Below are positions 1 through 64,000 of a stretch of 64,000 bases of DNA, piece by piece. Each line of letters opens with the position of its first letter. Position 1 is the stretch's first letter. The DNA lies in contig JALEOH010000030.1 in assembly GCA_022766605.1 (NCBI GenBank), positions 124,001 through 188,000 of the forward strand, given 5' to 3'. This stretch comes from Ezakiella sp. (GTDB lineage Bacteria > Bacillota > Clostridia > Tissierellales > Peptoniphilaceae). The translations under genes were made by a program, and so were the position numbers. The notes under the pieces were generated by a model. That model did not search any database, was not told the DNA's origin, and saw only the letters and a program-made list of their open reading frames with translations.

Positions 1-2
1 TC

Positions 3-401
3 GATCTAAATCAAGGGCCTTGCATTATAAAACGTGCATCAGGCTGTGGTGCAGGCAATGAGTATTTGGCGGTAACTCCCAAAGGAGAATTATATCCGTG
101 TCATCAATTTGTTGGTGAAGAGGAGTTTATTATGGGCAATGTCTGGGATGGAATAACAAGACCAGATATTAGAGAGGCATTTAAAAATACCAATGTCTTT
201 ACTAAAGATGAATGCTCAAGTTGTTGGGCGAGGTTTTATTGCAGTGGTGGCTGCCATGCAAATGCATGGTATCAAAATCACGACATTAATAAAACTTATA
301 AAATGGGTTGTGAGATGGAGAGAAAGCGTATTGAATGCGCAATATCGATACTTGCAAATCAAGAAGAAGCACCAGATGAAACCACATCTGATGCAAATTA
401 G
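3..401 (+). CDS. scfB: SCIFF peptide maturase, radical SAM/SPASM (C-terminal part)
   Basis: This is the 3' end of a gene that enters the window already open in frame 3; the TTG at 66 is internal, not a start. About 132 residues are visible. They match the SPASM tail of the radical-SAM enzymes that form thioether cross-links in SCIFF (six cysteines in forty-five) peptides: cysteines that would bind auxiliary Fe-S clusters occur in CGAG, PCHQF, CSSCWARFYCSGGCHANA and near the end in GCEMERKRIECA. The reaction would link a Cys to a neighbouring residue of a ranthipeptide precursor in the cytoplasm. Position just upstream of secD-secF fits the clostridial gene order, where the precursor gene lies immediately before the maturase. 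The precursor and the radical-SAM core are outside the window. The family call is from recognised motifs, not a search. Confidence 0.82.
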   Translation, partial: DLNQGPCIIKRASGCGAGNEYLAVTPKGELYPCHQFVGEEEFIMGNVWDGITRPDIREAFKNTNVFTKDECSSCWARFYCSGGCHANAWYQNHDINKTYKMGCEMERKRIECAISILANQEEAPDETTSDAN

Positions 402-418
402 AATTTAAGGAGGACGAA

Positions 419-1687
419 GTGAAAGGAAAATCACTAGCAATCTTTTCATTGATCGTGGTCATAGTTCTTGCTATTTCATTGGTAGGAGTTTTTGGATTAA
501 AGATCGGTGATTTTGAATTGACGAATGCAAAAGATGCAATCTCGCTTGGTCTCGACCTTCAAGGTGGAGTATATGTACTTCTTGAAGCAGAGACAGATGC
601 AACGGGAACGGATCTTCAAAGAATTATGGAACAAGCTAAGGCTGTCATACAACAAAGGGTTGATGGTATGGGCTTAAGTGAACCAAATATTGCCATTGAA
701 GGTGGCAATAGAATTAGAGTTGAACTAGCTGGAGTTAAAGATGCTGAAGAGGCCATGGCATTAATTGGTAAGACTGCACAGCTTTCTTTTGTGGATCCAG
801 ATGGAAAAGTTGCCCTTACCGGTAGCAATGTAGTTGAATCTATAGTTCAATTTATGGACGACCCGATAAAAGGACAAACTCCAGTTGTAAGCCTTGAGTT
901 TGACAATGAAGGCGCACAAAAATTTGAAGAAGTTACAACGAGATTATCTCAAGAGACAGATGCTCAAAAGAGAATATTATTTATCATCTTAGATGATGAA
1001 CTTATCTCTGCTCCAATGGTACAAACTCCAATCGCAGGTGGACAAGCTCAAATCAGAGGTGAAAATATGACCATTGAAGAGGCAACCAGGGTTGCTACAT
1101 TGATTAAAGCAGGTGCCTTACCAGTTCCAATGAAAGAGTTGACTTCATCGGTTATTGGACCAACATTAGGACTTGATGCATATGATAGATCTATTACTGC
1201 CATTGGAATTTCTCTTGCGGCAATCATTGTATTGATGCTAGTTCTATATAAATTGCTTGGAGTTGCATCGGCAATTGGACTTATTTGCTACACTATAATA
1301 TTAGTGGCATTCTATATTATATTAGGAGTTAAGTTAACTCTTCCTGGAATTGCAGGATTGATACTTTCGATTGGAATGGCAGTTGATACTAATGTTGTTA
1401 TATTTGAAAGAATTAGAGAAGAGCTTAAATCAGGCAAGACTCCAGCAGCTGCAATATCAGCTGGTCATAATAGAGCTTTGACATCTGTTATCGATTCAAA
1501 TGTTACCACATTTATTGCGGGAATAGTTCTTTATGTATTTGGTGTAGCAACTATCAAGGGCTTTGGAATAACTCTAATGCTTGGAATTGTAGCTTCGATG
1601 TTTACAGCAGTTATATTGTCAAAATGGATATTAAAATTGATGCTAAACTTTATTGGCACCAAAAATCCAAAGGCATGGGGAATGTAG
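419..1687 (+). CDS. secD: Protein translocase subunit SecD
   Basis: SecD is an integral membrane partner of SecYEG that uses the proton motive force to help pull exported proteins across the membrane. The 422-residue product has one N-terminal membrane segment (about residues 7-27), the family motif LDLQGG at about 46-51, an extracytoplasmic domain, and five membrane segments from about 255 on, with the conserved VDTNVVIFERIREE block. It starts at GTG 419, with AAGGAGG five bases upstream. The gene follows the SCIFF maturase by 17 bases and precedes secF by 9, so the three look cotranscribed. Length is normal for Firmicute SecD proteins that are separate from SecF. Confidence 0.96.
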   Translation: MKGKSLAIFSLIVVIVLAISLVGVFGLKIGDFELTNAKDAISLGLDLQGGVYVLLEAETDATGTDLQRIMEQAKAVIQQRVDGMGLSEPNIAIEGGNRIRVELAGVKDAEEAMALIGKTAQLSFVDPDGKVALTGSNVVESIVQFMDDPIKGQTPVVSLEFDNEGAQKFEEVTTRLSQETDAQKRILFIILDDELISAPMVQTPIAGGQAQIRGENMTIEEATRVATLIKAGALPVPMKELTSSVIGPTLGLDAYDRSITAIGISLAAIIVLMLVLYKLLGVASAIGLICYTIILVAFYIILGVKLTLPGIAGLILSIGMAVDTNVVIFERIREELKSGKTPAAAISAGHNRALTSVIDSNVTTFIAGIVLYVFGVATIKGFGITLMLGIVASMFTAVILSKWILKLMLNFIGTKNPKAWGM

Positions 1688-1696
1688 GAGGAAATT

Positions 1697-2554
1697 ATGG
1701 ATTACGTTAAAAATAGAAAAATTTTCTTTATTATTTCAGCCTTGATTATCTTAACTGGCGTAGTATTTTATTTTATAAATGGCTTTAATTATGGCATAGA
1801 TTTTACTGGCGGTACAGTTTTTGAAATTCATGCTGATAATTATATCGAAGAAGAGAAGGTAAGAGAGATATTTGAGGAAATAGATAATACTATATCTGTT
1901 CTTTATTCTGGCGATGACAAGAGCGATATTATAGTTAAATCGACAAAGGATTTTAATAGTGCAGAAATCGGAGAGATTAAAACGGCGATTAATGATAAAC
2001 TAGGAGTTGAAAAAGAAAAAGTTTCAAGCGACTCCACTGGTGCTACTATGGGTAAGGAAATTCAAAGAAAGGCTATTATCTCAGTGTTGGTCGCTGGAGC
2101 ATTAATGCTCTTATATATCACAATTAGATTTGAGCTTAAATTCGGCATTGCAGCTGTACTTGCTTTACTTCACGATATATTGATCACACTTAGTTTCTAT
2201 GCAATATTTAAATTCCCATTTAATTCTAGCTTGATTGCTGCAATTTTAACCATAGTTGGTTATTCGATCAATGCAACTATTATTATCTTTGATAGAATTA
2301 GAGAAGAAAGAAGAAGTGCTGAGAAAAGATCAATTGAAGAAATTATCAATCTATCGATTAATAAAACTATAAGACGTTCGATAATTACTACAGCCACTAC
2401 ACTACTTGCTGTATTTACTCTATACTTTGTTGGAGTTGAATCGGTAAAAGTCTTAGCACTACCATTAATTATTGGTCTAACTGCTGGTGCATATTCATCA
2501 GTATGCATTGCTTCTAATTTGTGGTATGAATTAAATAGAAAGAAGAAGGCTTAA
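1697..2554 (+). CDS. secF: Protein translocase subunit SecF
   Basis: SecF pairs with SecD in the membrane to form the accessory SecDF translocation motor. The 285-residue protein shows an N-terminal membrane helix, the family motif GIDFTGG near residue 33, an extracytoplasmic domain to about residue 125, and then five membrane segments including the conserved VGYSINATIIIFDRIREERR region. The start is ATG 1697 preceded by TAGGAGG. It lies 9 bases after secD and is followed by a hairpin terminator at 2590-2620 that closes the sec transcript. Nothing in it departs from the family. Confidence 0.96.
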   Translation: MDYVKNRKIFFIISALIILTGVVFYFINGFNYGIDFTGGTVFEIHADNYIEEEKVREIFEEIDNTISVLYSGDDKSDIIVKSTKDFNSAEIGEIKTAINDKLGVEKEKVSSDSTGATMGKEIQRKAIISVLVAGALMLLYITIRFELKFGIAAVLALLHDILITLSFYAIFKFPFNSSLIAAILTIVGYSINATIIIFDRIREERRSAEKRSIEEIINLSINKTIRRSIITTATTLLAVFTLYFVGVESVKVLALPLIIGLTAGAYSSVCIASNLWYELNRKKKA

Positions 2555-2558
2555 AGAC

Positions 2559-2587
2559 TAGACTTATTTATTAAAAAATGGTAAAAT
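2559..2587 (+). promoter_or_regulatory. Possible recJ-rel-dtd promoter overlapping a terminator
   Basis: TAGACT (2559-2564), 17 bases, TAAAAT (2582-2587). The -35 matches consensus at 4 of 6 and the -10 at 5 of 6. Transcription would begin near 2594, inside the left arm of the secF terminator (2590-2598), so new transcripts would lack an intact hairpin. There is no room for a promoter between the terminator and the recJ ribosome site at 2624. Confidence 0.4.
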
Positions 2588-2589
2588 GA

Positions 2590-2620
2590 GAGTGAATCTA
2601 TATTGATTCGCTCTTTTTTT
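2590..2620 (+). terminator. Rho-independent terminator after secF
   Basis: Arms GAGTGAATC (2590-2598) and GATTCGCTC (2605-2613) form nine pairs with one G-U, loop TATATT, followed by seven T (2614-2620). It ends only four bases before the recJ ribosome binding site. Confidence 0.85.
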
Positions 2621-2632
2621 AATGGAGGACTT

Positions 2633-4393
2633 ATGGAGAAGTGGTTTATAAAACAAAAGAATAGAGACTTATTTCCAAAGACAGATCTTGATTTATTTCA
2701 AAAGGCAAAGTTGAGTATATTATTTAATCGAGATATAGTTGATATCAAGGATATCTCAGATTACACTCTAATACCAGATACATTGCTAAATGATGCCAAC
2801 TTATTGCCAGATGCTGATAAGTTTTTTGATTTGATTGATAGAGCAATAGAAAATAAAGAGAAAATTTATATAGTAGGGGATTATGATTGTGATGGAATAA
2901 TGAGTACGTCTATTTTTATAAAGACCTTAAGGCGAGTTGGAATTGATGTAGACTTTAGAATTCCCAACAGAATTGAAGATGGATATGGCATTAACAGCGA
3001 TATAGTAAGTGAAATATATGATAGTGGTGCGAGAATTATAATTACATGTGACAATGGTGTGCAGGCCTTTGATGCATGTAATAAGGCAAAAGAGCTAGGG
3101 ATGGATATATTGATTACCGACCATCATGAACTAAAGATAGAAGATGGGAAGGATATTTTGCCTGAATCCATTGGGGTTATTAATCCACATAGAAATGATT
3201 CTAAATATCACTTTAAAGAACTCTGTGGGGCAGGGGTTGTGTACAAACTATGTATAGAGCTTTTAAATAAAAATAATATTACAGATACTATTTTAAGAAG
3301 AGAGTTAATTGCCTTTGCAGCCATTGCCACAATATGCGATGTGGTCGATTTGAAACATGAAAATAGATATATAGTTAAGCATGGGCTGTTAGAGCTAAGA
3401 AATACCAATAATATTGGCTTAAATAAATTAATTGAAGTAAGTGGAGTTAAAAAAGAAAAGATAGATACTTATGCTATTGGATTTATATTGGGGCCTAGAT
3501 TTAATGCAAGTGGTAGGCTTGAAGTTGCAGATGCCGGTATAAGTCTATTGCTAAGCGATGATGAGGATGAGGCAAATAGTATTGCAAATCATTTAAATGA
3601 ATTAAATGAAGAGAGAAAGTCTCTGACAGAAGAAGGATACAAGAAGGCTGTAGATATAATTGAGAATAAAAAATTAGGCGATGATCTCTCTGATCTTGTT
3701 ATAGTTGAATATATAGAGGACACTCATGAATCAGTCGCGGGGATAATCGCTGGAAGAATTAAGGAAAAATACCATAGGCCTACTATAATTTTGACAGATG
3801 GTAAAGAAGGAGTAAAAGGTTCTGGCAGATCGATAGAGGGATTTAATCTATTTGAAGCTATAAGTCCAATATCGGATATGCTAGTAAAATTTGGAGGTCA
3901 TGAAATGGCTTGTGGATTGAGCATTGAGAAATATAAAATCGATGTTTTTCGCGATAAATTAAATGAGAGGGCAAAGCTGATGAATATAGATCTTGATAAA
4001 AAAGTCGAGGTGGATATGATATTTCCAATAGCAATGGCAGATATGCGACTGCTCGAGATGATAAATTCATTTAAGCCATTTGGAAAGGCCAATCCTGAGC
4101 CACTATTTGCGGATGTAAACTTGATTGTTAAAGGCATAAGAGTTTTTGGGCAAAACAGGAATGTTATTAAGATAAATTTTATTGATCAAGCAGGTGGCTC
4201 TAGAGAAGTGGTTTTATTCGAGCCTGAGGATGTTTTTCTAGATAAATTAAATAAATTAGGGTATAAAGATATAAATAGTCTTATAAATCAAAATAAATTA
4301 GTGATGGATATAGTCTATTATCCAAAGGAAAATGATTATAGAGATATAAAAACAGTCGACATAGTCGTTAAGCATTATAGATTTAGGGGGTGA
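2633..4393 (+). CDS. recJ: Single-stranded-DNA-specific exonuclease RecJ
   Basis: RecJ degrades single-stranded DNA 5' to 3' in recombination and repair. The 586-residue product has the DHH phosphoesterase motifs VGDYDCDGIMST and ITDHHE, the DHHA1 domain with GGHEMACGL near residue 430, and a C-terminal OB-like domain. I place the start at ATG 2633, four bases after GGAGG (2624-2628). An upstream in-frame TTG at 2603 lies inside the terminator hairpin and is rejected. The gene is followed after 4 bases by rel, and recJ-rel is a common Firmicute pair. Expression must start at a promoter overlapping the terminator or come by read-through. Confidence 0.95.
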   Translation: MEKWFIKQKNRDLFPKTDLDLFQKAKLSILFNRDIVDIKDISDYTLIPDTLLNDANLLPDADKFFDLIDRAIENKEKIYIVGDYDCDGIMSTSIFIKTLRRVGIDVDFRIPNRIEDGYGINSDIVSEIYDSGARIIITCDNGVQAFDACNKAKELGMDILITDHHELKIEDGKDILPESIGVINPHRNDSKYHFKELCGAGVVYKLCIELLNKNNITDTILRRELIAFAAIATICDVVDLKHENRYIVKHGLLELRNTNNIGLNKLIEVSGVKKEKIDTYAIGFILGPRFNASGRLEVADAGISLLLSDDEDEANSIANHLNELNEERKSLTEEGYKKAVDIIENKKLGDDLSDLVIVEYIEDTHESVAGIIAGRIKEKYHRPTIILTDGKEGVKGSGRSIEGFNLFEAISPISDMLVKFGGHEMACGLSIEKYKIDVFRDKLNERAKLMNIDLDKKVEVDMIFPIAMADMRLLEMINSFKPFGKANPEPLFADVNLIVKGIRVFGQNRNVIKINFIDQAGGSREVVLFEPEDVFLDKLNKLGYKDINSLINQNKLVMDIVYYPKENDYRDIKTVDIVVKHYRFRG

Positions 4394-4397
4394 TTAT

Positions 4398-6545
4398 GTG
4401 ATAGATAGATTATTAAAATTAATTGAGGGATACAATCCAAATTTTGATAGAGAGTTAATAACTAAGGCATTTAATTATGCAGATAAGGCTCATGAAGGTC
4501 AGTTTAGAAAAAGTGGAGAAAAATACATTGTCCATCCAGTAGCAGTTTCTGAGATATTAGCTGAATTAAATATGGATATGGCAACGATTTGTGCTGGACT
4601 ATTGCATGACACCATCGAGGATACTGAGGTAACTTATGAGGATATTAAAGAGGAATTTAGCGAAGATATTGCAAATATAGTCGACGGAGTTACAAAGATA
4701 AAAAAATTAACTTCACAAACTGGCGAAGAGACTCAAGCAGAGAATATAAGAAAGATGGTTCTTGCAATGAGCAAGGATATAAGAGTCGTCATTGTGAAGC
4801 TCGCCGATAGACTTCGTAATTTACGCACACTTGAATATATGACAGATGAGAAAAGGGTTAGAATATCTAAAGAAACCCTTGATATCTATGCACCTCTAGC
4901 TCACAGACTTGGTATTTCAAAGATTAAATGGGAACTTGAGGATTTATGTCTTAGACATTTAGATCCTGATGTATATTACGATTTAGTTGAAAAAGTAAAT
5001 AAAAAAAGGGCGGAGAGAGAAAGCCAGCTTCAAGGAATTATTTCAGCTCTTAAATCCAAACTTGAAGAAGCTGGGCTAAAGTTTGAGATTGAAGGACGCC
5101 CAAAGAACTTCTACTCGATATATAAAAAGATGAAAGATCAAAATAAATCATTTGATTCCATTTATGATTTAACTGCAGTTAGAATAATAGTAGATACTGT
5201 AAATGATTGCTATGCTGCACTTGGAGTAGTTCATGCCAATTGGAAGCCAATCCCCGGAAGATTTAAGGATTATATAGCTATGCCAAAACCAAATATGTAT
5301 CAGAGTCTTCACACTACTGTAATTAGTGGAGATGGAGATATATTTGAGGTGCAAATAAGGACTTATGAAATGCATAGAACAGCTGAATATGGTATTGCAG
5401 CTCACTGGATGTATAAAGAAAAAGGCAATAGCAATAAATTTAATACTAATCTCAAGTGGCTGCAACAATTAATGGAGTGGCAATCCGATATTTCAGATCC
5501 GAAGGATTTCATGGAGACATTAAAAGTAGACTTCTTCAACGACGAGGTTTTTGTTTTGACGCCGCTTGGAGATGTTATCGATCTACCTGCAGGATCAACT
5601 CCAGTTGACTTTGCATATAGAGTTCATACCGATGTTGGAAATAGATGTATTGGAGCAAAGGTAGATGGTAAAATAGTTCCACTTAACTATGTTTTAGAAA
5701 ATGGTAATATTGTAGAGATAACCACTACTAAAAATATAGTCGGCCCAAGTAGGGATTGGTTGAAGTTTGTAAAAAGTACAAGAGCTAAGAGTAAAATTAA
5801 AAGCTGGTTTAGATCGATTGACAAAGAGGAGAATATAGCTCTTGGCAAAGAAATGTTAAGCAATGAATTAAGAAGACTCTATATCAAGCAAGAGGATGCA
5901 TTTAATAAAGAAAATTTAGCAAAGCTTCTAAATTATTTCTCAGCAAATGAACTCGATGATATTTATCATTCATTGGGCTATGGAAATTTAAAGCTTAACA
6001 ATGTGGTAAATAAAATAAAATCCTTAGTCGAAGAAATGCAAGTAAAAGAAAATAAGGACGAGGAATTTATAAAAGAGGCACCTGTTATTAAGCGTAAGGG
6101 GCCGACATCAGTAATTGTAGATGGTTTGCCAGACTTAAAAGTTAGATACAGCAAGTGTTGCAATCCACTCCCTGGGGATAAAATAGTTGGATTTGTAACC
6201 AAGGGTCATGGAGTGAGCATCCATCGCAGCGACTGTCCAAATGCAACGGCATTAAATAAGAGATTATCTCAAATAGATGTTAGATGGTCAGATGATATAA
6301 GAGATGTATTTTATAGTGATATAGAAGTGCGTGCAACTGATAGAGTTGGACTTATAAGTGAAGTTGCAGGATATATGAGGGAGCAAAAGGCAAGGCTTAT
6401 TGGACTTAATGCCAAGGTGGAGGATAATTCGATGGTGACAATTACCCTTAGCGTCAAAGTGGACAATAAGGGCGAGATCGCTGATATAATTCGCGACTTG
6501 AAACAAATACCATCAGTTTTAAATGCCTATAGGAGGATAAATTAG
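4398..6545 (+). CDS. rel: Bifunctional (p)ppGpp synthetase/hydrolase Rel
   Basis: This is the long RelA/SpoT homologue that makes and degrades the stringent-response alarmone (p)ppGpp. In order the 715 residues show an HD hydrolase domain (H46, HD at 70-71), the synthetase domain with an intact G-loop MYQSLH and the FEVQIRT block, a TGS domain, a zinc-finger/helical part with the CC pair in SKCCNPLPGD, and a C-terminal ACT domain. Both catalytic halves appear intact. The start is GTG 4398 preceded by GGGGGTGA. The stop overlaps the dtd start by one base. It is the full-length counterpart of the degenerate RelA/SpoT-domain protein at 18239. Confidence 0.96.
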   Translation: MIDRLLKLIEGYNPNFDRELITKAFNYADKAHEGQFRKSGEKYIVHPVAVSEILAELNMDMATICAGLLHDTIEDTEVTYEDIKEEFSEDIANIVDGVTKIKKLTSQTGEETQAENIRKMVLAMSKDIRVVIVKLADRLRNLRTLEYMTDEKRVRISKETLDIYAPLAHRLGISKIKWELEDLCLRHLDPDVYYDLVEKVNKKRAERESQLQGIISALKSKLEEAGLKFEIEGRPKNFYSIYKKMKDQNKSFDSIYDLTAVRIIVDTVNDCYAALGVVHANWKPIPGRFKDYIAMPKPNMYQSLHTTVISGDGDIFEVQIRTYEMHRTAEYGIAAHWMYKEKGNSNKFNTNLKWLQQLMEWQSDISDPKDFMETLKVDFFNDEVFVLTPLGDVIDLPAGSTPVDFAYRVHTDVGNRCIGAKVDGKIVPLNYVLENGNIVEITTTKNIVGPSRDWLKFVKSTRAKSKIKSWFRSIDKEENIALGKEMLSNELRRLYIKQEDAFNKENLAKLLNYFSANELDDIYHSLGYGNLKLNNVVNKIKSLVEEMQVKENKDEEFIKEAPVIKRKGPTSVIVDGLPDLKVRYSKCCNPLPGDKIVGFVTKGHGVSIHRSDCPNATALNKRLSQIDVRWSDDIRDVFYSDIEVRATDRVGLISEVAGYMREQKARLIGLNAKVEDNSMVTITLSVKVDNKGEIADIIRDLKQIPSVLNAYRRIN

Positions 6546-6991
6546 TGATAGCTGTTTTGCAAAGATCAGATGGAGTAAAATGCTTTGTTGATGATAAAAT
6601 TACTTCCAAAATAGATGGTAAGTGTTTGCTAATACTCATTGGTGTTCATAAAGACGATACTAACGAGGATATAGAATATATTGTAAGAAAAATTCCAGAG
6701 CTTAGAATATTTGAAGATGAGGATGGTAAGATGAATCTCTCTGCCAAGGATGTAAATGCAGGATTATTTGTAGTTAGTCAATTTACATTGTTTGCAAGAT
6801 GTAAAAAAGGCAAGCGTCCAAATTTCATGGATGCTGCAGGAGCTCAAAAAGGCAAAGAGTATTATGAAAAAATAGTTCAAGAACTAAGAAATACTGGTCT
6901 AGAAGTAGGTACAGGTGAATTTGGCGAGCACATGAATATAGTATTCAATAATGATGGACCAGTTACTATATTATTAGATTCGCGAGAATAA
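6545..6991 (+). CDS. dtd: D-aminoacyl-tRNA deacylase
   Basis: Dtd hydrolyses D-aminoacyl-tRNAs (and Gly-tRNA-Ala) to keep D-amino acids out of translation. The 148-residue protein has the two active-site signatures of the family: SQFTLFA near residue 79 and the cross-subunit NDGPVTI near the C terminus, which carries the Gly-cisPro pair. The start is GTG 6545, overlapping the rel stop by one base (TAGTG), so it is probably translationally coupled. The recJ-rel-dtd order is common in Firmicutes. Length is normal. Confidence 0.95.
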   Translation: MIAVLQRSDGVKCFVDDKITSKIDGKCLLILIGVHKDDTNEDIEYIVRKIPELRIFEDEDGKMNLSAKDVNAGLFVVSQFTLFARCKKGKRPNFMDAAGAQKGKEYYEKIVQELRNTGLEVGTGEFGEHMNIVFNNDGPVTILLDSRE

Positions 6992-7011
6992 TGGATTTTT
7001 TTATCGATATT

Positions 7012-7020
7012 TGATATAAT
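7012..7020 (+). promoter_or_regulatory. Extended -10 promoter for the nitroreductase operon
   Basis: TGATATAAT (TG at 7012, TATAAT at 7015-7020) is an extended -10 element with no good -35. It lies 18 bases before the coding start, with AGGAGG between. Confidence 0.5.
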
Positions 7021-7038
7021 ATAAATTAGGAGGATGAG

Positions 7039-7836
7039 ATGTTAATAAATAATTTTTTAAGTTCAAGAAAAAGCGTCAGATCTTTTAAGTCGAGAAAAAT
7101 AGGCGCAAGTGCATGTGAAAAGATTAGAGAAATGCTCAGAATTTACAATGCGGATAAATCCGATAGCAATATATTCTTCTTTCATGAAAATGGTGAAAAT
7201 ATTGCACAATCCCTTAATGGATATGCTGGCTATAATGGCGTCATGATCGATGCACCTAGTTACATATCTATTGACCTTGGATCTAGCAGTGATAGAGAAA
7301 GAGTCATGGGAATGTATAGGGCAGAATCTTTAATATCCTTTTTAGAAAACGAAGGACTTGGAAGTTGCTGGGTTGGTGTTTTTGACACCCCAAAAGAAGT
7401 ACTTGACAAAGTATTTGGATCAAGTCACACTCCAACTATGCTTCTAGCAATTGGTTATCCTAAGCCTGCAAATCCTTTTGTTGTAAGCGAGGCAAGTGAA
7501 AGAAAGCCAGTTGATGAAATTGTATTTAAAGATGAAATTGGAAATAAAATCGAGTTACAAGAACTTGAAATGAGAGGTTTAGATGATTTATTTTACTATG
7601 TTAGATTTGCACCCAATACACTAAATAGTCAAACATGGAGATTTGTCCTAAAAGGCAATGAAATAGAATTATATCTAACAGATCATAATGGCAAGTATTA
7701 TTACGAGGATGCTGGCATTATCATGTATTATTTTGAAAGAATGTATGAGCTTGCTGGATACAAAAAGAATTGGAAAGTCTTCGATGAGTTTGAAGATGTA
7801 AATGGCTATAAAAAAATAGCAACTATCAGTTTATAG
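7039..7836 (+). CDS. Nitroreductase-superfamily protein (TM1586 type)
   Basis: The 265-residue product has the paired FMN-binding folds of the nitroreductase superfamily, most like the tandem TM1586-type group: an N-terminal SRKSVRSF segment that contacts FMN, a central SCWVGVFD motif, a LLAIGYPKP segment, and a second half with RFAPNTLNSQTWRF that resembles the family's PSxxNxQPW block. It presumably reduces a small substrate with NAD(P)H in the cytoplasm; the substrate cannot be told. The start is ATG 7039 after AGGAGGATGAG. It heads a run with transaldolase (9 bases on) and glpX, which suggests shared transcription rather than a shared pathway. Confidence 0.75.
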   Translation: MLINNFLSSRKSVRSFKSRKIGASACEKIREMLRIYNADKSDSNIFFFHENGENIAQSLNGYAGYNGVMIDAPSYISIDLGSSSDRERVMGMYRAESLISFLENEGLGSCWVGVFDTPKEVLDKVFGSSHTPTMLLAIGYPKPANPFVVSEASERKPVDEIVFKDEIGNKIELQELEMRGLDDLFYYVRFAPNTLNSQTWRFVLKGNEIELYLTDHNGKYYYEDAGIIMYYFERMYELAGYKKNWKVFDEFEDVNGYKKIATISL

Positions 7837-7845
7837 GAGAAGTAT

Positions 7846-8499
7846 ATGTATTTTTTTATCGACACAGCTAATATAGACGAGATCAAAGAGATAGCTAAGT
7901 GGGGAATTTTAAGTGGAGTTACTACTAATCCAAGCTTAATTGCAAAAGAAGGACGCGATTTCAAAGAAGTTGTAACTGAAATTACAAGTATAGTAGATGG
8001 TCCAATTAGCGCAGAGGTTAATTCCTATGACGCCGATGGCATGATTGAAGAAGGACGTGAGCTTGCAAAAATTCACGAAAATATAGTCGTAAAAATTCCG
8101 ATGACAGAAGAAGGCTTAAAGGCAATTGCAGTTCTTTCAAAGGAAGATATAAAGACCAATTGCACACTAATATTTTCTGTCAATCAAGCACTTTTAGCCT
8201 CGAGCGCAGGGGCTACATTTGTTAGTCCTTTTGTTGGTAGAATTGACGATATCGGATATGAGGGACTTGATTTAATTCGCGATATTATGAATATATTTGA
8301 GAAAAATGCAATTGAAACATCTGTTATTGCAGCATCTATTAGAACACTAGGACATGTAAATAAATGCGCTGAGGCAGGATGTGATATTGCAACAGTTCCG
8401 TATAAGATCTTTAAGCAAATGCTAAAGCATCCACTAACTGATCGTGGAATTGAAATTTTTATGAATGACTGGAATAAATTTAAAGAGGGAAGTAAATAA
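7846..8499 (+). CDS. tal: Transaldolase, TalC/MipB short type
   Basis: The enzyme moves a dihydroxyacetone unit between sugar phosphates in the non-oxidative pentose phosphate pathway. The 217-residue length marks the short transaldolase/fructose-6-phosphate aldolase subfamily. The Schiff-base lysine is K83 in VVKIPMT, and [14 protein letters not shown] is present near the N terminus. Residue 129, in SPFVGRID, is Phe where the E. coli fructose-6-phosphate aldolase has Tyr; by family knowledge Phe points to transaldolase activity. Start is ATG 7846 with TAGGAGAAG upstream. It sits between the nitroreductase and glpX, and with glpX supports hexose and pentose synthesis. Confidence 0.92.
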
Positions 8500-8502
8500 T
8501 TA

Positions 8503-9471
8503 ATGGATAGAAATCTTGTAATGAACCTTGCCCGAGTAACTGAGGCGGCAGCTCTCCACTCGGCAAAATATCTAGGACGAGGCGATAAAAATGCAGCTGA
8601 TCAAGCTGCAGTAGATGCGATGAGAGCAATGTTTGATACAGTAGATATCAAGGGAACAGTAGTAATCGGCGAAGGAGAAATCGACGAGGCTCCAATGCTA
8701 TATATTGGCGAAGAAATTGGCACTAGAAATGATGGCAATCTCGAAGTTGATATTGCAGTTGATCCACTTGATGGAACTACGGCAATATCAAAAGGAATGC
8801 CAGATGCAATTTCAGTTGTAGCTGTTGCTCCTAAGGGATGCTTGCTTCATGCGCCAGACATGTATATGAATAAAATTGCAGTTGGATCAAAGGCTGCTGG
8901 AAAAGTATCGATAGAATATCCAATTGAGAAAAATCTAGAGATATTAACCGAAGTTTTGAACAAAGAGATGTCTGATATTACTGTAGTTATGTTGGATAGG
9001 CCACGTCATGAAGAGCTGGCAAATAGAGTTAGAAAGTGCGGAGCAAGAATTCGTTTTATACAAGATGGAGATGTACTTGGTGCAATTTCAACCTGTTTTG
9101 ATCACGTAAGCGGCGACATCCTAGTTGGATCTGGCGGTGCACCTGAGGGAGTACTAGCAGCAGTTGCTTTAAAATGTCTTGGAGGACAATTAGAGGGTCA
9201 ACTCTTACCAAGAAATGAAGAAGAGATAAACAGATGTGAAAAGATGGGGGTTAGTTGCGACAAAATATATGGAATTGACGACCTTGTAAAGGGCGATGAA
9301 GCTGCCTTTTCTGCAACTGGGGTAAGTCATGGTGAATTGCTAGGTGGAGTTAATTTCATAGGCAAAAATATTGCATCGACTGAAACTCTTGTATTGCGTC
9401 AAGAAACTGGCACAGTAAGATTTATAAAGGCCATCCATTATTTGGATAAAAAACCAGAATATGCAAAATAG
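8503..9471 (+). CDS. glpX: Fructose-1,6-bisphosphatase, class II (GlpX)
   Basis: GlpX removes the 1-phosphate of fructose 1,6-bisphosphate, the committed step of gluconeogenesis. The 322-residue protein carries the class II motifs: GEGEIDEAPMLYIGEEIG and DPLDGTTAISKGMPDAISV, whose acidic residues bind the metal, and GSGGAPEGVLAAVALKCLGG. The start is ATG 8503, four bases after transaldolase; the nearest purine-rich site (AGAGGGA) is rather far upstream, so initiation may rely on coupling. No terminator is obvious before the rpmE promoter. Confidence 0.95.
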   Translation: MDRNLVMNLARVTEAAALHSAKYLGRGDKNAADQAAVDAMRAMFDTVDIKGTVVIGEGEIDEAPMLYIGEEIGTRNDGNLEVDIAVDPLDGTTAISKGMPDAISVVAVAPKGCLLHAPDMYMNKIAVGSKAAGKVSIEYPIEKNLEILTEVLNKEMSDITVVMLDRPRHEELANRVRKCGARIRFIQDGDVLGAISTCFDHVSGDILVGSGGAPEGVLAAVALKCLGGQLEGQLLPRNEEEINRCEKMGVSCDKIYGIDDLVKGDEAAFSATGVSHGELLGGVNFIGKNIASTETLVLRQETGTVRFIKAIHYLDKKPEYAK

Positions 9472-9474
9472 GGC

Positions 9475-9503
9475 TTGATTTTTTGCTCTAAAAGTTGTAT
9501 AAT
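9475..9503 (+). promoter_or_regulatory. Promoter for rpmE
   Basis: TTGATT (9475-9480), 17 bases, TATAAT (9498-9503), immediately after the glpX stop. The leader to the rpmE start is about 45 bases. Confidence 0.8.
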
Positions 9504-9551
9504 AAATAAGTGAAAAATTTAGCATTGACAAATTGAAATGAGGTGAAATAG

Positions 9552-9758
9552 ATGAAGAAGGATTTACATCCAGAATTTAAAGAAGTAACAGTAACCTGTG
9601 CATGTGGAAATACATTTACCACTGGTTCTACTAGAGATGAATTAAAGGTAGACGTTTGTTCAGAATGTCATCCTTTCTATACTGGAAAGCAAAAATTTGC
9701 TGAACGCGGCGGTAGAGTCGAAAAGTTTAAGAAGAAGTACGAAAAGAAGGAGAAATAA
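9552..9758 (+). CDS. rpmE: 50S ribosomal protein L31
   Basis: L31 is a small zinc-binding protein of the large ribosomal subunit that bridges to the small one. The 68-residue product keeps the four zinc cysteines C16, C18, C36 and C39 (CACG and CSECH), so it is the C+ form, and has the usual lysine-rich tail. Start is ATG 9552 after GAGGTGAAATAG. It has its own strong promoter and its own terminator at 9762, so it can be made independently of the prmC-prfA genes that follow. rpmE-prmC-prfA is a conserved Firmicute order. Confidence 0.97.
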
Positions 9759-9761
9759 ACC

Positions 9762-9787
9762 AGCTGCATCAGTGCAGCTCTTTTATT
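9762..9787 (+). terminator. Terminator after rpmE
   Basis: AGCTGCA (9762-9768), loop TCAG, TGCAGCT (9773-9779), then C and TTTTATTTT. It ends less than ten bases before the prmC start, so prmC must be read through this site or use a promoter inside rpmE. Confidence 0.85.
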
Positions 9788-9794
9788 TTAATCT

Positions 9795-10595
9795 ATGAAG
9801 ATCAAAGAATTAAAGAGCATTGGAGTTGAAAAATTGTCTGAAATAGAAAATAAATTCTATGAAGTCAATCTCTTTTTGTGTGATATATTAAATTTAAATA
9901 TAAAAGATATTTTATTGGATCAAGATAAAGAGGTCTCTATCGTGGATGAAAATAGATTTTTAGAAGCCATTTCAAGACGTGCCAAGGGTGAGCCCTATGC
10001 ATATATAATGAATTATAAGGAATTCTACGCTAATAGATTTTATGTTGATAATCGTGTTTTAATTCCAAGACCTGAGTCTGAATTTATAGTAGAATATGCT
10101 GTTAATAACTATAAAAATAAAAATATAAAATATCTTGATATGTGCACTGGCTCGGGTGCTATTGGTATTAGCATTGCAAAAGCCTTAAATATCAAAGCGG
10201 ATTTATCGGATATATCATCTGATGCACTTGAGGTTGCAAGAGAAAATGCGAATTACAATGATGTCAAAGTCAATATAATTAAAAGTGATCTATTTTGCAA
10301 TATAGAAGATAAATATGATCTTATAACAATTAATCCGCCGTATATTCCAAGCACAAGAAAAAACTCACTACAAATTGAAATCGATTACGAGCCTGAAATC
10401 GCTCTTTTTGCGGGCGAAGATGGACTCGATATTATAAAAAAAATTATAAATAATTACGAGAGCTATTTGCTTCCAAGTGGCAAAATAATTATGGAAATAG
10501 ATGAGAGCCAATCGGAAGTTATAAAAAAAACTGTAGATTGTGAAATTATAAAGGATCTAAATGATTTAGATCGTTTTGTAATTATTAACAAGTAA
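9795..10595 (+). CDS. prmC: Release factor glutamine methyltransferase PrmC
   Basis: PrmC methylates the glutamine of the GGQ motif in release factors, using S-adenosylmethionine. The 266-residue protein has an N-terminal helical domain, the SAM motif [14 protein letters not shown] at about residue 115, and the catalytic NPPYIP near 177. Its substrate gene prfA follows 14 bases later. Start is ATG 9795, but no Shine-Dalgarno sequence is visible: the terminator T-tract occupies the place. Translation may therefore be weak, leaderless-like or dependent on read-through. An alternative start further in would cut the N-terminal domain. Confidence 0.93.
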
Positions 10596-10609
10596 GAAAG
10601 GAGGATAAT

Positions 10610-11680
10610 ATGCTTGAACAGTTAAAAGGGATTGAAGAAAGATATGAGGAACTCAATAAAAAAATAATGGATCCGGATCTAGTAAATGATAGAGAAGCTT
10701 ATCAGCAAACTATGATAGAACATTCTAATTTAACAGAGATTGTCGCTGTTATAAATGAATACAAAAATTGCTTATCTGAGCTTGATGGTGCTAAGGAAGT
10801 ATTGGAAGATGCTACCGATGAAGAATTAAAAGAGATGGCAAAAGAAGAGCTACGTGAGCTAGAAGAGAAAAAGGATAAACTTGAGCTTGATATTAAAACT
10901 CTATTGATTCCAAAAGACCCAAATGACGATAGAAATGTCATTGTGGAAATTAGAGCGGGTACGGGTGGAGATGAGGCTGCACTTTTTGCAGGTGATCTTT
11001 TTAGAATGTATTCTAGATTTGCCGAACGCCATAGATGGTCTATAGATATAATGAGTACTAACGAGATTGGAATCGGCGGTTTTAAAGAGGCCATATTTAT
11101 GATAAATGGTAAGGGAGCTTATTCTAAGCTAAAGCATGAATCAGGAGTGCATAGAGTTCAAAGAGTTCCAGAAACTGAAAGCGGTGGAAGAATTCACACA
11201 TCTGCTGCAACCGTTGCGGTTTTACCAGAAGCGAGGGATGTCGAAATATTTATCGATGAAAAGGACATTAAGGTTGATGTATATAGATCAGGAGGTCATG
11301 GTGGCCAGTCGGTTAATACTACTGACTCTGCAGTTAGAATTACTCACTTGCCAACAAACACTGTTGTAACTTGTCAGGATGAAAAAAGTCAGTTAAAAAA
11401 TAAAGAAAAAGCGATGAAAATTTTAAGATCTAGACTATATGATATGAAATTACAAGAAGAGCATGAAAAAATGGCTGATATGAAAAGGAGTCAAGTTGGC
11501 TCTGGAGATAGATCCGAGAGAATAAGAACCTATAATTTTCCACAGGGGCGAGTAACTGACCATAGAATAAATAAAACTCTATATAAATTACAAGATTTTC
11601 TCGATGGTGACTTGGATGAAATGATAGAAGCACTTATAACCTTCTTCCAAGCGGAAGCATTAAAAGCTAGCGAAGAATAA
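10610..11680 (+). CDS. prfA: Peptide chain release factor 1
   Basis: RF1 recognises UAA and UAG and triggers peptide release. The 356-residue product has an N-terminal helical domain, the tripeptide anticodon region ([20 protein letters not shown]) and the catalytic GGQ in [10 protein letters not shown], whose Gln is the PrmC target. The start is ATG 10610 with AAAGGAGGATAAT upstream. The stop TAA overlaps the next ATG (TAATG), indicating coupling to the flavoprotein gene. Length and motifs are normal. Confidence 0.96.
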
Positions 11681-12852
11681 TGAAAATTGCAATAATCGGA
11701 GCTGGAGTTTCTGGAGTAACTTGTGCAATCGATTTAAAATCTAGGGGATATGATGTTAAAATATTTGAAAAAAATGACAGAGCTTTAAAAAAATTGCTTA
11801 CCACAGGAAATGGTAGATGTAACTACTTCAATAAAGTTATGAGCCGCGATAATTTTCACGGAAATGATGCATTTTTAGATGCTTTTTTTAAGGCGTATGA
11901 AGATAGTGACTTCAAAAAAGGATTATTTTTTTTGGAGTCTATTGGCATGCAATCAACTATAGATAGTAGGGGAAGATATTATCCTATGAGTCTTCAAGCC
12001 TCATCAGTGGTCGAAGCAATGCTAAATATAATCGATAATCTAGGCATTGAAATAGAACTAAATAGCGAGATAGTGGATATCGAATACTCAAATGGCTTTA
12101 ATATATTTACTAAGGACAGAGGATATTTTTTTGATAGAGTTGTATTAGCTGCAGGATCTCAAAGTTATCCAAATCTAGGGACAGATGGTGGTAGCTATAG
12201 ACTTGCGGATAGCTTGGGTCATAAAAGAACTAAAATTTTACCAGGGATTGGCTCTTTGATATGCGATGTAAAATACAATAGGGAATTAAAGGGACTTAGG
12301 CTGGAGGGCAAGATAAATTATGATGGATTAAATTCGCCGGGGGATATATTATTTACTGAAAATGGCATTAGTGGAAGCGCGGTATTTGAATCATCGTCTT
12401 ATATTCTAAGGAACAATATTAAAGATATCAATATAGATTTCATGCCGCAAGTATCAAAAGAAGAGTTAGGTGAAATTCTATATTCTAGAGTAGAAAAATT
12501 CAGTACTTTATTTGAAGTTTTTAACGGGCTCGTCCACAAGAGATTATATCGGGTTATTTTAAAGATGATGCAATTAAAGCCGGAGATGGATTCTAAAATT
12601 TTAAATATAAATCAAGCGGTGAATTTATTAAAATCATTTCCGATTGGAAATATTAAGGGTGGCTCATGGGCTAATTCTCAAGTTACAGTTGGCGGAATTG
12701 ACTTTAAGGATATCGATTACACTTTGGAATCAAAATTGATAAAGGGTCTATACTTTTGTGGAGAGTGTTTGGATGTAGACGGTGATTGTGGAGGATATAA
12801 TATAACATGGGCGCTGATTTCAGCTCTAAATGTATCTAATAATATGAGGTGA
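11680..12852 (+). CDS. HI0933-family FAD-dependent oxidoreductase
   Basis: The 390-residue protein belongs to the HI0933/YhiN flavoprotein family, whose substrate is not known. It has an N-terminal dinucleotide fold (GAGVSGVTCAIDL), the family signature TTGNGRCNYFN at about residues 41-51, and a C-terminal FAD motif with the cysteine-containing GLYFCGECLDVDGDCGGYN. The start overlaps the prfA stop by one base. It is followed directly by the SAF-domain dehydrogenase. I see no truncation. The operon places it with translation genes, but a role there is not established. Confidence 0.85.
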   Translation: MKIAIIGAGVSGVTCAIDLKSRGYDVKIFEKNDRALKKLLTTGNGRCNYFNKVMSRDNFHGNDAFLDAFFKAYEDSDFKKGLFFLESIGMQSTIDSRGRYYPMSLQASSVVEAMLNIIDNLGIEIELNSEIVDIEYSNGFNIFTKDRGYFFDRVVLAAGSQSYPNLGTDGGSYRLADSLGHKRTKILPGIGSLICDVKYNRELKGLRLEGKINYDGLNSPGDILFTENGISGSAVFESSSYILRNNIKDINIDFMPQVSKEELGEILYSRVEKFSTLFEVFNGLVHKRLYRVILKMMQLKPEMDSKILNINQAVNLLKSFPIGNIKGGSWANSQVTVGGIDFKDIDYTLESKLIKGLYFCGECLDVDGDCGGYNITWALISALNVSNNMR

Positions 12853-12854
12853 TT

Positions 12855-14132
12855 ATGCAAATTTTATTAAAAAAACTACATGAGCTAAAGAAAAGTGGGA
12901 AAGCTATAAATGTATTTGTAATTGGCGCTGGATTTATGGGAGGCTCACTTATTTCTCAGCTAAATAATATAGATGGATTTAAATGTAATATTGCAAGCTC
13001 AAAAAGAAATGAATCTGTTGTTGATGTCTTTAATAAAATCGGCGGAAGAGAAATAAGAACAATCGAAGAAAAAGTTGAATATAATTCAGACGATGCTTTT
13101 TTTGTTGCGGGTAATCCATATGAGTTTATAGATCACGAAAAGATAGATATCGTAGTTGACGCAACAGGCTCGACTTATGAAGGTGCAAAAATTGCTTATC
13201 AAGCAATACTTGCTAAAAAAGATGTGGTTAGTTTTAATGTGGAATGCGATGTTGTAATTGGGCCATATCTATCAAAGCTAGCTAAGAAGATGGGCGTATG
13301 CTATACGGGAATTGCAGGAGATGAGCCAGGCAGTGTAAAAGAAATGTATGATTTTGCGGAGTTTCTTGGGTTTGAAGTCGTAGCAATTGGAAAGGGAAAA
13401 AATAATCCATTGGATTTTTCTGCTGATTATGAATCATGTCATGAAGATGCAATTAAAAAAGGACTCTCACCAAAGATGTTAGCTACATTTGTAGATGGAT
13501 CAAAGACTATGGAAGAGTTAACTATGATGTGCAATGCAACCGGATTTATTCCGGATAAAATAGGCGCTCATGGAATAGAGTCTGATATCAAAACTCTGGA
13601 TGAGAAAATTAAACTTAAAAAAGATGGCGGCATACTTGAAAAAGAAAAAATTGCCGATTTTGTATTTGGAATTGCACCAGGAGTATTTATTGCGGTTAGA
13701 ACAAATAATGAGGTAATAGATCATGAGATGAGATTCTTAAAGATTGGCAAAGGACCAAATTATATATTATATAGACCTTTTCACTTGACTAGCATTGAGG
13801 CACCAATAAGCATTGCACAAGCTTATTTTTTTAAGATCCCTACCATTGCTCCATTGAGTGACAAGCCGTTTGCTGATACTATTGCTGTTGCCAAGCGAGA
13901 TTTAAAGGCGGGAGATCATCTAGATTTTGCAGGTGGCAAAACCATTTATGGTACTATAGTAGAATATAATTATGCAAGGGACAATGATTATCTTCCATAT
14001 GGTTTTGTATCAGAAGAAGTAATCCTAAAAAAAGATGTGAATAGAGGAGAACTATTAAAATATTCTGATGTAATTTTGCCTGAATCAATTTTACTTGAAT
14101 TGAGGCAAAGAATGGAAAAAGGGCTTGACTAA
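12855..14132 (+). CDS. Homoserine-dehydrogenase-like oxidoreductase with SAF domain
   Basis: The 425-residue product has an N-terminal Rossmann fold (VIGAGFMGGSLISQL, about residues 23-37), a middle domain resembling homoserine dehydrogenase (GIAGDEPGSVKEMYDFAE), and a C-terminal SAF-type segment from about 330 (RDLKAGDHLD, GGKTIYG, GFVSEEVILKKDVNRGE). This is the architecture of the 'predicted homoserine dehydrogenase with SAF domain' group, which includes sugar-acid dehydrogenases; the substrate here is unknown. I choose ATG 12855, five bases after AGG in GAGGTGATT, over the GTG at 12849. It overlaps no gene but begins 2 bases after the flavoprotein stop. The ileS promoter starts inside its last codons. 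Confidence 0.72.
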   Translation: MQILLKKLHELKKSGKAINVFVIGAGFMGGSLISQLNNIDGFKCNIASSKRNESVVDVFNKIGGREIRTIEEKVEYNSDDAFFVAGNPYEFIDHEKIDIVVDATGSTYEGAKIAYQAILAKKDVVSFNVECDVVIGPYLSKLAKKMGVCYTGIAGDEPGSVKEMYDFAEFLGFEVVAIGKGKNNPLDFSADYESCHEDAIKKGLSPKMLATFVDGSKTMEELTMMCNATGFIPDKIGAHGIESDIKTLDEKIKLKKDGGILEKEKIADFVFGIAPGVFIAVRTNNEVIDHEMRFLKIGKGPNYILYRPFHLTSIEAPISIAQAYFFKIPTIAPLSDKPFADTIAVAKRDLKAGDHLDFAGGKTIYGTIVEYNYARDNDYLPYGFVSEEVILKKDVNRGELLKYSDVILPESILLELRQRMEKGLD

Positions 14133-14153
14133 TAGAAAAATATATTGTAGAAT
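14125..14153 (+). promoter_or_regulatory. Promoter for the ileS T-box leader
   Basis: TTGACT (14125-14130), 17 bases, TAGAAT (14148-14153). The -35 lies within the last codons of the SAF-domain gene. The start of transcription near 14160 gives a leader of about 220 bases. Confidence 0.8.
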
Positions 14154-14189
14154 AATTGTAGAGACCGCATATAATTATAAATCTATAAA

Positions 14190-14355
14190 AGAGAGTGGAT
14201 TCTTGGGCTGAAAAATCTATATAGATTATTTATATGGTATCAACTCTATTTTACCTTCGGGCGTGAGTTAAGCGATAATTACAAACGAGTGTGCTTTGAG
14301 CAAACGAAGGTGGTACCGCGGAGAAATTCGTCCCTCGATATAGAGGGATTTTTTT
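14190..14355 (+). ncRNA. T-box leader controlling ileS, specifier ATC (Ile)
   Basis: The leader contains the near-invariant T-box sequence GAAGGTGGTACCGCGG (14306-14321), which pairs with the acceptor end of uncharged tRNA to form the antiterminator. A terminator follows: TCCCTC (14331-14336), loop GATATA, GAGGGA (14343-14348), then a run of seven T. Stem I base pairs are AGAGT near 14192 and ACTCT near 14243, and the specifier ATC sits at 14239-14241 in GGTATCAACTC, matching Ile. Uncharged tRNA-Ile would allow read-through into ileS. Stem I spans only about 58 bases, shorter than the usual Stem I. Confidence 0.93.
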
Positions 14356-14379
14356 ATGATTATTTTTATAGGAGGAAGA

Positions 14380-17300
14380 ATGGAAAAATTTTCACCATTA
14401 AGTAATGAATCGGTCAATGATCGTGAATTGAAATTGATTGATTATTGGAATGAGATTGATTTATTACATGAAACATTAAGACAAAGAGAAGATGGTCCAC
14501 GTTTTAATTTTTATGAAGGGCCACCAACAGCAAATGGCAAGCCGGGCATCCACCATGTTGTCAGTAGGACGCTAAAGGACTTGACTTGTAGACATAAGGT
14601 AATGAAAGGATATTATGTTGAGAGAAAAGCAGGCTGGGATACTCACGGACTTCCAGTTGAGATAGAAGTCGAAAAGAAATTAGGGCTTCATAATAAAAAA
14701 GATATTGAGGCATATGGCATTGAGGAGTTTAATAAAGAATGCAAGGAATCGGTCTTTCAATATGAGTCGCTCTGGAGAAAGATGACAGAGAGAATGGCTT
14801 ATGAAATTGACCTTGATAATCCATATGTTACTTTCCACAATGATTATATAGAATCAGTATGGCATATAATAGATAAGATGTTTAAGGATGACTTGCTATA
14901 TGAAGGACATAAGATATTGCCATATTGTCCAAGATGTGGGACTGGTCTTGCATCGCATGAGGTTGCTCAAGGCTATGAAAATATTACCACGACCACTGCA
15001 TATGTAAAATTCAAAAGAAAAGATAGCGATGAGTATTTTATTGCTTGGACTACTACCCCTTGGACTCTACCATCAAATGTAAGCTTAACCGTAAACAAAG
15101 ATGTTAAATATGATTTGGTTAAAAATCTAGATAATGGCGAACTCTATTGGATGGCAAGCGAACTTAAAGAGGCTGTGTTAAAGGGAGTTACCGAAAATTA
15201 TGAAGTGGTAAAATCAGTTATGGGTAGCGAACTTGAAGGAATTTGCTACGAGCAATTGATTCCAATGGTAAAGCCTGATAAAAAAGCCTTTTATATAACA
15301 GTTGCCGATTATGTTACTACAACAGATGGTACAGGAATAGTCCATACAGCACCAGCCTTTGGGGAAGATGACTATAACACGGGCAGAAGATACGATTTGC
15401 CAGTAATAAATCCTGTAAATGAAGAAGGGAAATTCGCTCTTGGTTTTTGGGAAGGGATGAGTGTTTTTGATTCCGATCCAAAAGTTCTGGATTATTTAAA
15501 AGAAGAGGGTAAACTATTAAGAAAACAAAAAGTTGAGCATAATTATCCACATTGTTGGAGATGTCACACCCCACTTATCTATTATGCAAAGCCATCATGG
15601 TATATAAATGTAACCAGTTTTAAAGATAAGCTAATCGCCGCCAACAACGATGTCAAGTGGTATCCTGATTTTATTGGAGAAAAAAGATTTGGCAATTGGC
15701 TAGAGAACTTAAATGACTGGGCATTATCAAGGACTAGATATTGGGGAACTCCGCTACCAATATGGAGATGCGACAGTTGTGGAGAGACCACATCTATTGG
15801 AAGCATCAAGGAATTGGTTGATAGGTCGATAGAGGATATTGACGAGAATATAGATCTTCACAGACCATATGTCGATAATTGTCATTTAAAGTGTGAAAAA
15901 TGCGGTGGAACGATGACAAGATACAAGGATGTAATCGACGTTTGGTTTGATAGTGGAAGTATGCCTTTTGCTCAAAGACATTATCCATTTGAACATGCTG
16001 ATGATTTTGATAAATATTTTCCAGCCGATTTTATTTGTGAAGGAATTGACCAAACTCGTGGATGGTTTTATTCATTAATTGCCATTGCGACTTATATGAC
16101 TGGAAGAAGTTCATTTAAGTCAGTACTGGTAAATGATTTAGTACTAGATAAATATGGCAAAAAGATGAGTAAGCACAAGGGCAATACCCTTGATCCATTT
16201 GAAATATTTGAAAAGTATGGAGCCGATGTAGCCAGATTTTATGCAATTTATGTATCAGTTCCGTGGCTACCAACTAAATATGATGAGGATGGTCTTCGTG
16301 AGGTTGAGTCTAAATTCATAAGATCCCTTAGAAATATCTACACTTTTTTCCAACTATATGTAAATAGTGAGGATATGAAGCCTGACGAATTAGATGTTCC
16401 GATTGAAGAAAGAGATGAACTAGATCGTTGGATATTAAGTAGATATAATTCACTTGTTAAGAGCGTAGAAGAAAATATTGAAATATTTGAACTAACTAAA
16501 ATATCCAAGGCAATAGTGGATTTTGTGGTAGAGGATTTTTCAAACTGGTATATTAGGCGCTCAAGAAGAAGATTTTGGGGTGAGGCTTCGCGCGATAAGG
16601 ATGCTGCATTTAGAACTAGCTATGAAGTTTTATTGAGCTTAACAAAGCTAATTGCACCTTTTACTCCATTTATTGCAGATGAACTATATCTAAAATTAGC
16701 GGATGGAAAATCCGTACACTTAGAAAATTATCCAGAAGCAGATCTAAGTTTAATAGATCTTGAGTTAGAAGCTAAGATTGAGCTTGTAAGAAAGATAGTT
16801 AGTCTTGGTCGTGCTGCACGTGAAAAGGAAAATATAAAAGTTCGTCAGCCTATAGAGTCAATTGTCATTGATAAAAAATATCAAACAAAGATAGATGATC
16901 TTGAGGATTTGATTAAAGAGGAATTAAATATAAAGAAGATTGACTATGTAGATGATGTCAGTGAGTATATGAATTATGAGCTTAAGCCGAATTTTAAAAT
17001 AGCAGGACCTGTTTTAGGTAAAAAGGTTGGCGAATTCTCTAAATATTTGAGCTCACTAGATAGAGCCGCTTTTATAAAAGAATTAGAAGATGGCGCAGTT
17101 GAGATCGAGCTTTCTGGTGACAAATACAGCATTACACCAGATTATGTGGATATAAGAGTAAGTGCGAAGGAAGGATATGATGTCCAACTGGAAAATGGGC
17201 TTTATGTACTTCTAAATACTCAACTCACGCCAGAACTTATAGAAGAAGGATATAGTAGAGAATTCACATCTAAAATTCAACAGGAAAGAAAGAGATTGGA

Positions 17301-17487
17301 TTTTGATATTTCAGATCGTATTGAAATATACTATTCAGCTGATGAGGAATTTGAAAAGGCTATTGATTTGCACGCTGAGGAAATAAAAGATGAGACGCTT
17401 GCTCTTGTACTTCAAAAGAAAGATCTTGTAGGCGAAAAGATTGACATGAACGGTCATGACGTAATTGTGGAAATAAGGAGGATATAA
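14380..17487 (+). CDS. ileS: Isoleucine-tRNA ligase, eukaryote-like IleS2 type
   Basis: IleRS charges tRNA-Ile with isoleucine. The 1035-residue protein has the class I HIGH-like motif in NGKPGIHHVVSR near residue 50, the editing domain with TTTPWTLPSN, the KMSKHKGN loop near 595, an anticodon-binding domain and a C-terminal region with DISDRIEIYYS. The KMSKHKGN and GKPGIHH forms resemble the eukaryote-like IleS2 group, which in known cases tolerates mupirocin; that property is inferred, not shown. The start is ATG 14380 after GGAGGA; an in-frame ATG at 14356 lies right at the terminator T-tract and is rejected. The upstream T-box links its expression to tRNA-Ile charging. Confidence 0.96.
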   Translation: MEKFSPLSNESVNDRELKLIDYWNEIDLLHETLRQREDGPRFNFYEGPPTANGKPGIHHVVSRTLKDLTCRHKVMKGYYVERKAGWDTHGLPVEIEVEKKLGLHNKKDIEAYGIEEFNKECKESVFQYESLWRKMTERMAYEIDLDNPYVTFHNDYIESVWHIIDKMFKDDLLYEGHKILPYCPRCGTGLASHEVAQGYENITTTTAYVKFKRKDSDEYFIAWTTTPWTLPSNVSLTVNKDVKYDLVKNLDNGELYWMASELKEAVLKGVTENYEVVKSVMGSELEGICYEQLIPMVKPDKKAFYITVADYVTTTDGTGIVHTAPAFGEDDYNTGRRYDLPVINPVNEEGKFALGFWEGMSVFDSDPKVLDYLKEEGKLLRKQKVEHNYPHCWRCHTPLIYYAKPSWYINVTSFKDKLIAANNDVKWYPDFIGEKRFGNWLENLNDWALSRTRYWGTPLPIWRCDSCGETTSIGSIKELVDRSIEDIDENIDLHRPYVDNCHLKCEKCGGTMTRYKDVIDVWFDSGSMPFAQRHYPFEHADDFDKYFPADFICEGIDQTRGWFYSLIAIATYMTGRSSFKSVLVNDLVLDKYGKKMSKHKGNTLDPFEIFEKYGADVARFYAIYVSVPWLPTKYDEDGLREVESKFIRSLRNIYTFFQLYVNSEDMKPDELDVPIEERDELDRWILSRYNSLVKSVEENIEIFELTKISKAIVDFVVEDFSNWYIRRSRRRFWGEASRDKDAAFRTSYEVLLSLTKLIAPFTPFIADELYLKLADGKSVHLENYPEADLSLIDLELEAKIELVRKIVSLGRAAREKENIKVRQPIESIVIDKKYQTKIDDLEDLIKEELNIKKIDYVDDVSEYMNYELKPNFKIAGPVLGKKVGEFSKYLSSLDRAAFIKELEDGAVEIELSGDKYSITPDYVDIRVSAKEGYDVQLENGLYVLLNTQLTPELIEEGYSREFTSKIQQERKRLDFDISDRIEIYYSADEEFEKAIDLHAEEIKDETLALVLQKKDLVGEKIDMNGHDVIVEIRRI

Positions 17488-18239
17488 TGGAATCAAAAAT
17501 TATTGCAAAAGTTGGGAATAAGGAGCTTACTAATGAAGATTTTCAATTATTCTTAGCAAGTGTGGATCCTAATATAGTTAGACATTTTATGTCACAGCCA
17601 AATGGCTTTGATACAATGATTAATGAATTTATCAATCAAGAGCTTATGCTACAGTTTGCCAATAAAGAAAATATGAGAGAAGATGCCGAGTTTAATGATA
17701 TACTTGAAAAAACAGCGGAAAATCTTTTAAAGAGCTATGCTTACCAAAAAGTAATAAGCGAGGCGAATGAGCCAACAGAAGATGAAGTTAAAAATTATTT
17801 TAATGAAAATCTTGATGAATTTAAAAAGACTTTTGTAAATGCATCTCATATTTTAATTGAGAGCGAAGAGCTCGCTAATGAAATCTATTCTAAGTTGCTA
17901 GATGATAATAGCAAATTTGAAGAGCTCGCTATGGAATACTCGACATGTCCCTCTAAGGAAAAGGGAGGAAACCTAGGTGATTTTACCCAAGGTGAAATGG
18001 TTAAGGAATTTGATGATAAAGTCTTTAGCATGAAAGAAGGGGAAATCTCAGAGCCAATTAAGACAGAATTTGGCTGGCATATAATAAAATTAAATAAGAT
18101 AAATTCTGTTCAAGAGCCGGATTTTGATTCCGTTAAAGGGGATATAAAAAAAGAGCTGCTAAGAAGAGCACAACTTGATAGATATACAAAAAAAATCGAT
18201 GAGCTAAAAGAGCTCTTTCCAGTAGAAATTAGCCTCTAA
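17487..18239 (+). CDS. Parvulin-type peptidyl-prolyl isomerase, no signal peptide
   Basis: The 250-residue protein has an N-terminal helical SurA/PrsA-like segment and a parvulin domain at about residues 115-205 (VNASHILIESEE, EYSTCPSKEKGGNLGDF, MVKEFDDKVFSMKEGEISEPIKTEFGWHIIKL). It would catalyse cis-trans isomerisation of prolyl bonds or act as a chaperone. It lacks the signal peptide and lipobox of PrsA, so I expect it in the cytoplasm. Its ATG overlaps the ileS stop by one base (TAATG), and its stop overlaps the next start, so all three genes are coupled under the ileS T-box. Confidence 0.88.
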   Translation: MESKIIAKVGNKELTNEDFQLFLASVDPNIVRHFMSQPNGFDTMINEFINQELMLQFANKENMREDAEFNDILEKTAENLLKSYAYQKVISEANEPTEDEVKNYFNENLDEFKKTFVNASHILIESEELANEIYSKLLDDNSKFEELAMEYSTCPSKEKGGNLGDFTQGEMVKEFDDKVFSMKEGEISEPIKTEFGWHIIKLNKINSVQEPDFDSVKGDIKKELLRRAQLDRYTKKIDELKELFPVEISL

Positions 18240-19576
18240 TGCAACTAGAATTATTTGATTTTGTCGAAGAGTCATCTAAAATACTTGAGCAAAATATCGA
18301 TAGATTTAAGACAGCTGAGGAGTCAATAGATTTATTTTTTACGCAGGCTTTTTCCACCAAAGATCATTTCATGGATGTGAAAAGCCGCGTAAAGGAAGTC
18401 GGCAGCTTGAAAGAAAAGATTTTAAGAAATAATCTTTTCATGGAATATCAAACTCCGGAGGCACTTATTCACAACCTATCTGATTTAATTGGAGTTAGGA
18501 TCGAGTGTAGATTTATCGATGATGAAAGAAGAATTTACCGCGAAATAAAAAATCTATTTAGAGTTAAAAAAGATGATGGATATTATTCTAGCTATGTAAA
18601 TGATGCGATTGAGTTAAAGATGGATGAAGAACAACCTCAACGTCAAAAAAATGGTTTTGAGATCTATAAAATAGATGGACGTTATGTCGATGGGGACGAA
18701 TCCTTTAATTTTGAACTTCAAATAAAATCACTCGTAAATATTTTTTGGGGAGATATAGATCATAAAATACTCTATAAGAATTTCAGCTATTCGACAACCG
18801 AAAAATTTTTAGCAGAAGTTATGAGCTCTATTAAAGAAAATTTGGAGATGATAGATAGAGAGTTAATGATATTATACAATCATATTAATGAATTTACTTC
18901 AAATGTCAGCGAAAACGTAAAAAACGAAATAAAAGTAGCACTCTCGAAGAGCTTAAATGAGGTCTATTATAACAAAGTAAAGTCAGAGCTTGGATTTGCC
19001 GTTGATTTTAAAGAAACATGTGATACTATTATAAACTATCTATTTATGAAAATTCCAGACAGGGATGAGTCATATTTAAATGAATTCATTAGAATAATAA
19101 ATAGGCTTAAATTTTTAAGTTCAAAATATATCGACATTAAAGAGACGATTGATTTTCCGCTTGATTTATCTTTTCAAGATAAATTCACCAATACAATTGG
19201 AGCGAAGCTCTCTGAAATCGTCAATAAGGATTTTAATTGGAATTTATTTTTTAGAATACTATTCGACCTCGAAGAGGGTAGTATGGAGGAGATTATATCC
19301 AATTTGATCTCTTTTTTGAGAAATAGATATAACGAGGTTATAATGGTTGCGGTATCTAATTTTGAAATATCCGATAAAATTAGATATGACATTCTAAACT
19401 ACACTATGAATAAAATTGCAAATAAATTTGAGATTACTTCTTCGATTAAATTAATCTCGGATGAGGCTTTGCTAGAGGTGCACAATATTGTTAAATCATC
19501 TCTTGCAAATGCGCTTAACATGTGGGATGTGGAAGAAGTAAAGCAATTAATAGATGAAAAACTTCTTAGTTTGTAA
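18239..19576 (+). CDS. RelA/SpoT-domain protein with altered G-loop and long helical tail
   Basis: Residues 40-200 of this 445-residue protein resemble the (p)ppGpp synthetase fold: SRVKEVGSLKEKI (49-61), LSDLIGVRIECRF (80-92) and FELQIKSLVNIFWGDIDHK (158-176), with E159, Q161, D174 and H175 at positions corresponding to conserved ones in Rel. However, the G-loop segment (MYQSLH in the window's own Rel) reads GFEIYK (139-144), so the Tyr that stacks on GTP/GDP and the His are changed. It has no HD, TGS or ACT domain. About 240 C-terminal residues are helical and unrecognised. Its start overlaps the parvulin stop. It may have lost alarmone synthesis or use another acceptor, as some single-domain relatives do; neither is proven. 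Confidence 0.68.
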   Translation: MQLELFDFVEESSKILEQNIDRFKTAEESIDLFFTQAFSTKDHFMDVKSRVKEVGSLKEKILRNNLFMEYQTPEALIHNLSDLIGVRIECRFIDDERRIYREIKNLFRVKKDDGYYSSYVNDAIELKMDEEQPQRQKNGFEIYKIDGRYVDGDESFNFELQIKSLVNIFWGDIDHKILYKNFSYSTTEKFLAEVMSSIKENLEMIDRELMILYNHINEFTSNVSENVKNEIKVALSKSLNEVYYNKVKSELGFAVDFKETCDTIINYLFMKIPDRDESYLNEFIRIINRLKFLSSKYIDIKETIDFPLDLSFQDKFTNTIGAKLSEIVNKDFNWNLFFRILFDLEEGSMEEIISNLISFLRNRYNEVIMVAVSNFEISDKIRYDILNYTMNKIANKFEITSSIKLISDEALLEVHNIVKSSLANALNMWDVEEVKQLIDEKLLSL

Positions 19577-19593
19577 TTTTTTTAGATAAATAG

Positions 19594-19623
19594 TTGGTAT
19601 TTTAGCACATAAACTGGTATAAT
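19594..19623 (+). promoter_or_regulatory. Promoter for the DUF1292-like gene
   Basis: TTGGTA (19594-19599), 18 bases, TATAAT (19618-19623), 24 bases before the coding start and followed by GTGGAGGT. Confidence 0.65.
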
Positions 19624-19647
19624 ATAAATATAGAAGTGGAGGTAATT

Positions 19648-19989
19648 ATGGAAGATAAACATAATCACGAATGTGGTTGTAACCACGAACATCACGGTGG
19701 CGATGATTGCAGCTGTCATGATCATGAACATGAAACAGAAGAATATCCGGTAATCACTCTTGATTTTGAAGATGGACCACAAGATTTTGGAGTATTGGAA
19801 GTCTTTGAATTTGAAGATAAGGAATATATAGTCGTAATGACACTACCCGAAGATGAATCCGATTCGGAAGTATATATCTTTGAGTATGAAGAAGTAGATA
19901 GCGAAAACTTTGAAGTTTCAGAGATTGAAAGCGACGAAGAATATGATAGAGTGGCAGAATATTTTCAAAAATTGATAAGTGAGAATTAA
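19648..19989 (+). CDS. DUF1292-like acidic protein with His/Cys-rich N terminus
   Basis: The 113-residue product has two parts. Residues 1-30 are packed with metal-ligand residues (HNHECGCNHEHH, then DDCSCHDHEHE). The remainder is a strongly acidic beta-rich domain (ITLDFEDG, FEFEDKEYIVVMTLPEDE, VYIFEYEE) like the DUF1292 family found next to Firmicute housekeeping genes. No enzyme motif is present. The head could bind zinc, nickel or copper; that is inferred from composition only. I choose ATG 19648 after TGGAGGT rather than the GTG at 19636, which lies inside the ribosome site. A clear promoter precedes it. Confidence 0.75.
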   Translation: MEDKHNHECGCNHEHHGGDDCSCHDHEHETEEYPVITLDFEDGPQDFGVLEVFEFEDKEYIVVMTLPEDESDSEVYIFEYEEVDSENFEVSEIESDEEYDRVAEYFQKLISEN

Positions 19990-20005
19990 ATAGAATATCT
20001 ATTTA
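19987..20005 (+). repeat. AT-rich perfect hairpin after the DUF1292-like gene
   Basis: TAAATAGA (19987-19994), loop ATA, TCTATTTA (19998-20005). The left arm contains the stop codon. No T-tract follows, so it is more likely a weak processing or stability hairpin than a terminator. Confidence 0.4.
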
Positions 20006-20032
20006 AGACATAAAACAATGTGGAGGTATAAT

Positions 20033-20452
20033 ATGGTAAAATTTATTTTAGGCAAAAAGGGATCTGGAAAGACCAAGTGGTTGATTGAAGGAGCAAATGA
20101 GGATATAAAGCAAGGAAATGGCAATATTGCATTTCTAGATACCGATGACGAGCATATATTCTCACTTGACTACAATGTAAGACTTATAAATGTCAAGGAT
20201 TTTGGAGTAGAAACACTTGCTGGATTCTATGGCTTCCTAAGCGGAATGCTAGCAATGGATTATGATCTAGAAAAAGTCTATATCGATAGCATTTATAAGC
20301 TCATTGACATCAAGAAAGAAGATTTGGCAGCTATCTATCAAGAAATAAATAAGATCGCTGAAAAATCTGGATGTGAAATTTATCTCAACCTTGATTTTAC
20401 CAAGGAAGAAGTTTCTCCTGAGGTAGGGGAAGTTTCTATAGAGGTTCAATAG
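20033..20452 (+). CDS. Small P-loop ATPase-like protein of unknown function
   Basis: The 139-residue protein begins almost at once with a Walker A motif, FILGKKGSGKTKWL. A hydrophobic strand ending in Asp (KVYIDS, about residue 83) could serve as Walker B, and another strand (EIYLNLDF) follows near 120. It is too short for a complete AAA or ABC module and looks like a minimal nucleotide-binding fold. No family function is known to me. ATG 20033 is chosen, with TGGAGGT at 20021-20027; the ATG at 20018 lies before the ribosome site. The neighbours (DUF1292-like gene upstream, unknown gene 12 bases downstream) give no clear pathway. Confidence 0.72.
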   Translation: MVKFILGKKGSGKTKWLIEGANEDIKQGNGNIAFLDTDDEHIFSLDYNVRLINVKDFGVETLAGFYGFLSGMLAMDYDLEKVYIDSIYKLIDIKKEDLAAIYQEINKIAEKSGCEIYLNLDFTKEEVSPEVGEVSIEVQ

Positions 20453-20464
20453 AAAGGATATCTA

Positions 20465-21016
20465 GTGATTTACACTAGTAGTAAGGGTCTTTTTGAGAGA
20501 TTTTTTGAAAATAGAAGTTATCTTATTCATCAACTAGATAACGGAGATATGAGTAAAGCTCAATTTTTAAATGCAAATTATGAATATCTTCAGGCAATTG
20601 GTGCTAAGCCTTTTGTTAAGATCGACTCTATGGAAAAGGGAATGTTTAACTATCAATACTATAATATCATGGCTAAATATTTCATGTCGACAGCAGAGGA
20701 TATTGAAAGGCGTGGAAAACATCTAAAGATTGCAAATAGTTTTAGAAATAGAGCAAATGATCAATATCATAAAAAAAATCTAACAATAGCAAAGATGCTT
20801 CGATTAGTCGACTATGAGAACGTCGATGCATATTATGTAAAGAGTAAGAGCAAAAAGCTTAATGATCTCTTATATGAAATTGTATTTTACGATACCAAAG
20901 AGGCTATATTTCATTCAACAGCCCCTTGGTTGGTTGATATTTTAAAAGAGCATGGATGCTTTATTGAAGGCAAGCATAGATCGCTAATTGATTCATATAT
21001 AAATACAAAATATTAA
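20465..21016 (+). CDS. Conserved-looking cytoplasmic protein, unknown function
   Basis: I do not recognise a function. The 183-residue product is soluble, rich in Tyr, Lys and Asn, and mainly helical by composition, with no signal peptide or membrane segment. It contains LDNGDMSKAQFLNANYEYL near the N terminus and YYVKSKSKKLNDLLYEIVF and STAPWLVDILKEHGCF near the C terminus. The start is GTG 20465, six bases after AAAGGA (20453-20458). It is the last gene of a three-gene set from 19648 and is closed by the terminator that overlaps its stop codon. Confidence 0.72.
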   Translation: MIYTSSKGLFERFFENRSYLIHQLDNGDMSKAQFLNANYEYLQAIGAKPFVKIDSMEKGMFNYQYYNIMAKYFMSTAEDIERRGKHLKIANSFRNRANDQYHKKNLTIAKMLRLVDYENVDAYYVKSKSKKLNDLLYEIVFYDTKEAIFHSTAPWLVDILKEHGCFIEGKHRSLIDSYINTKY

Positions 21017-21040
21017 TGCTCCTTTAATGGGGCATTTTTT
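21016..21040 (+). terminator. Terminator overlapping the preceding stop codon
   Basis: ATGCTCC (21016-21022), loop TTTAAT, GGGGCAT (21029-21035) with one G-U pair, then TTTTT. It lies only about 12 bases before the next ribosome site (AAGGAGATA). Confidence 0.85.
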
Positions 21041-21062
21041 GTAGTAATGTTAAGGAGATAAG

Positions 21063-22154
21063 ATGAAGAGATTAAGTCTAATTATAGCAATTTTATTTAT
21101 TTTAAATATTTTTACATTAAACTTAAGCGCACAGATATTGACGGAAAATAAATCCGTTGCTGGAGTAAATGTAAATATGGTTAAAGTTAAGCTTCAAGAT
21201 GGAGTAAAGCTTCGTACGGCAAAGGCAAATGATAAGTTAATTGGATCGAAGGCATTTGGTGCAATGATAAATGACTATGGTGCAAAGGCCGCAATTAATG
21301 CCAATTATTTCGATGCATATAAGACGCTTGAGCCAATGGCAACTATTATCAAAGGTGGAAATGTAATTCATATGGTTGGAAATTCCGCAAGCCTAATGGT
21401 ATATGATAATAATAAGGTTCATATGGATACTGTTACTCTAAAATATTTTGGATTTTTAGATGGCAAAAAGGAAAACAAATATATTGTTGAGACCAATAAG
21501 ATGGAATTTAATACTTTTAATATTTGGTATGTTAATACGCCCATGAACGATACTAGCGGAGTATATATGTATACTAAATATAGAAATGCGGATATAGTAT
21601 TAAATGAGGGGACCGTTATTGAGGTTGTAAATAACAAAGTATCAAGGACTTATAAACCACAAGGCAAGGTCATAATTCCAGACAATGGATATATAATTTA
21701 TTACGGAAAAGACGCTGCCGATAGCGAGTATATCAATGCGAGATTTAGAGTGGGAAGAACTGTTGGACTTGAATTAATTGATCAAAATAATTCAAAGACT
21801 TTTAAGGCAGGAGATAAGGACATTCCTTATTCTAGTATAACAGATATGATTGCGGCAGGCCCGATGCTAGTTAAAGACGGCAAAAATGTTGTTAAAGATA
21901 GTAAGGCTAGCTTTAAAGAGGAGAAGATCTATAAAAATGCAGCTCCAAGATCTGCAATTGGAGTGACTGCAGATAATTATCTTATAATGCTAACGACATC
22001 TGCAACGGTCGACAAACTAGCAGAAGTTATGCTTAGTCTTGGCTGTGTAAATGCGATGAATTTAGATGGAGGAGCATCTTCTGGATTATATGCAAATGGA
22101 AGAATGATAAAAACTCCAGGTAGAAATTTAAATACAATATTTATGGTTCAATAA
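21063..22154 (+). CDS. Secreted phosphodiester glycosidase family protein (NAGPA domain)
   Basis: The 363-residue product has a signal peptide (KR, then a hydrophobic run, with likely cleavage near LSAQ at residue 23) and no lipobox, so it should be exported. The body matches the NAGPA/phosphodiester glycosidase domain: [10 protein letters not shown] near 78, [11 protein letters not shown] near 263, PRSAIGVT near 299 and the hallmark [18 protein letters not shown] at about 332-349. Relatives remove a GlcNAc cap from phosphodiesters or act on cell-wall polymers; the substrate here is unknown. Start is ATG 21063 after AAGGAGATAAG. It sits between two terminators, so it may be transcribed alone. 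Confidence 0.86.
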
Positions 22155-22168
22155 ATAAGCGAAACTTT

Positions 22169-22197
22169 AGAGAGCAGCTGGTAATTTGCTCTCTTTT
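22169..22197 (+). terminator. Terminator after the phosphodiester glycosidase gene
   Basis: AGAGAGCA (22169-22176), ten-base loop, TGCTCTCT (22187-22194), then a short T run. The arms pair perfectly but the T-tract is modest. Confidence 0.7.
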
Positions 22198-22198
22198 A

Positions 22199-22207
22199 TG
22201 TTATAAT
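22199..22207 (+). promoter_or_regulatory. Extended -10 promoter for pnp
   Basis: TGTTATAAT: TG at 22199-22200 and TATAAT at 22202-22207. No good -35 is present. The ribosome site TAGGAGGAAAG follows before ATG 22232. Confidence 0.5.
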
Positions 22208-22231
22208 AAACTTGTATATATAGGAGGAAAG

Positions 22232-24427
22232 ATGGAGAAGATATTTAAGACCGACCTGGCTGGTCGGGAACTTTCCGTATCGATTGGTAAGTATGCAGAA
22301 CAAGCGGCAGGCGCTTGTTTTATAAGATACGGAGACACAGTGTTATTGGTCACTGCAACGAGTTCAAAAAAACCAAGAGAAGGAGTGGATTTTTTCCCTC
22401 TTAGTGTTGATTATGAAGAAAAATATTATGCAGCAGGAAAAATTCCTGGTGGATTTATAAAACGTGAGGGTCGTCCTAGCGAACATGCTATTTTAACCAG
22501 TAGACTAATTGATAGGCCGATTAGACCTCTATTTCCAGAAGGATATAGAAATGATGTACAAGTAATTGCTGAGCTTATGAGCTATGATCCCGATTGTTCA
22601 AGCCAAGTAGCAGCTATGATTGGCGCCTCAATTGCGCTTAGCATTTCTGATATTCCTTTTAACGGACCAATTGGGGCTGTTCAAATAGGCTTTATCGATA
22701 AGAAATATATAGTTAATCCAACTGTGGAAGAATCGGACAAATCCGATATCAATCTAACAGTTGCAGGAACACATGATGCAATAATGATGGTAGAAGCTGG
22801 GGCAAATGAAGTAAGTGAGAGTGAAATGCTTGAAGCTATTATGATTGCTCATGAAGAAATAAAAAAAATCACTGAATTTATCAATGAAATTGTAAAGGAA
22901 GTGGGCAAAGAAAAACAAGCCTATACTCCTTTTGAAATAGATCCTGAAGTTAAAGAAAAGATCAATGCAGAATATAAGGATGCCGTTGTTAAAGCTATGA
23001 ATCATGCGGATAAAATGGCTAGGGTTAAGGAGACCGATGAGCTTGTCGATAAGATAAAGACAGAGATGATAGAACTTTTCCCTGAAAAGATGAATAGTAT
23101 TGCTGCTGCAATTGATGAGATGGAATATAATGAAGTAAGACGTCAAATTCTCGTAGATGGTGTAAGACCAGACATGAGAGATTTTGATGAAATTAGACCA
23201 CTTTCCGCAGAGGTAGCGTTACTTCCACGTACTCATGGTTCTGGACTATTTAAAAGAGGACAAACTCAAGTATTAAGCATTGCAACGCTTGGAGTTGGTG
23301 ATGATGCTCAGGTGATAGACGGAATGCTTGATGAATATGAAAAAAAATATATTCACCACTATAATTTCCCTCCATTTTCAGTTGGAGACACCAAGCCTTT
23401 AAGATCGCCTGGAAGACGTGAGATTGGTCATGGTGCACTTGCAGAAAGAGCGCTTGTGCCAGTTATACCATCACAAGAAGATTTTCCATATACTATAAGA
23501 GTTGTCTCAGAGGTCTTAAGCTCGAATGGTTCGAGTTCGCAAGCCTCTATTTGTGGTTCGACTCTTGCCCTTATGGATGCTGGTGTTCCAATTAAGAGAC
23601 CAGTAGCTGGTATTGCAATGGGGCTTGTAAGTGGAGATAATGGAGAAAAAGTAATATTAACTGATATTCAGGGACTAGAAGACCATCTTGGAGATATGGA
23701 TTTTAAGGTTGCAGGCACAACAGAGGGAATTACCGCTCTTCAAATGGACATAAAGATTTCGGGAATTGATAGAAATATACTTGAAGAAGCACTTCAAAAG
23801 GCTAAAAAAGCAAGATTTACCATATTGGATGTGATAAATTCAGCAATAGATAAACCAAGAGAAGATATTTCTCCATATGCCCCTAGATTGATTCAAATGC
23901 AAATAGATCCAGAAAAAATAAGAGAAGTAATTGGCACTGGTGGTAAAGTCATAAATGCCATTATCGCTGAAACAGGAGTTAAAATCGATATCGAAGACGA
24001 TGGATCTGTTGTAATAGCATCAGTTGATTCTGCTCAGGGATTGAGGGCTAAGGAGATAATTGAAAACATAGTAAAAGATCCTGAAATCGGTGAAGTATAT
24101 GAAGGTAAAGTCACTAAAATAATGAATTTTGGCGCATTTGTAAGCATATTAAATGGCAAGGAAGGGCTGCTTCATATTTCACAAATAGATCATAATAGAG
24201 TTGAAAAAGTGGAAGATGTATTAAAAACTGGCGATGATGTAACAGTTAAAGTAATAGGAATCGATAAGGATGGCAAGATCGATCTTTCAAGAAAAGCTCT
24301 TTTACCGGTTCCAGAAGGATTTGTAGAAGAAAGACCACGCGATAGAGGTGGAAGACGTGAAAGATCCGATAGACCTGATAAGCCACGCCATAGACGTCCA
24401 GGAAGAGATAATGATGGAGACAATTAA
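22232..24427 (+). CDS. pnp: Polyribonucleotide nucleotidyltransferase (PNPase)
   Basis: PNPase degrades RNA 3' to 5' by phosphorolysis and takes part in mRNA turnover. The 731-residue protein has two RNase PH domains (first with [28 protein letters not shown], second with [14 protein letters not shown] and the conserved [13 protein letters not shown] block), a KH domain with [10 protein letters not shown] near 570, an S1 domain from about 625 ([16 protein letters not shown]) and an Arg/Asp-rich tail ([11 protein letters not shown]). The start is ATG 22232 after TAGGAGGAAAG. The 3' end overlaps dut by 17 bases. It is the first gene of a long run ending at 34571. Confidence 0.97.
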
Positions 24428-24854
24428 AGTTAAAATTATAAATAAGAGCAATAATCCGCTTCCAGAATATAAGACAGAAGGCTCAGCTGGCATGGATTTA
24501 AGGGCTTATTTAACAGAAGAAATTATACTAAAACCAGGTGAATATAGAGTTGTTCCAACGGGAATTTATGTTGAAATCCCCGTTGGATTCCAATTAAATA
24601 TTTTAGCAAGATCTGGCTTTGCTGCTAAATACGGCATAAGTTTGGTCAATGGAGTTGGTCTTATAGATTCCGACTATCGTGGAGAACTCGGAGCTATTTT
24701 AATCAACCACGGCAAAGAGGATTTTAAAATAGCTAATGGCGATAGGATAGCTCAAATGGTTTTAAATAGATATGAAAAGATGGACCTAGAAGAGGTTGAA
24801 ATATTAAGCGAGACAGAAAGAGGGGAAGGGGGCTTTGGCTCCACGGGCAAATGA
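24411..24854 (+). CDS. dut: dUTP diphosphatase
   Basis: dUTPase converts dUTP to dUMP and pyrophosphate, keeping uracil out of DNA and supplying dTMP synthesis. The 147-residue trimeric-type protein shows the five family motifs in order: [37 protein letters not shown] and GGFGSTG. Two adjacent ATGs occur at 24411 and 24414 after AGGAAGA; I use 24411. It therefore overlaps the end of pnp by 17 bases. A longer in-frame reading starting at 24348 would lie wholly inside pnp and adds no family sequence. Its ATGA junction couples it to uppP. Confidence 0.95.
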
Positions 24855-25669
24855 TAGAAATTTTAAAGATGATAATACTTGGAATTGTACAGGGGATTAC
24901 AGAATTCCTTCCAATTTCAAGCTCAGGACATTTAATAGTATTTGAAAATCTATTAGGACTAGAAGAACCAGGATTATTTGTTGCTCAAATGCTACACTTT
25001 GGTACTTTTTTATCCGTATTTATTGTTTTCTGGAAAGATATAAAAAATATAATTATTGAATTTTTCAAGATGATAATAAGTATCTTTAAGAGAGAAAAAT
25101 TTAGTTTAAATGGAACTCAAAAAATGGGTCTTAATATCATTATTGCAAGTATTCCAACGGCGATTATTGCCTTTGGATTTGAGGATAGCTTTAAAGTTTA
25201 CTATGAGAATTTAAAGTTTGTTGCTATAATGTTTTTGGTAACAGCATTTCTTTTATTTATTATCGACAAAGGTAAAAAGGGTCATAAATCATCTGAGTCG
25301 CTTTCTTATTTTGGAGCCTTTGCGATAGGATCAGTCCAAGGCATAGCCATACTCCCTGGCATTTCTCGCTCAGGTTCTACAATATTTGCCGGCTCGCAAC
25401 TTGGACTTAAGAAATCTGAAGCAGCTAGATTTTCTTTTTTAATGAGCTTACCAGCTACATTTGGTGCATTCATATTTGGCATAAAAGATGTGGTTGTTGC
25501 AGGAGAAGCCATAAGCTTTTCTTTTCCACTTATCATTGGAATGGTTGTAGCAGCAGTTGTTGGAATTGTTTCGATCAAATTTTTAATAAATTTGCTAAAC
25601 AAGAATAAGATGAGTTATTTTTCAATTTATTTGGTAATTATTGCATTAATTACCTTTGTTATGGGATAG
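24851..25669 (+). CDS. uppP: Undecaprenyl-diphosphatase
   Basis: UppP (BacA) dephosphorylates undecaprenyl diphosphate so that the lipid carrier of peptidoglycan synthesis can be reused; raised dosage gives bacitracin tolerance. The 272-residue protein is hydrophobic with about eight membrane segments and has both active-site blocks: GITEFLPISSSGHLIVFE at about residues 15-32 and LPGISRSGSTIFAG near 170. The start ATG 24851 overlaps the dut stop (ATGA). The ftsK gene begins two bases after its stop. Confidence 0.96.
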   Translation: MIEILKMIILGIVQGITEFLPISSSGHLIVFENLLGLEEPGLFVAQMLHFGTFLSVFIVFWKDIKNIIIEFFKMIISIFKREKFSLNGTQKMGLNIIIASIPTAIIAFGFEDSFKVYYENLKFVAIMFLVTAFLLFIIDKGKKGHKSSESLSYFGAFAIGSVQGIAILPGISRSGSTIFAGSQLGLKKSEAARFSFLMSLPATFGAFIFGIKDVVVAGEAISFSFPLIIGMVVAAVVGIVSIKFLINLLNKNKMSYFSIYLVIIALITFVMG

Positions 25670-25671
25670 TT

Positions 25672-28002
25672 ATGGATAGAAAGACTAATAGAAGCACAAG
25701 AAATACGAGAAGAAAATCAAAAAACAAATTTAATAAAGAGCAAAAACTGATATATTTTGGAATTTCACTTTTTCTTTTAAGTCTTTTTTTGATACTCTTT
25801 ATGATATTGCCATGGACGGGCTTTTTAGGAAAATTTATCAATAGCTTCCTAAAGGGCTCTTTTGGCATGCTTGGAAGGATCTTTCCATTTTTGATATTAT
25901 ATATATCTATAGTTTTTCTATTCGCTGCATTAAGGTCGGATAGAAGAAGATTGATAATTCCTGTTGTAATGATATTTGCAGCATTACTTATTGTCTTTGA
26001 TGTGCTTCATGTTAAGACGGGTGATATCTCTATTCACTATCAAAACACAATAGAAGTAGCAATTAAATTTAGAGGTGGTGGAGTAATTGGTATGCTTTTA
26101 TCTCACCTAATTCGGGCTATTGGAGGTAGTTTTGGCGCATATTTATTTGCTGTTATAGTTATTGTGTCGGCTATTTTTTTAAGTTTAAAAGTAGAGAAAA
26201 AGGATGTTATAGAAGGCACCCAAGTTATAACTACTAAAATTGAAAAATCCATAAAGACTGGCATGATTAAAATGAAAAGCAAAGAAAAGGCTCGCATAGT
26301 AAAAAATCCTAATAAGGCTCTTGAAATTGATGAAAAGAAGCCGGAAGTAGTTGATATCGATATAGAATTTGACGATTATAATACAAAGACAGCTCCTCCG
26401 GTAGAAAGCAACATAAATAATGACAATTTATCAAATAAAGCTAACGATCTTCCACTATATACGAAAAAAATCAAGCAAAAGGGTAGCGAGGATATAGAAC
26501 AATTTTCTATACTAAAAGAAGATGAAAAGATTGGCGATAAATATGTCTTTCCGCCAGTAGAACTCCTCAAAATACCAAGTGGTAAGACCGCGGTAAATAA
26601 ATCTACAATACAAAAGAAAGCTCGAATAATAGAAGATACTCTAAGGAGTTTTGGAATAGAGGCAAGTGTTGAGAGTATCAACAGAGGTCCAACTATTACA
26701 TGCTATGAACTAAAGCCGGCTACCGGAGTTAAAATTTCAAGAATAGTGGGTCTTAGCGATGATCTATCTATGGCGCTTGAAAGTAAAGATATTAGAATAG
26801 TTGCTCCAATCCCCGGCAAAAACAGAGTGGGCATTGAAACTCCAAATGATGAAAAAGAAACCCTTTATCTACGTGAAATTATAGAGTCAAATGAATTTAA
26901 ATCATGCCAAGATGAGCTACCAATGGCTCTTGGAAAGGATATTACCGGAAAGACCATAGTGTCGACAATATCGAAGATGCCACATCTTTTGATTGCAGGA
27001 GCAACTGGATCTGGTAAATCAGTATGTATTAATTCGCTCATAGTAAGCATACTTTATAAATCAAGTCCCGATGAGGTAAAACTTATATTAATTGACCCTA
27101 AAGTTGTGGAACTCTCAATCTATAATGACATTCCACATTTGATGATCCCAGTTGTGACCGATCCTAAAAAAGCCAGTACAGCTCTTGATTGGGCAGTTAC
27201 CGAGATGGAAAGGCGCTATGGATTATTTGCAAAAAGAGGGGCGAGGGATTTTAAATCATATAATGAAAAGATTAAAAATGGAGAAGGAGCCGAGGGTGAA
27301 GAAGTTTTAAAAAAAATAGTTATTATAATAGATGAGCTTGCTGATCTTATGATGGTTGCAGGAAAGGAAGTTGAGGAGTCGATAGCTCGCCTTGCACAAA
27401 TGGCAAGAGCTGCTGGTATTCATTTGATAGTTGCTACTCAAAGACCATCTGTTGACGTTATTACAGGCACGATTAAAGCAAATATTCCTTCTAGAATATC
27501 TTTTGCAGTATCATCACAAATCGATTCAAGAACAATACTTGATATGTCAGGAGCAGAAAAACTTCTTGGCATGGGAGATATGTTGTTCTTGCCATCAGGG
27601 CAATCTTCTCCAATTAGAATACAGGGAACTTTTGTATCCGACAAGGAAATAGAAAATATCGTTGATTATATAAAATTAAATAATAAAAAGCACGAGTATG
27701 AAGAAGAGGTTGAAGAGCAATTAAATACAAACTCAACTATTGCGGATAATAGTGATTTCTTTGATGAATTATTTGACGATGCTGTTTTGTTGGTTGTAAA
27801 GGACAATCAAGGCTCGATTTCCTATCTACAGCGCAGATTAAAGGTCGGTTATTCACGTGCAGCAAGAATGATAGATCGAATGGAAGAGCTGGGAATAGTT
27901 GGGCCAAGCGAGGGAAGCAAGCCAAGAAAAGTGTTGATTGGACTTGATGAGATAGATGAGATTTTATACGGAAAGAAGGAAGTAATGGAAGATGGAATAT
28001 AA
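25672..28002 (+). CDS. ftsK: DNA translocase FtsK/SpoIIIE
   Basis: This protein pumps DNA through the closing septum and aligns the terminus. The 776-residue product has a basic N terminus, four membrane segments within about residues 25-180, a charged linker, the motor with Walker A AGATGSGKSVCIN (about 441-453) and Walker B KKIVIIIDELADLMM (about 545), and a C-terminal winged-helix gamma domain (DNQGSISYLQRRLKVGYSRAARMID), which reads DNA polarity. The start is ATG 25672, two bases after uppP. Its 3' end overlaps rimO by 11 bases. It is an FtsK/SpoIIIE-type translocase; division and sporulation roles cannot be separated from sequence. Confidence 0.95.
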   Translation: MDRKTNRSTRNTRRKSKNKFNKEQKLIYFGISLFLLSLFLILFMILPWTGFLGKFINSFLKGSFGMLGRIFPFLILYISIVFLFAALRSDRRRLIIPVVMIFAALLIVFDVLHVKTGDISIHYQNTIEVAIKFRGGGVIGMLLSHLIRAIGGSFGAYLFAVIVIVSAIFLSLKVEKKDVIEGTQVITTKIEKSIKTGMIKMKSKEKARIVKNPNKALEIDEKKPEVVDIDIEFDDYNTKTAPPVESNINNDNLSNKANDLPLYTKKIKQKGSEDIEQFSILKEDEKIGDKYVFPPVELLKIPSGKTAVNKSTIQKKARIIEDTLRSFGIEASVESINRGPTITCYELKPATGVKISRIVGLSDDLSMALESKDIRIVAPIPGKNRVGIETPNDEKETLYLREIIESNEFKSCQDELPMALGKDITGKTIVSTISKMPHLLIAGATGSGKSVCINSLIVSILYKSSPDEVKLILIDPKVVELSIYNDIPHLMIPVVTDPKKASTALDWAVTEMERRYGLFAKRGARDFKSYNEKIKNGEGAEGEEVLKKIVIIIDELADLMMVAGKEVEESIARLAQMARAAGIHLIVATQRPSVDVITGTIKANIPSRISFAVSSQIDSRTILDMSGAEKLLGMGDMLFLPSGQSSPIRIQGTFVSDKEIENIVDYIKLNNKKHEYEEEVEEQLNTNSTIADNSDFFDELFDDAVLLVVKDNQGSISYLQRRLKVGYSRAARMIDRMEELGIVGPSEGSKPRKVLIGLDEIDEILYGKKEVMEDGI

Positions 28003-29338
28003 TATTTATTTTCTGACATTGGGATGCTCTAAAAACGATATCGATACTGAGTGTATGATGTCTTTATTGAATCAAAAATATAAAATCGTAGATGATATAA
28101 CTATTGCCAATATAGTTGTGGTAAATACTTGTAGTTTTATATTGGATGCAAAAGAACAATCTGTCGACACCATAATGGAGCTTATAAATTTAAAAGGAGA
28201 AGTATTAAAGTATATAGTAGTTGCAGGCTGTTTGGGACAAAGATATCCAGATGATCTTATGAATGATATACCAGAGATTGATGCAATTATTGGAACCGGT
28301 CAGTTATCTAATATAAATAATATATTAAACGATATGATAGAAGGTAAGAGATGCGCATACACTTCCAATGTAAATGATCCATATCCCGAAGATAGTAAGA
28401 GAGTTGACTTTAAAAGAAGTCAATATATTAAGATCTCTGAGGGATGCAATAATCATTGCAGCTATTGTATAATTCCAAAATTGCGCGGTAAAATGAGATC
28501 TAGATCAATTGAAGATATTGTGCGAGAGGCAGAGTATTTAAGTCAAAATGGAACGAGAGAATTAATATTAATTGCACAAAATACAACGGAATATGGCAAG
28601 GACAATTATGGTATGCCAATGCTTGATAAATTGTTAATCGAGCTAAATAAAATTAGGAACTTAACATGGATTAGGGTATTATATATGTATCCTGAAGGAT
28701 TCTATCCAGAGCTAATAGATGCTATAAAAAAATGTGAAAAAGTTGTAAATTATGTAGATATGCCATTGCAGCATATATCAGATCCCGTTCTTAAATCTAT
28801 GAACAGGCATTCTACAAAAGAATCCGTCTTAAAATTAATCGATGATTTAAGAAAAGAAATTCCAGACATAATAATAAGATCTACTTTTATAGTTGGCTTT
28901 GCCACTGAAAGCGAAGGGGATTATAATGAGCTAATCGACTTTATTAAAGAATATAAATTAGATAGAGTTGGAGTATTTTGCTATTCGCTTGAGGAGGGAA
29001 CACGTGCATATAAGTGGGGATCTCCAATTAGCGAAGAGATAAAAGAGCAGAGACGAGACAGATTGATGAGCATTCAAGCTGACATCTCATATAATAAACT
29101 CAAAGAGAGAGCTGGCTCAACTATGATGGCGCTTATTGAAGACTATCAGGATGGAAAATATATTGGGAGGACATATATGGACTCACCTGGCGTCGATGGA
29201 ACTGTTATAATAGATAGTGAAAATCCACTTAAAATCGGTGAATTTTACGATATTTTAATAACAGGAGCTGACTATTATGATTTAGAAGGAAAAGAGGTAG
29301 GAATTCATGAATTTACCAAACAAAATTACAGTCGTTAG
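27992..29338 (+). CDS. rimO: Ribosomal protein S12 methylthiotransferase RimO
   Basis: RimO adds a methylthio group to an aspartate of ribosomal protein S12 by radical-SAM chemistry. The 448-residue protein shows the N-terminal UPF0004 cluster cysteines (LGCSKN, NTCSF, AGCLGQRY), the radical-SAM CNNHCSYC near residue 152, and a C-terminal TRAM domain (GRTYMDSPGVDGTVII). The LGCSKN form and length favour RimO over MiaB. ATG 27992 lies inside ftsK, overlapping it by 11 bases, with AAGGAAG upstream. The 3' end overlaps pgsA by 32 bases. Confidence 0.94.
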   Translation: MEYNIYFLTLGCSKNDIDTECMMSLLNQKYKIVDDITIANIVVVNTCSFILDAKEQSVDTIMELINLKGEVLKYIVVAGCLGQRYPDDLMNDIPEIDAIIGTGQLSNINNILNDMIEGKRCAYTSNVNDPYPEDSKRVDFKRSQYIKISEGCNNHCSYCIIPKLRGKMRSRSIEDIVREAEYLSQNGTRELILIAQNTTEYGKDNYGMPMLDKLLIELNKIRNLTWIRVLYMYPEGFYPELIDAIKKCEKVVNYVDMPLQHISDPVLKSMNRHSTKESVLKLIDDLRKEIPDIIIRSTFIVGFATESEGDYNELIDFIKEYKLDRVGVFCYSLEEGTRAYKWGSPISEEIKEQRRDRLMSIQADISYNKLKERAGSTMMALIEDYQDGKYIGRTYMDSPGVDGTVIIDSENPLKIGEFYDILITGADYYDLEGKEVGIHEFTKQNYSR

Positions 29339-29843
29339 ATTATTATTAGTACCAGTATTTATTGCCTTATTTTATTATTATCAATATAGCTATATAGCTG
29401 GAATTATTTTTACAATAGCAGCACTCTCTGACTTTCTAGATGGATATCTTGCTAGAAAAAACAATCAAATAACCACTTTTGGCAAGTTTATGGATCCGCT
29501 TGCAGATAAAATCCTTGTTGTATCAGCGCAGGTGCTTTTACTTGAAGAGGGAGTAATATCAGCTCTTCCTGTAATAGTTACTGTTTATCGCGAATTTGCA
29601 GTTAGCGGTTATAGGTTGATAGCAGCCACTCACGGCAAGACAATAGCAGCTGGCATATCCGGTAAGATTAAAACAGTAACACAAATGATTGGAATAGTAA
29701 TAGTATTATTTACTAAAGGCTTTCCAGCTCTTGATAATATAATGAGATTTGGCGTAATATTAATTGATATATCGGCGGTAATTGCTGTTATTTCACTTAT
29801 AATGTATATAAAGCAAAATTCTCATGTCCTTAGTTTTGACTGA
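29307..29843 (+). CDS. pgsA: CDP-diacylglycerol-glycerol-3-phosphate phosphatidyltransferase
   Basis: PgsA makes phosphatidylglycerol phosphate, the first committed step of phosphatidylglycerol and cardiolipin synthesis, in the membrane. The 178-residue product has several membrane segments and the CDP-alcohol transferase signature DFLDGYLARK followed by FGKFMDPLADK (about residues 42-69), giving the required DG, AR, G and D..D pattern. The start ATG 29307 lies within rimO (32-base overlap) after GAGGTAGGA. rimO-pgsA-pncC-recA is a conserved Firmicute order. Confidence 0.95.
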   Translation: MNLPNKITVVRLLLVPVFIALFYYYQYSYIAGIIFTIAALSDFLDGYLARKNNQITTFGKFMDPLADKILVVSAQVLLLEEGVISALPVIVTVYREFAVSGYRLIAATHGKTIAAGISGKIKTVTQMIGIVIVLFTKGFPALDNIMRFGVILIDISAVIAVISLIMYIKQNSHVLSFD

Positions 29844-30324
29844 TATGAAAGACGATAATATAATTGAAATTTGCAGTGAAATTTTAAACATTTGCAAGGA
29901 AAAATCCTACACCATTTCCACATGCGAAAGTTTTACAGGAGGACTTATTGCTTCTAATATCACTAATATAGCTGGATCATCGGATATATATTATGGTGGT
30001 TTTGTGACATATATGATAGATGCAAAAGTGGATATACTCGGCATAGAAAGAGATTTTATAAACGAGTATGGAGTAGTTAGCCATGAGGTTGCAAGAAAAA
30101 TGGCTATAAAAGCTAAAGAGATTTTAAATACTGATATATCAATCTCTTCAACTGGATATGCAGGACCCAATAATGGAGATGAAAATGGACATTTTTTTGT
30201 GGCTATTGCAATTGGAGATAAGATATATTCATTTGAAGAAAGAATAGAACTAGATAGAATTGGAGTAAAAAATGCTGGTGCAAAAATTGCGCTTGCACAT
30301 TTATTAGAATATATAGATAAGTAA
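29824..30324 (+). CDS. pncC: Nicotinamide-nucleotide amidohydrolase, CinA C-terminal type
   Basis: PncC deamidates nicotinamide mononucleotide in pyridine-nucleotide recycling. The roughly 160-residue protein is the stand-alone C-terminal domain of CinA: the N-terminal MoaB-like half is absent. The active-site segments [11 protein letters not shown] and [12 protein letters not shown] are intact. The start is uncertain: ATG 29824 (overlapping pgsA by 20 bases) or ATG 29845 just after the pgsA stop; neither has a good ribosome site. It precedes recA by 10 bases, as in many Firmicutes. Confidence 0.9.
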
Positions 30325-30334
30325 AGGAGATAGT

Positions 30335-31372
30335 ATGAACGAACAAAGACAAAAAGCACTTGATAAGGCTATGGCAGATATTACCAAACAATTTGGTAAA
30401 GGCTCGATAATGAAACTTGGGGATAAGAGTTCTATGCAAGTTGAATCTATCCCAACTGGAAGTATTGATTTAGATATAGCATTAGGCATTGGAGGAATTC
30501 CAAAGGGAAGGATAATTGAAATCTTTGGCCCTGAGAGTTCAGGAAAGACAACGGTTTCTTTGCATATAATTGCAGAAGTTCAAAAAAGAGGTGGCATTGC
30601 AGCCTTCATAGATGCGGAGCACGCCCTTGATCCAACATATGCAAAAAATCTCGGGGTCGATACTGATAATTTAATCATATCTCAACCGGATTTTGGTGAG
30701 CAAGCTCTCGAGATAGTTGAATCACTCGTTAGAAGTGGTGCCGTGGATTTAATTGTAGTAGACTCGGTTGCAGCGCTTGTTCCAAAGGTTGAACTAGAAG
30801 GAGAGATGAGCGATTTACAAGTTGGAGCTCATGCTAGACTAATGTCAAAAGCCATGAGAAAGCTTGCTGGTGCAATCAATATCTCAAAGACCACTTGTGT
30901 ATTTATCAATCAAGTTCGTGAAAAGGTTGGAGGATATGGAAACCCTGAGACGACTACAGGTGGACGCGCATTAAAATTCTATGCCTCTGTACGTCTTGAG
31001 ATAAGACGTAAGGAGCAGATTAAAGATAAAGAGGACTTTATTGGAAATAAAACCACCGCAAAAGTAGTAAAAAATAAAGTGGCTCCACCATTTAAAACAG
31101 CGGAGTTCGATATAATGTATGGGGAAGGTATTTCTAAATCGGGCGATATATTAAATATGGCTGTGAAAAATGACTTGATTAAAAAGGCTGGAAGCTGGTT
31201 CTCATATAATGGTGAAAATATTGGGCAAGGCGCTGAAAATGCAAAGGCATGGTTAATAAATAATCCTGAGATCATGGATCAATTGGATAAGGAGATTAGA
31301 ACTATTTACAATCTGCCGATCGTTGAATTCGATGAGAATAGAGAAGTAAAAGCAGCTCCTAAAAATGTATAA
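30335..31372 (+). CDS. recA: Recombinase RecA
   Basis: RecA forms filaments on single-stranded DNA, catalyses strand exchange and induces the SOS response. The 345-residue protein has an N-terminal oligomerisation helix, Walker [10 protein letters not shown] (about residues 67-75), Walker [11 protein letters not shown] (about 140), the loop L1/L2 region with [11 protein letters not shown] and [21 protein letters not shown], and a C-terminal domain. Start is ATG 30335 after AAAGGAGATAGT. I see no separate promoter or clear LexA operator in the 10 bases before it, so it appears to be transcribed with pncC and the genes upstream. A Mre11/Rad50-like module follows. Confidence 0.98.
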
Positions 31373-31378
31373 TTTTTA

Positions 31379-32350
31379 ATGATTAAATTTTTATATTTCA
31401 CAGACACTCATATAAGACAAAATAATCCTGCGGGAAGAATTGACAATTTTATGGAAAGTCTCTTGAAAAAATTTGAGGAGATATCTTATATTGTTAAAGA
31501 ATATAATGTAGATTTTTGTGTCCATGGAGGAGATATTCTAGACCGCCCCGATGTTTCTATTCCAACGATTAGGTCTTTTAATAAAATTTTGATGGATTTT
31601 GGAAGACCTATTTTTTTGGTGCCAGGAAATCATGATATATTTGCATATAATTTGAATAGTATACAGAGGACTGTCCTTGCATTACAGGAAGATTTGGGAG
31701 TTTTTAATATGATGATGGGTGAATTTCCAATCTATATGTCAAAGGATGGTACGAGCGTTGAGTTGCATAGTGCACCTTATAGCTATGAATTAGATAATCC
31801 TGAAGGCAGAGATGGATATATAGTTAAAGAGAAAAAAGCGGATTTTGCAATCATGTTTGCACATGGCATGCTTATGGATAAGCCATTCCCTATGATTCGG
31901 CATACTTTGATTGAAGACATTAAAGATACCAAAGCAGACCTTACCTTGTCAGGTCACTACCATACTGGCTTTCCTCTTACCAAGATAGATGATAAATTTT
32001 TTTATAATCCAGGAAGCATTGCGCGGATTTCAGCGACGGAGCCTGATATTAAAAGAGTGCCAAAGGTGGTTGTAGTTACACTAAAGAAAGATAATGAACC
32101 AATTATTGAAACAATTGAATTAAAATCTGCACAAAGCGGCGATCTTGTATTAGATAGGGCATATCTTGAAGAAAAGAAGAACGAAAAACTCCATTATAGC
32201 TCTTTAAAGACCATGATTGAATCCAATACCAATTCGGATTATATCAATGTAAAAAATATTATTGAGTCAGTAGCCAATCTTCAAAATATAGATCAGGATG
32301 TCAAAGACTATGCTATATCCCTTGTTGAGGAGGTTCAAAGTGAGCTATAG
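31379..32350 (+). CDS. Mre11/SbcD-like metallophosphoesterase
   Basis: The 323-residue product is a calcineurin-type metallophosphoesterase with the full metal-ligand series: FTDTHI (D9, H11), VHGGDILDRPD, VPGNHDIF, AHGMLM and LSGHYHTGF. With the Rad50-like ATPase genes that follow, it is best read as the nuclease partner (Mre11, SbcD, T4 gp47) of a DNA-end processing complex. The C-terminal third would be the capping and ATPase-contact region. The start is ATG 31379, seven bases after recA, with no clear ribosome site, suggesting coupling. The 3' end overlaps the ATPase N-half gene by 11 bases. Substrate and polarity are not visible. Confidence 0.82.
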   Translation: MIKFLYFTDTHIRQNNPAGRIDNFMESLLKKFEEISYIVKEYNVDFCVHGGDILDRPDVSIPTIRSFNKILMDFGRPIFLVPGNHDIFAYNLNSIQRTVLALQEDLGVFNMMMGEFPIYMSKDGTSVELHSAPYSYELDNPEGRDGYIVKEKKADFAIMFAHGMLMDKPFPMIRHTLIEDIKDTKADLTLSGHYHTGFPLTKIDDKFFYNPGSIARISATEPDIKRVPKVVVVTLKKDNEPIIETIELKSAQSGDLVLDRAYLEEKKNEKLHYSSLKTMIESNTNSDYINVKNIIESVANLQNIDQDVKDYAISLVEEVQSEL

Positions 32351-33659
32351 AAAGATAGTTAAGCTTAGAATTAAAAATTTTCAGTCTCATGATGAAACCC
32401 TTTTAGAACTCGATCAGAGGGTAAATGTAATAGTAGGGCCATCTGATGTGGGTAAATCAGCTATAATAAGAGCGCTTAGATGGTTGTTTTTTAATGAACC
32501 GCGTGGGGACGCCTTTATTAGAAGAGGAGAGGATATTGTTCTTGTCGAGGCCATATATGATGATGGATATATAATAAGACGAATTAGAGAAGCTAAAGCT
32601 GGTGGAGTAAATGCCTACGAGATAGAAAAAGATGGTAATATTGAGCGTTTTCAAGGATTTGGGGTCGAACCACCAGAGGAAATAAAAGAGATAACGGGTG
32701 TTAGAAAATATAAATTATCCGACTCTGATCAAGTAATAGTAAATTTTCAAAATCAACATGATAGTGCATTTATGCTAAATGATTCACCTGCTCAAAAAGC
32801 TAAGGCGATAGGATACCTTTCAAATGTAAATGTAATAGATGAAGCAATTAGACGGGCAAATAATAAAGATCAAAATGCAAAAAAAGATGTAAAAAAATTA
32901 GAGTCAAGAAAAGAAATTTTAAATAATCAGTTAAAAGAATATGAAGGACTCGATGAAGAGTTAAAAATATATGAATTAGTAAAAAATAAAAGAGATGATA
33001 TCATAATAAAAAGAAATAGACTAGATATGCTTAGCTCACTTTATAGTTCATATTTAGCCAATAAAGAGTCAATCGCAAAAGGAAATAACTATATTAAACA
33101 ATTTAGAAATCTCGATCAGATCTTAAAAATTTACAAAGATGCAGATGAAAAATGGAAGCAAAAGAAAAGCTTAGAAAAGATAAAAAAAGATCTAGTACTA
33201 GTTAAAAATGGCATTAATTCTGATAGATTTGTGCTTGAAAGAACAGAAAATTTAAATGAATTGAAAACTAAAATCAGTAATATCCAATTGATAAATTCAA
33301 AGAGAGATGGTTATATTTTATTAATAAAGAAATACAACGAAATCAATGCTAAAATTAATGAAGTAAAATATCGGATTTCATCTATCGATATCATTTCAAT
33401 AAAAGAAAAACAAGATAGGATCATGTGTAATTCTAATTTATTAAATTCAATGAAAAATTTTAGAGATAGACTTTTTCAAATAAATACCATTTACAAAAAT
33501 GAAAAGGAAAATTTAAAAAAAATTGAAAAAGAGATTGATTCAAATTTAGCAAGATATATAGAGCTAATACAAAAAGGCGAAACTTGCCCATTATGTGGGT
33601 CAAAAATCGATGAAAGCCATTTAAAAAATATTAAAGAGGAGTATTATGGACTACGATAA
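32340..33659 (+). CDS. Rad50/SbcC-like ATPase, N-terminal half with zinc-hook motif
   Basis: The 439-residue protein starts with the N-lobe of a Rad50/SbcC ATPase: KLRIKNFQSHDE near residue 8 and Walker A GPSDVGKSA near 31-39, with a Q-loop-like FQNQHDS near 135. A long Lys/Glu/Asn-rich coiled coil occupies about 160-405. CPLC at 416-419 matches the Rad50 zinc-hook CxxC, and the chain ends only 20 residues later. No Walker B or signature motif is present; those are in the protein encoded at 33882. GTG 32340, five bases after GAGGAGGT, is the start. Compared with normal SbcC or Rad50, the chain is broken just past the hook. Confidence 0.8.
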   Translation: MSYRKIVKLRIKNFQSHDETLLELDQRVNVIVGPSDVGKSAIIRALRWLFFNEPRGDAFIRRGEDIVLVEAIYDDGYIIRRIREAKAGGVNAYEIEKDGNIERFQGFGVEPPEEIKEITGVRKYKLSDSDQVIVNFQNQHDSAFMLNDSPAQKAKAIGYLSNVNVIDEAIRRANNKDQNAKKDVKKLESRKEILNNQLKEYEGLDEELKIYELVKNKRDDIIIKRNRLDMLSSLYSSYLANKESIAKGNNYIKQFRNLDQILKIYKDADEKWKQKKSLEKIKKDLVLVKNGINSDRFVLERTENLNELKTKISNIQLINSKRDGYILLIKKYNEINAKINEVKYRISSIDIISIKEKQDRIMCNSNLLNSMKNFRDRLFQINTIYKNEKENLKKIEKEIDSNLARYIELIQKGETCPLCGSKIDESHLKNIKEEYYGLR

Positions 33660-33882
33660 AGAAATTATGGAATTAAAAAATAAATTGGACGAGGCAGAAA
33701 AACTTCGTGCAATGTCTCTAGCTCGTCTTGAGGTCTTGGAAAATCAAAGAGATGATTTAATTCGTCAAATAGAGGAGTCAGGGTCAACGACAGATAGCAT
33801 TGACGAGGATATTAATAAGCTAGAAATAGAAATAAAAAAGTTACTTGAGGAGTGCTTTTCATTAATGCCGAAGGTAAAGTAA
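33646..33882 (+). CDS. 78-residue coiled-coil protein between the ATPase halves
   Basis: The product is almost entirely heptad-like and charged (ELKNKLDEAEKLRAMSLARL, ENQRDDLIRQIEESG, DEDINKLEIEIKKLLEE). It has no cysteine hook or nucleotide motif. The ATG 33646 lies inside the N-half gene (14-base overlap) after AGAGGA, and its stop overlaps the ATG of the C-half gene by one base (TAATG). By position it could supply part of the returning coiled-coil arm of a Rad50-like complex, or be a scaffold peptide. It could also be a relict of a once continuous gene; the open frame and the coupling at both ends argue that it is translated. Confidence 0.68.
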   Translation: MDYDKEIMELKNKLDEAEKLRAMSLARLEVLENQRDDLIRQIEESGSTTDSIDEDINKLEIEIKKLLEECFSLMPKVK

Positions 33883-34571
33883 TGATAAATGAATCTATAT
33901 CTCAATTGAATAATTTTATCGATAATAAAAATGAATTATTGATAACTAAAAAAATTAGAAGAGATGAGCTTAATAGACAGATTGGGGAGATAGATGATGA
34001 GATAAATTCATTGCAAGAATACCAAAAGTTAAACATGGAGGCTTCTATATTACTAAAAGCGGCTTCTAAAAAAGCTCGTGTACATGCAATAGATGTATGT
34101 GAAAAAATCGTAACAAGTTCTCTTCAGTTCGTATTCCAAAATAATATTAAGTTTATTATTGAAGAAAAGGAAAGTGGAAAGAATCCGCAGATCGAATTCT
34201 TTTTAACCGATGAAAATGGCAACGAGAATTTTTTAACTAATCCAACAGATGCAAGAGGCGGAGGGGTTGTAGATATAGTTGCGCTCGGGCTAAGAATTGC
34301 AATCAATCAATTATTATATGGAGAAAACAACTTTGGACCACTTGTTTTTGATGAGCCGGCCAAATATGTAAGTCGTGAATATATTGGCAATGTTGGGATA
34401 TTTTTAAAAAACTTTTCCAAGGATTTTGATCGTCAAATAATAATGGTTACTCATGATGAATATCTATCAAACATCGGAGATTGCGTATATGCAGTTGACA
34501 AGGAGGATGGAAAGAGTAAAATAATAAATAATTTTTCAGATGAATATATTGAATTTAAAATTGACATTTAA
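33882..34571 (+). CDS. Rad50/SbcC-like ATPase, C-terminal half
   Basis: The 229-residue product begins with a short coiled coil (residues 1-60) and continues with the C-lobe of a Rad50/SbcC ATPase: ARGGGVVDIVALGLRIA in the place of the ABC signature, Walker B PLVFDEPAKYVS and an H-loop MVTHDEYLS. It lacks Walker A and would have to assemble with the protein from 32340 to make a complete ATP site. I choose ATG 33882, which overlaps the preceding stop; the ribosome site AAGGT is weak, so coupling is likely. The last codons contain the rny promoter. T4-like and Firmicute SbcC proteins normally carry both lobes in one chain. Confidence 0.8.
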   Translation: MINESISQLNNFIDNKNELLITKKIRRDELNRQIGEIDDEINSLQEYQKLNMEASILLKAASKKARVHAIDVCEKIVTSSLQFVFQNNIKFIIEEKESGKNPQIEFFLTDENGNENFLTNPTDARGGGVVDIVALGLRIAINQLLYGENNFGPLVFDEPAKYVSREYIGNVGIFLKNFSKDFDRQIIMVTHDEYLSNIGDCVYAVDKEDGKSKIINNFSDEYIEFKIDI

Positions 34572-34589
34572 GATAAAAAAGGTTACAAT
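34561..34589 (+). promoter_or_regulatory. Strong promoter for rny
   Basis: Perfect TTGACA (34561-34566), 17 bases, TACAAT (34584-34589). The -35 is made from the last sense codons of the ATPase C-half gene. Confidence 0.85.
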
Positions 34590-34629
34590 ATAGGTGGAAC
34601 CTTAAAAATTTAATAGAGAGGAGAGTTTT

Positions 34630-36171
34630 ATGCCATATTATATTGTTATCATATTACTCGTCCTTTTTTCGATAGTTTCCTTTTTTCTTGGTTTTTTAAT
34701 TCGCAAGAAGAAAGCTGAAAAGACCATTGGTTCTGCTGAGGAATTTGCTGCAAAGATTAAAGAAGATGCACAAAAAGAAGGCGAATCCCTACAGAAAGAA
34801 ATGGTTCTAAGTGCAAAGGAAGAGATCCAAAAGTCAAGAGATGAATTAGATAAGGAGATCAAAGATAGGCGTGCTGAAATTACTGCAAGTGAAAAGCGTG
34901 TTTTGAAAAGAGAAGAAAATCTAGATAGAAAACTTGATTCATTATCGAAAAAAGAAGAAAAGCTGAATAACCGATTAAAAGATGCTGAAGACAAAAATAA
35001 GAGAGCTGACGAATTGGTACAAAGCCAAGACGATGAATTACAAAGAGTAGCAGGGCTAACGAGGGAAGAAGCAAAGGCTGAGCTTGTTGCAACACTAGAT
35101 CAAGTTATGATCACTGAAAAAGCTAATAGAATTAAGTTGCTTGAGCAAGAGCTAAAAGATGAAGGTGAGGATAAATCGCGTGAAATTTTATCTCAAATCA
35201 TGCAAAGAATTGCCTCAGATGTGGTTAGCGAAGGAACAGTAACAGTTGTAGATTTACCAAATGACGATATGAAAGGTAGAATCATTGGTAGAGAAGGTAG
35301 AAATATTAGAATTCTTGAAAGTTTAACAGGAGTTGACTTAATAGTTGACGACACTCCAGAAGCAGTTGTTTTATCGAGTTTCGATCCAGTAAGGCGTGAG
35401 GTCGCAAGGCTTGCTCTTACCAAGCTCGTTCAAGATGGACGCATTCATCCATCTAGGATCGAAGATGTGGTTGAAAAATCAAAAAATGAGGTCAATAAGA
35501 TAATTGTTGAGGAGGGAGCAAGAGCTGTTCAAGAAACTGGAATCCATGGTCTTCACCCTGAACTTCAAAAATATCTTGGTAGACTACGTTATCGTACAAG
35601 TTATGGACAAAATGTACTTCAGCACTCGATAGAGGTAAGTCATCTATGTGGGCTAATGGCTCAAGAAATTGGTGCAAATGTAAAGATTGCTAAGCGTGCA
35701 GGTCTTCTACATGATATTGGTAAATCAGTTGATAGAGAATTGGAAGGAACTCATGTTGAATTGGGAGTGAATCTCGCAAAGAGATTTAAGGAATCAAAAG
35801 AGGTTATTCACTGTATCGAAGCTCATCACAATGATGTTGAGCCAAGTACACCAGAGGCATTTATTGTTCAAGCTGCAGATGCTATCTCAGCTGCTCGTCC
35901 AGGAGCAAGAAGAGAGGCGCTAGAAAGCTATGTAAAGAGATTAGAAAAGCTTGAAGAGATAGCCAACTCATTTGATGGAATTGAAAATGCATTCGCAATT
36001 CAAGCCGGTCGTGAAGTTCGCATAATGGTTAAACCGGAGAAGGTAACCGATGATGAGATGACTGTAATTGCCAATGATGTTGCTAAGAGAATTGAAGAAG
36101 AGATGCAATATCCAGGTCAAATTAAAGTAAATGTAGTCAGAGAGGTTAGGAAAAACGCAATTGCAAAATAG
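34630..36171 (+). CDS. rny: Ribonuclease Y
   Basis: RNase Y is a membrane-anchored endoribonuclease that starts mRNA decay in Firmicutes. The 513-residue product has an N-terminal membrane helix (about residues 3-22), a long charged coiled coil (about 30-170), a KH domain ([19 protein letters not shown]) and an HD domain with the catalytic pair H361-D362 in LHDIGKSVD. The start is ATG 34630 after GAGAGGAGAG, under its own strong promoter. A terminator overlaps its stop. With pnp it gives the window two parts of the RNA degradation machinery. Confidence 0.97.
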
Positions 36172-36197
36172 GTGTCTTTTATAGATGCCTATTTTTG
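36167..36197 (+). terminator. Terminator after rny
   Basis: AATAGGTGTC (36167-36176) pairs with GATGCCTATT (36184-36193) with two G-U pairs, followed by a T run. It overlaps the rny stop codon. Confidence 0.85.
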
Positions 36198-36217
36198 TTT
36201 AAAAGATATATAAACTG

Positions 36218-36226
36218 TGGTATAAT
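36218..36226 (+). promoter_or_regulatory. Extended -10 promoter for the SLH-protein gene
   Basis: TGGTATAAT: TG at 36218 and TATAAT at 36221-36226, without a good -35. AAGGAGG follows before ATG 36254. Confidence 0.5.
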
Positions 36227-36253
36227 TTATATAAGATATGAAGGAGGTTATTT

Positions 36254-37867
36254 ATGAAGAGAATTGTTAGCGTTATTTTAGTAACAGCAATTATATTACT
36301 AAATGCAAATGCATTTGCAAGTGCATCGTCATTTAAAATTGAGATAATTGAAGGCAAGAGTGACAAGACCATTGCAAAGCCAGGTGAGACGATTACGATA
36401 GAGGCGTATAAAGATCCTATTAATCCATTTTTTGCCTGGACTGTTGTTGAAGGTGAAGTAGAGTTAAGCGATCATTCTTCATCTAAAACCACTTTTATAA
36501 TGCCTAGCCACGATGTTAAGATTGAAGCTGTATTTACTATGAAACCAAGCACTGTTTTGGTTCAGTTAATAGGGGATGTGGAACAAATTTTTAATAAAGC
36601 AGGCATAGCTATTAGCGAAAAGATGGAATCAATTTCAAAAGAAGCTCGTGAATTGTATAATAATCAAAATGATGAGAAAAGGGCATATGAGCTTTCTAAT
36701 GAATATATTTCTGAGGTAAAGTCAATACAAAGCAATAATAAAAAACAATTGGATTTAGAGACAGTAACTTATTCTGATCCTGAAGATGATTTGAAATTAT
36801 TATCCTCATCTGCAAATATTTATTTGGATCAGTTATTTGCGGCTTCTGATATTGTTTTAGCAACTTCTATAAAAAATGCAAAGGAACTATCTAAAGAGGC
36901 TTTTGATAAGCTTAAATCGGACTATGACTTTGTAATAGAAAAGGCAAAGGTATTATATGATCAGATAAAAGATAAGTCAAAAGAAATTGCAGATGAACTA
37001 AAGGTAGAAATTGACAAGCTGGAAACTAAGTTTAAAAATAGCGAAGAATATGATGAAATTAAATCTGCAGTTGATGAGTTGAAGCTAAAACTAGCAGAAT
37101 TCATTAGCAAGGCCGGAAAAGAAGTAAAGGATGCGGAGGTAATAAAAAAAATAAGCGAAGTAAAGGATGCTCTTATGAATAAATTTGAAGAATTAAAATC
37201 CATGGATAAAAAAAGTGTATTATATAAGCATTTTATGGATGGAATTGGCATTAGATTTGAGCAAGAAAGACCTCTTACTAGAGCAGAGGGTGCGCAATTA
37301 ATTGCCAATATTTTAGAAGAAGAGGGTTATAAATTAAAACAAGATCACTTTTATAGTGATGTCGACAAGGATAAATGGTATTATGATGCCATTAACATGG
37401 TTACCGATGCAGGAATATTTGAAGGTCACAATAATAAATTTAACCCACAAAAAGAGTTGTCAAGAGCCGAGTGGATTACTGTGCTTACGAGATTTGTAGG
37501 CCTTGATCCAGTAGAAGAAGCTGATATTCAACTTATAAATGGAAATCATTGGGCAAAAAAATACATCTATGCTGCTAAAAAGGCAGGCTTGATCGATGCT
37601 CTTAAATTAGATCTATTTGATGAAAATATTCCAATTACAAGAGCAGAAGTGGCAGCTATTTCCAACAAAGCCTTTGGTAGAACTATAAATGACTCTATTA
37701 AAAAAGCAGTTGATGAAAAGGGTAGTCGATTTATGGACAATGATAAAGATTCTAATTTCCATTATGAAATTGAACTTGCAACTAATGATTGGTTGGTAGA
37801 AGATGGAGTTTGGAAGATGTATGATGCTTTTGACGATAAATATGATAGCGTAGCGGGATTTAGATAG
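36254..37867 (+). CDS. SLH-domain surface protein
   Basis: The 537-residue protein has a signal peptide (hydrophobic run to about residue 22, cleavage near AFAS). A beta domain follows at about 28-97, ending in FIMPSHDVKIEAVF, which resembles InlB-type bacterial repeats. Then comes a long helical region rich in Lys and Glu (about 100-325). The C terminus carries roughly three S-layer homology repeats (RPLTRAEGAQLI, FYSDVDKDKWYYDAI, ELSRAEWITVL, ITRAEVAAISN, RFMDNDKDS), which anchor proteins to pyruvylated cell-wall polymers. The coil may span the wall. Start ATG 36254 follows AAGGAGG. Two small genes follow closely. No enzymatic domain is seen. Confidence 0.9.
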   Translation: MKRIVSVILVTAIILLNANAFASASSFKIEIIEGKSDKTIAKPGETITIEAYKDPINPFFAWTVVEGEVELSDHSSSKTTFIMPSHDVKIEAVFTMKPSTVLVQLIGDVEQIFNKAGIAISEKMESISKEARELYNNQNDEKRAYELSNEYISEVKSIQSNNKKQLDLETVTYSDPEDDLKLLSSSANIYLDQLFAASDIVLATSIKNAKELSKEAFDKLKSDYDFVIEKAKVLYDQIKDKSKEIADELKVEIDKLETKFKNSEEYDEIKSAVDELKLKLAEFISKAGKEVKDAEVIKKISEVKDALMNKFEELKSMDKKSVLYKHFMDGIGIRFEQERPLTRAEGAQLIANILEEEGYKLKQDHFYSDVDKDKWYYDAINMVTDAGIFEGHNNKFNPQKELSRAEWITVLTRFVGLDPVEEADIQLINGNHWAKKYIYAAKKAGLIDALKLDLFDENIPITRAEVAAISNKAFGRTINDSIKKAVDEKGSRFMDNDKDSNFHYEIELATNDWLVEDGVWKMYDAFDDKYDSVAGFR

Positions 37868-37877
37868 TGGAGGAGAG

Positions 37878-38162
37878 ATGAAGAAGATTATAGCAGCTCT
37901 AATTGTAGTTTTAATACTAGTTGCACTAGGATATGGTATTTATTACTATGTTGTCATGACAGGTGAGAAGACAGCTATATTTAATCTAACAAAAGTCGAG
38001 GATTATAATTTATTTGCGATGGATCAAAAATCTGTCATTGAACAGAATGCAAAGGAAAAGGGACTGTTAAAAACCGATCAAGAAAATGCAAAAAAAGCGA
38101 TAGAAGAGCTACTACTCTTTGATAATTATATTAAAGAAAATTATTCAAATGAATTTAAGTAG
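37878..38162 (+). CDS. Small membrane-anchored protein, unknown function
   Basis: The 94-residue protein has one N-terminal membrane helix (about residues 4-28: IIAALIVVLILVALGYGIYY) without a clear cleavage site, then a soluble outside domain of about 60 residues (TKVEDYNLFAMDQKSVIEQNAKEKG, EELLLFDNYIKENY). The start is ATG 37878 after GGAGGAGAG, ten bases past the SLH gene. It is probably cotranscribed with that gene and with the coiled-coil gene whose ATG is 6 bases on. I recognise no family. Its place suggests an envelope role, which is inference. Confidence 0.7.
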   Translation: MKKIIAALIVVLILVALGYGIYYYVVMTGEKTAIFNLTKVEDYNLFAMDQKSVIEQNAKEKGLLKTDQENAKKAIEELLLFDNYIKENYSNEFK

Positions 38163-38168
38163 GTGTTT

Positions 38169-38435
38169 ATGGATACTGATTTGTATTTAAAACTCGATAA
38201 AAGAGAACTCGTTTGTTTGATAGAAAAGATGAGCGAGGAGCTCATTGCCAAAGACAATATCATAAGTGAATATAAAAGTGAGATAGCAAGCCTTGAATCA
38301 AGACTTAAAATGCTTGACGATATTCTCGTATTTAATTCGGATGATGGCAATAGCGTAAAAAGAGAACTTAATTTCAATAATTTAATTGCATTAGAGGCTC
38401 TTGGGCTAAATGATGATGACGACGAATTATATTAA
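38169..38435 (+). CDS. Small coiled-coil protein, unknown function
   Basis: The 88-residue product is soluble and charged, with a heptad-like stretch at about residues 12-55 (CLIEKMSEELIAKDNIISEY, ASLESRLKMLDDIL) and an acidic tail ending DDDDELY. ATG 38169 is chosen over GTG 38163; the purine site AGGTG overlaps the preceding stop. It closes the SLH operon before a terminator shared with the convergent ABC transporter genes. No function can be assigned. Confidence 0.65.
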   Translation: MDTDLYLKLDKRELVCLIEKMSEELIAKDNIISEYKSEIASLESRLKMLDDILVFNSDDGNSVKRELNFNNLIALEALGLNDDDDELY

Positions 38436-38464
38436 AGGCAGATCTAAATGACCTGCCTTTTTCT
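38434..38464. terminator. Bidirectional terminator between convergent operons
   Basis: AAAGGCAG (38434-38441) and CTGCCTTT (38453-38460) pair perfectly; T follows on the plus strand and A precedes on the left, so it can serve both directions. It overlaps the end of the minus-strand ATPase gene. Confidence 0.8.
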
Positions 38465-39367
38465 TATGATTATTTTGATATTATCTCCAATTGAGTAATT
38501 GCTTTCATTGTTTATTACAAAAGTCTCAATTGTTTTTCCTTGATATTTTAATTTTAAAATAGATAATTCACCCTGATAAATTATATCTATGATTTTAGCA
38601 TCTTCACCTTCATTTGTAATGGCTATGTCTTCAGGTCTTATATATGAATTATCTATTATATTGGACTTACCAATGAATTCCAATACAAATCTATTATTGG
38701 GCTTTTCATATAATTCTCTAGCTGTGCCTATTTGCATAATCTCACCATTATTTAAAAGCATGATCTCATCTGAGATTTCAAAGGCCTCCTTCTGGTTGTG
38801 AGTGACAAAAATAGTAGTAATATTAAATTCATGCTGAAAACGCTTTATTTCTCCTCTCATTTCTTCTTGTAGCTTTGCATCAAGGCTTGAAAGAGGCTCG
38901 TCTAGCAGGAGCAGTTTCGGTTCGATTATTAAAGAGCGTCCAAGCGCTACTCTTTGCTTCTCGCCGCCCGATAATTCATTTATATATCTATTTTGATATC
39001 CACTTAAGCCCATTTTATCTAGCATTTTTAGACCTTTTTCTTTGATAATAGCTTTATTTTTCTCTCGGAATTTAAGACCATATACTATATTTTCCAATAC
39101 ATTCATATGCGGGAAAAGTCCAAATGACTGAAAAACCGTACTTATTTCTCTTTCTTCGGGAGGGAGATTATTGATCAATTTTCCATCTAAATAAATTTCT
39201 CCACTTGATTCAATAAATCCTCCAATTACCTTTAAAATAGTTGATTTACCACATCCCGATGGACCTAAAAAGCACATCAGCTTTCCCTCATCAAGAGAAA
39301 AATTAATATCCTTAATTGCATATTTATCTTGATATTTTTTACTTAAATTTTTTACTTCTAAAAACAT
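38444..39367 (-). CDS. ABC transporter ATPase, iron/spermidine importer type
   Basis: The 307-residue protein powers an importer at the inner face of the membrane. It has Walker A GPSGCGKST (about residues 34-42), the Q-loop STVFQSFGLFPH, signature LSGGEKQRVALGRSL (about 130), Walker B LLLLDEPLSSLDAKL and the H-loop FVTHNQKEA. A C-terminal TOBE-like domain (RPEDIAI and after) places it in the FbpC/PotA/CysA subfamily. It overlaps the permease gene by 29 bases and is the last gene of a three-gene minus-strand operon. Iron(III) is a plausible substrate from the family, but not proven. Confidence 0.88.
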   Translation of the reverse strand: MFLEVKNLSKKYQDKYAIKDINFSLDEGKLMCFLGPSGCGKSTILKVIGGFIESSGEIYLDGKLINNLPPEEREISTVFQSFGLFPHMNVLENIVYGLKFREKNKAIIKEKGLKMLDKMGLSGYQNRYINELSGGEKQRVALGRSLIIEPKLLLLDEPLSSLDAKLQEEMRGEIKRFQHEFNITTIFVTHNQKEAFEISDEIMLLNNGEIMQIGTARELYEKPNNRFVLEFIGKSNIIDNSYIRPEDIAITNEGEDAKIIDIIYQGELSILKLKYQGKTIETFVINNESNYSIGDNIKIIIRKRQVI

Positions 39368-40979
39368 TTTTCCTCCTGTTAAGATATAGATTAAATGAAA
39401 TATTTACCACTAAGCATATTACTATTATAAATACGGCAATGACTGATCCTATATTGTATTTACCACTTTGAATGACGTCAAACATTACAAGCGTGAGGAC
39501 TTTTTGGCTTGGATATATTAAAAATATTATGGAGCCAATAGTTGTCATGGTTGTTGTAAATGCATTTATAAAGCTAACGCTTAAAGAATCTTTTGACAAT
39601 GGTATAATCGCGTCTTTTATTTCATCAATCCTAGCTCCGCCGAGATCTCTTATGGAATTAAGAGTATCGGAGCTTATATTATCCATTGCAGATACTCCCA
39701 TTCTAGTAGAAAAGGGAAGTTGCTTAAAAGTGACATTTAATACCACTATAAGAGCAGTGCCTGTGAGCACGAGTGGTGGGTGCTTAAAGAATAATAGATA
39801 GCCAAGCCCAAAGAAAGTACCGGGAATTATATATGGTAAATTTGAAAAAAATTCTATATATTTCATTGCTTTAAGCTTTCTTTTTTTCAAATAATATCCA
39901 ATCATCAATCCCATAATGCTACCTGTAATAGCAGAAATTAAACTATAAATTATTGATCTTATGGCGGTGCCTGTAATATAAGGCTTGGTTTCAATTATAT
40001 TGTCGAGAGTAAAATATATATTGCCTTTGTACATCTTTGTTATAGAAGATAAAAATATCTGAGAATAGAGAATAATTAGTGCTATGGTAAAAAAACCAGC
40101 GATTGATAATATTAAATAATAAAGCCATCCTTTTTTCTTTATTGGGATTTCTGACTCGTATTCAAATCCTTGGGAGGTTGATATAGTATTTAATTGTTTG
40201 CCATATATTACAAAAATTATAAGTGATGGAATTATAAGAAGAATGTTAATGGCTGCAGCTTTTGATAGATTGCCTTCAGCGATAACCGCAAAATAACTCT
40301 CAAGGGCAAGTACATTAAAATTTCCCCCAATGATGGCCGGTGTTCCAAAGTCGGCAATACTTCTGAAAAAAGATAATAACAAAACTGCTTTAATTCCTGG
40401 AATAGAAGCTGCCAGCAAGTGGTCTTTAATTATATTATTGGTGTTAGCTCCAAGATTTCTTGCAGAATTGATTATGTCTTGGTCGATATTTTTTAAGAAA
40501 CTATATATTATAAGAGTATTTAAGCTTATATCGCTTATTACTTGCATCATAACAATACCCCACATTCCGTAAGGATTGAGTTTTAGTTTTAATAGATGAT
40601 ATGTTACAAGGCCGCGCCTTCCAAAGAGATTAATAAAACTTAAACTAGTTACGAATGGTGGACTAATAAGAGTTATCGAAAGAATTAAAAGCCATATTTT
40701 CTTTATTTTTCTATTAGAAAGATATAATGCGCATGCAGTACAAAAACTTACTATTGACGATAAAATTGAGGTAGATAGTCCCATTTTAAGTGTGTTTAAT
40801 ATGGTTTTGGTATTGCTTTTAAATATGCTTGTAAGTAAATCGATGCTAAATCCATCGCTATTAAAAAATGCCTCTTTAAAAACTGCTAAAAAGGGAAATA
40901 GAATAAAAAAGAGAACAGCAAAAATCAAGAATGATATAATTGTATAATCTATGATTTTTGCAACTGTTCTCTTAGTCAT
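39339..40979 (-). CDS. ABC transporter permease, fused two-domain FbpB type
   Basis: The 546-residue integral membrane protein carries two permease units in one chain, as in FbpB-type iron(III) transporters. Each unit has about six membrane segments and an EAA-like coupling loop: NSARNLGANTNNIIKDHLLA near residue 190 and NSIRDLGGARIDEIKDAIIP near 450. Start ATG is at 40979 on the minus strand with AGGAGCTAA upstream, about 20 bases after the binding-protein gene. Its 3' end overlaps the ATPase gene. Duplicated halves in one chain are normal for this subfamily. Confidence 0.88.
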   Translation of the reverse strand: MTKRTVAKIIDYTIISFLIFAVLFFILFPFLAVFKEAFFNSDGFSIDLLTSIFKSNTKTILNTLKMGLSTSILSSIVSFCTACALYLSNRKIKKIWLLILSITLISPPFVTSLSFINLFGRRGLVTYHLLKLKLNPYGMWGIVMMQVISDISLNTLIIYSFLKNIDQDIINSARNLGANTNNIIKDHLLAASIPGIKAVLLLSFFRSIADFGTPAIIGGNFNVLALESYFAVIAEGNLSKAAAINILLIIPSLIIFVIYGKQLNTISTSQGFEYESEIPIKKKGWLYYLILSIAGFFTIALIILYSQIFLSSITKMYKGNIYFTLDNIIETKPYITGTAIRSIIYSLISAITGSIMGLMIGYYLKKRKLKAMKYIEFFSNLPYIIPGTFFGLGYLLFFKHPPLVLTGTALIVVLNVTFKQLPFSTRMGVSAMDNISSDTLNSIRDLGGARIDEIKDAIIPLSKDSLSVSFINAFTTTMTTIGSIIFLIYPSQKVLTLVMFDVIQSGKYNIGSVIAVFIIVICLVVNISFNLYLNRRKNVFRSKKFK

Positions 40980-41000
40980 TTTAGCTCCTATTTTTTTAAA

Positions 41001-42125
41001 TTATTCGGTCTTTCCACTTGAAATTTCTGCAAATTTTGCTAGAATTTCATCTCTTTTAGAGCCGAATGTTGAAAGATCTTCTTTGATGAGCTTGTCTTCA
41101 GGTAGACCTAAGTCAAGTCCATCTACATCTGGTTTAATAATTTGAGCACTGTCTTTTCCATCTAATTCTGCGATCATTTGTTGAGCATCCTTTGTAAGCA
41201 TAAAGTCTACAAATGCCTTGGCAATGTCGGTGTTGTCACTGTTTTTAAATATTGCAACTCCTTCTGGAACCCAAGGAATACCATCTTCTGGATAGACCAC
41301 GGTTAGATCTTGTTCGGTTGCAACGTCAAATGCAGATTTATCAACTGGAATAATACCAATTGCGAATTCACCAGCAGCTGTCTTTTCTTGAGGATCTTTG
41401 CCGCGTTTGCCGTAGAAGTCGATATTATCATTTAGTCTTGAAATATAATCCCATCCAGCTTCTTCGCCAAATAGATCCAATAGCCCTTTGACTACTGCAT
41501 AATTTGTTCCAGATACAGCGGGATTGCTCATGATTACTTCGCCCTTATATTTAGGATCTGCGATTTCTTCCCAAGTTTTTGGAATTTCAAGACCCTTTTC
41601 TTCTAAGATTTTGTGATTTACTAAGAATCCGGCAACAGTTAATCCTTTTGCAATCCAGGCGCCATTTGAATCTTTATATGCCTCATTGACATCGCTTGCA
41701 TTGGGACTAATATAATGTTCCAATAGTCCATCGCCATCAGCTGCCATAAAGGCGTCTAGTCCACCGCCGAACCATAAGTCTGCCATGGGTTTTCCCTCTG
41801 CTTTAGTGCGAGCGATTACCTCACCCGATGACATTGAAAGAAATTCGACTTTTGCACCAGTTTCTTTTGTAAATTCATCAAACAATTTTACATATTTGTC
41901 GCTTGTGGCAACTACATTTAAAGTGCGTCCATCAAAGTTTGGCTTTTCTTCACTTACAGTTTCCTTTTCATCTTTGATCTCTTCATTTGATTCTGATTTC
42001 TTTTCGTCTGCTTGCTCTGTATTTGTTGTAGCTTCATCTTTATTTTCTGCTGGCTTTGCACAGCCGATAAATAGTAAGATAGTAGCCATAAGCAAACTAA
42101 CCAATCTTAATAAGTTTTTGTTCAT
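41001..42125 (-). CDS. ABC transporter substrate-binding lipoprotein, iron(III) type
   Basis: The 374-residue product has a lipoprotein signal with lipobox LFIGC (Cys22), then an acidic low-complexity linker of about 40 residues (Glu, Lys, Asp and Ser-rich), then a class II periplasmic-binding fold (TLNVVATSDKYVKLFDEFTK, ADLWFGGGLDAF, GVAIFKNSDN). Relatives bind ferric iron, but 2-aminoethylphosphonate and sugar-phosphate binders share this fold, so the ligand is uncertain. The start is 42125 on the minus strand, after AAGGAGGATATT. It leads the operon with the permease and the ATPase, and an inverted repeat lies in its leader at 42148-42163. Confidence 0.86.
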   Translation of the reverse strand: MNKNLLRLVSLLMATILLFIGCAKPAENKDEATTNTEQADEKKSESNEEIKDEKETVSEEKPNFDGRTLNVVATSDKYVKLFDEFTKETGAKVEFLSMSSGEVIARTKAEGKPMADLWFGGGLDAFMAADGDGLLEHYISPNASDVNEAYKDSNGAWIAKGLTVAGFLVNHKILEEKGLEIPKTWEEIADPKYKGEVIMSNPAVSGTNYAVVKGLLDLFGEEAGWDYISRLNDNIDFYGKRGKDPQEKTAAGEFAIGIIPVDKSAFDVATEQDLTVVYPEDGIPWVPEGVAIFKNSDNTDIAKAFVDFMLTKDAQQMIAELDGKDSAQIIKPDVDGLDLGLPEDKLIKEDLSTFGSKRDEILAKFAEISSGKTE

Positions 42126-42147
42126 AATATCCTCCTTAAACTTAATA

Positions 42148-42163
42148 GATGATCTTCATCATC
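42148..42163. promoter_or_regulatory. Inverted repeat, candidate operator of the ABC importer
   Basis: GATGAT-CTTC-ATCATC: six-base arms around a four-base centre. It lies about 9 bases downstream of the predicted minus-strand -10, near the transcription start, where a repressor would block. It does not match a Fur or DtxR consensus well enough to name the protein. Confidence 0.45.
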
Positions 42164-42171
42164 AATAATTT

Positions 42172-42201
42172 ATTTTACCCTAAATTAACAAAAATAAACA
42201 A
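42172..42201 (-). promoter_or_regulatory. Promoter for the ABC importer operon
   Basis: On the minus strand TTGTTT (plus coordinates 42196-42201), 18 bases, TAAAAT (42172-42177), about 47 bases before the coding start. Confidence 0.5.
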
Positions 42202-42297
42202 TCATATAATTTTTTAAAAAAATAAAATTTATACGATTTAATGTTTGTTAATATAATGATAAATTTAATTGCAAAGGGATAATTTTATTTAAATCTA

Positions 42298-42326
42298 TTG
42301 AAAAAAGAGCGTTTAAGTGATATTAT
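42298..42326 (+). promoter_or_regulatory. Promoter for the membrane protein-mtaD operon
   Basis: TTGAAA (42298-42303), 17 bases, TATTAT (42321-42326), 17 bases before the coding start at 42343. Confidence 0.65.
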
Positions 42327-42342
42327 TTAAGTGGGAGGAATA

Positions 42343-42870
42343 ATGAAAAATACTAGCTCTACAAATACTTTAATATTGATAGTATTATTGGTAATATTAA
42401 TTGTTTCGATGACAATTTTAGCCCGTTTTAAGCCTGAGATCATCGCCTCTCTTATGATATTGCCTGTATTAATTTATATTGCGGCTTTTATTCTAGACCC
42501 GATATATCTATTATCGTATTTAGTAATCTCATTTTCATATATAATGCTATTCAATATATTTTCTTTAGATGATATTAGATTATATATTCCATATTTAACT
42601 GAAATTATTGTAGGATCTTTGTTAATATATTTTTTAAATAGGAGACTCAATAATTACAATATGATAGTCATTATATTTGCAGTATTTTTTGGAAGACTTT
42701 TTTATTACTTGTCGAGTTATTTAGTGCTTGACTTTTGGCTAAATATTATGAGTATTAGTGATTTTTTTCTAAATACTATTTCTAAAGAAGTCTTTGGAGT
42801 GATTTTAAATATTATTTTGGTTCCTCTTGTAATCTATGGAATAAAAAAGAATACGGTGGTGAGAATATGA
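42343..42870 (+). CDS. Integral membrane protein, unknown function
   Basis: The 175-residue product is very hydrophobic, with about five membrane segments (starting LILIVLLVILIVSMTILA, then about residues 32-48, 52-70, 82-95, 103-125 and 145-168). It has few charged residues outside short loops. The size and layout recall substrate-binding S-components of ECF transporters, but I see no diagnostic motif and would not claim it. I use ATG 42343 after GTGGGAGGAAT; the GTG at 42331 lies within the ribosome site. The stop overlaps the mtaD start (ATGA), so it is probably coupled to it. Confidence 0.7.
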   Translation: MKNTSSTNTLILIVLLVILIVSMTILARFKPEIIASLMILPVLIYIAAFILDPIYLLSYLVISFSYIMLFNIFSLDDIRLYIPYLTEIIVGSLLIYFLNRRLNNYNMIVIIFAVFFGRLFYYLSSYLVLDFWLNIMSISDFFLNTISKEVFGVILNIILVPLVIYGIKKNTVVRI

Positions 42871-44156
42871 TTTATAATGATATATCTATTTACAATCAAG
42901 ACGCTGGAATTTTTGAGGTGAAAAGTGTTGAAATAAGAGATGGAGTTTTTTATAAAATAGAAGACGAGTCTATCGCAGGTGGAAAAAGTTATAGTGGCTT
43001 TTTTATGATGCCAGGATTTGTCAACTGTCACACTCATCTTGCCATGACTATTTTAAGGAATTATGCAGATGATTTAAAATTGATGGAATGGCTTGAAAAT
43101 GAGATATGGCCCGCCGAGGACATATTGTCGGACGAAGAATTGTCTTGGGGAGCAGTGCTTGCCATGGCTGAGATGCTCTCTGGCGGTACAACTTGCTTTA
43201 ATGATATGTATACAAGCGAGGATAGGCTAGCTCGTGATGCTTATAAAATAAATATGCGTGGAGTAGTGGCTCAAGGAATTACCGATTTTAATGAGGAGGT
43301 AAATAGGACTCAAAAAAATAAGATAAAAAAACTATATGATGCCGTGGATGATTTAGAAGACGATAGAAAATTAATAAAAATGGGAATAACTCCGCATGCA
43401 ATATACACCATGAGCGCAGATGGTTATAAGGAAATGAAGGCATATGCTAGGGAGAATGAGCTTTTATTTCACACTCATTTATCTGAAACAGAAGGAGAAA
43501 ATAATGACTCCTTAAGGGATCATAATATGACTCCGACTGAATACTTGGATAGTTTGGGAGTAATTGATGAAAATACTATACTTGCTCATTGTGTTCATTT
43601 AAATGATAAGGACAGAGAGATAATTGCAAAAAGAGGAGCGAGCATTGCGCTTAATCCATCGAGCAATTTAAAACTCGCAAGTGGAATCCCCGATGTATTA
43701 AAGATGATCGATAGTGGGATAAATATATGCCTTGGAACCGATGGGGCTAGTTCTAATAATAGACTTAGCATGCTGTGGGATATGCAGCTTTTAAGCAAGA
43801 TTGTAAAGGGAAGTAGCAAAGATCCACTTGCTCTTCCTGCAAAAGAGATTATTAAAATAGCTACAAAAAATGGCGCGAAGGCACTTAAGTATGAAAAATT
43901 GGGCGAAATCAAGCCTGGATATATAGCTGATTATAGTATATTTGATCTCGACTCTTTGAATAATTGGCCAATAAATAATCCGGTATCTGCAATTTGTTAC
44001 TCTGCAAATGATAGCAATATTATAGAAACAGCTGTTGCGGGGAAAATTTCATATAAAAATGGAGAATTTCCAGGAATAGATATAGAGAGAGTCAAATTCG
44101 AAGTAAAAAGAATAAGCGATGAGTTAAATTATAAAAAACAAGGAGGCATTATATGA
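42867..44156 (+). CDS. mtaD: 5-methylthioadenosine/S-adenosylhomocysteine deaminase
   Basis: This amidohydrolase deaminates MTA and S-adenosylhomocysteine to the inosyl compounds, feeding methionine and purine recycling in the cytoplasm. The 429-residue protein has the metal site NCHTHLAM (about residue 52), WLENEIWPAE, LFHTHLSETE, LAHCVHL and the LGTDGASSNN segment, all typical of the MtaD/SsnA group. Related guanine or chlorohydrolase-type enzymes share the fold, so substrate is by subfamily resemblance. Start ATG 42867 overlaps the preceding stop, and its own stop overlaps the next start (ATGA). Confidence 0.87.
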   Translation: MIYNDISIYNQDAGIFEVKSVEIRDGVFYKIEDESIAGGKSYSGFFMMPGFVNCHTHLAMTILRNYADDLKLMEWLENEIWPAEDILSDEELSWGAVLAMAEMLSGGTTCFNDMYTSEDRLARDAYKINMRGVVAQGITDFNEEVNRTQKNKIKKLYDAVDDLEDDRKLIKMGITPHAIYTMSADGYKEMKAYARENELLFHTHLSETEGENNDSLRDHNMTPTEYLDSLGVIDENTILAHCVHLNDKDREIIAKRGASIALNPSSNLKLASGIPDVLKMIDSGINICLGTDGASSNNRLSMLWDMQLLSKIVKGSSKDPLALPAKEIIKIATKNGAKALKYEKLGEIKPGYIADYSIFDLDSLNNWPINNPVSAICYSANDSNIIETAVAGKISYKNGEFPGIDIERVKFEVKRISDELNYKKQGGII

Positions 44157-44995
44157 AATGGCAAGGAAGAAAGGGTAGCAGCAATATCGAAGATAGAAGA
44201 TCGTCGGGAGGATCAATGGGCTTAAAGCTAGGACTTCCTGGAGTTCTTATCGTAGGATTTATTTATCTTATGATGGGAGGCAATCCCATTAGTTTAATTC
44301 CAATGCTTGGTGGTGCAACAACCCAAGAATATGTTGAGAGTGAAGGCGATCAAGAAAAAATGGAATTTTTAAGCGTCATGTTAAAAGATACTGAGGATGT
44401 TTGGACTCAAATCTTTAACGAATATAATATGCAATATGATCCAGCTAAGCTTGTAGTTTTTCACGCTGGAGTAAAATCGGCATGTGGGCAAGCAAGTGCT
44501 CAAATGGGGCCGTTTTACTGCCCGCTTGATCAAAGTGTATATATCGACTTGGATTTCTTCGATGAACTAAAACACAAGTTTGGAGCACCAGGGGATTTTG
44601 CAATCAGCTATGTACTTGCACATGAAATCGGCCATCATGTACAGGATCTTTTAGGTATATTAGGCGAGAAGCAACAATTAAGAGGAAAGTTATCTGAGAC
44701 AGAGTATAATAAAGTTTCAGTTGCAATCGAGTTGCAAGCGGACTATCTTGCAGGAGTTTTTGCAAGCAGAGTTGAGGAAAAGGGATATTTAGACGTCGGC
44801 GATATAGAAGAGGCGATAAAAGCAGCTGAAAGCGTTGGTGACGACGTACTTCAGAAAAAATATCAAGGAACAGTTGTGCCAGATAGTTTTACTCATGGAT
44901 CGGCAGAAGCTCGTAAGAGATGGTTTATGAAGGGGTATGAAGCAGGAGATCTATCTCAGGGAGATACTTTTAGTTATAGTTATGATGATTTATAG
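44153..44995 (+). CDS. Neutral zinc metallopeptidase, YpfJ family
   Basis: The 280-residue protein has a polar N terminus, one membrane segment (about residues 24-42), and a catalytic domain with the zinc motif AHEIGHH at about 161-167 and a downstream ELQADYLAGVFA that supplies the third ligand. This matches the YpfJ-type neutral zinc metallopeptidase family, whose substrate is not known. The domain should lie outside the cell, with the N terminus inside. ATG 44153 overlaps the mtaD stop. The CGQASAQMGPFYCP segment is a further family mark. Confidence 0.87.
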   Translation: MKWQGRKGSSNIEDRRSSGGSMGLKLGLPGVLIVGFIYLMMGGNPISLIPMLGGATTQEYVESEGDQEKMEFLSVMLKDTEDVWTQIFNEYNMQYDPAKLVVFHAGVKSACGQASAQMGPFYCPLDQSVYIDLDFFDELKHKFGAPGDFAISYVLAHEIGHHVQDLLGILGEKQQLRGKLSETEYNKVSVAIELQADYLAGVFASRVEEKGYLDVGDIEEAIKAAESVGDDVLQKKYQGTVVPDSFTHGSAEARKRWFMKGYEAGDLSQGDTFSYSYDDL

Positions 44996-45004
44996 AGGTG
45001 AAAA

Positions 45005-45994
45005 TTGAAGAAGACGGTTTATAGTGCAATTCAACCATCGGGAGAATTGACAATTGGAAATTATTTAGGGGCATTAAAGAATTTTAAAGAATTACAGGAT
45101 GAGTATAGATGCTTATTTGCGGTGGCAGATATGCATGCCATTACAGTTAGGCAAGATCCGCAGCTTTTATATGAGCGATCGTTAAAACTAATTGCTGTAT
45201 ACTTGGCTTGTGGAATTGACCCCAAAAAGAGCATAGTTTTTATAAACTCTCATGTAAGCGAACATACCGAACTTGCATGGATATTAAATACTTATGCTTA
45301 TATTGGTCAGCTAAAGCGCATGCATCAATATAAGTCTAAGATAGCAGGTAATGAGGAAAATGCCAACGCTGGATTATTTCTATATCCGGTTTTGATGGCT
45401 TCCGATATATTGCTATATGACACCAATCTTGTTCCAGTAGGAGAAGATCAAAAGCAACATGTTGAGATTACAAGGGATTTAGCTGAGAGATTCAATTCAT
45501 ATTATGGCGATACCTTGATAGTGCCAGATCCGTTGATAAAAGAAGACGGCGCTAGAATTAAAAGCTTGCAAGATCCAAGCATAAAGATGAGTAAATCGGA
45601 TTCCAATGAAAAGGCATATCTTTTGTTGCTAGAAGATGAAAAATCACTCAGAAATAAAATCAATAAATCAGTAACAGATTCGGTTGGAGAAATAAATTAC
45701 TCTGACGATCAGCCGGGAGTTAAAAACTTATTGGATATATATAAAGCCTTCAGTGGAGAGAATATGGATAAAATACTATCTGAATTGGAAGGAAAGGGCT
45801 ATGGGGAGCTTAAGAAAAAAGTATTTGAGGTGACCAATGAAACACTTAGTCCAATAAGAGAAGATGTTGCAAGATATATGGATAATACGGAGTATCTTTT
45901 GGAAGTAGCAAAAGATGGAGCAATTAAGGCAAGAGAGATTGCAAATGAAACTCTAAAAAGAGTATATGAAAAAGTTGGCTTTGTTTGGAGGTAG
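45005..45994 (+). CDS. trpS: Tryptophan-tRNA ligase
   Basis: TrpRS charges tRNA-Trp. The 329-residue protein has the class I signature PSGELTIGNYLGAL (HIGH-equivalent TIGNY at about 15-19), QKQHVEITRDLAERFN and KMSKSD near residue 195. The start is TTG 45005, four bases after GAGGTG; no ATG nearby would keep the N-terminal motif. No T-box precedes it, unlike ileS. Its stop is two bases before the purD-purL start, and the ribosome site of that gene is made from its last codons. Confidence 0.96.
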   Translation: MKKTVYSAIQPSGELTIGNYLGALKNFKELQDEYRCLFAVADMHAITVRQDPQLLYERSLKLIAVYLACGIDPKKSIVFINSHVSEHTELAWILNTYAYIGQLKRMHQYKSKIAGNEENANAGLFLYPVLMASDILLYDTNLVPVGEDQKQHVEITRDLAERFNSYYGDTLIVPDPLIKEDGARIKSLQDPSIKMSKSDSNEKAYLLLLEDEKSLRNKINKSVTDSVGEINYSDDQPGVKNLLDIYKAFSGENMDKILSELEGKGYGELKKKVFEVTNETLSPIREDVARYMDNTEYLLEVAKDGAIKAREIANETLKRVYEKVGFVWR

Positions 45995-45996
45995 AT

Positions 45997-48900
45997 ATGA
46001 AAGTTTTAATTGTTGGTAGTGGGACGCGTGAGTATGCTATTGGTTGGAAGATAAAAGATCAGAGGGAAGATGATGTTGAGCTTTTATTTGCGCCTGGAAA
46101 TGGCGGCACTTCTTTACTTGGAAGAAATGTAAATGTGCCTGAAACGGAAATTGCAAGTCTACTTAAACTTGCACAAGATGAACACGTCGATTATACTATA
46201 GTAGGCCCAGAAGCTCCGCTTGTATCTGGTATCGCTGATGCTTTTGAACTTGCCGGACTTGAGATCTTTGCACCATCAAAGAAAGCTGCAAAGATTGAGG
46301 GATCAAAAGAGTTTTGCAAGGAAATTTTAAAATCAAAAAATATTCCAACAGCAAAATATGAATGCTTTAAATCACCCGAGGCAGCTATTAGATTTGCAAA
46401 GGATTTAAGAGATGCATCACCCGAAAAGAAAGTTGTCCTAAAAGCCGATGGTCTTGCAGCCGGAAAGGGTGTTATCATTGCATCTACAAATAGAGAAATT
46501 GAAGATGCATGTTATGCCGTACTAGAGGATAAGAAGTTTGGAGATCAAAAACTCTTGGTTGAGGAGTTTTTGGTTGGATTTGAGACATCTTTAATGGGAT
46601 TTTTAGATGGAGAGTCCATTAGATTATTTAATCCAGTAAGAGATCATAAAGCGGCATATGATGGCAACCTTGGTCCTAATACTGGTGGTATGGGAACATT
46701 TACCCCAGATTTGGAAGCGCAAGTTTATGAAAAGGAAATAAGAGAAGAGATAGTTGATCCATTTATAGAAGCACTTAAGATCAATGATATAGATTATCGT
46801 GGGCTTGTCTTCTTTGGACTTATGATTACGACAGATGGCCCTAAAGTTCTAGAAATCAATGTTAGATTTGGTGATCCTGAAACACAAGCAGCCCTACTGA
46901 CCCTTGAGAGTGATCTACTTCATTTAATGTTAGCAACCTCAAGGCGTGAGCTAAATGAATGCTATATAAAAATCAATGGCAAGCATGTAGTAAATGTAGT
47001 ATTGGCAAGTGGTGGCTACCCCGATAGTTACAATAAAGGATATACGATTTCAGGCCTAAATAAAGTAAAAAACTCAACTATATTTATTGGTGGCGTAGTT
47101 TATGAAAATGACACATTCTACACCGATGGAGGTAGGGTGCTATCTATCGCAGGTGCAAGAAAGAACTTTGATTTAGCTTCAAGAGATGCCTATAAGGATT
47201 TAAATAGAGTAAAATTTAGATTTTCATATAATAGGACAGATATTGGCCCAAAGGTTAAAAGAGTATATGTATGGAAGAAAGAAGAGTTCGATATTTTCTC
47301 AAAAGGGATAATCTCTGAGCTAAAAGAAAATGGAGTCGATGTTGAAAGTTGTCAACTATATAAGAGATATGATATTGAAGGTTTAGATGAAGAAGAGCTT
47401 TATGAAATTAAAGACACAGTATTAAGAGAGCCTCCCGTTGATAATATTGCAATGGATTTAGATGCATATGAGTTGCAAAAGAATATGACTAATGCAATTG
47501 TAAGACAATATAAGGCAGGTCAATTTGACCAAAGGGAAAAAGGATTGATAGATGCTATTAAATCCAATTATCCAGATGCCGAGGTCTCTGCTAAAGTATC
47601 TGAGGTAATTGAATTTAAAGGCCTAAAGGAAGGGGATTTAGAAAAAATAAAATCCATTTTAATAAATCCTGTTGACCAAGAGGAGGGAAAGCTTCTTGAG
47701 GTGCCATCTTCTATTATGGATAATGCTAAATCAAACGATGATGTAGAAATCTATAATGGATTCATTAAATTTAATAGAGATGAATTATATGATTTTTATG
47801 ATGAACATTCTTTTGCAATGAGCATAGAAGATCTTATAGTTGTACAAGATTATTTTAAATCAGAGAAGAGGAATCCAAGTGATGTCGAAATTTCAATTAT
47901 TGACACATATTGGTCTGATCACTGTAGGCACACGACATTCAATACTGAATTAAATGAAATTGTCTTTGATAAAGCCAATAATTCACGTGATGAAAAGCTT
48001 TTAAAGAGCTATGAGGATTATCTTGCCATGAGAGAAGAAATTGGCAGGAAAAAAAGTGTATCGCTTATGGATATCGGAACAATTCATCAAAGATATATGA
48101 GAGCGAAAAATGAATTAAACGATGTTGAAGTGAGTGATGAAATCAATGCCTGCACTCTTATTGTAGATGCGGATGTAGATGATAAAAAAGAGGAATATCT
48201 GCTCTTTTTTAAGAATGAAACGCACAATCATCCAACTGAAATTGAACCATTTGGAGGCGCACAAACATGCCTTGGAGGCGCAATTAGAGATCCGCTTTCT
48301 GGTCGAGGCTATGTCTATCAAGCAATGCGAGTAACTGGTGCAAGCGATCCATTAAATGACTATGAAATAAAGGGCAAATTAACTCAAAAGAAAATAATAC
48401 GCGATGCTGCTAAAGGCTATTCGTCATATGGCAATCAAATTGGGCTAGCAACGGGATATGTCGACGAGTTATTCCATCCAGGATATAAGGCTAAGAGAAT
48501 GGAAGTAGGAGCTGTAATAGCTGCTGCACCAAGGGTAAATGTGACTCGCAAAACTCCTACGCCAAATGAGGACATAGTTGTATTATTAGGTGGAAGGACT
48601 GGACGCGATGGCGTCGGTGGTGCTACTGGTTCCTCTAAAACTCAAGATGAAACTAGTGCACAAAAATCGGGCGCAGAAGTTCAAAAAGGACATGCTCCAA
48701 CTGAAAGGAAGATTCAAAGGCTATTTAGAAATAAAGAGATCACCAAGATGATTAAAAAGTGCAATGACTTTGGTGCGGGAGGAGTATCGGTTGCAATTGG
48801 AGAACTTGCAGACTCTCTTGATATTTATCTTGATTTAGTTCCATTAAAATACAAAGGACTAAGTCCTCGTGAGATTGCAATTTCAGAATCACAAGAGAGA

Positions 48901-50934
48901 ATGGCGGTAGTAATAAATAAAAAGGACTGGGAGAGATTCCAAGAGCTATCTCTTGAAGAGAATTTAGAAGCAACTCATGTAGCTGATGTTACCGATAGTG
49001 GTCGCGTTAGAATGTTTTATAAGGAAAAAGCAGTTGTAGATATGTCTCGTGAATTTTTAAATTCAACTGGTGCAAGAAGAGAGCAGAAGGTAGTCGTTTC
49101 TTCAAGTGAAAATATTAAATTTTTTGACAAAGATAGACTTGAAGGCGATGATCTTAATTGTGCTTTAGCAAAAGAACTCTCAAGCATCCATCATGCTTCA
49201 AAAAAACAATTGATTTCAAACTTTGATTTTTCAGTTGGCAGAAGCACAGTGCTTGCTCCACTAGGTGGTAAAAATGAACTTACTCCAATTAATGCAATGG
49301 TATCAAAGTTCCCATCAAAGACTGATTCGACCATAACCGTTAGCTTTATGAGTTATGGATTTAATCCCGAGCTAATGGAAGAAGACCAATTTGTTGGTGC
49401 ATATATGTCTGTTTTGCTTTCAGTATACAAGTTGGTTGCAACAGGCGCACCTCTTTCGACAATTAGATTATCGCTTCAAGAGTATTTTGAAACTCTCGGA
49501 GTAGATGAAAAGACATGGGCAAAACCATTTACTGCTCTACTTGGCGCATTAAAAGCAAGTCTTATTACCAAAACTCCACCAATTGGAGGCAAAGACTCTA
49601 TGAGTGGGACTTTTGAAGATATATCGGTTCCACCGACTCTAATTTCCTTTGCGGTTGGATATGGCGATAAGAAGAATGTTGTATCCACTGAATTAAAAGG
49701 TGGATATCACTTAAGTATAATTAAAACCAATTTAGATAGATTTGGATTTGCAAAAGATGAAGATATTCTTGAAAATCTTGAAATCATACAAAGAGAGATT
49801 GAAAAGGGCAATATTAAAACAGCGATGGTCTGTGATAACTCTAGCGTACTTTTATCTCTTCTTAAGATGAGCTTTGGTAATGACAAGGGATTTGATGTTA
49901 AGTTAACAAGCGATGATATTAAAAGAATAAATCCACTTAATATTGTAGTTGAGTCAGTTGAAGCGATTGAAGGAGCTATTTCAATTGGAAAATCAACTGA
50001 TGAGAATATAGTTGTAAACGGAGAAACTCTAGACTATAAACTCCTTAAAAATTCATTTGTAAATGGATTAAATGAAGTTTATGGAACTCATGATGATAAA
50101 GAGGCAGATGATTTATATTTTAGCGAAAAAAGCAATCGTAGAATGAAATCGAAAAAGCCAGTTGACCAAGTTCAAGTTGTCATTCCAGTATTTGAAGGAA
50201 CAAATAGTGAATATGACTCAAGGCTTGCTTTTGAAAAGGAAGGCGCTGTAGTTAAGGAGGTATTGATTAGAAATCTAACTCCTGAGCTATTAACAGAATC
50301 CATCAAAGAATTTGCAAATGTTATTAAAGAGTCTCAAATACTCTTTATTCCTGGAGGTTTCTCAATGAGTGATGAGCCCGATGGATCTGCTAAATTCATT
50401 GCAAATATCTTAAAACAAAAAGATGTTCAACCTGCTATCGAATATCTATTAAGCGAAAAAGGTAATGATGGCCTAGTCCTTGGTATATGCAATGGTTTCC
50501 AAGCATTAGTGAAATCCGGCCTGCTTCCCTATGGTAAATTTAGAGATCTTAAAGAAACCGATCCAACTCTAACCTTTAATACCATTGGCAGGCATATCTC
50601 GAGGATAATTACAACTAAGCCGGCAACATTAAACTCGCCATGGTTAAAGTATATCGAGAACAGACAATACAATGTTCCAATCTCTCACGGAGAAGGTAGA
50701 TTTGTATGTAGTGCTGATAGTTATGAGGAGTTTGTTAAGAGGGATCAAATTGCATTCAAGTATGTAATAAATCCCAATGGCTCTTCTTATGATATTGAAT
50801 CATTGATGGATGAGTCAGGAAAGATACTGGGTAAAATGGGACACTCTGAGCGTGTAAGCGATGACACTTATATCAATATACCAGATATGGATATAATGAA
50901 TTTATTCAAAGCAGGAATAGAATATTTCAAATAA
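45997..50934 (+). CDS. purD/purL: PurD-PurL fusion: GAR synthetase plus FGAM synthase
   Basis: One 1645-residue frame joins two purine enzymes. Residues 1-415 are glycinamide ribonucleotide synthetase (GPEAPLVSGIADAF, VLKADGLAAGKGV, GPNTGGMGTF, EINVRFGDPETQ). From about 418 to the end is a large single-chain formylglycinamidine synthase: VKRVYVWKK, YWSDHCRHTTF near 636, NETHNHPTEIEPFGGAQT, IGGKDSMSG, and a glutaminase domain with Cys1498 in GICNGF and His1564 in HGEGRF. Both active regions look intact, though the usual PurD GGREHA reads GTREYA. ATG 45997 is the start, with GGAGGT at 45987-45992; the in-frame TTG at 45985 lies within trpS. The join is uninterrupted. PurD and PurL catalyse steps two and four, so the fused steps are not consecutive. 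No other purine gene is nearby. Confidence 0.93.
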   Translation: MKVLIVGSGTREYAIGWKIKDQREDDVELLFAPGNGGTSLLGRNVNVPETEIASLLKLAQDEHVDYTIVGPEAPLVSGIADAFELAGLEIFAPSKKAAKIEGSKEFCKEILKSKNIPTAKYECFKSPEAAIRFAKDLRDASPEKKVVLKADGLAAGKGVIIASTNREIEDACYAVLEDKKFGDQKLLVEEFLVGFETSLMGFLDGESIRLFNPVRDHKAAYDGNLGPNTGGMGTFTPDLEAQVYEKEIREEIVDPFIEALKINDIDYRGLVFFGLMITTDGPKVLEINVRFGDPETQAALLTLESDLLHLMLATSRRELNECYIKINGKHVVNVVLASGGYPDSYNKGYTISGLNKVKNSTIFIGGVVYENDTFYTDGGRVLSIAGARKNFDLASRDAYKDLNRVKFRFSYNRTDIGPKVKRVYVWKKEEFDIFSKGIISELKENGVDVESCQLYKRYDIEGLDEEELYEIKDTVLREPPVDNIAMDLDAYELQKNMTNAIVRQYKAGQFDQREKGLIDAIKSNYPDAEVSAKVSEVIEFKGLKEGDLEKIKSILINPVDQEEGKLLEVPSSIMDNAKSNDDVEIYNGFIKFNRDELYDFYDEHSFAMSIEDLIVVQDYFKSEKRNPSDVEISIIDTYWSDHCRHTTFNTELNEIVFDKANNSRDEKLLKSYEDYLAMREEIGRKKSVSLMDIGTIHQRYMRAKNELNDVEVSDEINACTLIVDADVDDKKEEYLLFFKNETHNHPTEIEPFGGAQTCLGGAIRDPLSGRGYVYQAMRVTGASDPLNDYEIKGKLTQKKIIRDAAKGYSSYGNQIGLATGYVDELFHPGYKAKRMEVGAVIAAAPRVNVTRKTPTPNEDIVVLLGGRTGRDGVGGATGSSKTQDETSAQKSGAEVQKGHAPTERKIQRLFRNKEITKMIKKCNDFGAGGVSVAIGELADSLDIYLDLVPLKYKGLSPREIAISESQERMAVVINKKDWERFQELSLEENLEATHVADVTDSGRVRMFYKEKAVVDMSREFLNSTGARREQKVVVSSSENIKFFDKDRLEGDDLNCALAKELSSIHHASKKQLISNFDFSVGRSTVLAPLGGKNELTPINAMVSKFPSKTDSTITVSFMSYGFNPELMEEDQFVGAYMSVLLSVYKLVATGAPLSTIRLSLQEYFETLGVDEKTWAKPFTALLGALKASLITKTPPIGGKDSMSGTFEDISVPPTLISFAVGYGDKKNVVSTELKGGYHLSIIKTNLDRFGFAKDEDILENLEIIQREIEKGNIKTAMVCDNSSVLLSLLKMSFGNDKGFDVKLTSDDIKRINPLNIVVESVEAIEGAISIGKSTDENIVVNGETLDYKLLKNSFVNGLNEVYGTHDDKEADDLYFSEKSNRRMKSKKPVDQVQVVIPVFEGTNSEYDSRLAFEKEGAVVKEVLIRNLTPELLTESIKEFANVIKESQILFIPGGFSMSDEPDGSAKFIANILKQKDVQPAIEYLLSEKGNDGLVLGICNGFQALVKSGLLPYGKFRDLKETDPTLTFNTIGRHISRIITTKPATLNSPWLKYIENRQYNVPISHGEGRFVCSADSYEEFVKRDQIAFKYVINPNGSSYDIESLMDESGKILGKMGHSERVSDDTYINIPDMDIMNLFKAGIEYFK

Positions 50935-50944
50935 ATTAATTTTA

Positions 50945-50974
50945 AAGGGGTATCTAATGGGGATGCTCCTTTTT
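50945..50974 (+). terminator. Terminator after purD-purL
   Basis: AAGGGGTATC (50945-50954) pairs with GATGCTCCTT (50962-50971) with two G-U pairs, followed by T to 50974. Confidence 0.8.
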
Positions 50975-50995
50975 GATGAAAAATATTCTCATATA

Positions 50996-51004
50996 TGATA
51001 TAAT
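50996..51004 (+). promoter_or_regulatory. Extended -10 promoter for polA
   Basis: TGATATAAT: TG at 50996 and TATAAT at 50999-51004, without a good -35 at 16-18 bases. Transcription would start close to the ribosome site AGGTGAT at 51011. Confidence 0.5.
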
Positions 51005-51020
51005 CATAACAGGTGATGAC

Positions 51021-53612
51021 ATGGACAAGTTTTTAATTATAGATGGATCGAGTCTAGTAAATAGGGCATTTTATGCAATTAGACCACTGTCAAATAAAAA
51101 GGGAATTCAGACCAATGCAATATATGGTTTTATTAAGATGTTTAATAGATTGATAAATGAATATAAGCCAAAATATGTGGCAGTATTATTTGACCCAAAA
51201 GGGCCTACTTTTAGGCATGAATTATATGATGGATATAAGGGTTCTAGGAAGAAATTTCCGCCCGAGCTTAGTTATCAAATAACTATATTAAAAAATCTTT
51301 TAAATGAGATGGGCATTAAGACATATGAGAAAACTGGATTTGAGGCAGATGATCTTGCAGGATCTCTATCAAAAAAATATGAAAAAGAAGCCGATATATT
51401 TTTAGTTACTGGGGACAGGGATTATCTTCAATTGGTCTCGGATGCAATAAAAGTGATTTATACGAAGAGGGGGATTTCTGACACTACTATTTACACTCCC
51501 GAAAAAATTAAAGAAGAATATAATTTAGATGTAAGCTCTCTTATAGACCTTAAGGCGATTATGGGCGATAGTTCGGATGATATTCCCGGCGTTAAGGGTA
51601 TTGGTAAAGTTGGAGCCACGAAGCTACTAAATGAATATGGTTCGCTTGATGCTGTCTACAATAATATTGACAATATGAAAGCCAATAAGACTACGGAAAA
51701 ATTAATCGATGGCAAAGACATGGCATATTTATCGAGAGAACTTGGCACTATTAATAGAGATGTTGAGGTTGATGAGCTGGAATCATTTATTATAAATAGT
51801 CCCAATGAAGATAATTTACAAGAGATATATCGTGATTTGGAATTTAAGGAATTTATCAATTCGGATTTAAATACAGATTCAATAGATATTAAATATGAAT
51901 TAGTAGATGATTTATCAAGCATAACAAGTGAATTAAAAGAGGGAAATATCGTCTTCAAATTTTTCTACACTGCTAATTATCAAAAGACAGATCCATTTAT
52001 TGCTGGACTTTATGATGGAGAAAAGCTATTTCTCTCCAAAAATATCGAATCAGCCATAAGCGCAATGGAGAGCGTAAATGATATTATTGGAGCAAATATA
52101 AAAGAGGATTGCTACTATCTAATAAAAAACAATAGAGAAGATCTTTGCAAAAAATATATTTTTGACGTAGTACTTGCCGATTATCTATTGGATCCAACTA
52201 TAAATGGAGATAGTATTGGTTCAGTGTACTCTAGACATTTTAGCAGCATTTTAAACTACGAAGATATTCTAAAAGAAAATAAAAATAAAATTGAAAATAT
52301 CGATGAAGGTGAATTAAATAAGGGGTTATCATCTGCACTTGTTCAAATTAGCAAATTATATAAAAAAGAACTGGAAATGCTTGAAAATTATGAGATGATG
52401 GATTTATTAAATGATATTGAACTGCCTCTTGCAACAGTACTTGCGAAGATGGAGTTTAAAGGTGTCAAGGTCGATAAAGATATGCTAATAGAAGCAGGTA
52501 AGACTTTCCAAAAGGATTTATCCTTAATGGAAGCGGAGATTTATAAGCTTGCAGATGGCGAATTTAACATAAATTCTCCAAAGCAATTGGGTGAGATATT
52601 ATTTGAAAAATTAAATCTTCCAGTAATTAAAAAAACTAAAACTGGCTATTCGACCGATCAAGAAGTACTTGAAAAACTAAGTGATAGTCATCCGCTACCA
52701 AAGCTTATTTTAGAATATAGACAAGATAGCAAATTAAAAAGCACTTATATCGATGGCATGATTAAGGATATAGATGAAGATAATAGACTACGATCTACTT
52801 TTAATCAGATTAAGACAGCGACGGGAAGGATATCATCTACCGACCCCAACCTTCAAAATATTCCAGCAAGAACCGATAAGGGCAGGGAAATTAGAAAAGC
52901 TTTCATAGTAGAAGATGGTTACAAATGGCTTGACCTTGACTATTCTCAAATAGAACTAAGAGTTCTAGCTGCAGCCAGCAAGGAAAGCAAGATGATAGAA
53001 GGATTTAAAGGAGAGCTTGATATTCACAAAAAGACTGCAAGTGAGGTATTTAACACTCCCTATGACGAGGTAACAAGCCTTGAAAGAAGTCATGCCAAGG
53101 CAGTCAATTTTGGAATAGTATATGGTATAAGTGACTATGGATTAAGTAGAAATCTAAATATTTCACGTGATGCTGCCAAAGAATATATTGACAACTATAA
53201 AGCTCAATTTCCAAATATCGACAAATATATGCGAGAAATCGTAGAAGAAGCTAAACAAAATGGCTTTGTTAAAACTGCTTTTAATCGTAGAAGATATATT
53301 CCAGAATTACAAGATAAAAATTATAATATCAGATCTTTTGGGGAAAGAATTGCACTAAATACCCCAATTCAAGGAACTGCTGCAGATATAATCAAAATAG
53401 CAATGGTAAGAGTAGATAAATATTTAAGCGAAAATAATAGTAAAGCAAGTCTAATACTCACAGTTCATGACGAGTTAATACTTGAAGTTCCCGATAATGA
53501 AGTAGATGTGATAAAAAAAGCAGTTGAAGAGATAATGGTCAATGTCTGTGATTTGGGAGTTGACTTAAAAGTGGATTCAAATGTAGCTGATAATTGGTAT
53601 GATGCAAAATAA
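51021..53612 (+). CDS. polA: DNA polymerase I
   Basis: Pol I fills gaps and removes RNA primers. The 863-residue protein has an N-terminal 5' nuclease (YDGYKGSRKKFPPE, EADDLAGSL, GDRDYLQLV), a middle domain at about 300-480, and the polymerase with motif A DLDYSQIELRVLAA, motif B RSHAKAVNFGIVYG and motif C TVHDELILEV. The proofreading domain seems inactive: the DxE of exo motif I is not found where expected (VFKFFYTANYQ), although an N-x3-D resembling motif II remains. Such loss is common in Gram-positive Pol I. I choose ATG 51021 after AGGTGAT; an in-frame ATG at 50973 sits in the upstream terminator/promoter region. It overlaps coaE by 14 bases. Confidence 0.96.
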   Translation: MDKFLIIDGSSLVNRAFYAIRPLSNKKGIQTNAIYGFIKMFNRLINEYKPKYVAVLFDPKGPTFRHELYDGYKGSRKKFPPELSYQITILKNLLNEMGIKTYEKTGFEADDLAGSLSKKYEKEADIFLVTGDRDYLQLVSDAIKVIYTKRGISDTTIYTPEKIKEEYNLDVSSLIDLKAIMGDSSDDIPGVKGIGKVGATKLLNEYGSLDAVYNNIDNMKANKTTEKLIDGKDMAYLSRELGTINRDVEVDELESFIINSPNEDNLQEIYRDLEFKEFINSDLNTDSIDIKYELVDDLSSITSELKEGNIVFKFFYTANYQKTDPFIAGLYDGEKLFLSKNIESAISAMESVNDIIGANIKEDCYYLIKNNREDLCKKYIFDVVLADYLLDPTINGDSIGSVYSRHFSSILNYEDILKENKNKIENIDEGELNKGLSSALVQISKLYKKELEMLENYEMMDLLNDIELPLATVLAKMEFKGVKVDKDMLIEAGKTFQKDLSLMEAEIYKLADGEFNINSPKQLGEILFEKLNLPVIKKTKTGYSTDQEVLEKLSDSHPLPKLILEYRQDSKLKSTYIDGMIKDIDEDNRLRSTFNQIKTATGRISSTDPNLQNIPARTDKGREIRKAFIVEDGYKWLDLDYSQIELRVLAAASKESKMIEGFKGELDIHKKTASEVFNTPYDEVTSLERSHAKAVNFGIVYGISDYGLSRNLNISRDAAKEYIDNYKAQFPNIDKYMREIVEEAKQNGFVKTAFNRRRYIPELQDKNYNIRSFGERIALNTPIQGTAADIIKIAMVRVDKYLSENNSKASLILTVHDELILEVPDNEVDVIKKAVEEIMVNVCDLGVDLKVDSNVADNWYDAK

Positions 53613-54129
53613 AATTGTAATTACAGGCTTAATGGGATCCGGCAAATCAACTGTAGCTAGATTCCTAAAAAAAAGAGGAGAAAGAGTCTTTTTTGCAGAT
53701 GAAGACGCAAAGAATCTAATCGAAGGCGAACTGAGGGATGAGATATTATCATTAAGTGGTGGAGAAGACTATAAGAATATTTTTTTTCATGACTTAAAAC
53801 TAAAAAAAAACATAGAGAAAATAGTGTATAGCAGATTATATCAAGATTATGCAAGCTCTAGTGGTGGATATTATGAAATTCCTCTTTATTTTGAATCTCA
53901 AAATATAGCTAAGAAACAGGGGTTTATTCCAGATAAGATAATATATATTTACACTGATGAGTCGCATAGGCTAGAGCGTCTTAGAACAAATAGAAATATT
54001 ACGATAGAAGATATAAAAAGGAGAGATAGTTTTTTTATGGATCCTGCAAAAGCCATACTTCTATCGGATGTGATAATAAAAAATAATGGATCGACCAAAG
54101 ATCTAATTGAGAAAGTGAAATTATTATGA
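53599..54129 (+). CDS. coaE: Dephospho-CoA kinase
   Basis: CoaE phosphorylates dephospho-CoA in the last step of coenzyme A synthesis. The 176-residue protein has the P-loop TGLMGSGKST (about residues 9-18), a FADEDAKNLI segment in the place of the usual DAD motif, YYEIPLYFES resembling the VPLLFE block, and the lid with LERLRTNRNITIEDIKRRD. It is somewhat short and diverged, so confidence is a little reduced. ATG occurs at 53599 and 53602, inside polA; no strong ribosome site is seen, so coupling is likely. polA-coaE is a conserved pair. Its stop overlaps the next start (ATGA). Confidence 0.87.
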   Translation: MMQNKIVITGLMGSGKSTVARFLKKRGERVFFADEDAKNLIEGELRDEILSLSGGEDYKNIFFHDLKLKKNIEKIVYSRLYQDYASSSGGYYEIPLYFESQNIAKKQGFIPDKIIYIYTDESHRLERLRTNRNITIEDIKRRDSFFMDPAKAILLSDVIIKNNGSTKDLIEKVKLL

Positions 54130-54770
54130 AGGCTTTAAAGAAGATTATTAGTTTATTACTATGGTTATTTATATTTTATATAATATTAAATTTTTTAATT
54201 ATTCATTTTTTTCCTATTCGATACGAAAAGGAGATCGATAGGGTAAGCGAAGAATTAAATATGGATAAATCATTGATACTCGCGGTTATCAAGACCGAAA
54301 GTGGATTTGATAAATCAGCTGTTTCATCCAAGAGGGCTATGGGTCTAACTCAGGTAATTCCGGAGACGGTTTTATTTGTGAGCCAAAAATATAATATTGA
54401 GGTTGGAGTAAATGAGATTTTTGAGCCATATACTAATATTAGAGTTGGCATGCTCTATTTAAAAAATCTTATTGAGAGATTTGGCTCTACAGAAAGAGCA
54501 ATATTAGCTTATAACGCAGGTCCAAGCGTGGTAAAGAAGTGGATAGATGAGGGCTTGGAAAAGTTTGGAGATAATTATGATTGGGTGCCATATAAAGAAA
54601 CCAGAAATTATATAAAAAAAATAGAAAAATCGAGACGTGGCTATGAAGCTTTGTTGAGTATTGATTATAGGGCTCCAGAGATATTTCATGATTATTATAA
54701 AAAAATAATAAAATTTGCAAAATCAATAAAGTCATTAGATTTTATTTCAGATAAAGGAGAAAATAGATGA
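54126..54770 (+). CDS. Membrane-anchored lytic transglycosylase (SLT family)
   Basis: The enzyme cleaves peptidoglycan glycan strands to 1,6-anhydromuramic ends. The 214-residue product has an N-terminal membrane helix (about residues 8-28) and a Slt70-type lysozyme domain with catalytic Glu in KTESGFDKSAVSSKRAMGLTQ (about residues 58-78), and later motifs GMLYLKNLIERFG and AYNAGPSVVKKW. The final part carries the ETRNYIKKI segment common to these enzymes. ATG 54126 overlaps the coaE stop. polA-coaE-SLT order recurs in Clostridia, with the lipoprotein gene next overlapping by four bases. Confidence 0.93.
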   Translation: MKALKKIISLLLWLFIFYIILNFLIIHFFPIRYEKEIDRVSEELNMDKSLILAVIKTESGFDKSAVSSKRAMGLTQVIPETVLFVSQKYNIEVGVNEIFEPYTNIRVGMLYLKNLIERFGSTERAILAYNAGPSVVKKWIDEGLEKFGDNYDWVPYKETRNYIKKIEKSRRGYEALLSIDYRAPEIFHDYYKKIIKFAKSIKSLDFISDKGENR

Positions 54771-56284
54771 TTAAAAAATTATCGCTTATTATTGCATTTT
54801 TATTATTGACTATATTTCCATTATCATCATGTAATAAAAATACTACCAATAAAAACGAAGAAGAAAAATACAATTATCTTCTTGCAGAAGCAGGCGAGAT
54901 AACAGTGCCACTTACTCCATTTGATTCTTTAGATCCACTTACAACTGAAAATCTTAGTTATTTTTATCTATGTGGACTTGTATATGAAGGTTTATATACT
55001 TTAGATAAAAATTATAGACCAAGGCCAGTATTGATTCAGGACGAGTTCGTCGGAGATAAAACTATTAGGATTAGACTAAAAGATGGCATAGTATTTCATG
55101 ATGGGCAAAACTTGAGAGCAAGCGATGTGGTAGATTCATTAAATAGAATAAGAACTATTGGAAAAGGGCCATACTATAATCTTATAGTCAACAATATAAC
55201 TAAGAAATTTGCATTAAATGCAAGAGCCATTGACGATAGGACTGTTGAATTCACTTATGATGGCGACGGTCCATTTTTAAAAGAATATCTTATTTTTCCC
55301 GTTGTAAAAAGTGATAATGTAAATTTAAAAACGACCATGCCCAGTGGTACTGGTCCATTTAAATTTGCTTCATATGAAAATAAAAAAGAATTAAATCTGG
55401 AGAGATTTGATAATTATCATGATGAAATTTCGAGTATAGGAAAGATCAAAGGAATAGTTCATGAATCCGAAGATCTAATATATACTTCACTTGAAACTGG
55501 AAGAATTAAAGTTTCGACGGCATGGGATTTAAACTATTTTAAATTCTTTAACAATGACAGATTCAATGCCAAGACTTATTTGTCCAATGAAATGTATTTT
55601 TTGTTTTTAAATCCGAGTGGTGTGCTTCAAGATGCACCACTAAGAGAGGCGATATATTCATCTATCGATAAGGATAAGATAATTAAAATGGCACTTAATG
55701 ATCAAGCATATCCTTCAACCGGATTTATAAATCCAAATAGTTATTTCTATAGACTAAATCAAGATGAAAATAGTGATGACAAAGCAAGAGAAATACTTGG
55801 AGATCGGCATGAAACTTTAAATCTATATTTTTACTGGAATAATGAATATCATGTAAAAATTGCAACGCAGTTAGCGGAGGAGTTTAGAGGAGTTGGATTT
55901 AAAGTAAATTTAGTAGGAAGTACAAATGAGAGTTTTGATGACTACAAGAATAATTTAAAAGCTGGGGGCTATGATATTGCTCTTGTAGGAATGAATACCA
56001 ATTTAATTCCGGATTACGCATATACTATTAATTCTATATTACCATATCAATCAACTGCAATTAACGAGGCGCTATCAGAAATAAGTGATGCTAAAGATGA
56101 AGAGGATTTAATAAAAATTACCAATAAAATTGATTTAATTATTCAGCATGAAAGAATATTTGTTCCACTAGTCTACAAAGTAGATGCTCTTATCTATTCT
56201 AATTCAATAGTTGGTGAAATTGAACCAAATGCAATATTTCCATATAGAACATTAAGGTCAGCATATTTTACTACAAAACAATAG
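54767..56284 (+). CDS. Family 5 (peptide/nickel type) substrate-binding lipoprotein
   Basis: The 505-residue product has a lipoprotein signal with lipobox LSSC (Cys22) and a family 5 extracellular binding fold as in DppA/OppA: SLDPLTTENLSYFYLCGLVYEGLY, the conserved IRLKDGIVFHDGQNLRASDVV block, GTGPFKFASYE and REAIYSSIDKDKI. It should bind a peptide or similar ligand outside the cell. No permease or ATPase genes adjoin it, so it is an orphan component that may serve a transporter elsewhere. ATG 54767 overlaps the transglycosylase stop. A terminator closes the operon. Confidence 0.88.
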   Translation: MIKKLSLIIAFLLLTIFPLSSCNKNTTNKNEEEKYNYLLAEAGEITVPLTPFDSLDPLTTENLSYFYLCGLVYEGLYTLDKNYRPRPVLIQDEFVGDKTIRIRLKDGIVFHDGQNLRASDVVDSLNRIRTIGKGPYYNLIVNNITKKFALNARAIDDRTVEFTYDGDGPFLKEYLIFPVVKSDNVNLKTTMPSGTGPFKFASYENKKELNLERFDNYHDEISSIGKIKGIVHESEDLIYTSLETGRIKVSTAWDLNYFKFFNNDRFNAKTYLSNEMYFLFLNPSGVLQDAPLREAIYSSIDKDKIIKMALNDQAYPSTGFINPNSYFYRLNQDENSDDKAREILGDRHETLNLYFYWNNEYHVKIATQLAEEFRGVGFKVNLVGSTNESFDDYKNNLKAGGYDIALVGMNTNLIPDYAYTINSILPYQSTAINEALSEISDAKDEEDLIKITNKIDLIIQHERIFVPLVYKVDALIYSNSIVGEIEPNAIFPYRTLRSAYFTTKQ

Positions 56285-56309
56285 AAAACTCCCTAATTGG
56301 GGGTTTTTT
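56285..56309 (+). terminator. Terminator after the binding-lipoprotein gene
   Basis: AAAACTCCC (56285-56293), loop TAATT, GGGGGTTTT (56299-56307) with one G-U pair, continuing as T. It sits just upstream of the rnf promoter. Confidence 0.85.
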
Positions 56310-56312
56310 CAC

Positions 56313-56341
56313 TTGAAAAATAATTCTTTATATGTTACAAT
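56313..56341 (+). promoter_or_regulatory. Promoter for the rnf operon
   Basis: TTGAAA (56313-56318), 17 bases, TACAAT (56336-56341), with TG one base before the -10. It lies 31 bases before rnfC. Confidence 0.75.
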
Positions 56342-56372
56342 AAATCTGTAAAATTTTTCGAGAGGTGAGAAT

Positions 56373-57698
56373 ATGAAATTAAAGAATCTTACCTTCAAGG
56401 GTGGTTTACATTTACCTGAATTTAAAGAACTTTCAGAGCACTGTAAGATCGAGGCGGCTTTGCCTGTTGAGGAGCTTATAATACCGCTTAGTCAGCATGT
56501 TGGTGCTCCTTGTGAACCAACTGTTAAAGTTGGGGATGAAGTGAAAGTTGGAACTGTAATTGGTGATTTGGATGTTAGTTTATATGCACCAGTTCATTCT
56601 AGTGTTTCGGGAACTGTTACCAAAATAGAAGATCGTTTTACCCTTGATGGTTCAGTTTCAAAATGTGTAATTATTAAAAATGATTTCAAAGATGAATTGG
56701 CATATGAAATTGTCAATAAAAATCTGGAGGATATTAGCGTCGAAGAAATCATTGAAAGCGTAAAAAAAGCCGGAGTCGTGGGCATGGGTGGGGCAGCTTT
56801 CCCTGCACACAACAAACTAGCTGGTGCAACTACTGGTGTTGATTCGGTTATTTTAAATGGAGCTGAGTGTGAGCCTTATTTAACATGTGACCACAGGATG
56901 ATGCTTGAATGGAGTCAAAAAATTATTGATGGATTAAGAATCATAATGAAAGTTACAAACGCTAAGCATGGCTACATAGGTATCGAGGATAATAAGAAAG
57001 ATGCAATAGAGCATTTGACTAAGGAATTGTCCTCTTATGAAAATCTACATGTGGCTGAACTAAAGACGAAATTTCCACAGGGAGATTCGTATCGTATGGT
57101 AGATTCTATATTAAATCGTAAAGTGCCGATGGGTGGAAGAACGGGCAATGTAAATGCTCTTGTAACAAATGTTGGTACTGCTGCGGCTATTGCCGACGCA
57201 GTTCTTCGTGGCATTCCATCTTATGAAAGAGTTGTAACCGTTACTGGGGATGGGATTAAAAATCCTCATAATTATATTGTCAGAGTGGGCACTCCGATAG
57301 GAAAATTAATTGAAATGGCAGGCGGTTTTAATGGATCTCCTAAGGCAATAATTGGTGGTGGTCCAATGACAGGATTTTCGCAGTTTGACATGTCCACACC
57401 AATTCAAAAGAATAGTTCGGGATTACTTGTAATAAAAGAAGATCCATCGGCTATCTATGAAATGACGCCATGTATCAGATGTGCAAAATGCGTAGAGGCA
57501 TGTCCAGTTCATCTTATGCCACTTAATATAGCTCGCTTAGCAAGTGTTGAAAACTTTGAAGAAACAGAAAAATATAGAGTATCAGCATGTATTGCATGTG
57601 GTTCTTGTTCCTATATTTGTCCAGCACATAGGCCACTTACAGAACTTGTAACTGCTGCAAAACGTGAGCTAAAGGCTAGATCGAGAAAGGCGAGGTAA
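56373..57698 (+). CDS. rnfC: Rnf complex subunit RnfC (NADH-side)
   Basis: RnfC is the cytoplasmic NADH-oxidising end of the ferredoxin:NAD+ oxidoreductase that pumps Na+ or H+. The 441-residue protein has an FMN/NAD-binding region (GVVGMGGAAFPAHNKL near residue 134, LNGAECEPYLTCDHR), an SLBB-like segment, and two 4Fe-4S motifs near the C terminus, CIRCAKCVEACP (about 368) and CIACGSCSYICP (about 407). ATG 56373 follows GAGAGGTGAGAAT. It is the first of six tightly packed genes rnfCDGEAB, the standard order in Clostridia. The length is typical of clostridial RnfC. Confidence 0.97.
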   Translation: MKLKNLTFKGGLHLPEFKELSEHCKIEAALPVEELIIPLSQHVGAPCEPTVKVGDEVKVGTVIGDLDVSLYAPVHSSVSGTVTKIEDRFTLDGSVSKCVIIKNDFKDELAYEIVNKNLEDISVEEIIESVKKAGVVGMGGAAFPAHNKLAGATTGVDSVILNGAECEPYLTCDHRMMLEWSQKIIDGLRIIMKVTNAKHGYIGIEDNKKDAIEHLTKELSSYENLHVAELKTKFPQGDSYRMVDSILNRKVPMGGRTGNVNALVTNVGTAAAIADAVLRGIPSYERVVTVTGDGIKNPHNYIVRVGTPIGKLIEMAGGFNGSPKAIIGGGPMTGFSQFDMSTPIQKNSSGLLVIKEDPSAIYEMTPCIRCAKCVEACPVHLMPLNIARLASVENFEETEKYRVSACIACGSCSYICPAHRPLTELVTAAKRELKARSRKAR

Positions 57699-57700
57699 TT

Positions 57701-58879
57701 ATGTCGGAAAAAGATATTAAGAATGAAAATTTAAATGACAAGTCGGCTAAGAGCATTTCTGAGATGAAATTTCCAAAAGCTAGTGACGATCAACCTGTAA
57801 AGGCGTCAAGCTCTGATAAGCCTGAAGTTAAGGGAGAAATGCCACAAAAGGCCGACAATGTCACTCAAAATAATAAAATCGTAGAAACTAAAGTAGACAA
57901 TTCAAATGTTGATTTTGAGTCTTTGAGTCTTGAGGAACAATTTGAATATAGAAAATCCAGCTGGTCGGTAGCACTTGCACCACATTTACGCACTAATAAT
58001 ACTACTCAAAAGATTATGCTAAATGTAATAATTGCATTAATGCCTCAGATGCTATTCTCCGTTTATAAATTTGGTTTTAATGCAGCATTGTTGATAATAT
58101 TATCGGTATTAAGTGCTGTTTGTTCAGAGGCTCTTATACAAAAAGTTTTCCATAAAAAAATTATGGTTAGTGATTTATCAGCTGTAGTAACTGGTATACT
58201 CTTAGCATTTAATATTCCAGCAAATGCTCCATTTTGGTTACCAATAGTTGGATCGGCATTCGCTATAATAATTGCAAAGGAATTCTTCGGAGGTATTGGA
58301 TCAAACTTCGTCAATCCAGCTTTAGCAGGACGTGCAGTTTTAATGATGAGCTGGCCTACCATTATGACCAACTATATAGGTCCAGATGGCATAAGCGGTG
58401 CAACTCCATTACAAATAATGAAATCTGGAGAGGGAGCTTTACCATCTATTAAAGACATGCTAATCGGTAATATTGGTGGAGTACTTGGAGAAACTGCAAG
58501 TATATTAATCTTAATCGGATTTATTTACTTGGTAATAAAGAAAATTGTGGATTGGAAGATCACTTTCACATATGTATTAAGCGCAATGCTCATGCTATTT
58601 GTATTAGGAGTAAGAGGAGAATTTTTATTATATCATTTACTTGGTGGAGGATTATTGCTAGGAGCTTGCTTTATGGCAACAGATTTTGTAACGGCTCCAC
58701 TAAGTTCTACAGGTAGAATAATTTTTGGCATCGGTTGCGGAATATTAACTGCCCTTATTAGAATCAAAGGCGGAATGGCAGAGGGAGTTAGCTATTCTAT
58801 ATTGATAATGAACTCAGCCGTACCATTAATCGACAGATTGACAGTTCCTAAGGTATTTGGGGAGGTAAAGAAGAAATGA
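57701..58879 (+). CDS. rnfD: Rnf complex subunit RnfD with N-terminal extension
   Basis: RnfD is a membrane subunit that carries covalently bound FMN. The 392-residue product has about nine membrane segments and a flavinylation motif SGAT in GPDGISGATPLQ, with the acceptor Thr at residue 235. The usual RnfD start (SPHIRS...TTQKIM) corresponds to ALAPHLRTNNTTQKIM from about residue 91, so about 85 extra residues precede it. These are hydrophilic and low in complexity, rich in Lys, Asp, Ser and Asn. The ATG at 57701, two bases after rnfC, is the only start with a site (GAGGTAATT) and the extension is in frame throughout. The gene ends with ATGA overlap into rnfG. Confidence 0.95.
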   Translation: MSEKDIKNENLNDKSAKSISEMKFPKASDDQPVKASSSDKPEVKGEMPQKADNVTQNNKIVETKVDNSNVDFESLSLEEQFEYRKSSWSVALAPHLRTNNTTQKIMLNVIIALMPQMLFSVYKFGFNAALLIILSVLSAVCSEALIQKVFHKKIMVSDLSAVVTGILLAFNIPANAPFWLPIVGSAFAIIIAKEFFGGIGSNFVNPALAGRAVLMMSWPTIMTNYIGPDGISGATPLQIMKSGEGALPSIKDMLIGNIGGVLGETASILILIGFIYLVIKKIVDWKITFTYVLSAMLMLFVLGVRGEFLLYHLLGGGLLLGACFMATDFVTAPLSSTGRIIFGIGCGILTALIRIKGGMAEGVSYSILIMNSAVPLIDRLTVPKVFGEVKKK

Positions 58880-59445
58880 AAGAAACAGTAAAATTAGGAA
58901 TAATATTATTAGTATTCTGTTTAGCATCAGCTGGAATTCTTTCATATGTAAATGGAGTTACTGCTCCAATTATATCTGAACGTGAAGAACAAAATGCCAA
59001 AGAGGCTTATCAACAGTTGATTCCAGAGGCAGATGAGTTTGAAGCACTCGATGCAAACGAGTTATCACAATTAAAACAACAAGTCTCAAAGTTAGATAGC
59101 GTTATATTGGCTAAGTCAGCGGGAGATACCATAGGATATTTATTTACTACTCGTGGTGGTGGATATGGTGGGGATATCAGTGTTATTACAGCAATTGTAG
59201 ACAATGCGGTTAAGGATATAACCATATTAAAGATGTCGGAAACACCAGATATCGGAACTAAAGTACTTGAAAGATCATTCCAAGAACAATATGTTGGAAA
59301 GATTACAACTGAGCCAATAGCTGTAAAGAAAGAAAATCCTGGAGATCAAGATATTCAGGCGATATCTGGCTCTACAGTTAGTTCAAAAGGCGTAACCGAT
59401 GCAGTGAATATTGCATTAGAGGTAAGTGAGGTGCTTAATAAATGA
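58876..59445 (+). CDS. rnfG: Rnf complex subunit RnfG (FMN-binding)
   Basis: RnfG is anchored by one N-terminal membrane helix (about residues 7-26), with an extracytoplasmic FMN-binding domain. The 189-residue protein has GYLFTTRGGGYGGDISVI, SETPDIGTKVLE and the flavinylation motif SGSTVSS with acceptor Thr167. FMN is attached by ApbE in known systems; no apbE gene lies in this window. ATG 58876 overlaps the rnfD stop by four bases and rnfE starts within its stop, so the genes are coupled. Confidence 0.96.
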   Translation: MKETVKLGIILLVFCLASAGILSYVNGVTAPIISEREEQNAKEAYQQLIPEADEFEALDANELSQLKQQVSKLDSVILAKSAGDTIGYLFTTRGGGYGGDISVITAIVDNAVKDITILKMSETPDIGTKVLERSFQEQYVGKITTEPIAVKKENPGDQDIQAISGSTVSSKGVTDAVNIALEVSEVLNK

Positions 59446-60095
59446 ATTATAAAAAAATAATTAAAGATGCTTTGGTCGATAACAATCCTGTATTGGTACA
59501 ATTAATTGGATTATGTTCAGTACTTGCTATATCGATTAATGTACAAAATGCGCTGGCAATGACAGCGGCGGTAACATTTGTTACTACTTTAAGCAATGCT
59601 TCGATTTCACTTGTAAGAAAGATCGTTCCAGACAAGATAAGAATTCCGATATATGTTGTAGTTATTGCAACATTTGTTACTCTAGTAGATATGTTTTTAA
59701 ATGCTTTTGCACCTGATATCTATGCATCACTTGGACTTTTCATTCCACTTATTGTTGTAAATTGTTTGATTTTAGCTAGGGCAGAGAGTTTTGCAAGCAA
59801 AAATACACTATTTCCATCCATGGTTGATGGCTTCTTCAGTGGCCTTGGATATGGTGTTGCAATTACAATACTAGCAATTGTTCGTGAAATAGTTGGATCG
59901 GGCAAATTAATGGGAATCACTTTAATTGAAGGATTTCAGCCAATGAGGCTATTTGCCATGCCACCAGGAGCATTTATAGTTCTTGGAATAATGATATTTA
60001 TATTTAAAAATATAAATGATAAAAGAACCAAAAAATCAAGCAAATCGGATAATGAGTTGATAAGTGATGATGTCATTACTACGGAGGTTCAATAA
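59442..60095 (+). CDS. rnfE: Rnf complex subunit RnfE
   Basis: RnfE is a six-helix membrane subunit related to NqrD and RnfA. The 217-residue protein has the family's LVQLIGLCSVLAIS, NCLILARAESFASKN and GLGYGVAITILAIVREIVGSG blocks. Cysteines in the first segment (GLC) and the NC of the third helix are those expected to share a 2Fe-2S cluster with RnfA. Its C-terminal tail is hydrophilic and lies in the cytoplasm. The start overlaps rnfG by four bases, and the stop overlaps rnfA (TAATG). Confidence 0.96.
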   Translation: MNYKKIIKDALVDNNPVLVQLIGLCSVLAISINVQNALAMTAAVTFVTTLSNASISLVRKIVPDKIRIPIYVVVIATFVTLVDMFLNAFAPDIYASLGLFIPLIVVNCLILARAESFASKNTLFPSMVDGFFSGLGYGVAITILAIVREIVGSGKLMGITLIEGFQPMRLFAMPPGAFIVLGIMIFIFKNINDKRTKKSSKSDNELISDDVITTEVQ

Positions 60096-60667
60096 TGAAT
60101 TTATTTCAAATTATAATATCGACTGTATTTGTAAATAACTATGTTTTTAGTCAATTTTTAGGAATTTGTCCTTTCTTAGGAGTTTCAAGCAAAGTTGAAA
60201 CGGCAACAGGTATGAGCATTGCCGTAACATTTGTTGTAACTCTAAGCTCTGCTCTAACTTATTTGATTCAAAGATTTTTGCTAGATCCGCTAAATCTTGG
60301 ATTCTTACAAACTATTGTATTTATACTTGTCATTGCAAGCTTAGTACAATTTGTTGAAATGTTTCTTAAAAAGACAAGTCCATCATTATATCAAGCCATG
60401 GGTGTTTTTCTGCCACTAATTACAACCAACTGTGTTGTACTTGGCGTTGCAATTGTAAATATTCAAGCTGATTATAGCTTAATTCAAACTCTAGCAAATG
60501 CCTTAGGTGCTTCTATTGGATTTGGTCTTGCACTTATCTTATTGAGCTCGCTAAGAGAAAGACTAGAATTTGCAAATGTGCCTAAAAATCTTAAGGGATT
60601 TCCAATGGCATTAATTGCAGCTGGACTAATGAGCATTGCCTTTACTGGCTTTGCAGGATTAGTATAG
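60095..60667 (+). CDS. rnfA: Rnf complex subunit RnfA
   Basis: RnfA is the partner of RnfE; the two inverted membrane proteins form part of the ion and electron path. The 190-residue protein has the conserved NNYVFSQFLGICPFLGVS at about residues 13-30, PLITTNCVVLG near 110 and a final LRERLEFANVPKNLKGFPMALI. Cys25 and the NC of the fourth helix correspond to the intramembrane Fe-S ligands. Start ATG 60095 overlaps rnfE by one base. rnfB follows after 9 bases with GGAGG. Confidence 0.96.
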   Translation: MNLFQIIISTVFVNNYVFSQFLGICPFLGVSSKVETATGMSIAVTFVVTLSSALTYLIQRFLLDPLNLGFLQTIVFILVIASLVQFVEMFLKKTSPSLYQAMGVFLPLITTNCVVLGVAIVNIQADYSLIQTLANALGASIGFGLALILLSSLRERLEFANVPKNLKGFPMALIAAGLMSIAFTGFAGLV

Positions 60668-60676
60668 GAGGTAATA

Positions 60677-61528
60677 ATGGAAATATTATATTCAATACTC
60701 GTACTTGGCGTTATGGGATTGATATTTGGAATATTGCTTAGCATTGCATCTAATATATTTGCGGTTGAAATGGATCCGCTAGTAGGTAATATCCTAGGAG
60801 TTCTTCCAGGAGCTAACTGCGGTGCATGTGGTTTTCCAGGATGTGAAGGACTTGCCAATGCTATTGCTTCTGGCAAGGCTCCAACAAATGGATGCACTAT
60901 AGGAGGCCCCAGCGTTGCAGCTAAAGTAGCAGGTCTTTTAGGAACAGAGGCTATTGAAACTGAAAGGGAAGTTGCGGTTGTAAGATGTAATGGTAAATGT
61001 CAATTTGCAAAGAATAAATATGAATACTATGGAATAAAGGATTGCAGATATATGGCTCAAATTGGCGGAGGCAATAAGGCATGCTCTTATGGATGCTTAG
61101 GATGCGGAAGCTGCTTTGATGTCTGTGCATTTGATGCAATTAAGATGATTGATGGCGTTGCAGTAATAGATAAAGAAAAATGCGTTGCATGCCACAAATG
61201 TGTAGATATTTGTCCTAAAAAAATAATCGAGATGATGCCCTATAAGAGACATACTGTTATTAAATGCGCTTCATTTGATAAGGGAAAAACAGTTAAGACA
61301 AATTGTTCGGTGGGATGTATTGGTTGTCAGATTTGTGTTAAGAAATGTCCAAAACAGACTATAAAATTCGACAACAATTTAGCTCATATCGACTATTCGG
61401 GATGCATTGACTGCAAAACTTGCGTCAAGGCTTGCCCAACAAAAGCAATTCACGACGATAGACCAGAGCGTCCAAAAAAAGTTATTGCCCCAAAGCCTGA
61501 GGCAGAAGAGACAGTAAGTATTAATTAA
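60677..61528 (+). CDS. rnfB: Rnf complex subunit RnfB (ferredoxin-side Fe-S protein)
   Basis: RnfB accepts or gives electrons to ferredoxin in the cytoplasm. The 283-residue protein has an N-terminal membrane helix, the CGACGFPGCEG four-cysteine cluster motif at about residues 49-59 with a more distant Cys after it, and a ferredoxin-like C-terminal part with four Cys-rich motifs: CLGCGSCFDVC, CVACHKCVDIC, CIGCQICVKKC and CIDCKTCVKAC. That number of clusters is typical of acetogen-like RnfB. ATG 60677 follows TAGGAGG. It ends the operon, before a long terminator at 61536. Confidence 0.96.
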   Translation: MEILYSILVLGVMGLIFGILLSIASNIFAVEMDPLVGNILGVLPGANCGACGFPGCEGLANAIASGKAPTNGCTIGGPSVAAKVAGLLGTEAIETEREVAVVRCNGKCQFAKNKYEYYGIKDCRYMAQIGGGNKACSYGCLGCGSCFDVCAFDAIKMIDGVAVIDKEKCVACHKCVDICPKKIIEMMPYKRHTVIKCASFDKGKTVKTNCSVGCIGCQICVKKCPKQTIKFDNNLAHIDYSGCIDCKTCVKACPTKAIHDDRPERPKKVIAPKPEAEETVSIN

Positions 61529-61535
61529 TTAATTA

Positions 61536-61585
61536 AAAAAGCAACTTTAATGAGTGTGAAATTCACCTCAAAAAAGTTGCTTTTT
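61536..61585. terminator. Bidirectional terminator between rnfB and rubrerythrin
   Basis: A long hairpin: AAAAAGCAACTTT pairs with AAAGTTGCTTTTT as the outer stem, with an inner stem TGAG..GTGAA/TTCAC..CTCA at 61551-61570. T runs on both strands make it work for both the rnf operon and the convergent rubrerythrin gene. Confidence 0.85.
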
Positions 61586-61592
61586 ATTTTAA

Positions 61593-62174
61593 CTAATAAT
61601 TTTCGACAAAAAGCTCGAAATGGGCTTGTGGATGATCACATGCAGGGCAGACCTTTGGCGCAGTCTTTCCCTCGTGTAGATAACCACAGTTATCACATTT
61701 CCAAATATAGACTCCATCTCTTTTAAATACTTTTCCCTCTTCGATATTTTCAATCAATTTTTTATATCTGTTGAAGTGGGCTTTTTCAACTTCGCCTATA
61801 TTTTTAAATACAGCTGCGATTTCATTAAATCCCTCTTCTTTTGCAATTTTAGCAAATTCAGGGTAAAGGGTTGTATATTCTTCTTCCTCACCGTAAGCTG
61901 CAGCTTTAAGATTGTCTAGAGTTTCACCAAATTCAATTGGAAAATTTCCACAAATGTCAACAGTTTCTCCTTGCATGACATCTCTTAAAAACTTGTAGAA
62001 CCTCTTTGCGTGTTGTTCTTCATTTCTTGCTGTTTCAAGGAAGATGTTTTGTATTTGAACATAACCATCCTTCTTTGCTTGACCCGCATAATAAGTATAT
62101 CTCATTGATGCTTGTGACTCATTGATGAATGACTTCATCAAATTTTCTGCTGTCTTTGAACCTTTAAGTTCCAT
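61593..62174 (-). CDS. rbr: Rubrerythrin
   Basis: Rubrerythrin reduces hydrogen peroxide to water in anaerobes, with electrons from rubredoxin or flavodoxin-type carriers. The 193-residue protein has a ferritin-like four-helix domain with the di-iron ligands (E19-type NESQASMRY, ETARNEEQHAKRF, EEEEYTTLYPEFAKIA and GEVEKAHFNRY) and a C-terminal rubredoxin domain with CDNCGYLHEG and CPACDHPQAHF, each giving two iron cysteines. It has its own promoter on the minus strand and converges with rnf. The start is 62174 on the minus strand after TAGGAGGTATTTT. Confidence 0.96.
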   Translation of the reverse strand: MELKGSKTAENLMKSFINESQASMRYTYYAGQAKKDGYVQIQNIFLETARNEEQHAKRFYKFLRDVMQGETVDICGNFPIEFGETLDNLKAAAYGEEEEYTTLYPEFAKIAKEEGFNEIAAVFKNIGEVEKAHFNRYKKLIENIEEGKVFKRDGVYIWKCDNCGYLHEGKTAPKVCPACDHPQAHFELFVENY

Positions 62175-62214
62175 AAAATACCTCCTAAATCAATTTGCAA
62201 CAAGTGCTATAACT

Positions 62215-62243
62215 ATTCTACATCAACTGGAATTTTTTTGCAA
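62215..62243 (-). promoter_or_regulatory. Promoter for rubrerythrin
   Basis: Minus strand TTGCAA (plus 62238-62243), 17 bases, TAGAAT (62215-62220). The same hexamer pair and spacing occur before the comEA-like gene at 63459. Confidence 0.75.
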
Positions 62244-62275
62244 GTAAAAAGACTTGTAGCTTTATACAAGTCTTT
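62241..62275 (-). terminator. Terminator after the AraC-family gene
   Basis: On the minus strand AAAGACTTGT (plus 62275 down to 62266), eight-base loop, ACAAGTCTTT (62257-62248), then more T. The ten-base arms pair perfectly. Confidence 0.85.
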
Positions 62276-62292
62276 AAAATTAATTAGCATCG

Positions 62293-62916
62293 CTATTTTT
62301 TTCCATATTTGCTTCGATATTCAGATGGTGTCATGCCAGCCACTTTTTTAAAAGTAAGAGAAAAATGTGGTTGATTAGCAAAGCCACAAATATCTCCGAT
62401 ATAATCCAGAGAGTTATCTGTTGTTTCAATGAGTTTTTTTGCATGTTGAACTCTTAGAATATTTACATATTCTATGAATCTATATCCAGTTTTCAGTGAA
62501 AACATTCGAGATAGATAGTTGGGACTTACATTCAATTTTTTTGCAACTTCTCCCAAGCTTATCTTATTCGTAAATTCTTGCGATATGATATCAATTGCTT
62601 GTCTTATGAGTCTATCTTCAATTATCATATCTTGGTCGATAGACTCAGTATAAGATCTCATTATATAATGAGCGGTGTCGATGATTTCTCCATAAGTGGT
62701 AGCAGATTTAATTAGATCCTTGTTGGCATTAAATATATCGACTAAATTCCATTCATACTTCGAAAGATAGTGTCCATAGACAAATGTATTTAGTTCAGAT
62801 AGAAAAAATTTTTGATCCTCAAAATCCTTGCATTCATCTAAGGCCTCGTCGATCTTAAGTAAGGCTTTTTCAAGGAGATGAGGTTTTTGAAGGTCCAGAA
62901 ATTCAAGATAATTCAT
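62293..62916 (-). CDS. AraC-family transcriptional regulator
   Basis: The 207-residue protein has an N-terminal helical domain of about 100 residues that I cannot assign to a known sensor, followed by an AraC-type double helix-turn-helix domain (about 108-205): ISLGEVAKKLNVSPNYLSRMFSLKTG and the second HTH with IGDICGFANQPHFSLTFKKVAGMTPSEYR. It should bind DNA as an activator or repressor. It is divergent to the flavodoxin gene at 63025, and a dyad lies between them. Its minus-strand promoter is a perfect consensus. A role in redox control is inferred only from its neighbours. Confidence 0.9.
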   Translation of the reverse strand: MNYLEFLDLQKPHLLEKALLKIDEALDECKDFEDQKFFLSELNTFVYGHYLSKYEWNLVDIFNANKDLIKSATTYGEIIDTAHYIMRSYTESIDQDMIIEDRLIRQAIDIISQEFTNKISLGEVAKKLNVSPNYLSRMFSLKTGYRFIEYVNILRVQHAKKLIETTDNSLDYIGDICGFANQPHFSLTFKKVAGMTPSEYRSKYGKK

Positions 62917-62945
62917 ATTTCCTCCTTAATAAAAATTACATCAAA

Positions 62946-62959
62946 ATGGTATAAACCAT
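62946..62959. promoter_or_regulatory. Inverted repeat between araC-type gene and flavodoxin
   Basis: ATGGT-ATAA-ACCAT. It lies where a -35 for the flavodoxin -10 (TATAAT, 62976-62981) would be, and about 8 to 21 bases past the expected start of the minus-strand transcript. It could be an activator site for flavodoxin and a repression site for the regulator. Confidence 0.4.
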
Positions 62960-62973
62960 CTCTGTCTATTTAT

Positions 62974-63002
62974 ATTATAATATAAGTGGCGTGAAATGTC
63001 AA
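62974..63002 (-). promoter_or_regulatory. Consensus promoter for the AraC-family gene
   Basis: Minus strand TTGACA (plus 62997-63002), 17 bases, TATAAT (62974-62979): a perfect match. It overlaps the plus-strand TATAAT at 62976-62981 of the flavodoxin gene, so the two promoters probably compete. Confidence 0.8.
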
Positions 63003-63024
63003 AAATAAAAATTGGAGGTAATTT

Positions 63025-63444
63025 ATGACAGTTAATGTAATTTACTGGACAGGCACAGGAAACACTGAGGCTATGGCTAATGCTGTCCTAGAAGGAATTA
63101 AGTCAAAAGGAGTAGAGGCTAGACTTATCTTTGTTGATGAAGCAACAATTGATGATGTTATCAATGCCGATGCAGTTGCTTTTGGATGCCCAGCTATGGG
63201 AGATGAAGTACTGGAAGAGGATTCTTTTAGACCATTTATGGATGAGGCAAACAAAGTGATAAATGGTAAGAAAGTTGCGATATTTGGTTCTTATGAGTGG
63301 AAGGAAGGACAATATATGGAAGATTGGACAAATGAGATTAAAGCGACTGGCGCAAATCTTGTAGCTCCTGGTCTATTAGCATACGACTATCCCGATGAAG
63401 ATGCTTTAGAAAAATGTAAGGAGCTTGGAAAAGCACTCGTATAA
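63025..63444 (+). CDS. Flavodoxin
   Basis: Flavodoxin is a small FMN electron carrier that can replace ferredoxin. The 139-residue protein has the phosphate-binding loop TGTGNTEAMANAV (about residues 9-21), the 50s-loop region CPAMGDEVLEED and the second isoalloxazine loop region GSYEWKEGQYMEDW. It is a short-chain clostridial-type flavodoxin without the long-chain insertion. ATG 63025 follows TTGGAGGTAATTT. It is divergent from the AraC-type gene, and its -10 lacks a recognisable -35. Confidence 0.95.
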   Translation: MTVNVIYWTGTGNTEAMANAVLEGIKSKGVEARLIFVDEATIDDVINADAVAFGCPAMGDEVLEEDSFRPFMDEANKVINGKKVAIFGSYEWKEGQYMEDWTNEIKATGANLVAPGLLAYDYPDEDALEKCKELGKALV

Positions 63445-63458
63445 AAACGGATTCTTTA

Positions 63459-63487
63459 TTGCAAAAAATTAATATTTGTGATAGAAT
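63459..63487 (+). promoter_or_regulatory. Promoter for the comEA-like gene
   Basis: TTGCAA (63459-63464), 17 bases, TAGAAT (63482-63487), 20 bases before the coding start. Confidence 0.65.
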
Positions 63488-63506
63488 ATACTCAGTGGAG
63501 GTTCAG

Positions 63507-64000
63507 ATGAAAAAATTATTTATCTGTCTAATACTGAGTTTTTTCTTGTTCTCATGCAGCAATAAAGAACCATTATATAATTATACAAATATAGATGATG
63601 ATAATAGCAATATCAGCGAAAATACCGAAAATAATTCAAGCAAAGAGAAAATTAGTGTTCATATATCTGGAGAAGTTAAGAGAACTGGAGTATATGAAAT
63701 GGAAAAGGGAGATAGAGTAATAGATCTTATTTTAAAGGCGGGAGGCTTTACACCTGATGCTAATGAAGATGCTGTTAATCAAGCTGAAAAATTAAAGGAT
63801 GGACAAAAAATATATATTCCAAAGATTGGCGAGACCGTCAAGCTAGACGATGTAAGTAGTAAAAATACTTTAGTCGATATAAATACAGCCAATAAAGATG
63901 AGTTAATGACGCTTCCTTCAGTTGGCGAGAAGACGGCTCAATCGATTATAGATTATAGAGAAAATAATGATTTTGAGAACTTTGAAGATCTGTTAAATGT
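63507..64000 (+). CDS. comEA: ComEA-like DNA-binding competence lipoprotein (5' part)
   Basis: The frame opens at ATG 63507 and runs off the window after about 164 residues. It starts with a lipoprotein signal whose lipobox is LFSC (Cys17), then an Asn/Ser/Asp-rich linker to about 47, an SLBB domain (ISVHISGEVKRTGVYEMEKGDRVIDLILKAGGF) and a helix-hairpin-helix domain (VDINTANKDELMTLPSVGEKTAQSIIDYRE). This is the ComEA layout, the surface receptor for transforming DNA. The usual ComEA is anchored by a membrane helix rather than a lipid. GTGGAGGTTCAG precedes the start. Downstream comEC cannot be seen. Confidence 0.88.
   Translation, partial: MKKLFICLILSFFLFSCSNKEPLYNYTNIDDDNSNISENTENNSSKEKISVHISGEVKRTGVYEMEKGDRVIDLILKAGGFTPDANEDAVNQAEKLKDGQKIYIPKIGETVKLDDVSSKNTLVDINTANKDELMTLPSVGEKTAQSIIDYRENNDFENFEDLLN

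Follow-up and report, generated by a model that had tools for sequence, protein, structure and literature searches.

A four-gene module beside recA in Ezakiella that probably encodes an Mre11-Rad50-type complex with its Rad50 part in three polypeptides

Introduction

In the described Rad50/SbcC ATPases and their Mre11/SbcD nuclease partners (E. coli SbcCD, the Pyrococcus proteins and the eukaryotic MR complex), ATPase lobe A, the zinc hook and lobe B lie on a single chain with an LSGGE signature. Rad50, an ATPase of DNA-break repair, is elsewhere one long protein, and how its distant hook and coiled-coil arm communicate with the ATPase head is a long-standing question. Lobes on separate chains, A and B, are found in the Pyrococcus furiosus Rad50 core crystals 1F2T/1F2U, where the split was engineered and both hook and arm are lacking. 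Three further groups of proteins bear comparison with the locus described here. In the Mre11/Rad50 fusion proteins, Mimivirus R555 among them, the nuclease and Rad50-like domains are joined (PMC3175470). The archaea-specific SMC-related proteins ClsN/Sph combine an SMC-like head with a zinc hook in one chain and, in the available part of the published account, come without an Mre11-type partner (PMC9389158). Finally, the phage families PHROG 16465, 18563 and 15167, which correspond to the proteins called B, C and D below, are catalogued as "exonuclease", unknown and "ATPase", and are not recognised as parts of one Rad50. The literature that was searched, in which few subscription journals were covered, holds no description of a split Rad50/SbcC, and this is weak evidence of absence.

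Here we analyse a locus in a 64,000-nucleotide stretch (the window) of an Ezakiella sp. genome, which its nearest named relatives place in the family Peptoniphilaceae. We think it very likely that four genes at this locus encode a DNA-end processing complex of the Mre11-Rad50 type, with the Rad50 part made of three polypeptides.

Results and discussion

Layout of the locus

The features in window coordinates are as follows.
30335 to 31372, plus strand: recA, a context gene, ending 6 nt before the MPE gene.
31379 to 32350, plus strand: MPE, an Mre11/SbcD-like metallophosphoesterase of 323 aa, assigned by profile, motifs and structure model.
32340 to 33659, plus strand: B, the Rad50 N-half, 439 aa with a GTG start, comprising lobe A, an arm of repeats of about 47 residues, and a zinc hook.
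33585 to 33596, plus strand: the zinc hook codons within B (CPLC, residues 416-419), assigned by profile match to 1l8d and 6zff.
33646 to 33882, plus strand: C, a 78-aa helical protein with a conserved turn, family phrog_18563.
33882 to 34571, plus strand: D, the Rad50 C-half, 229 aa, comprising an N-terminal coil, RGGG, a Walker B DEP and an H-loop.
34630 to 36171, plus strand: rny, encoding RNase Y, a context gene and conserved 3' neighbour.

A preliminary description, made from the sequence alone, had reported four overlapping reading frames after recA, and the coordinates bear this out: MPE and B overlap by 11 nt, B and C by 14 nt, and C and D by 1 nt. A strong GAGGAGG site precedes the GTG start of B, AGAGGAG precedes the ATG of C, and a weaker GAAGG lies upstream of the start of D. 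The recA gene is 61-83% identical (blastp) to the recA at the equivalent place in relatives, and recA and MPE are probably co-transcribed as an operon. Matches in the window to a Bacillus-type LexA box do not exceed chance and none lies directly upstream of recA; a promoter and terminator scan around the operon likewise gave no excess over shuffles. Farther downstream, GC skew is slightly below zero at 38001-42000, where the genes turn to the minus strand; a minus-strand ABC transporter ATPase (38444-39367) lies within this dip, with an S-layer-like protein (36254-37867) upstream.

The nuclease

The five metal motifs first noted in the metallophosphoesterase are all intact and conserved (D9/H11, GD52, GNHD at 83-86, H162 and GHYH at 192-195), with D9, H11, D52, H85, H162 and H195 invariant or nearly so. 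Mre11 ranks first in the profile search (E 1e-8), and a structural search with the MPE model (mean pLDDT 93.5) returned only Mre11/SbcD proteins in its top 39 rows, at Z 21-26, with the next fold at 18.8. The model has no strands after residue 247, and so the usual capping domain, which helps Mre11 grip DNA, is apparently absent, a call made from the secondary structure of the model; the nuclease is in this respect smaller than Mre11/SbcD. Helices, candidates for the Rad50-binding helices of Mre11/SbcD, occupy the C-terminal part of the model (260-283, 291-301 and 306-322), and the alignment to SbcD 6s6v extends to residue 323, but at an rmsd of 7.8 A. MPE adjoins B or D at nearly all loci, and in three viruses (L168, L169 and L185) it is fused to B.

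Two halves of one ATPase head

In the first reading of the locus the ATPase was split, with Walker A on the 439-residue protein and Walker B and the H-loop on the 229-residue protein. This anatomy is right, though the reading overlooked both the CPLC zinc hook in B and the 47-residue repeat arm. B carries a Walker A motif (GPSDVGKS, residues 33-40) and no Walker B; its profile matches Rad50 lobe A (MjRad50, 3aux) at E 2e-16, and its C-terminus matches the solved Rad50 zinc hooks 1l8d and 6zff at E ~2e-5. D carries Walker B (LVFDEPAK, with DEP at 157) and the H-loop histidine (in THD, at 190) and no Walker A; its profile matches Rad50 lobe B (PfRad50, 3qkr chain B) at E 2e-10, and the motifs DEPAK(H/Y)VS and THN/D are conserved in its family. 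The halves also sort correctly onto the two-chain Pyrococcus core 1f2t, with B matching chain A and D matching chain B; the engineered crystal construct has a natural counterpart, here with hook and arm. The CxxC of the hook is present in B at 168 of the 173 loci that have B, C and D. Since B runs only about 20 residues past its hook before it ends, the break in the Rad50 chain falls within the descending arm. As expected of half-proteins, B and D score below the NCBIfam SbcC/Rad50 cut-offs (best scores 53 bits against 1000 for B and 41 against 847 for D).

The signature of D is [SAD]RGGG in nearly all sequences, not LSGGE, and in the alignment to Rad50 the first G of RGGG falls on the signature serine. 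With the signature Ser and Glu replaced, ATP hydrolysis may differ. The module therefore departs from the canonical Rad50/SbcC family in two of its defining features: it has three chains in place of one, cut just past the hook, and RGGG in place of LSGGE.

Whether the halves could form one ATP site was a question that the preliminary description had itself raised. Locus L092 has its B, C and D genes in one common frame, and an AlphaFold2 model was made for its read-through chain with the stops read as Gly; in eight rows of the alignment the C region contained out-of-frame letters. In this model the two halves are predicted to give one Rad50-type head (mean pLDDT 80, pTM 0.54); pLDDT is roughly 90 or higher across the greater part of both lobes and lies at 51-77 along much of the arm. 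Residues 2-792 of the model align with Pyrococcus Rad50 (4ncj, Z 27.4; 3qku, Z 27.2) at 3.1-3.4 A. SMC heads align equally well, so the model points to one complete head and cannot alone tell Rad50 from SMC. It is the zinc hook and the nuclease partner that set the module apart as Rad50, not SMC.

Three genes, in cells and in phages

In 85 fetched cellular loci (two sets of 29 and 56 that partly overlap) the genes run recA, MPE, B, C, D, rny, and 42 viral loci, with some near-copies among them, have B, C, D, MPE; the tree built from these has 127 rows, 123 of them distinct. The four-gene arrangement beside recA is thus conserved across Bacillota, and given this order together with significant profile matches to Rad50 lobe A, hook, lobe B and Mre11, the assignment is not a product of chance. 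Most relatives from the same taxonomic order as the window's genome have D as a gene of its own, and D was found in 64 of 398 genomes sampled across the phylum, with three of the 64 being fusions. Large plasmids, from Paenibacillus and Brevibacillus among others, also carry the module, mostly annotated there as hypothetical. A deep viral branch arranges B, MPE and D differently, and often next to a recA of the phage; there B ends in the hook and C is mostly undetected.

Gene overlaps of 1-14 nt are the kind of arrangement that a recent frameshift, or a sequencing error, in an ordinary one-chain SbcC would account for. The chance that this explains the locus is practically negligible: the three ORFs recur in one order across Bacillota and phages, with varying frames and Shine-Dalgarno (SD)-like sites, and in the window the B frame meets nine stops on the way from B to D. 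A one-piece SbcC at the same locus, named at the start as the finding that would tell against separate genes, was seen in none of the relatives examined. We reject a recent frameshift because the separate ORFs are so widely conserved. Programmed frameshifting or stop read-through from B through C into D, yielding one long protein, could call on the tight overlap at both junctions and on occasional in-frame loci such as L092, and is nevertheless very improbable. Over 173 loci the B/C and C/D frame offsets cover all nine combinations, and SD-like sites, searched with a permissive pattern, were seen before C at 136 loci and before D at 107. Bacillus phage vB_BboS-125 has a 190-aa gene, annotated as an AP2-domain protein, inserted between B and C, and other viruses have MPE between B and D, or B and D far apart. 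Variable offsets and inserted genes thus disfavour a single translated product, and three genes were present in every B-C-D locus examined.

Lobes A and B are joined only at L068, L069 and L070, each of which encodes a single protein of 684-700 aa that combines MPE with both lobes, lacks an arm and gives no match to the zinc hook. These are apparently minimal versions of the system. As in the Mre11/Rad50 fusions such as Mimivirus R555, the same parts have been rearranged by fusion, although at L068-L070 arm and hook matches are lacking; the B-C-D module instead divides Rad50. Together with the MPE-B fusions, these proteins argue that the lobes act together.

Relation to canonical SbcC

SbcC (TIGR00618) was matched in 4 of 58 module-bearing genomes and in 29 of 62 that lack the module (Fisher p 6e-7, phylogeny ignored), a difference present in the first sample (1 of 18 against 13 of 22) and in the second (3 of 40 against 16 of 40). 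All of these matches lie under the family's own cut-off, and most of the matched frames are SbcC-sized. The genome of the window gave no SbcC match. Among the exceptions that have both, the module genes of G150 and G409 are arranged as in phages, and the SbcC match in G220 is partial and weak. Many genomes have neither SbcC nor the module. The pattern fits replacement of SbcCD by the module in many Bacillota. As a separate observation, Peptoniphilaceae with the module match AddA far less strongly than do their relatives with SbcC, a comparison blurred by helicase cross-matches.

The arm and the place of C

The arm of B is a 47-residue tandem repeat, unlike the arm of Rad50/SbcC, and its copy number differs by integers between species (loci L031-L222). 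The B profile is autocorrelated at lags of 47, 94 and 141, and the spacing between FQS and the hook clusters tightly in four length classes, near 355, 401, 447 and 493 residues, in steps of about 46; the longest class consists mostly of viral modules (18 of 21). In the L092 model the arm is predicted as a series of roughly 44-residue helices separated by short breaks. The length of C (median 77-84 aa) and the N-terminal part of D are constant across these classes. Because the arm of B varies while C and D do not, the arm is modular, and the strand contributed by B and that contributed by C and D are unmatched in length, unlike in ordinary Rad50; this is at odds with a simple antiparallel coil of matched strands. 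At five loci (L124, L139, L152, L162 and L198) B is itself split into two ORFs, which may reflect assembly errors or decay.

The 78-residue protein C had been put down as a coiled coil. Its helical character stands, and a plain coil does not: two helices of 42 and 25 residues are predicted around a conserved "GxxPExL" turn. C forms one family, phrog_18563, which matched 30 of the 32 cellular and phage members. Kinship of C with the repeat of B was considered and rejected, the profile comparison being negative (probability 1.9%). On gene position, C most likely links the post-hook stub of B with the coil of D, stabilising the arm. It could instead act outside the arm as a protein in its own right, regulating the complex or helping to assemble it, which we regard as unlikely, if by no means far-fetched: C has a conserved turn of its own between its two predicted helices, its length does not follow that of the arm, and most loci of the deep viral branch with B, MPE and D yielded no C, but in nearly all other loci, phages included, it sits between B and D, where the missing arm segment would be.

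The proposed complex

Taking C as part of the arm, the complex would work as follows. B would supply ATPase lobe A, the repeat-built arm and the zinc hook, and D the base of the returning arm together with lobe B and its signature, Walker B and H-loop; by homology, fusion and the model, B and D would pair into one ABC-ATPase head. Two such heads would close around ATP and, by analogy with Mre11-Rad50, zinc would join the two arms at the hook, while MPE at the base would dock through its C-terminal helices and trim DNA ends upon ATP hydrolysis. Processed ends may then pass to RecA, encoded at the head of the operon. The original suggestion that the three ATPase chains form one complex is probably right and draws support from the fold, from synteny, from the natural MPE-lobe A-lobe B fusion and from the complementary distribution of SbcC. 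We infer the physical assembly of the chains, the docking of MPE, the place and stoichiometry of C and the DNA-end processing function. The module belongs to the Mre11-Rad50 superfamily as a divergent branch and probably works like Rad50.

The same parts might serve another end, with B and D forming a Rad50-like ATPase that acts mainly as a tether or DNA-bridging factor, or as a chromosome or replication-fork factor, and with MPE trimming special ends only. The conserved hook and repeat arm, an MPE without a capping domain and the noncanonical signature would all suit such a role. We nonetheless find it distinctly unlikely, since the metal motifs of MPE are invariant or nearly so, B-C-D is nearly always accompanied by MPE, and recA accompanies the module in cells, as a phage recA does in some viruses. 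The end-processing reading, for its part, admits a bolder form, in which Rad50 is assembled from exchangeable parts: a ruler-like arm of 47-residue segments in B, and a non-covalent returning strand made of C, perhaps in several copies, and D, so that hook and lobe B would signal to one another solely through protein contacts. This we offer tentatively and think rather doubtful.

The module is a natural test of whether the arm of Rad50 must be an unbroken chain, and since the returning arm is naturally cut, chain continuity would not be required in these organisms. It is widespread, is carried by phages and large plasmids, and seems to replace SbcCD in many Bacillota. With its pieces catalogued as "exonuclease", "ATPase" or hypothetical, DNA-repair surveys based on SbcC would wrongly score the system as absent.

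Two phage records hold further observations. In Bacillus phage vB_BboS-125, an Mre11-like gene (9256-10236 of locus L066; NC_048735.1, 22423-23397) is unannotated in the record. In Microbacterium phage Magritte (L067; OR553905.1, 494-928), a B-like gene without CxxC is found, with a D-like gene about 93 kb away in the record.
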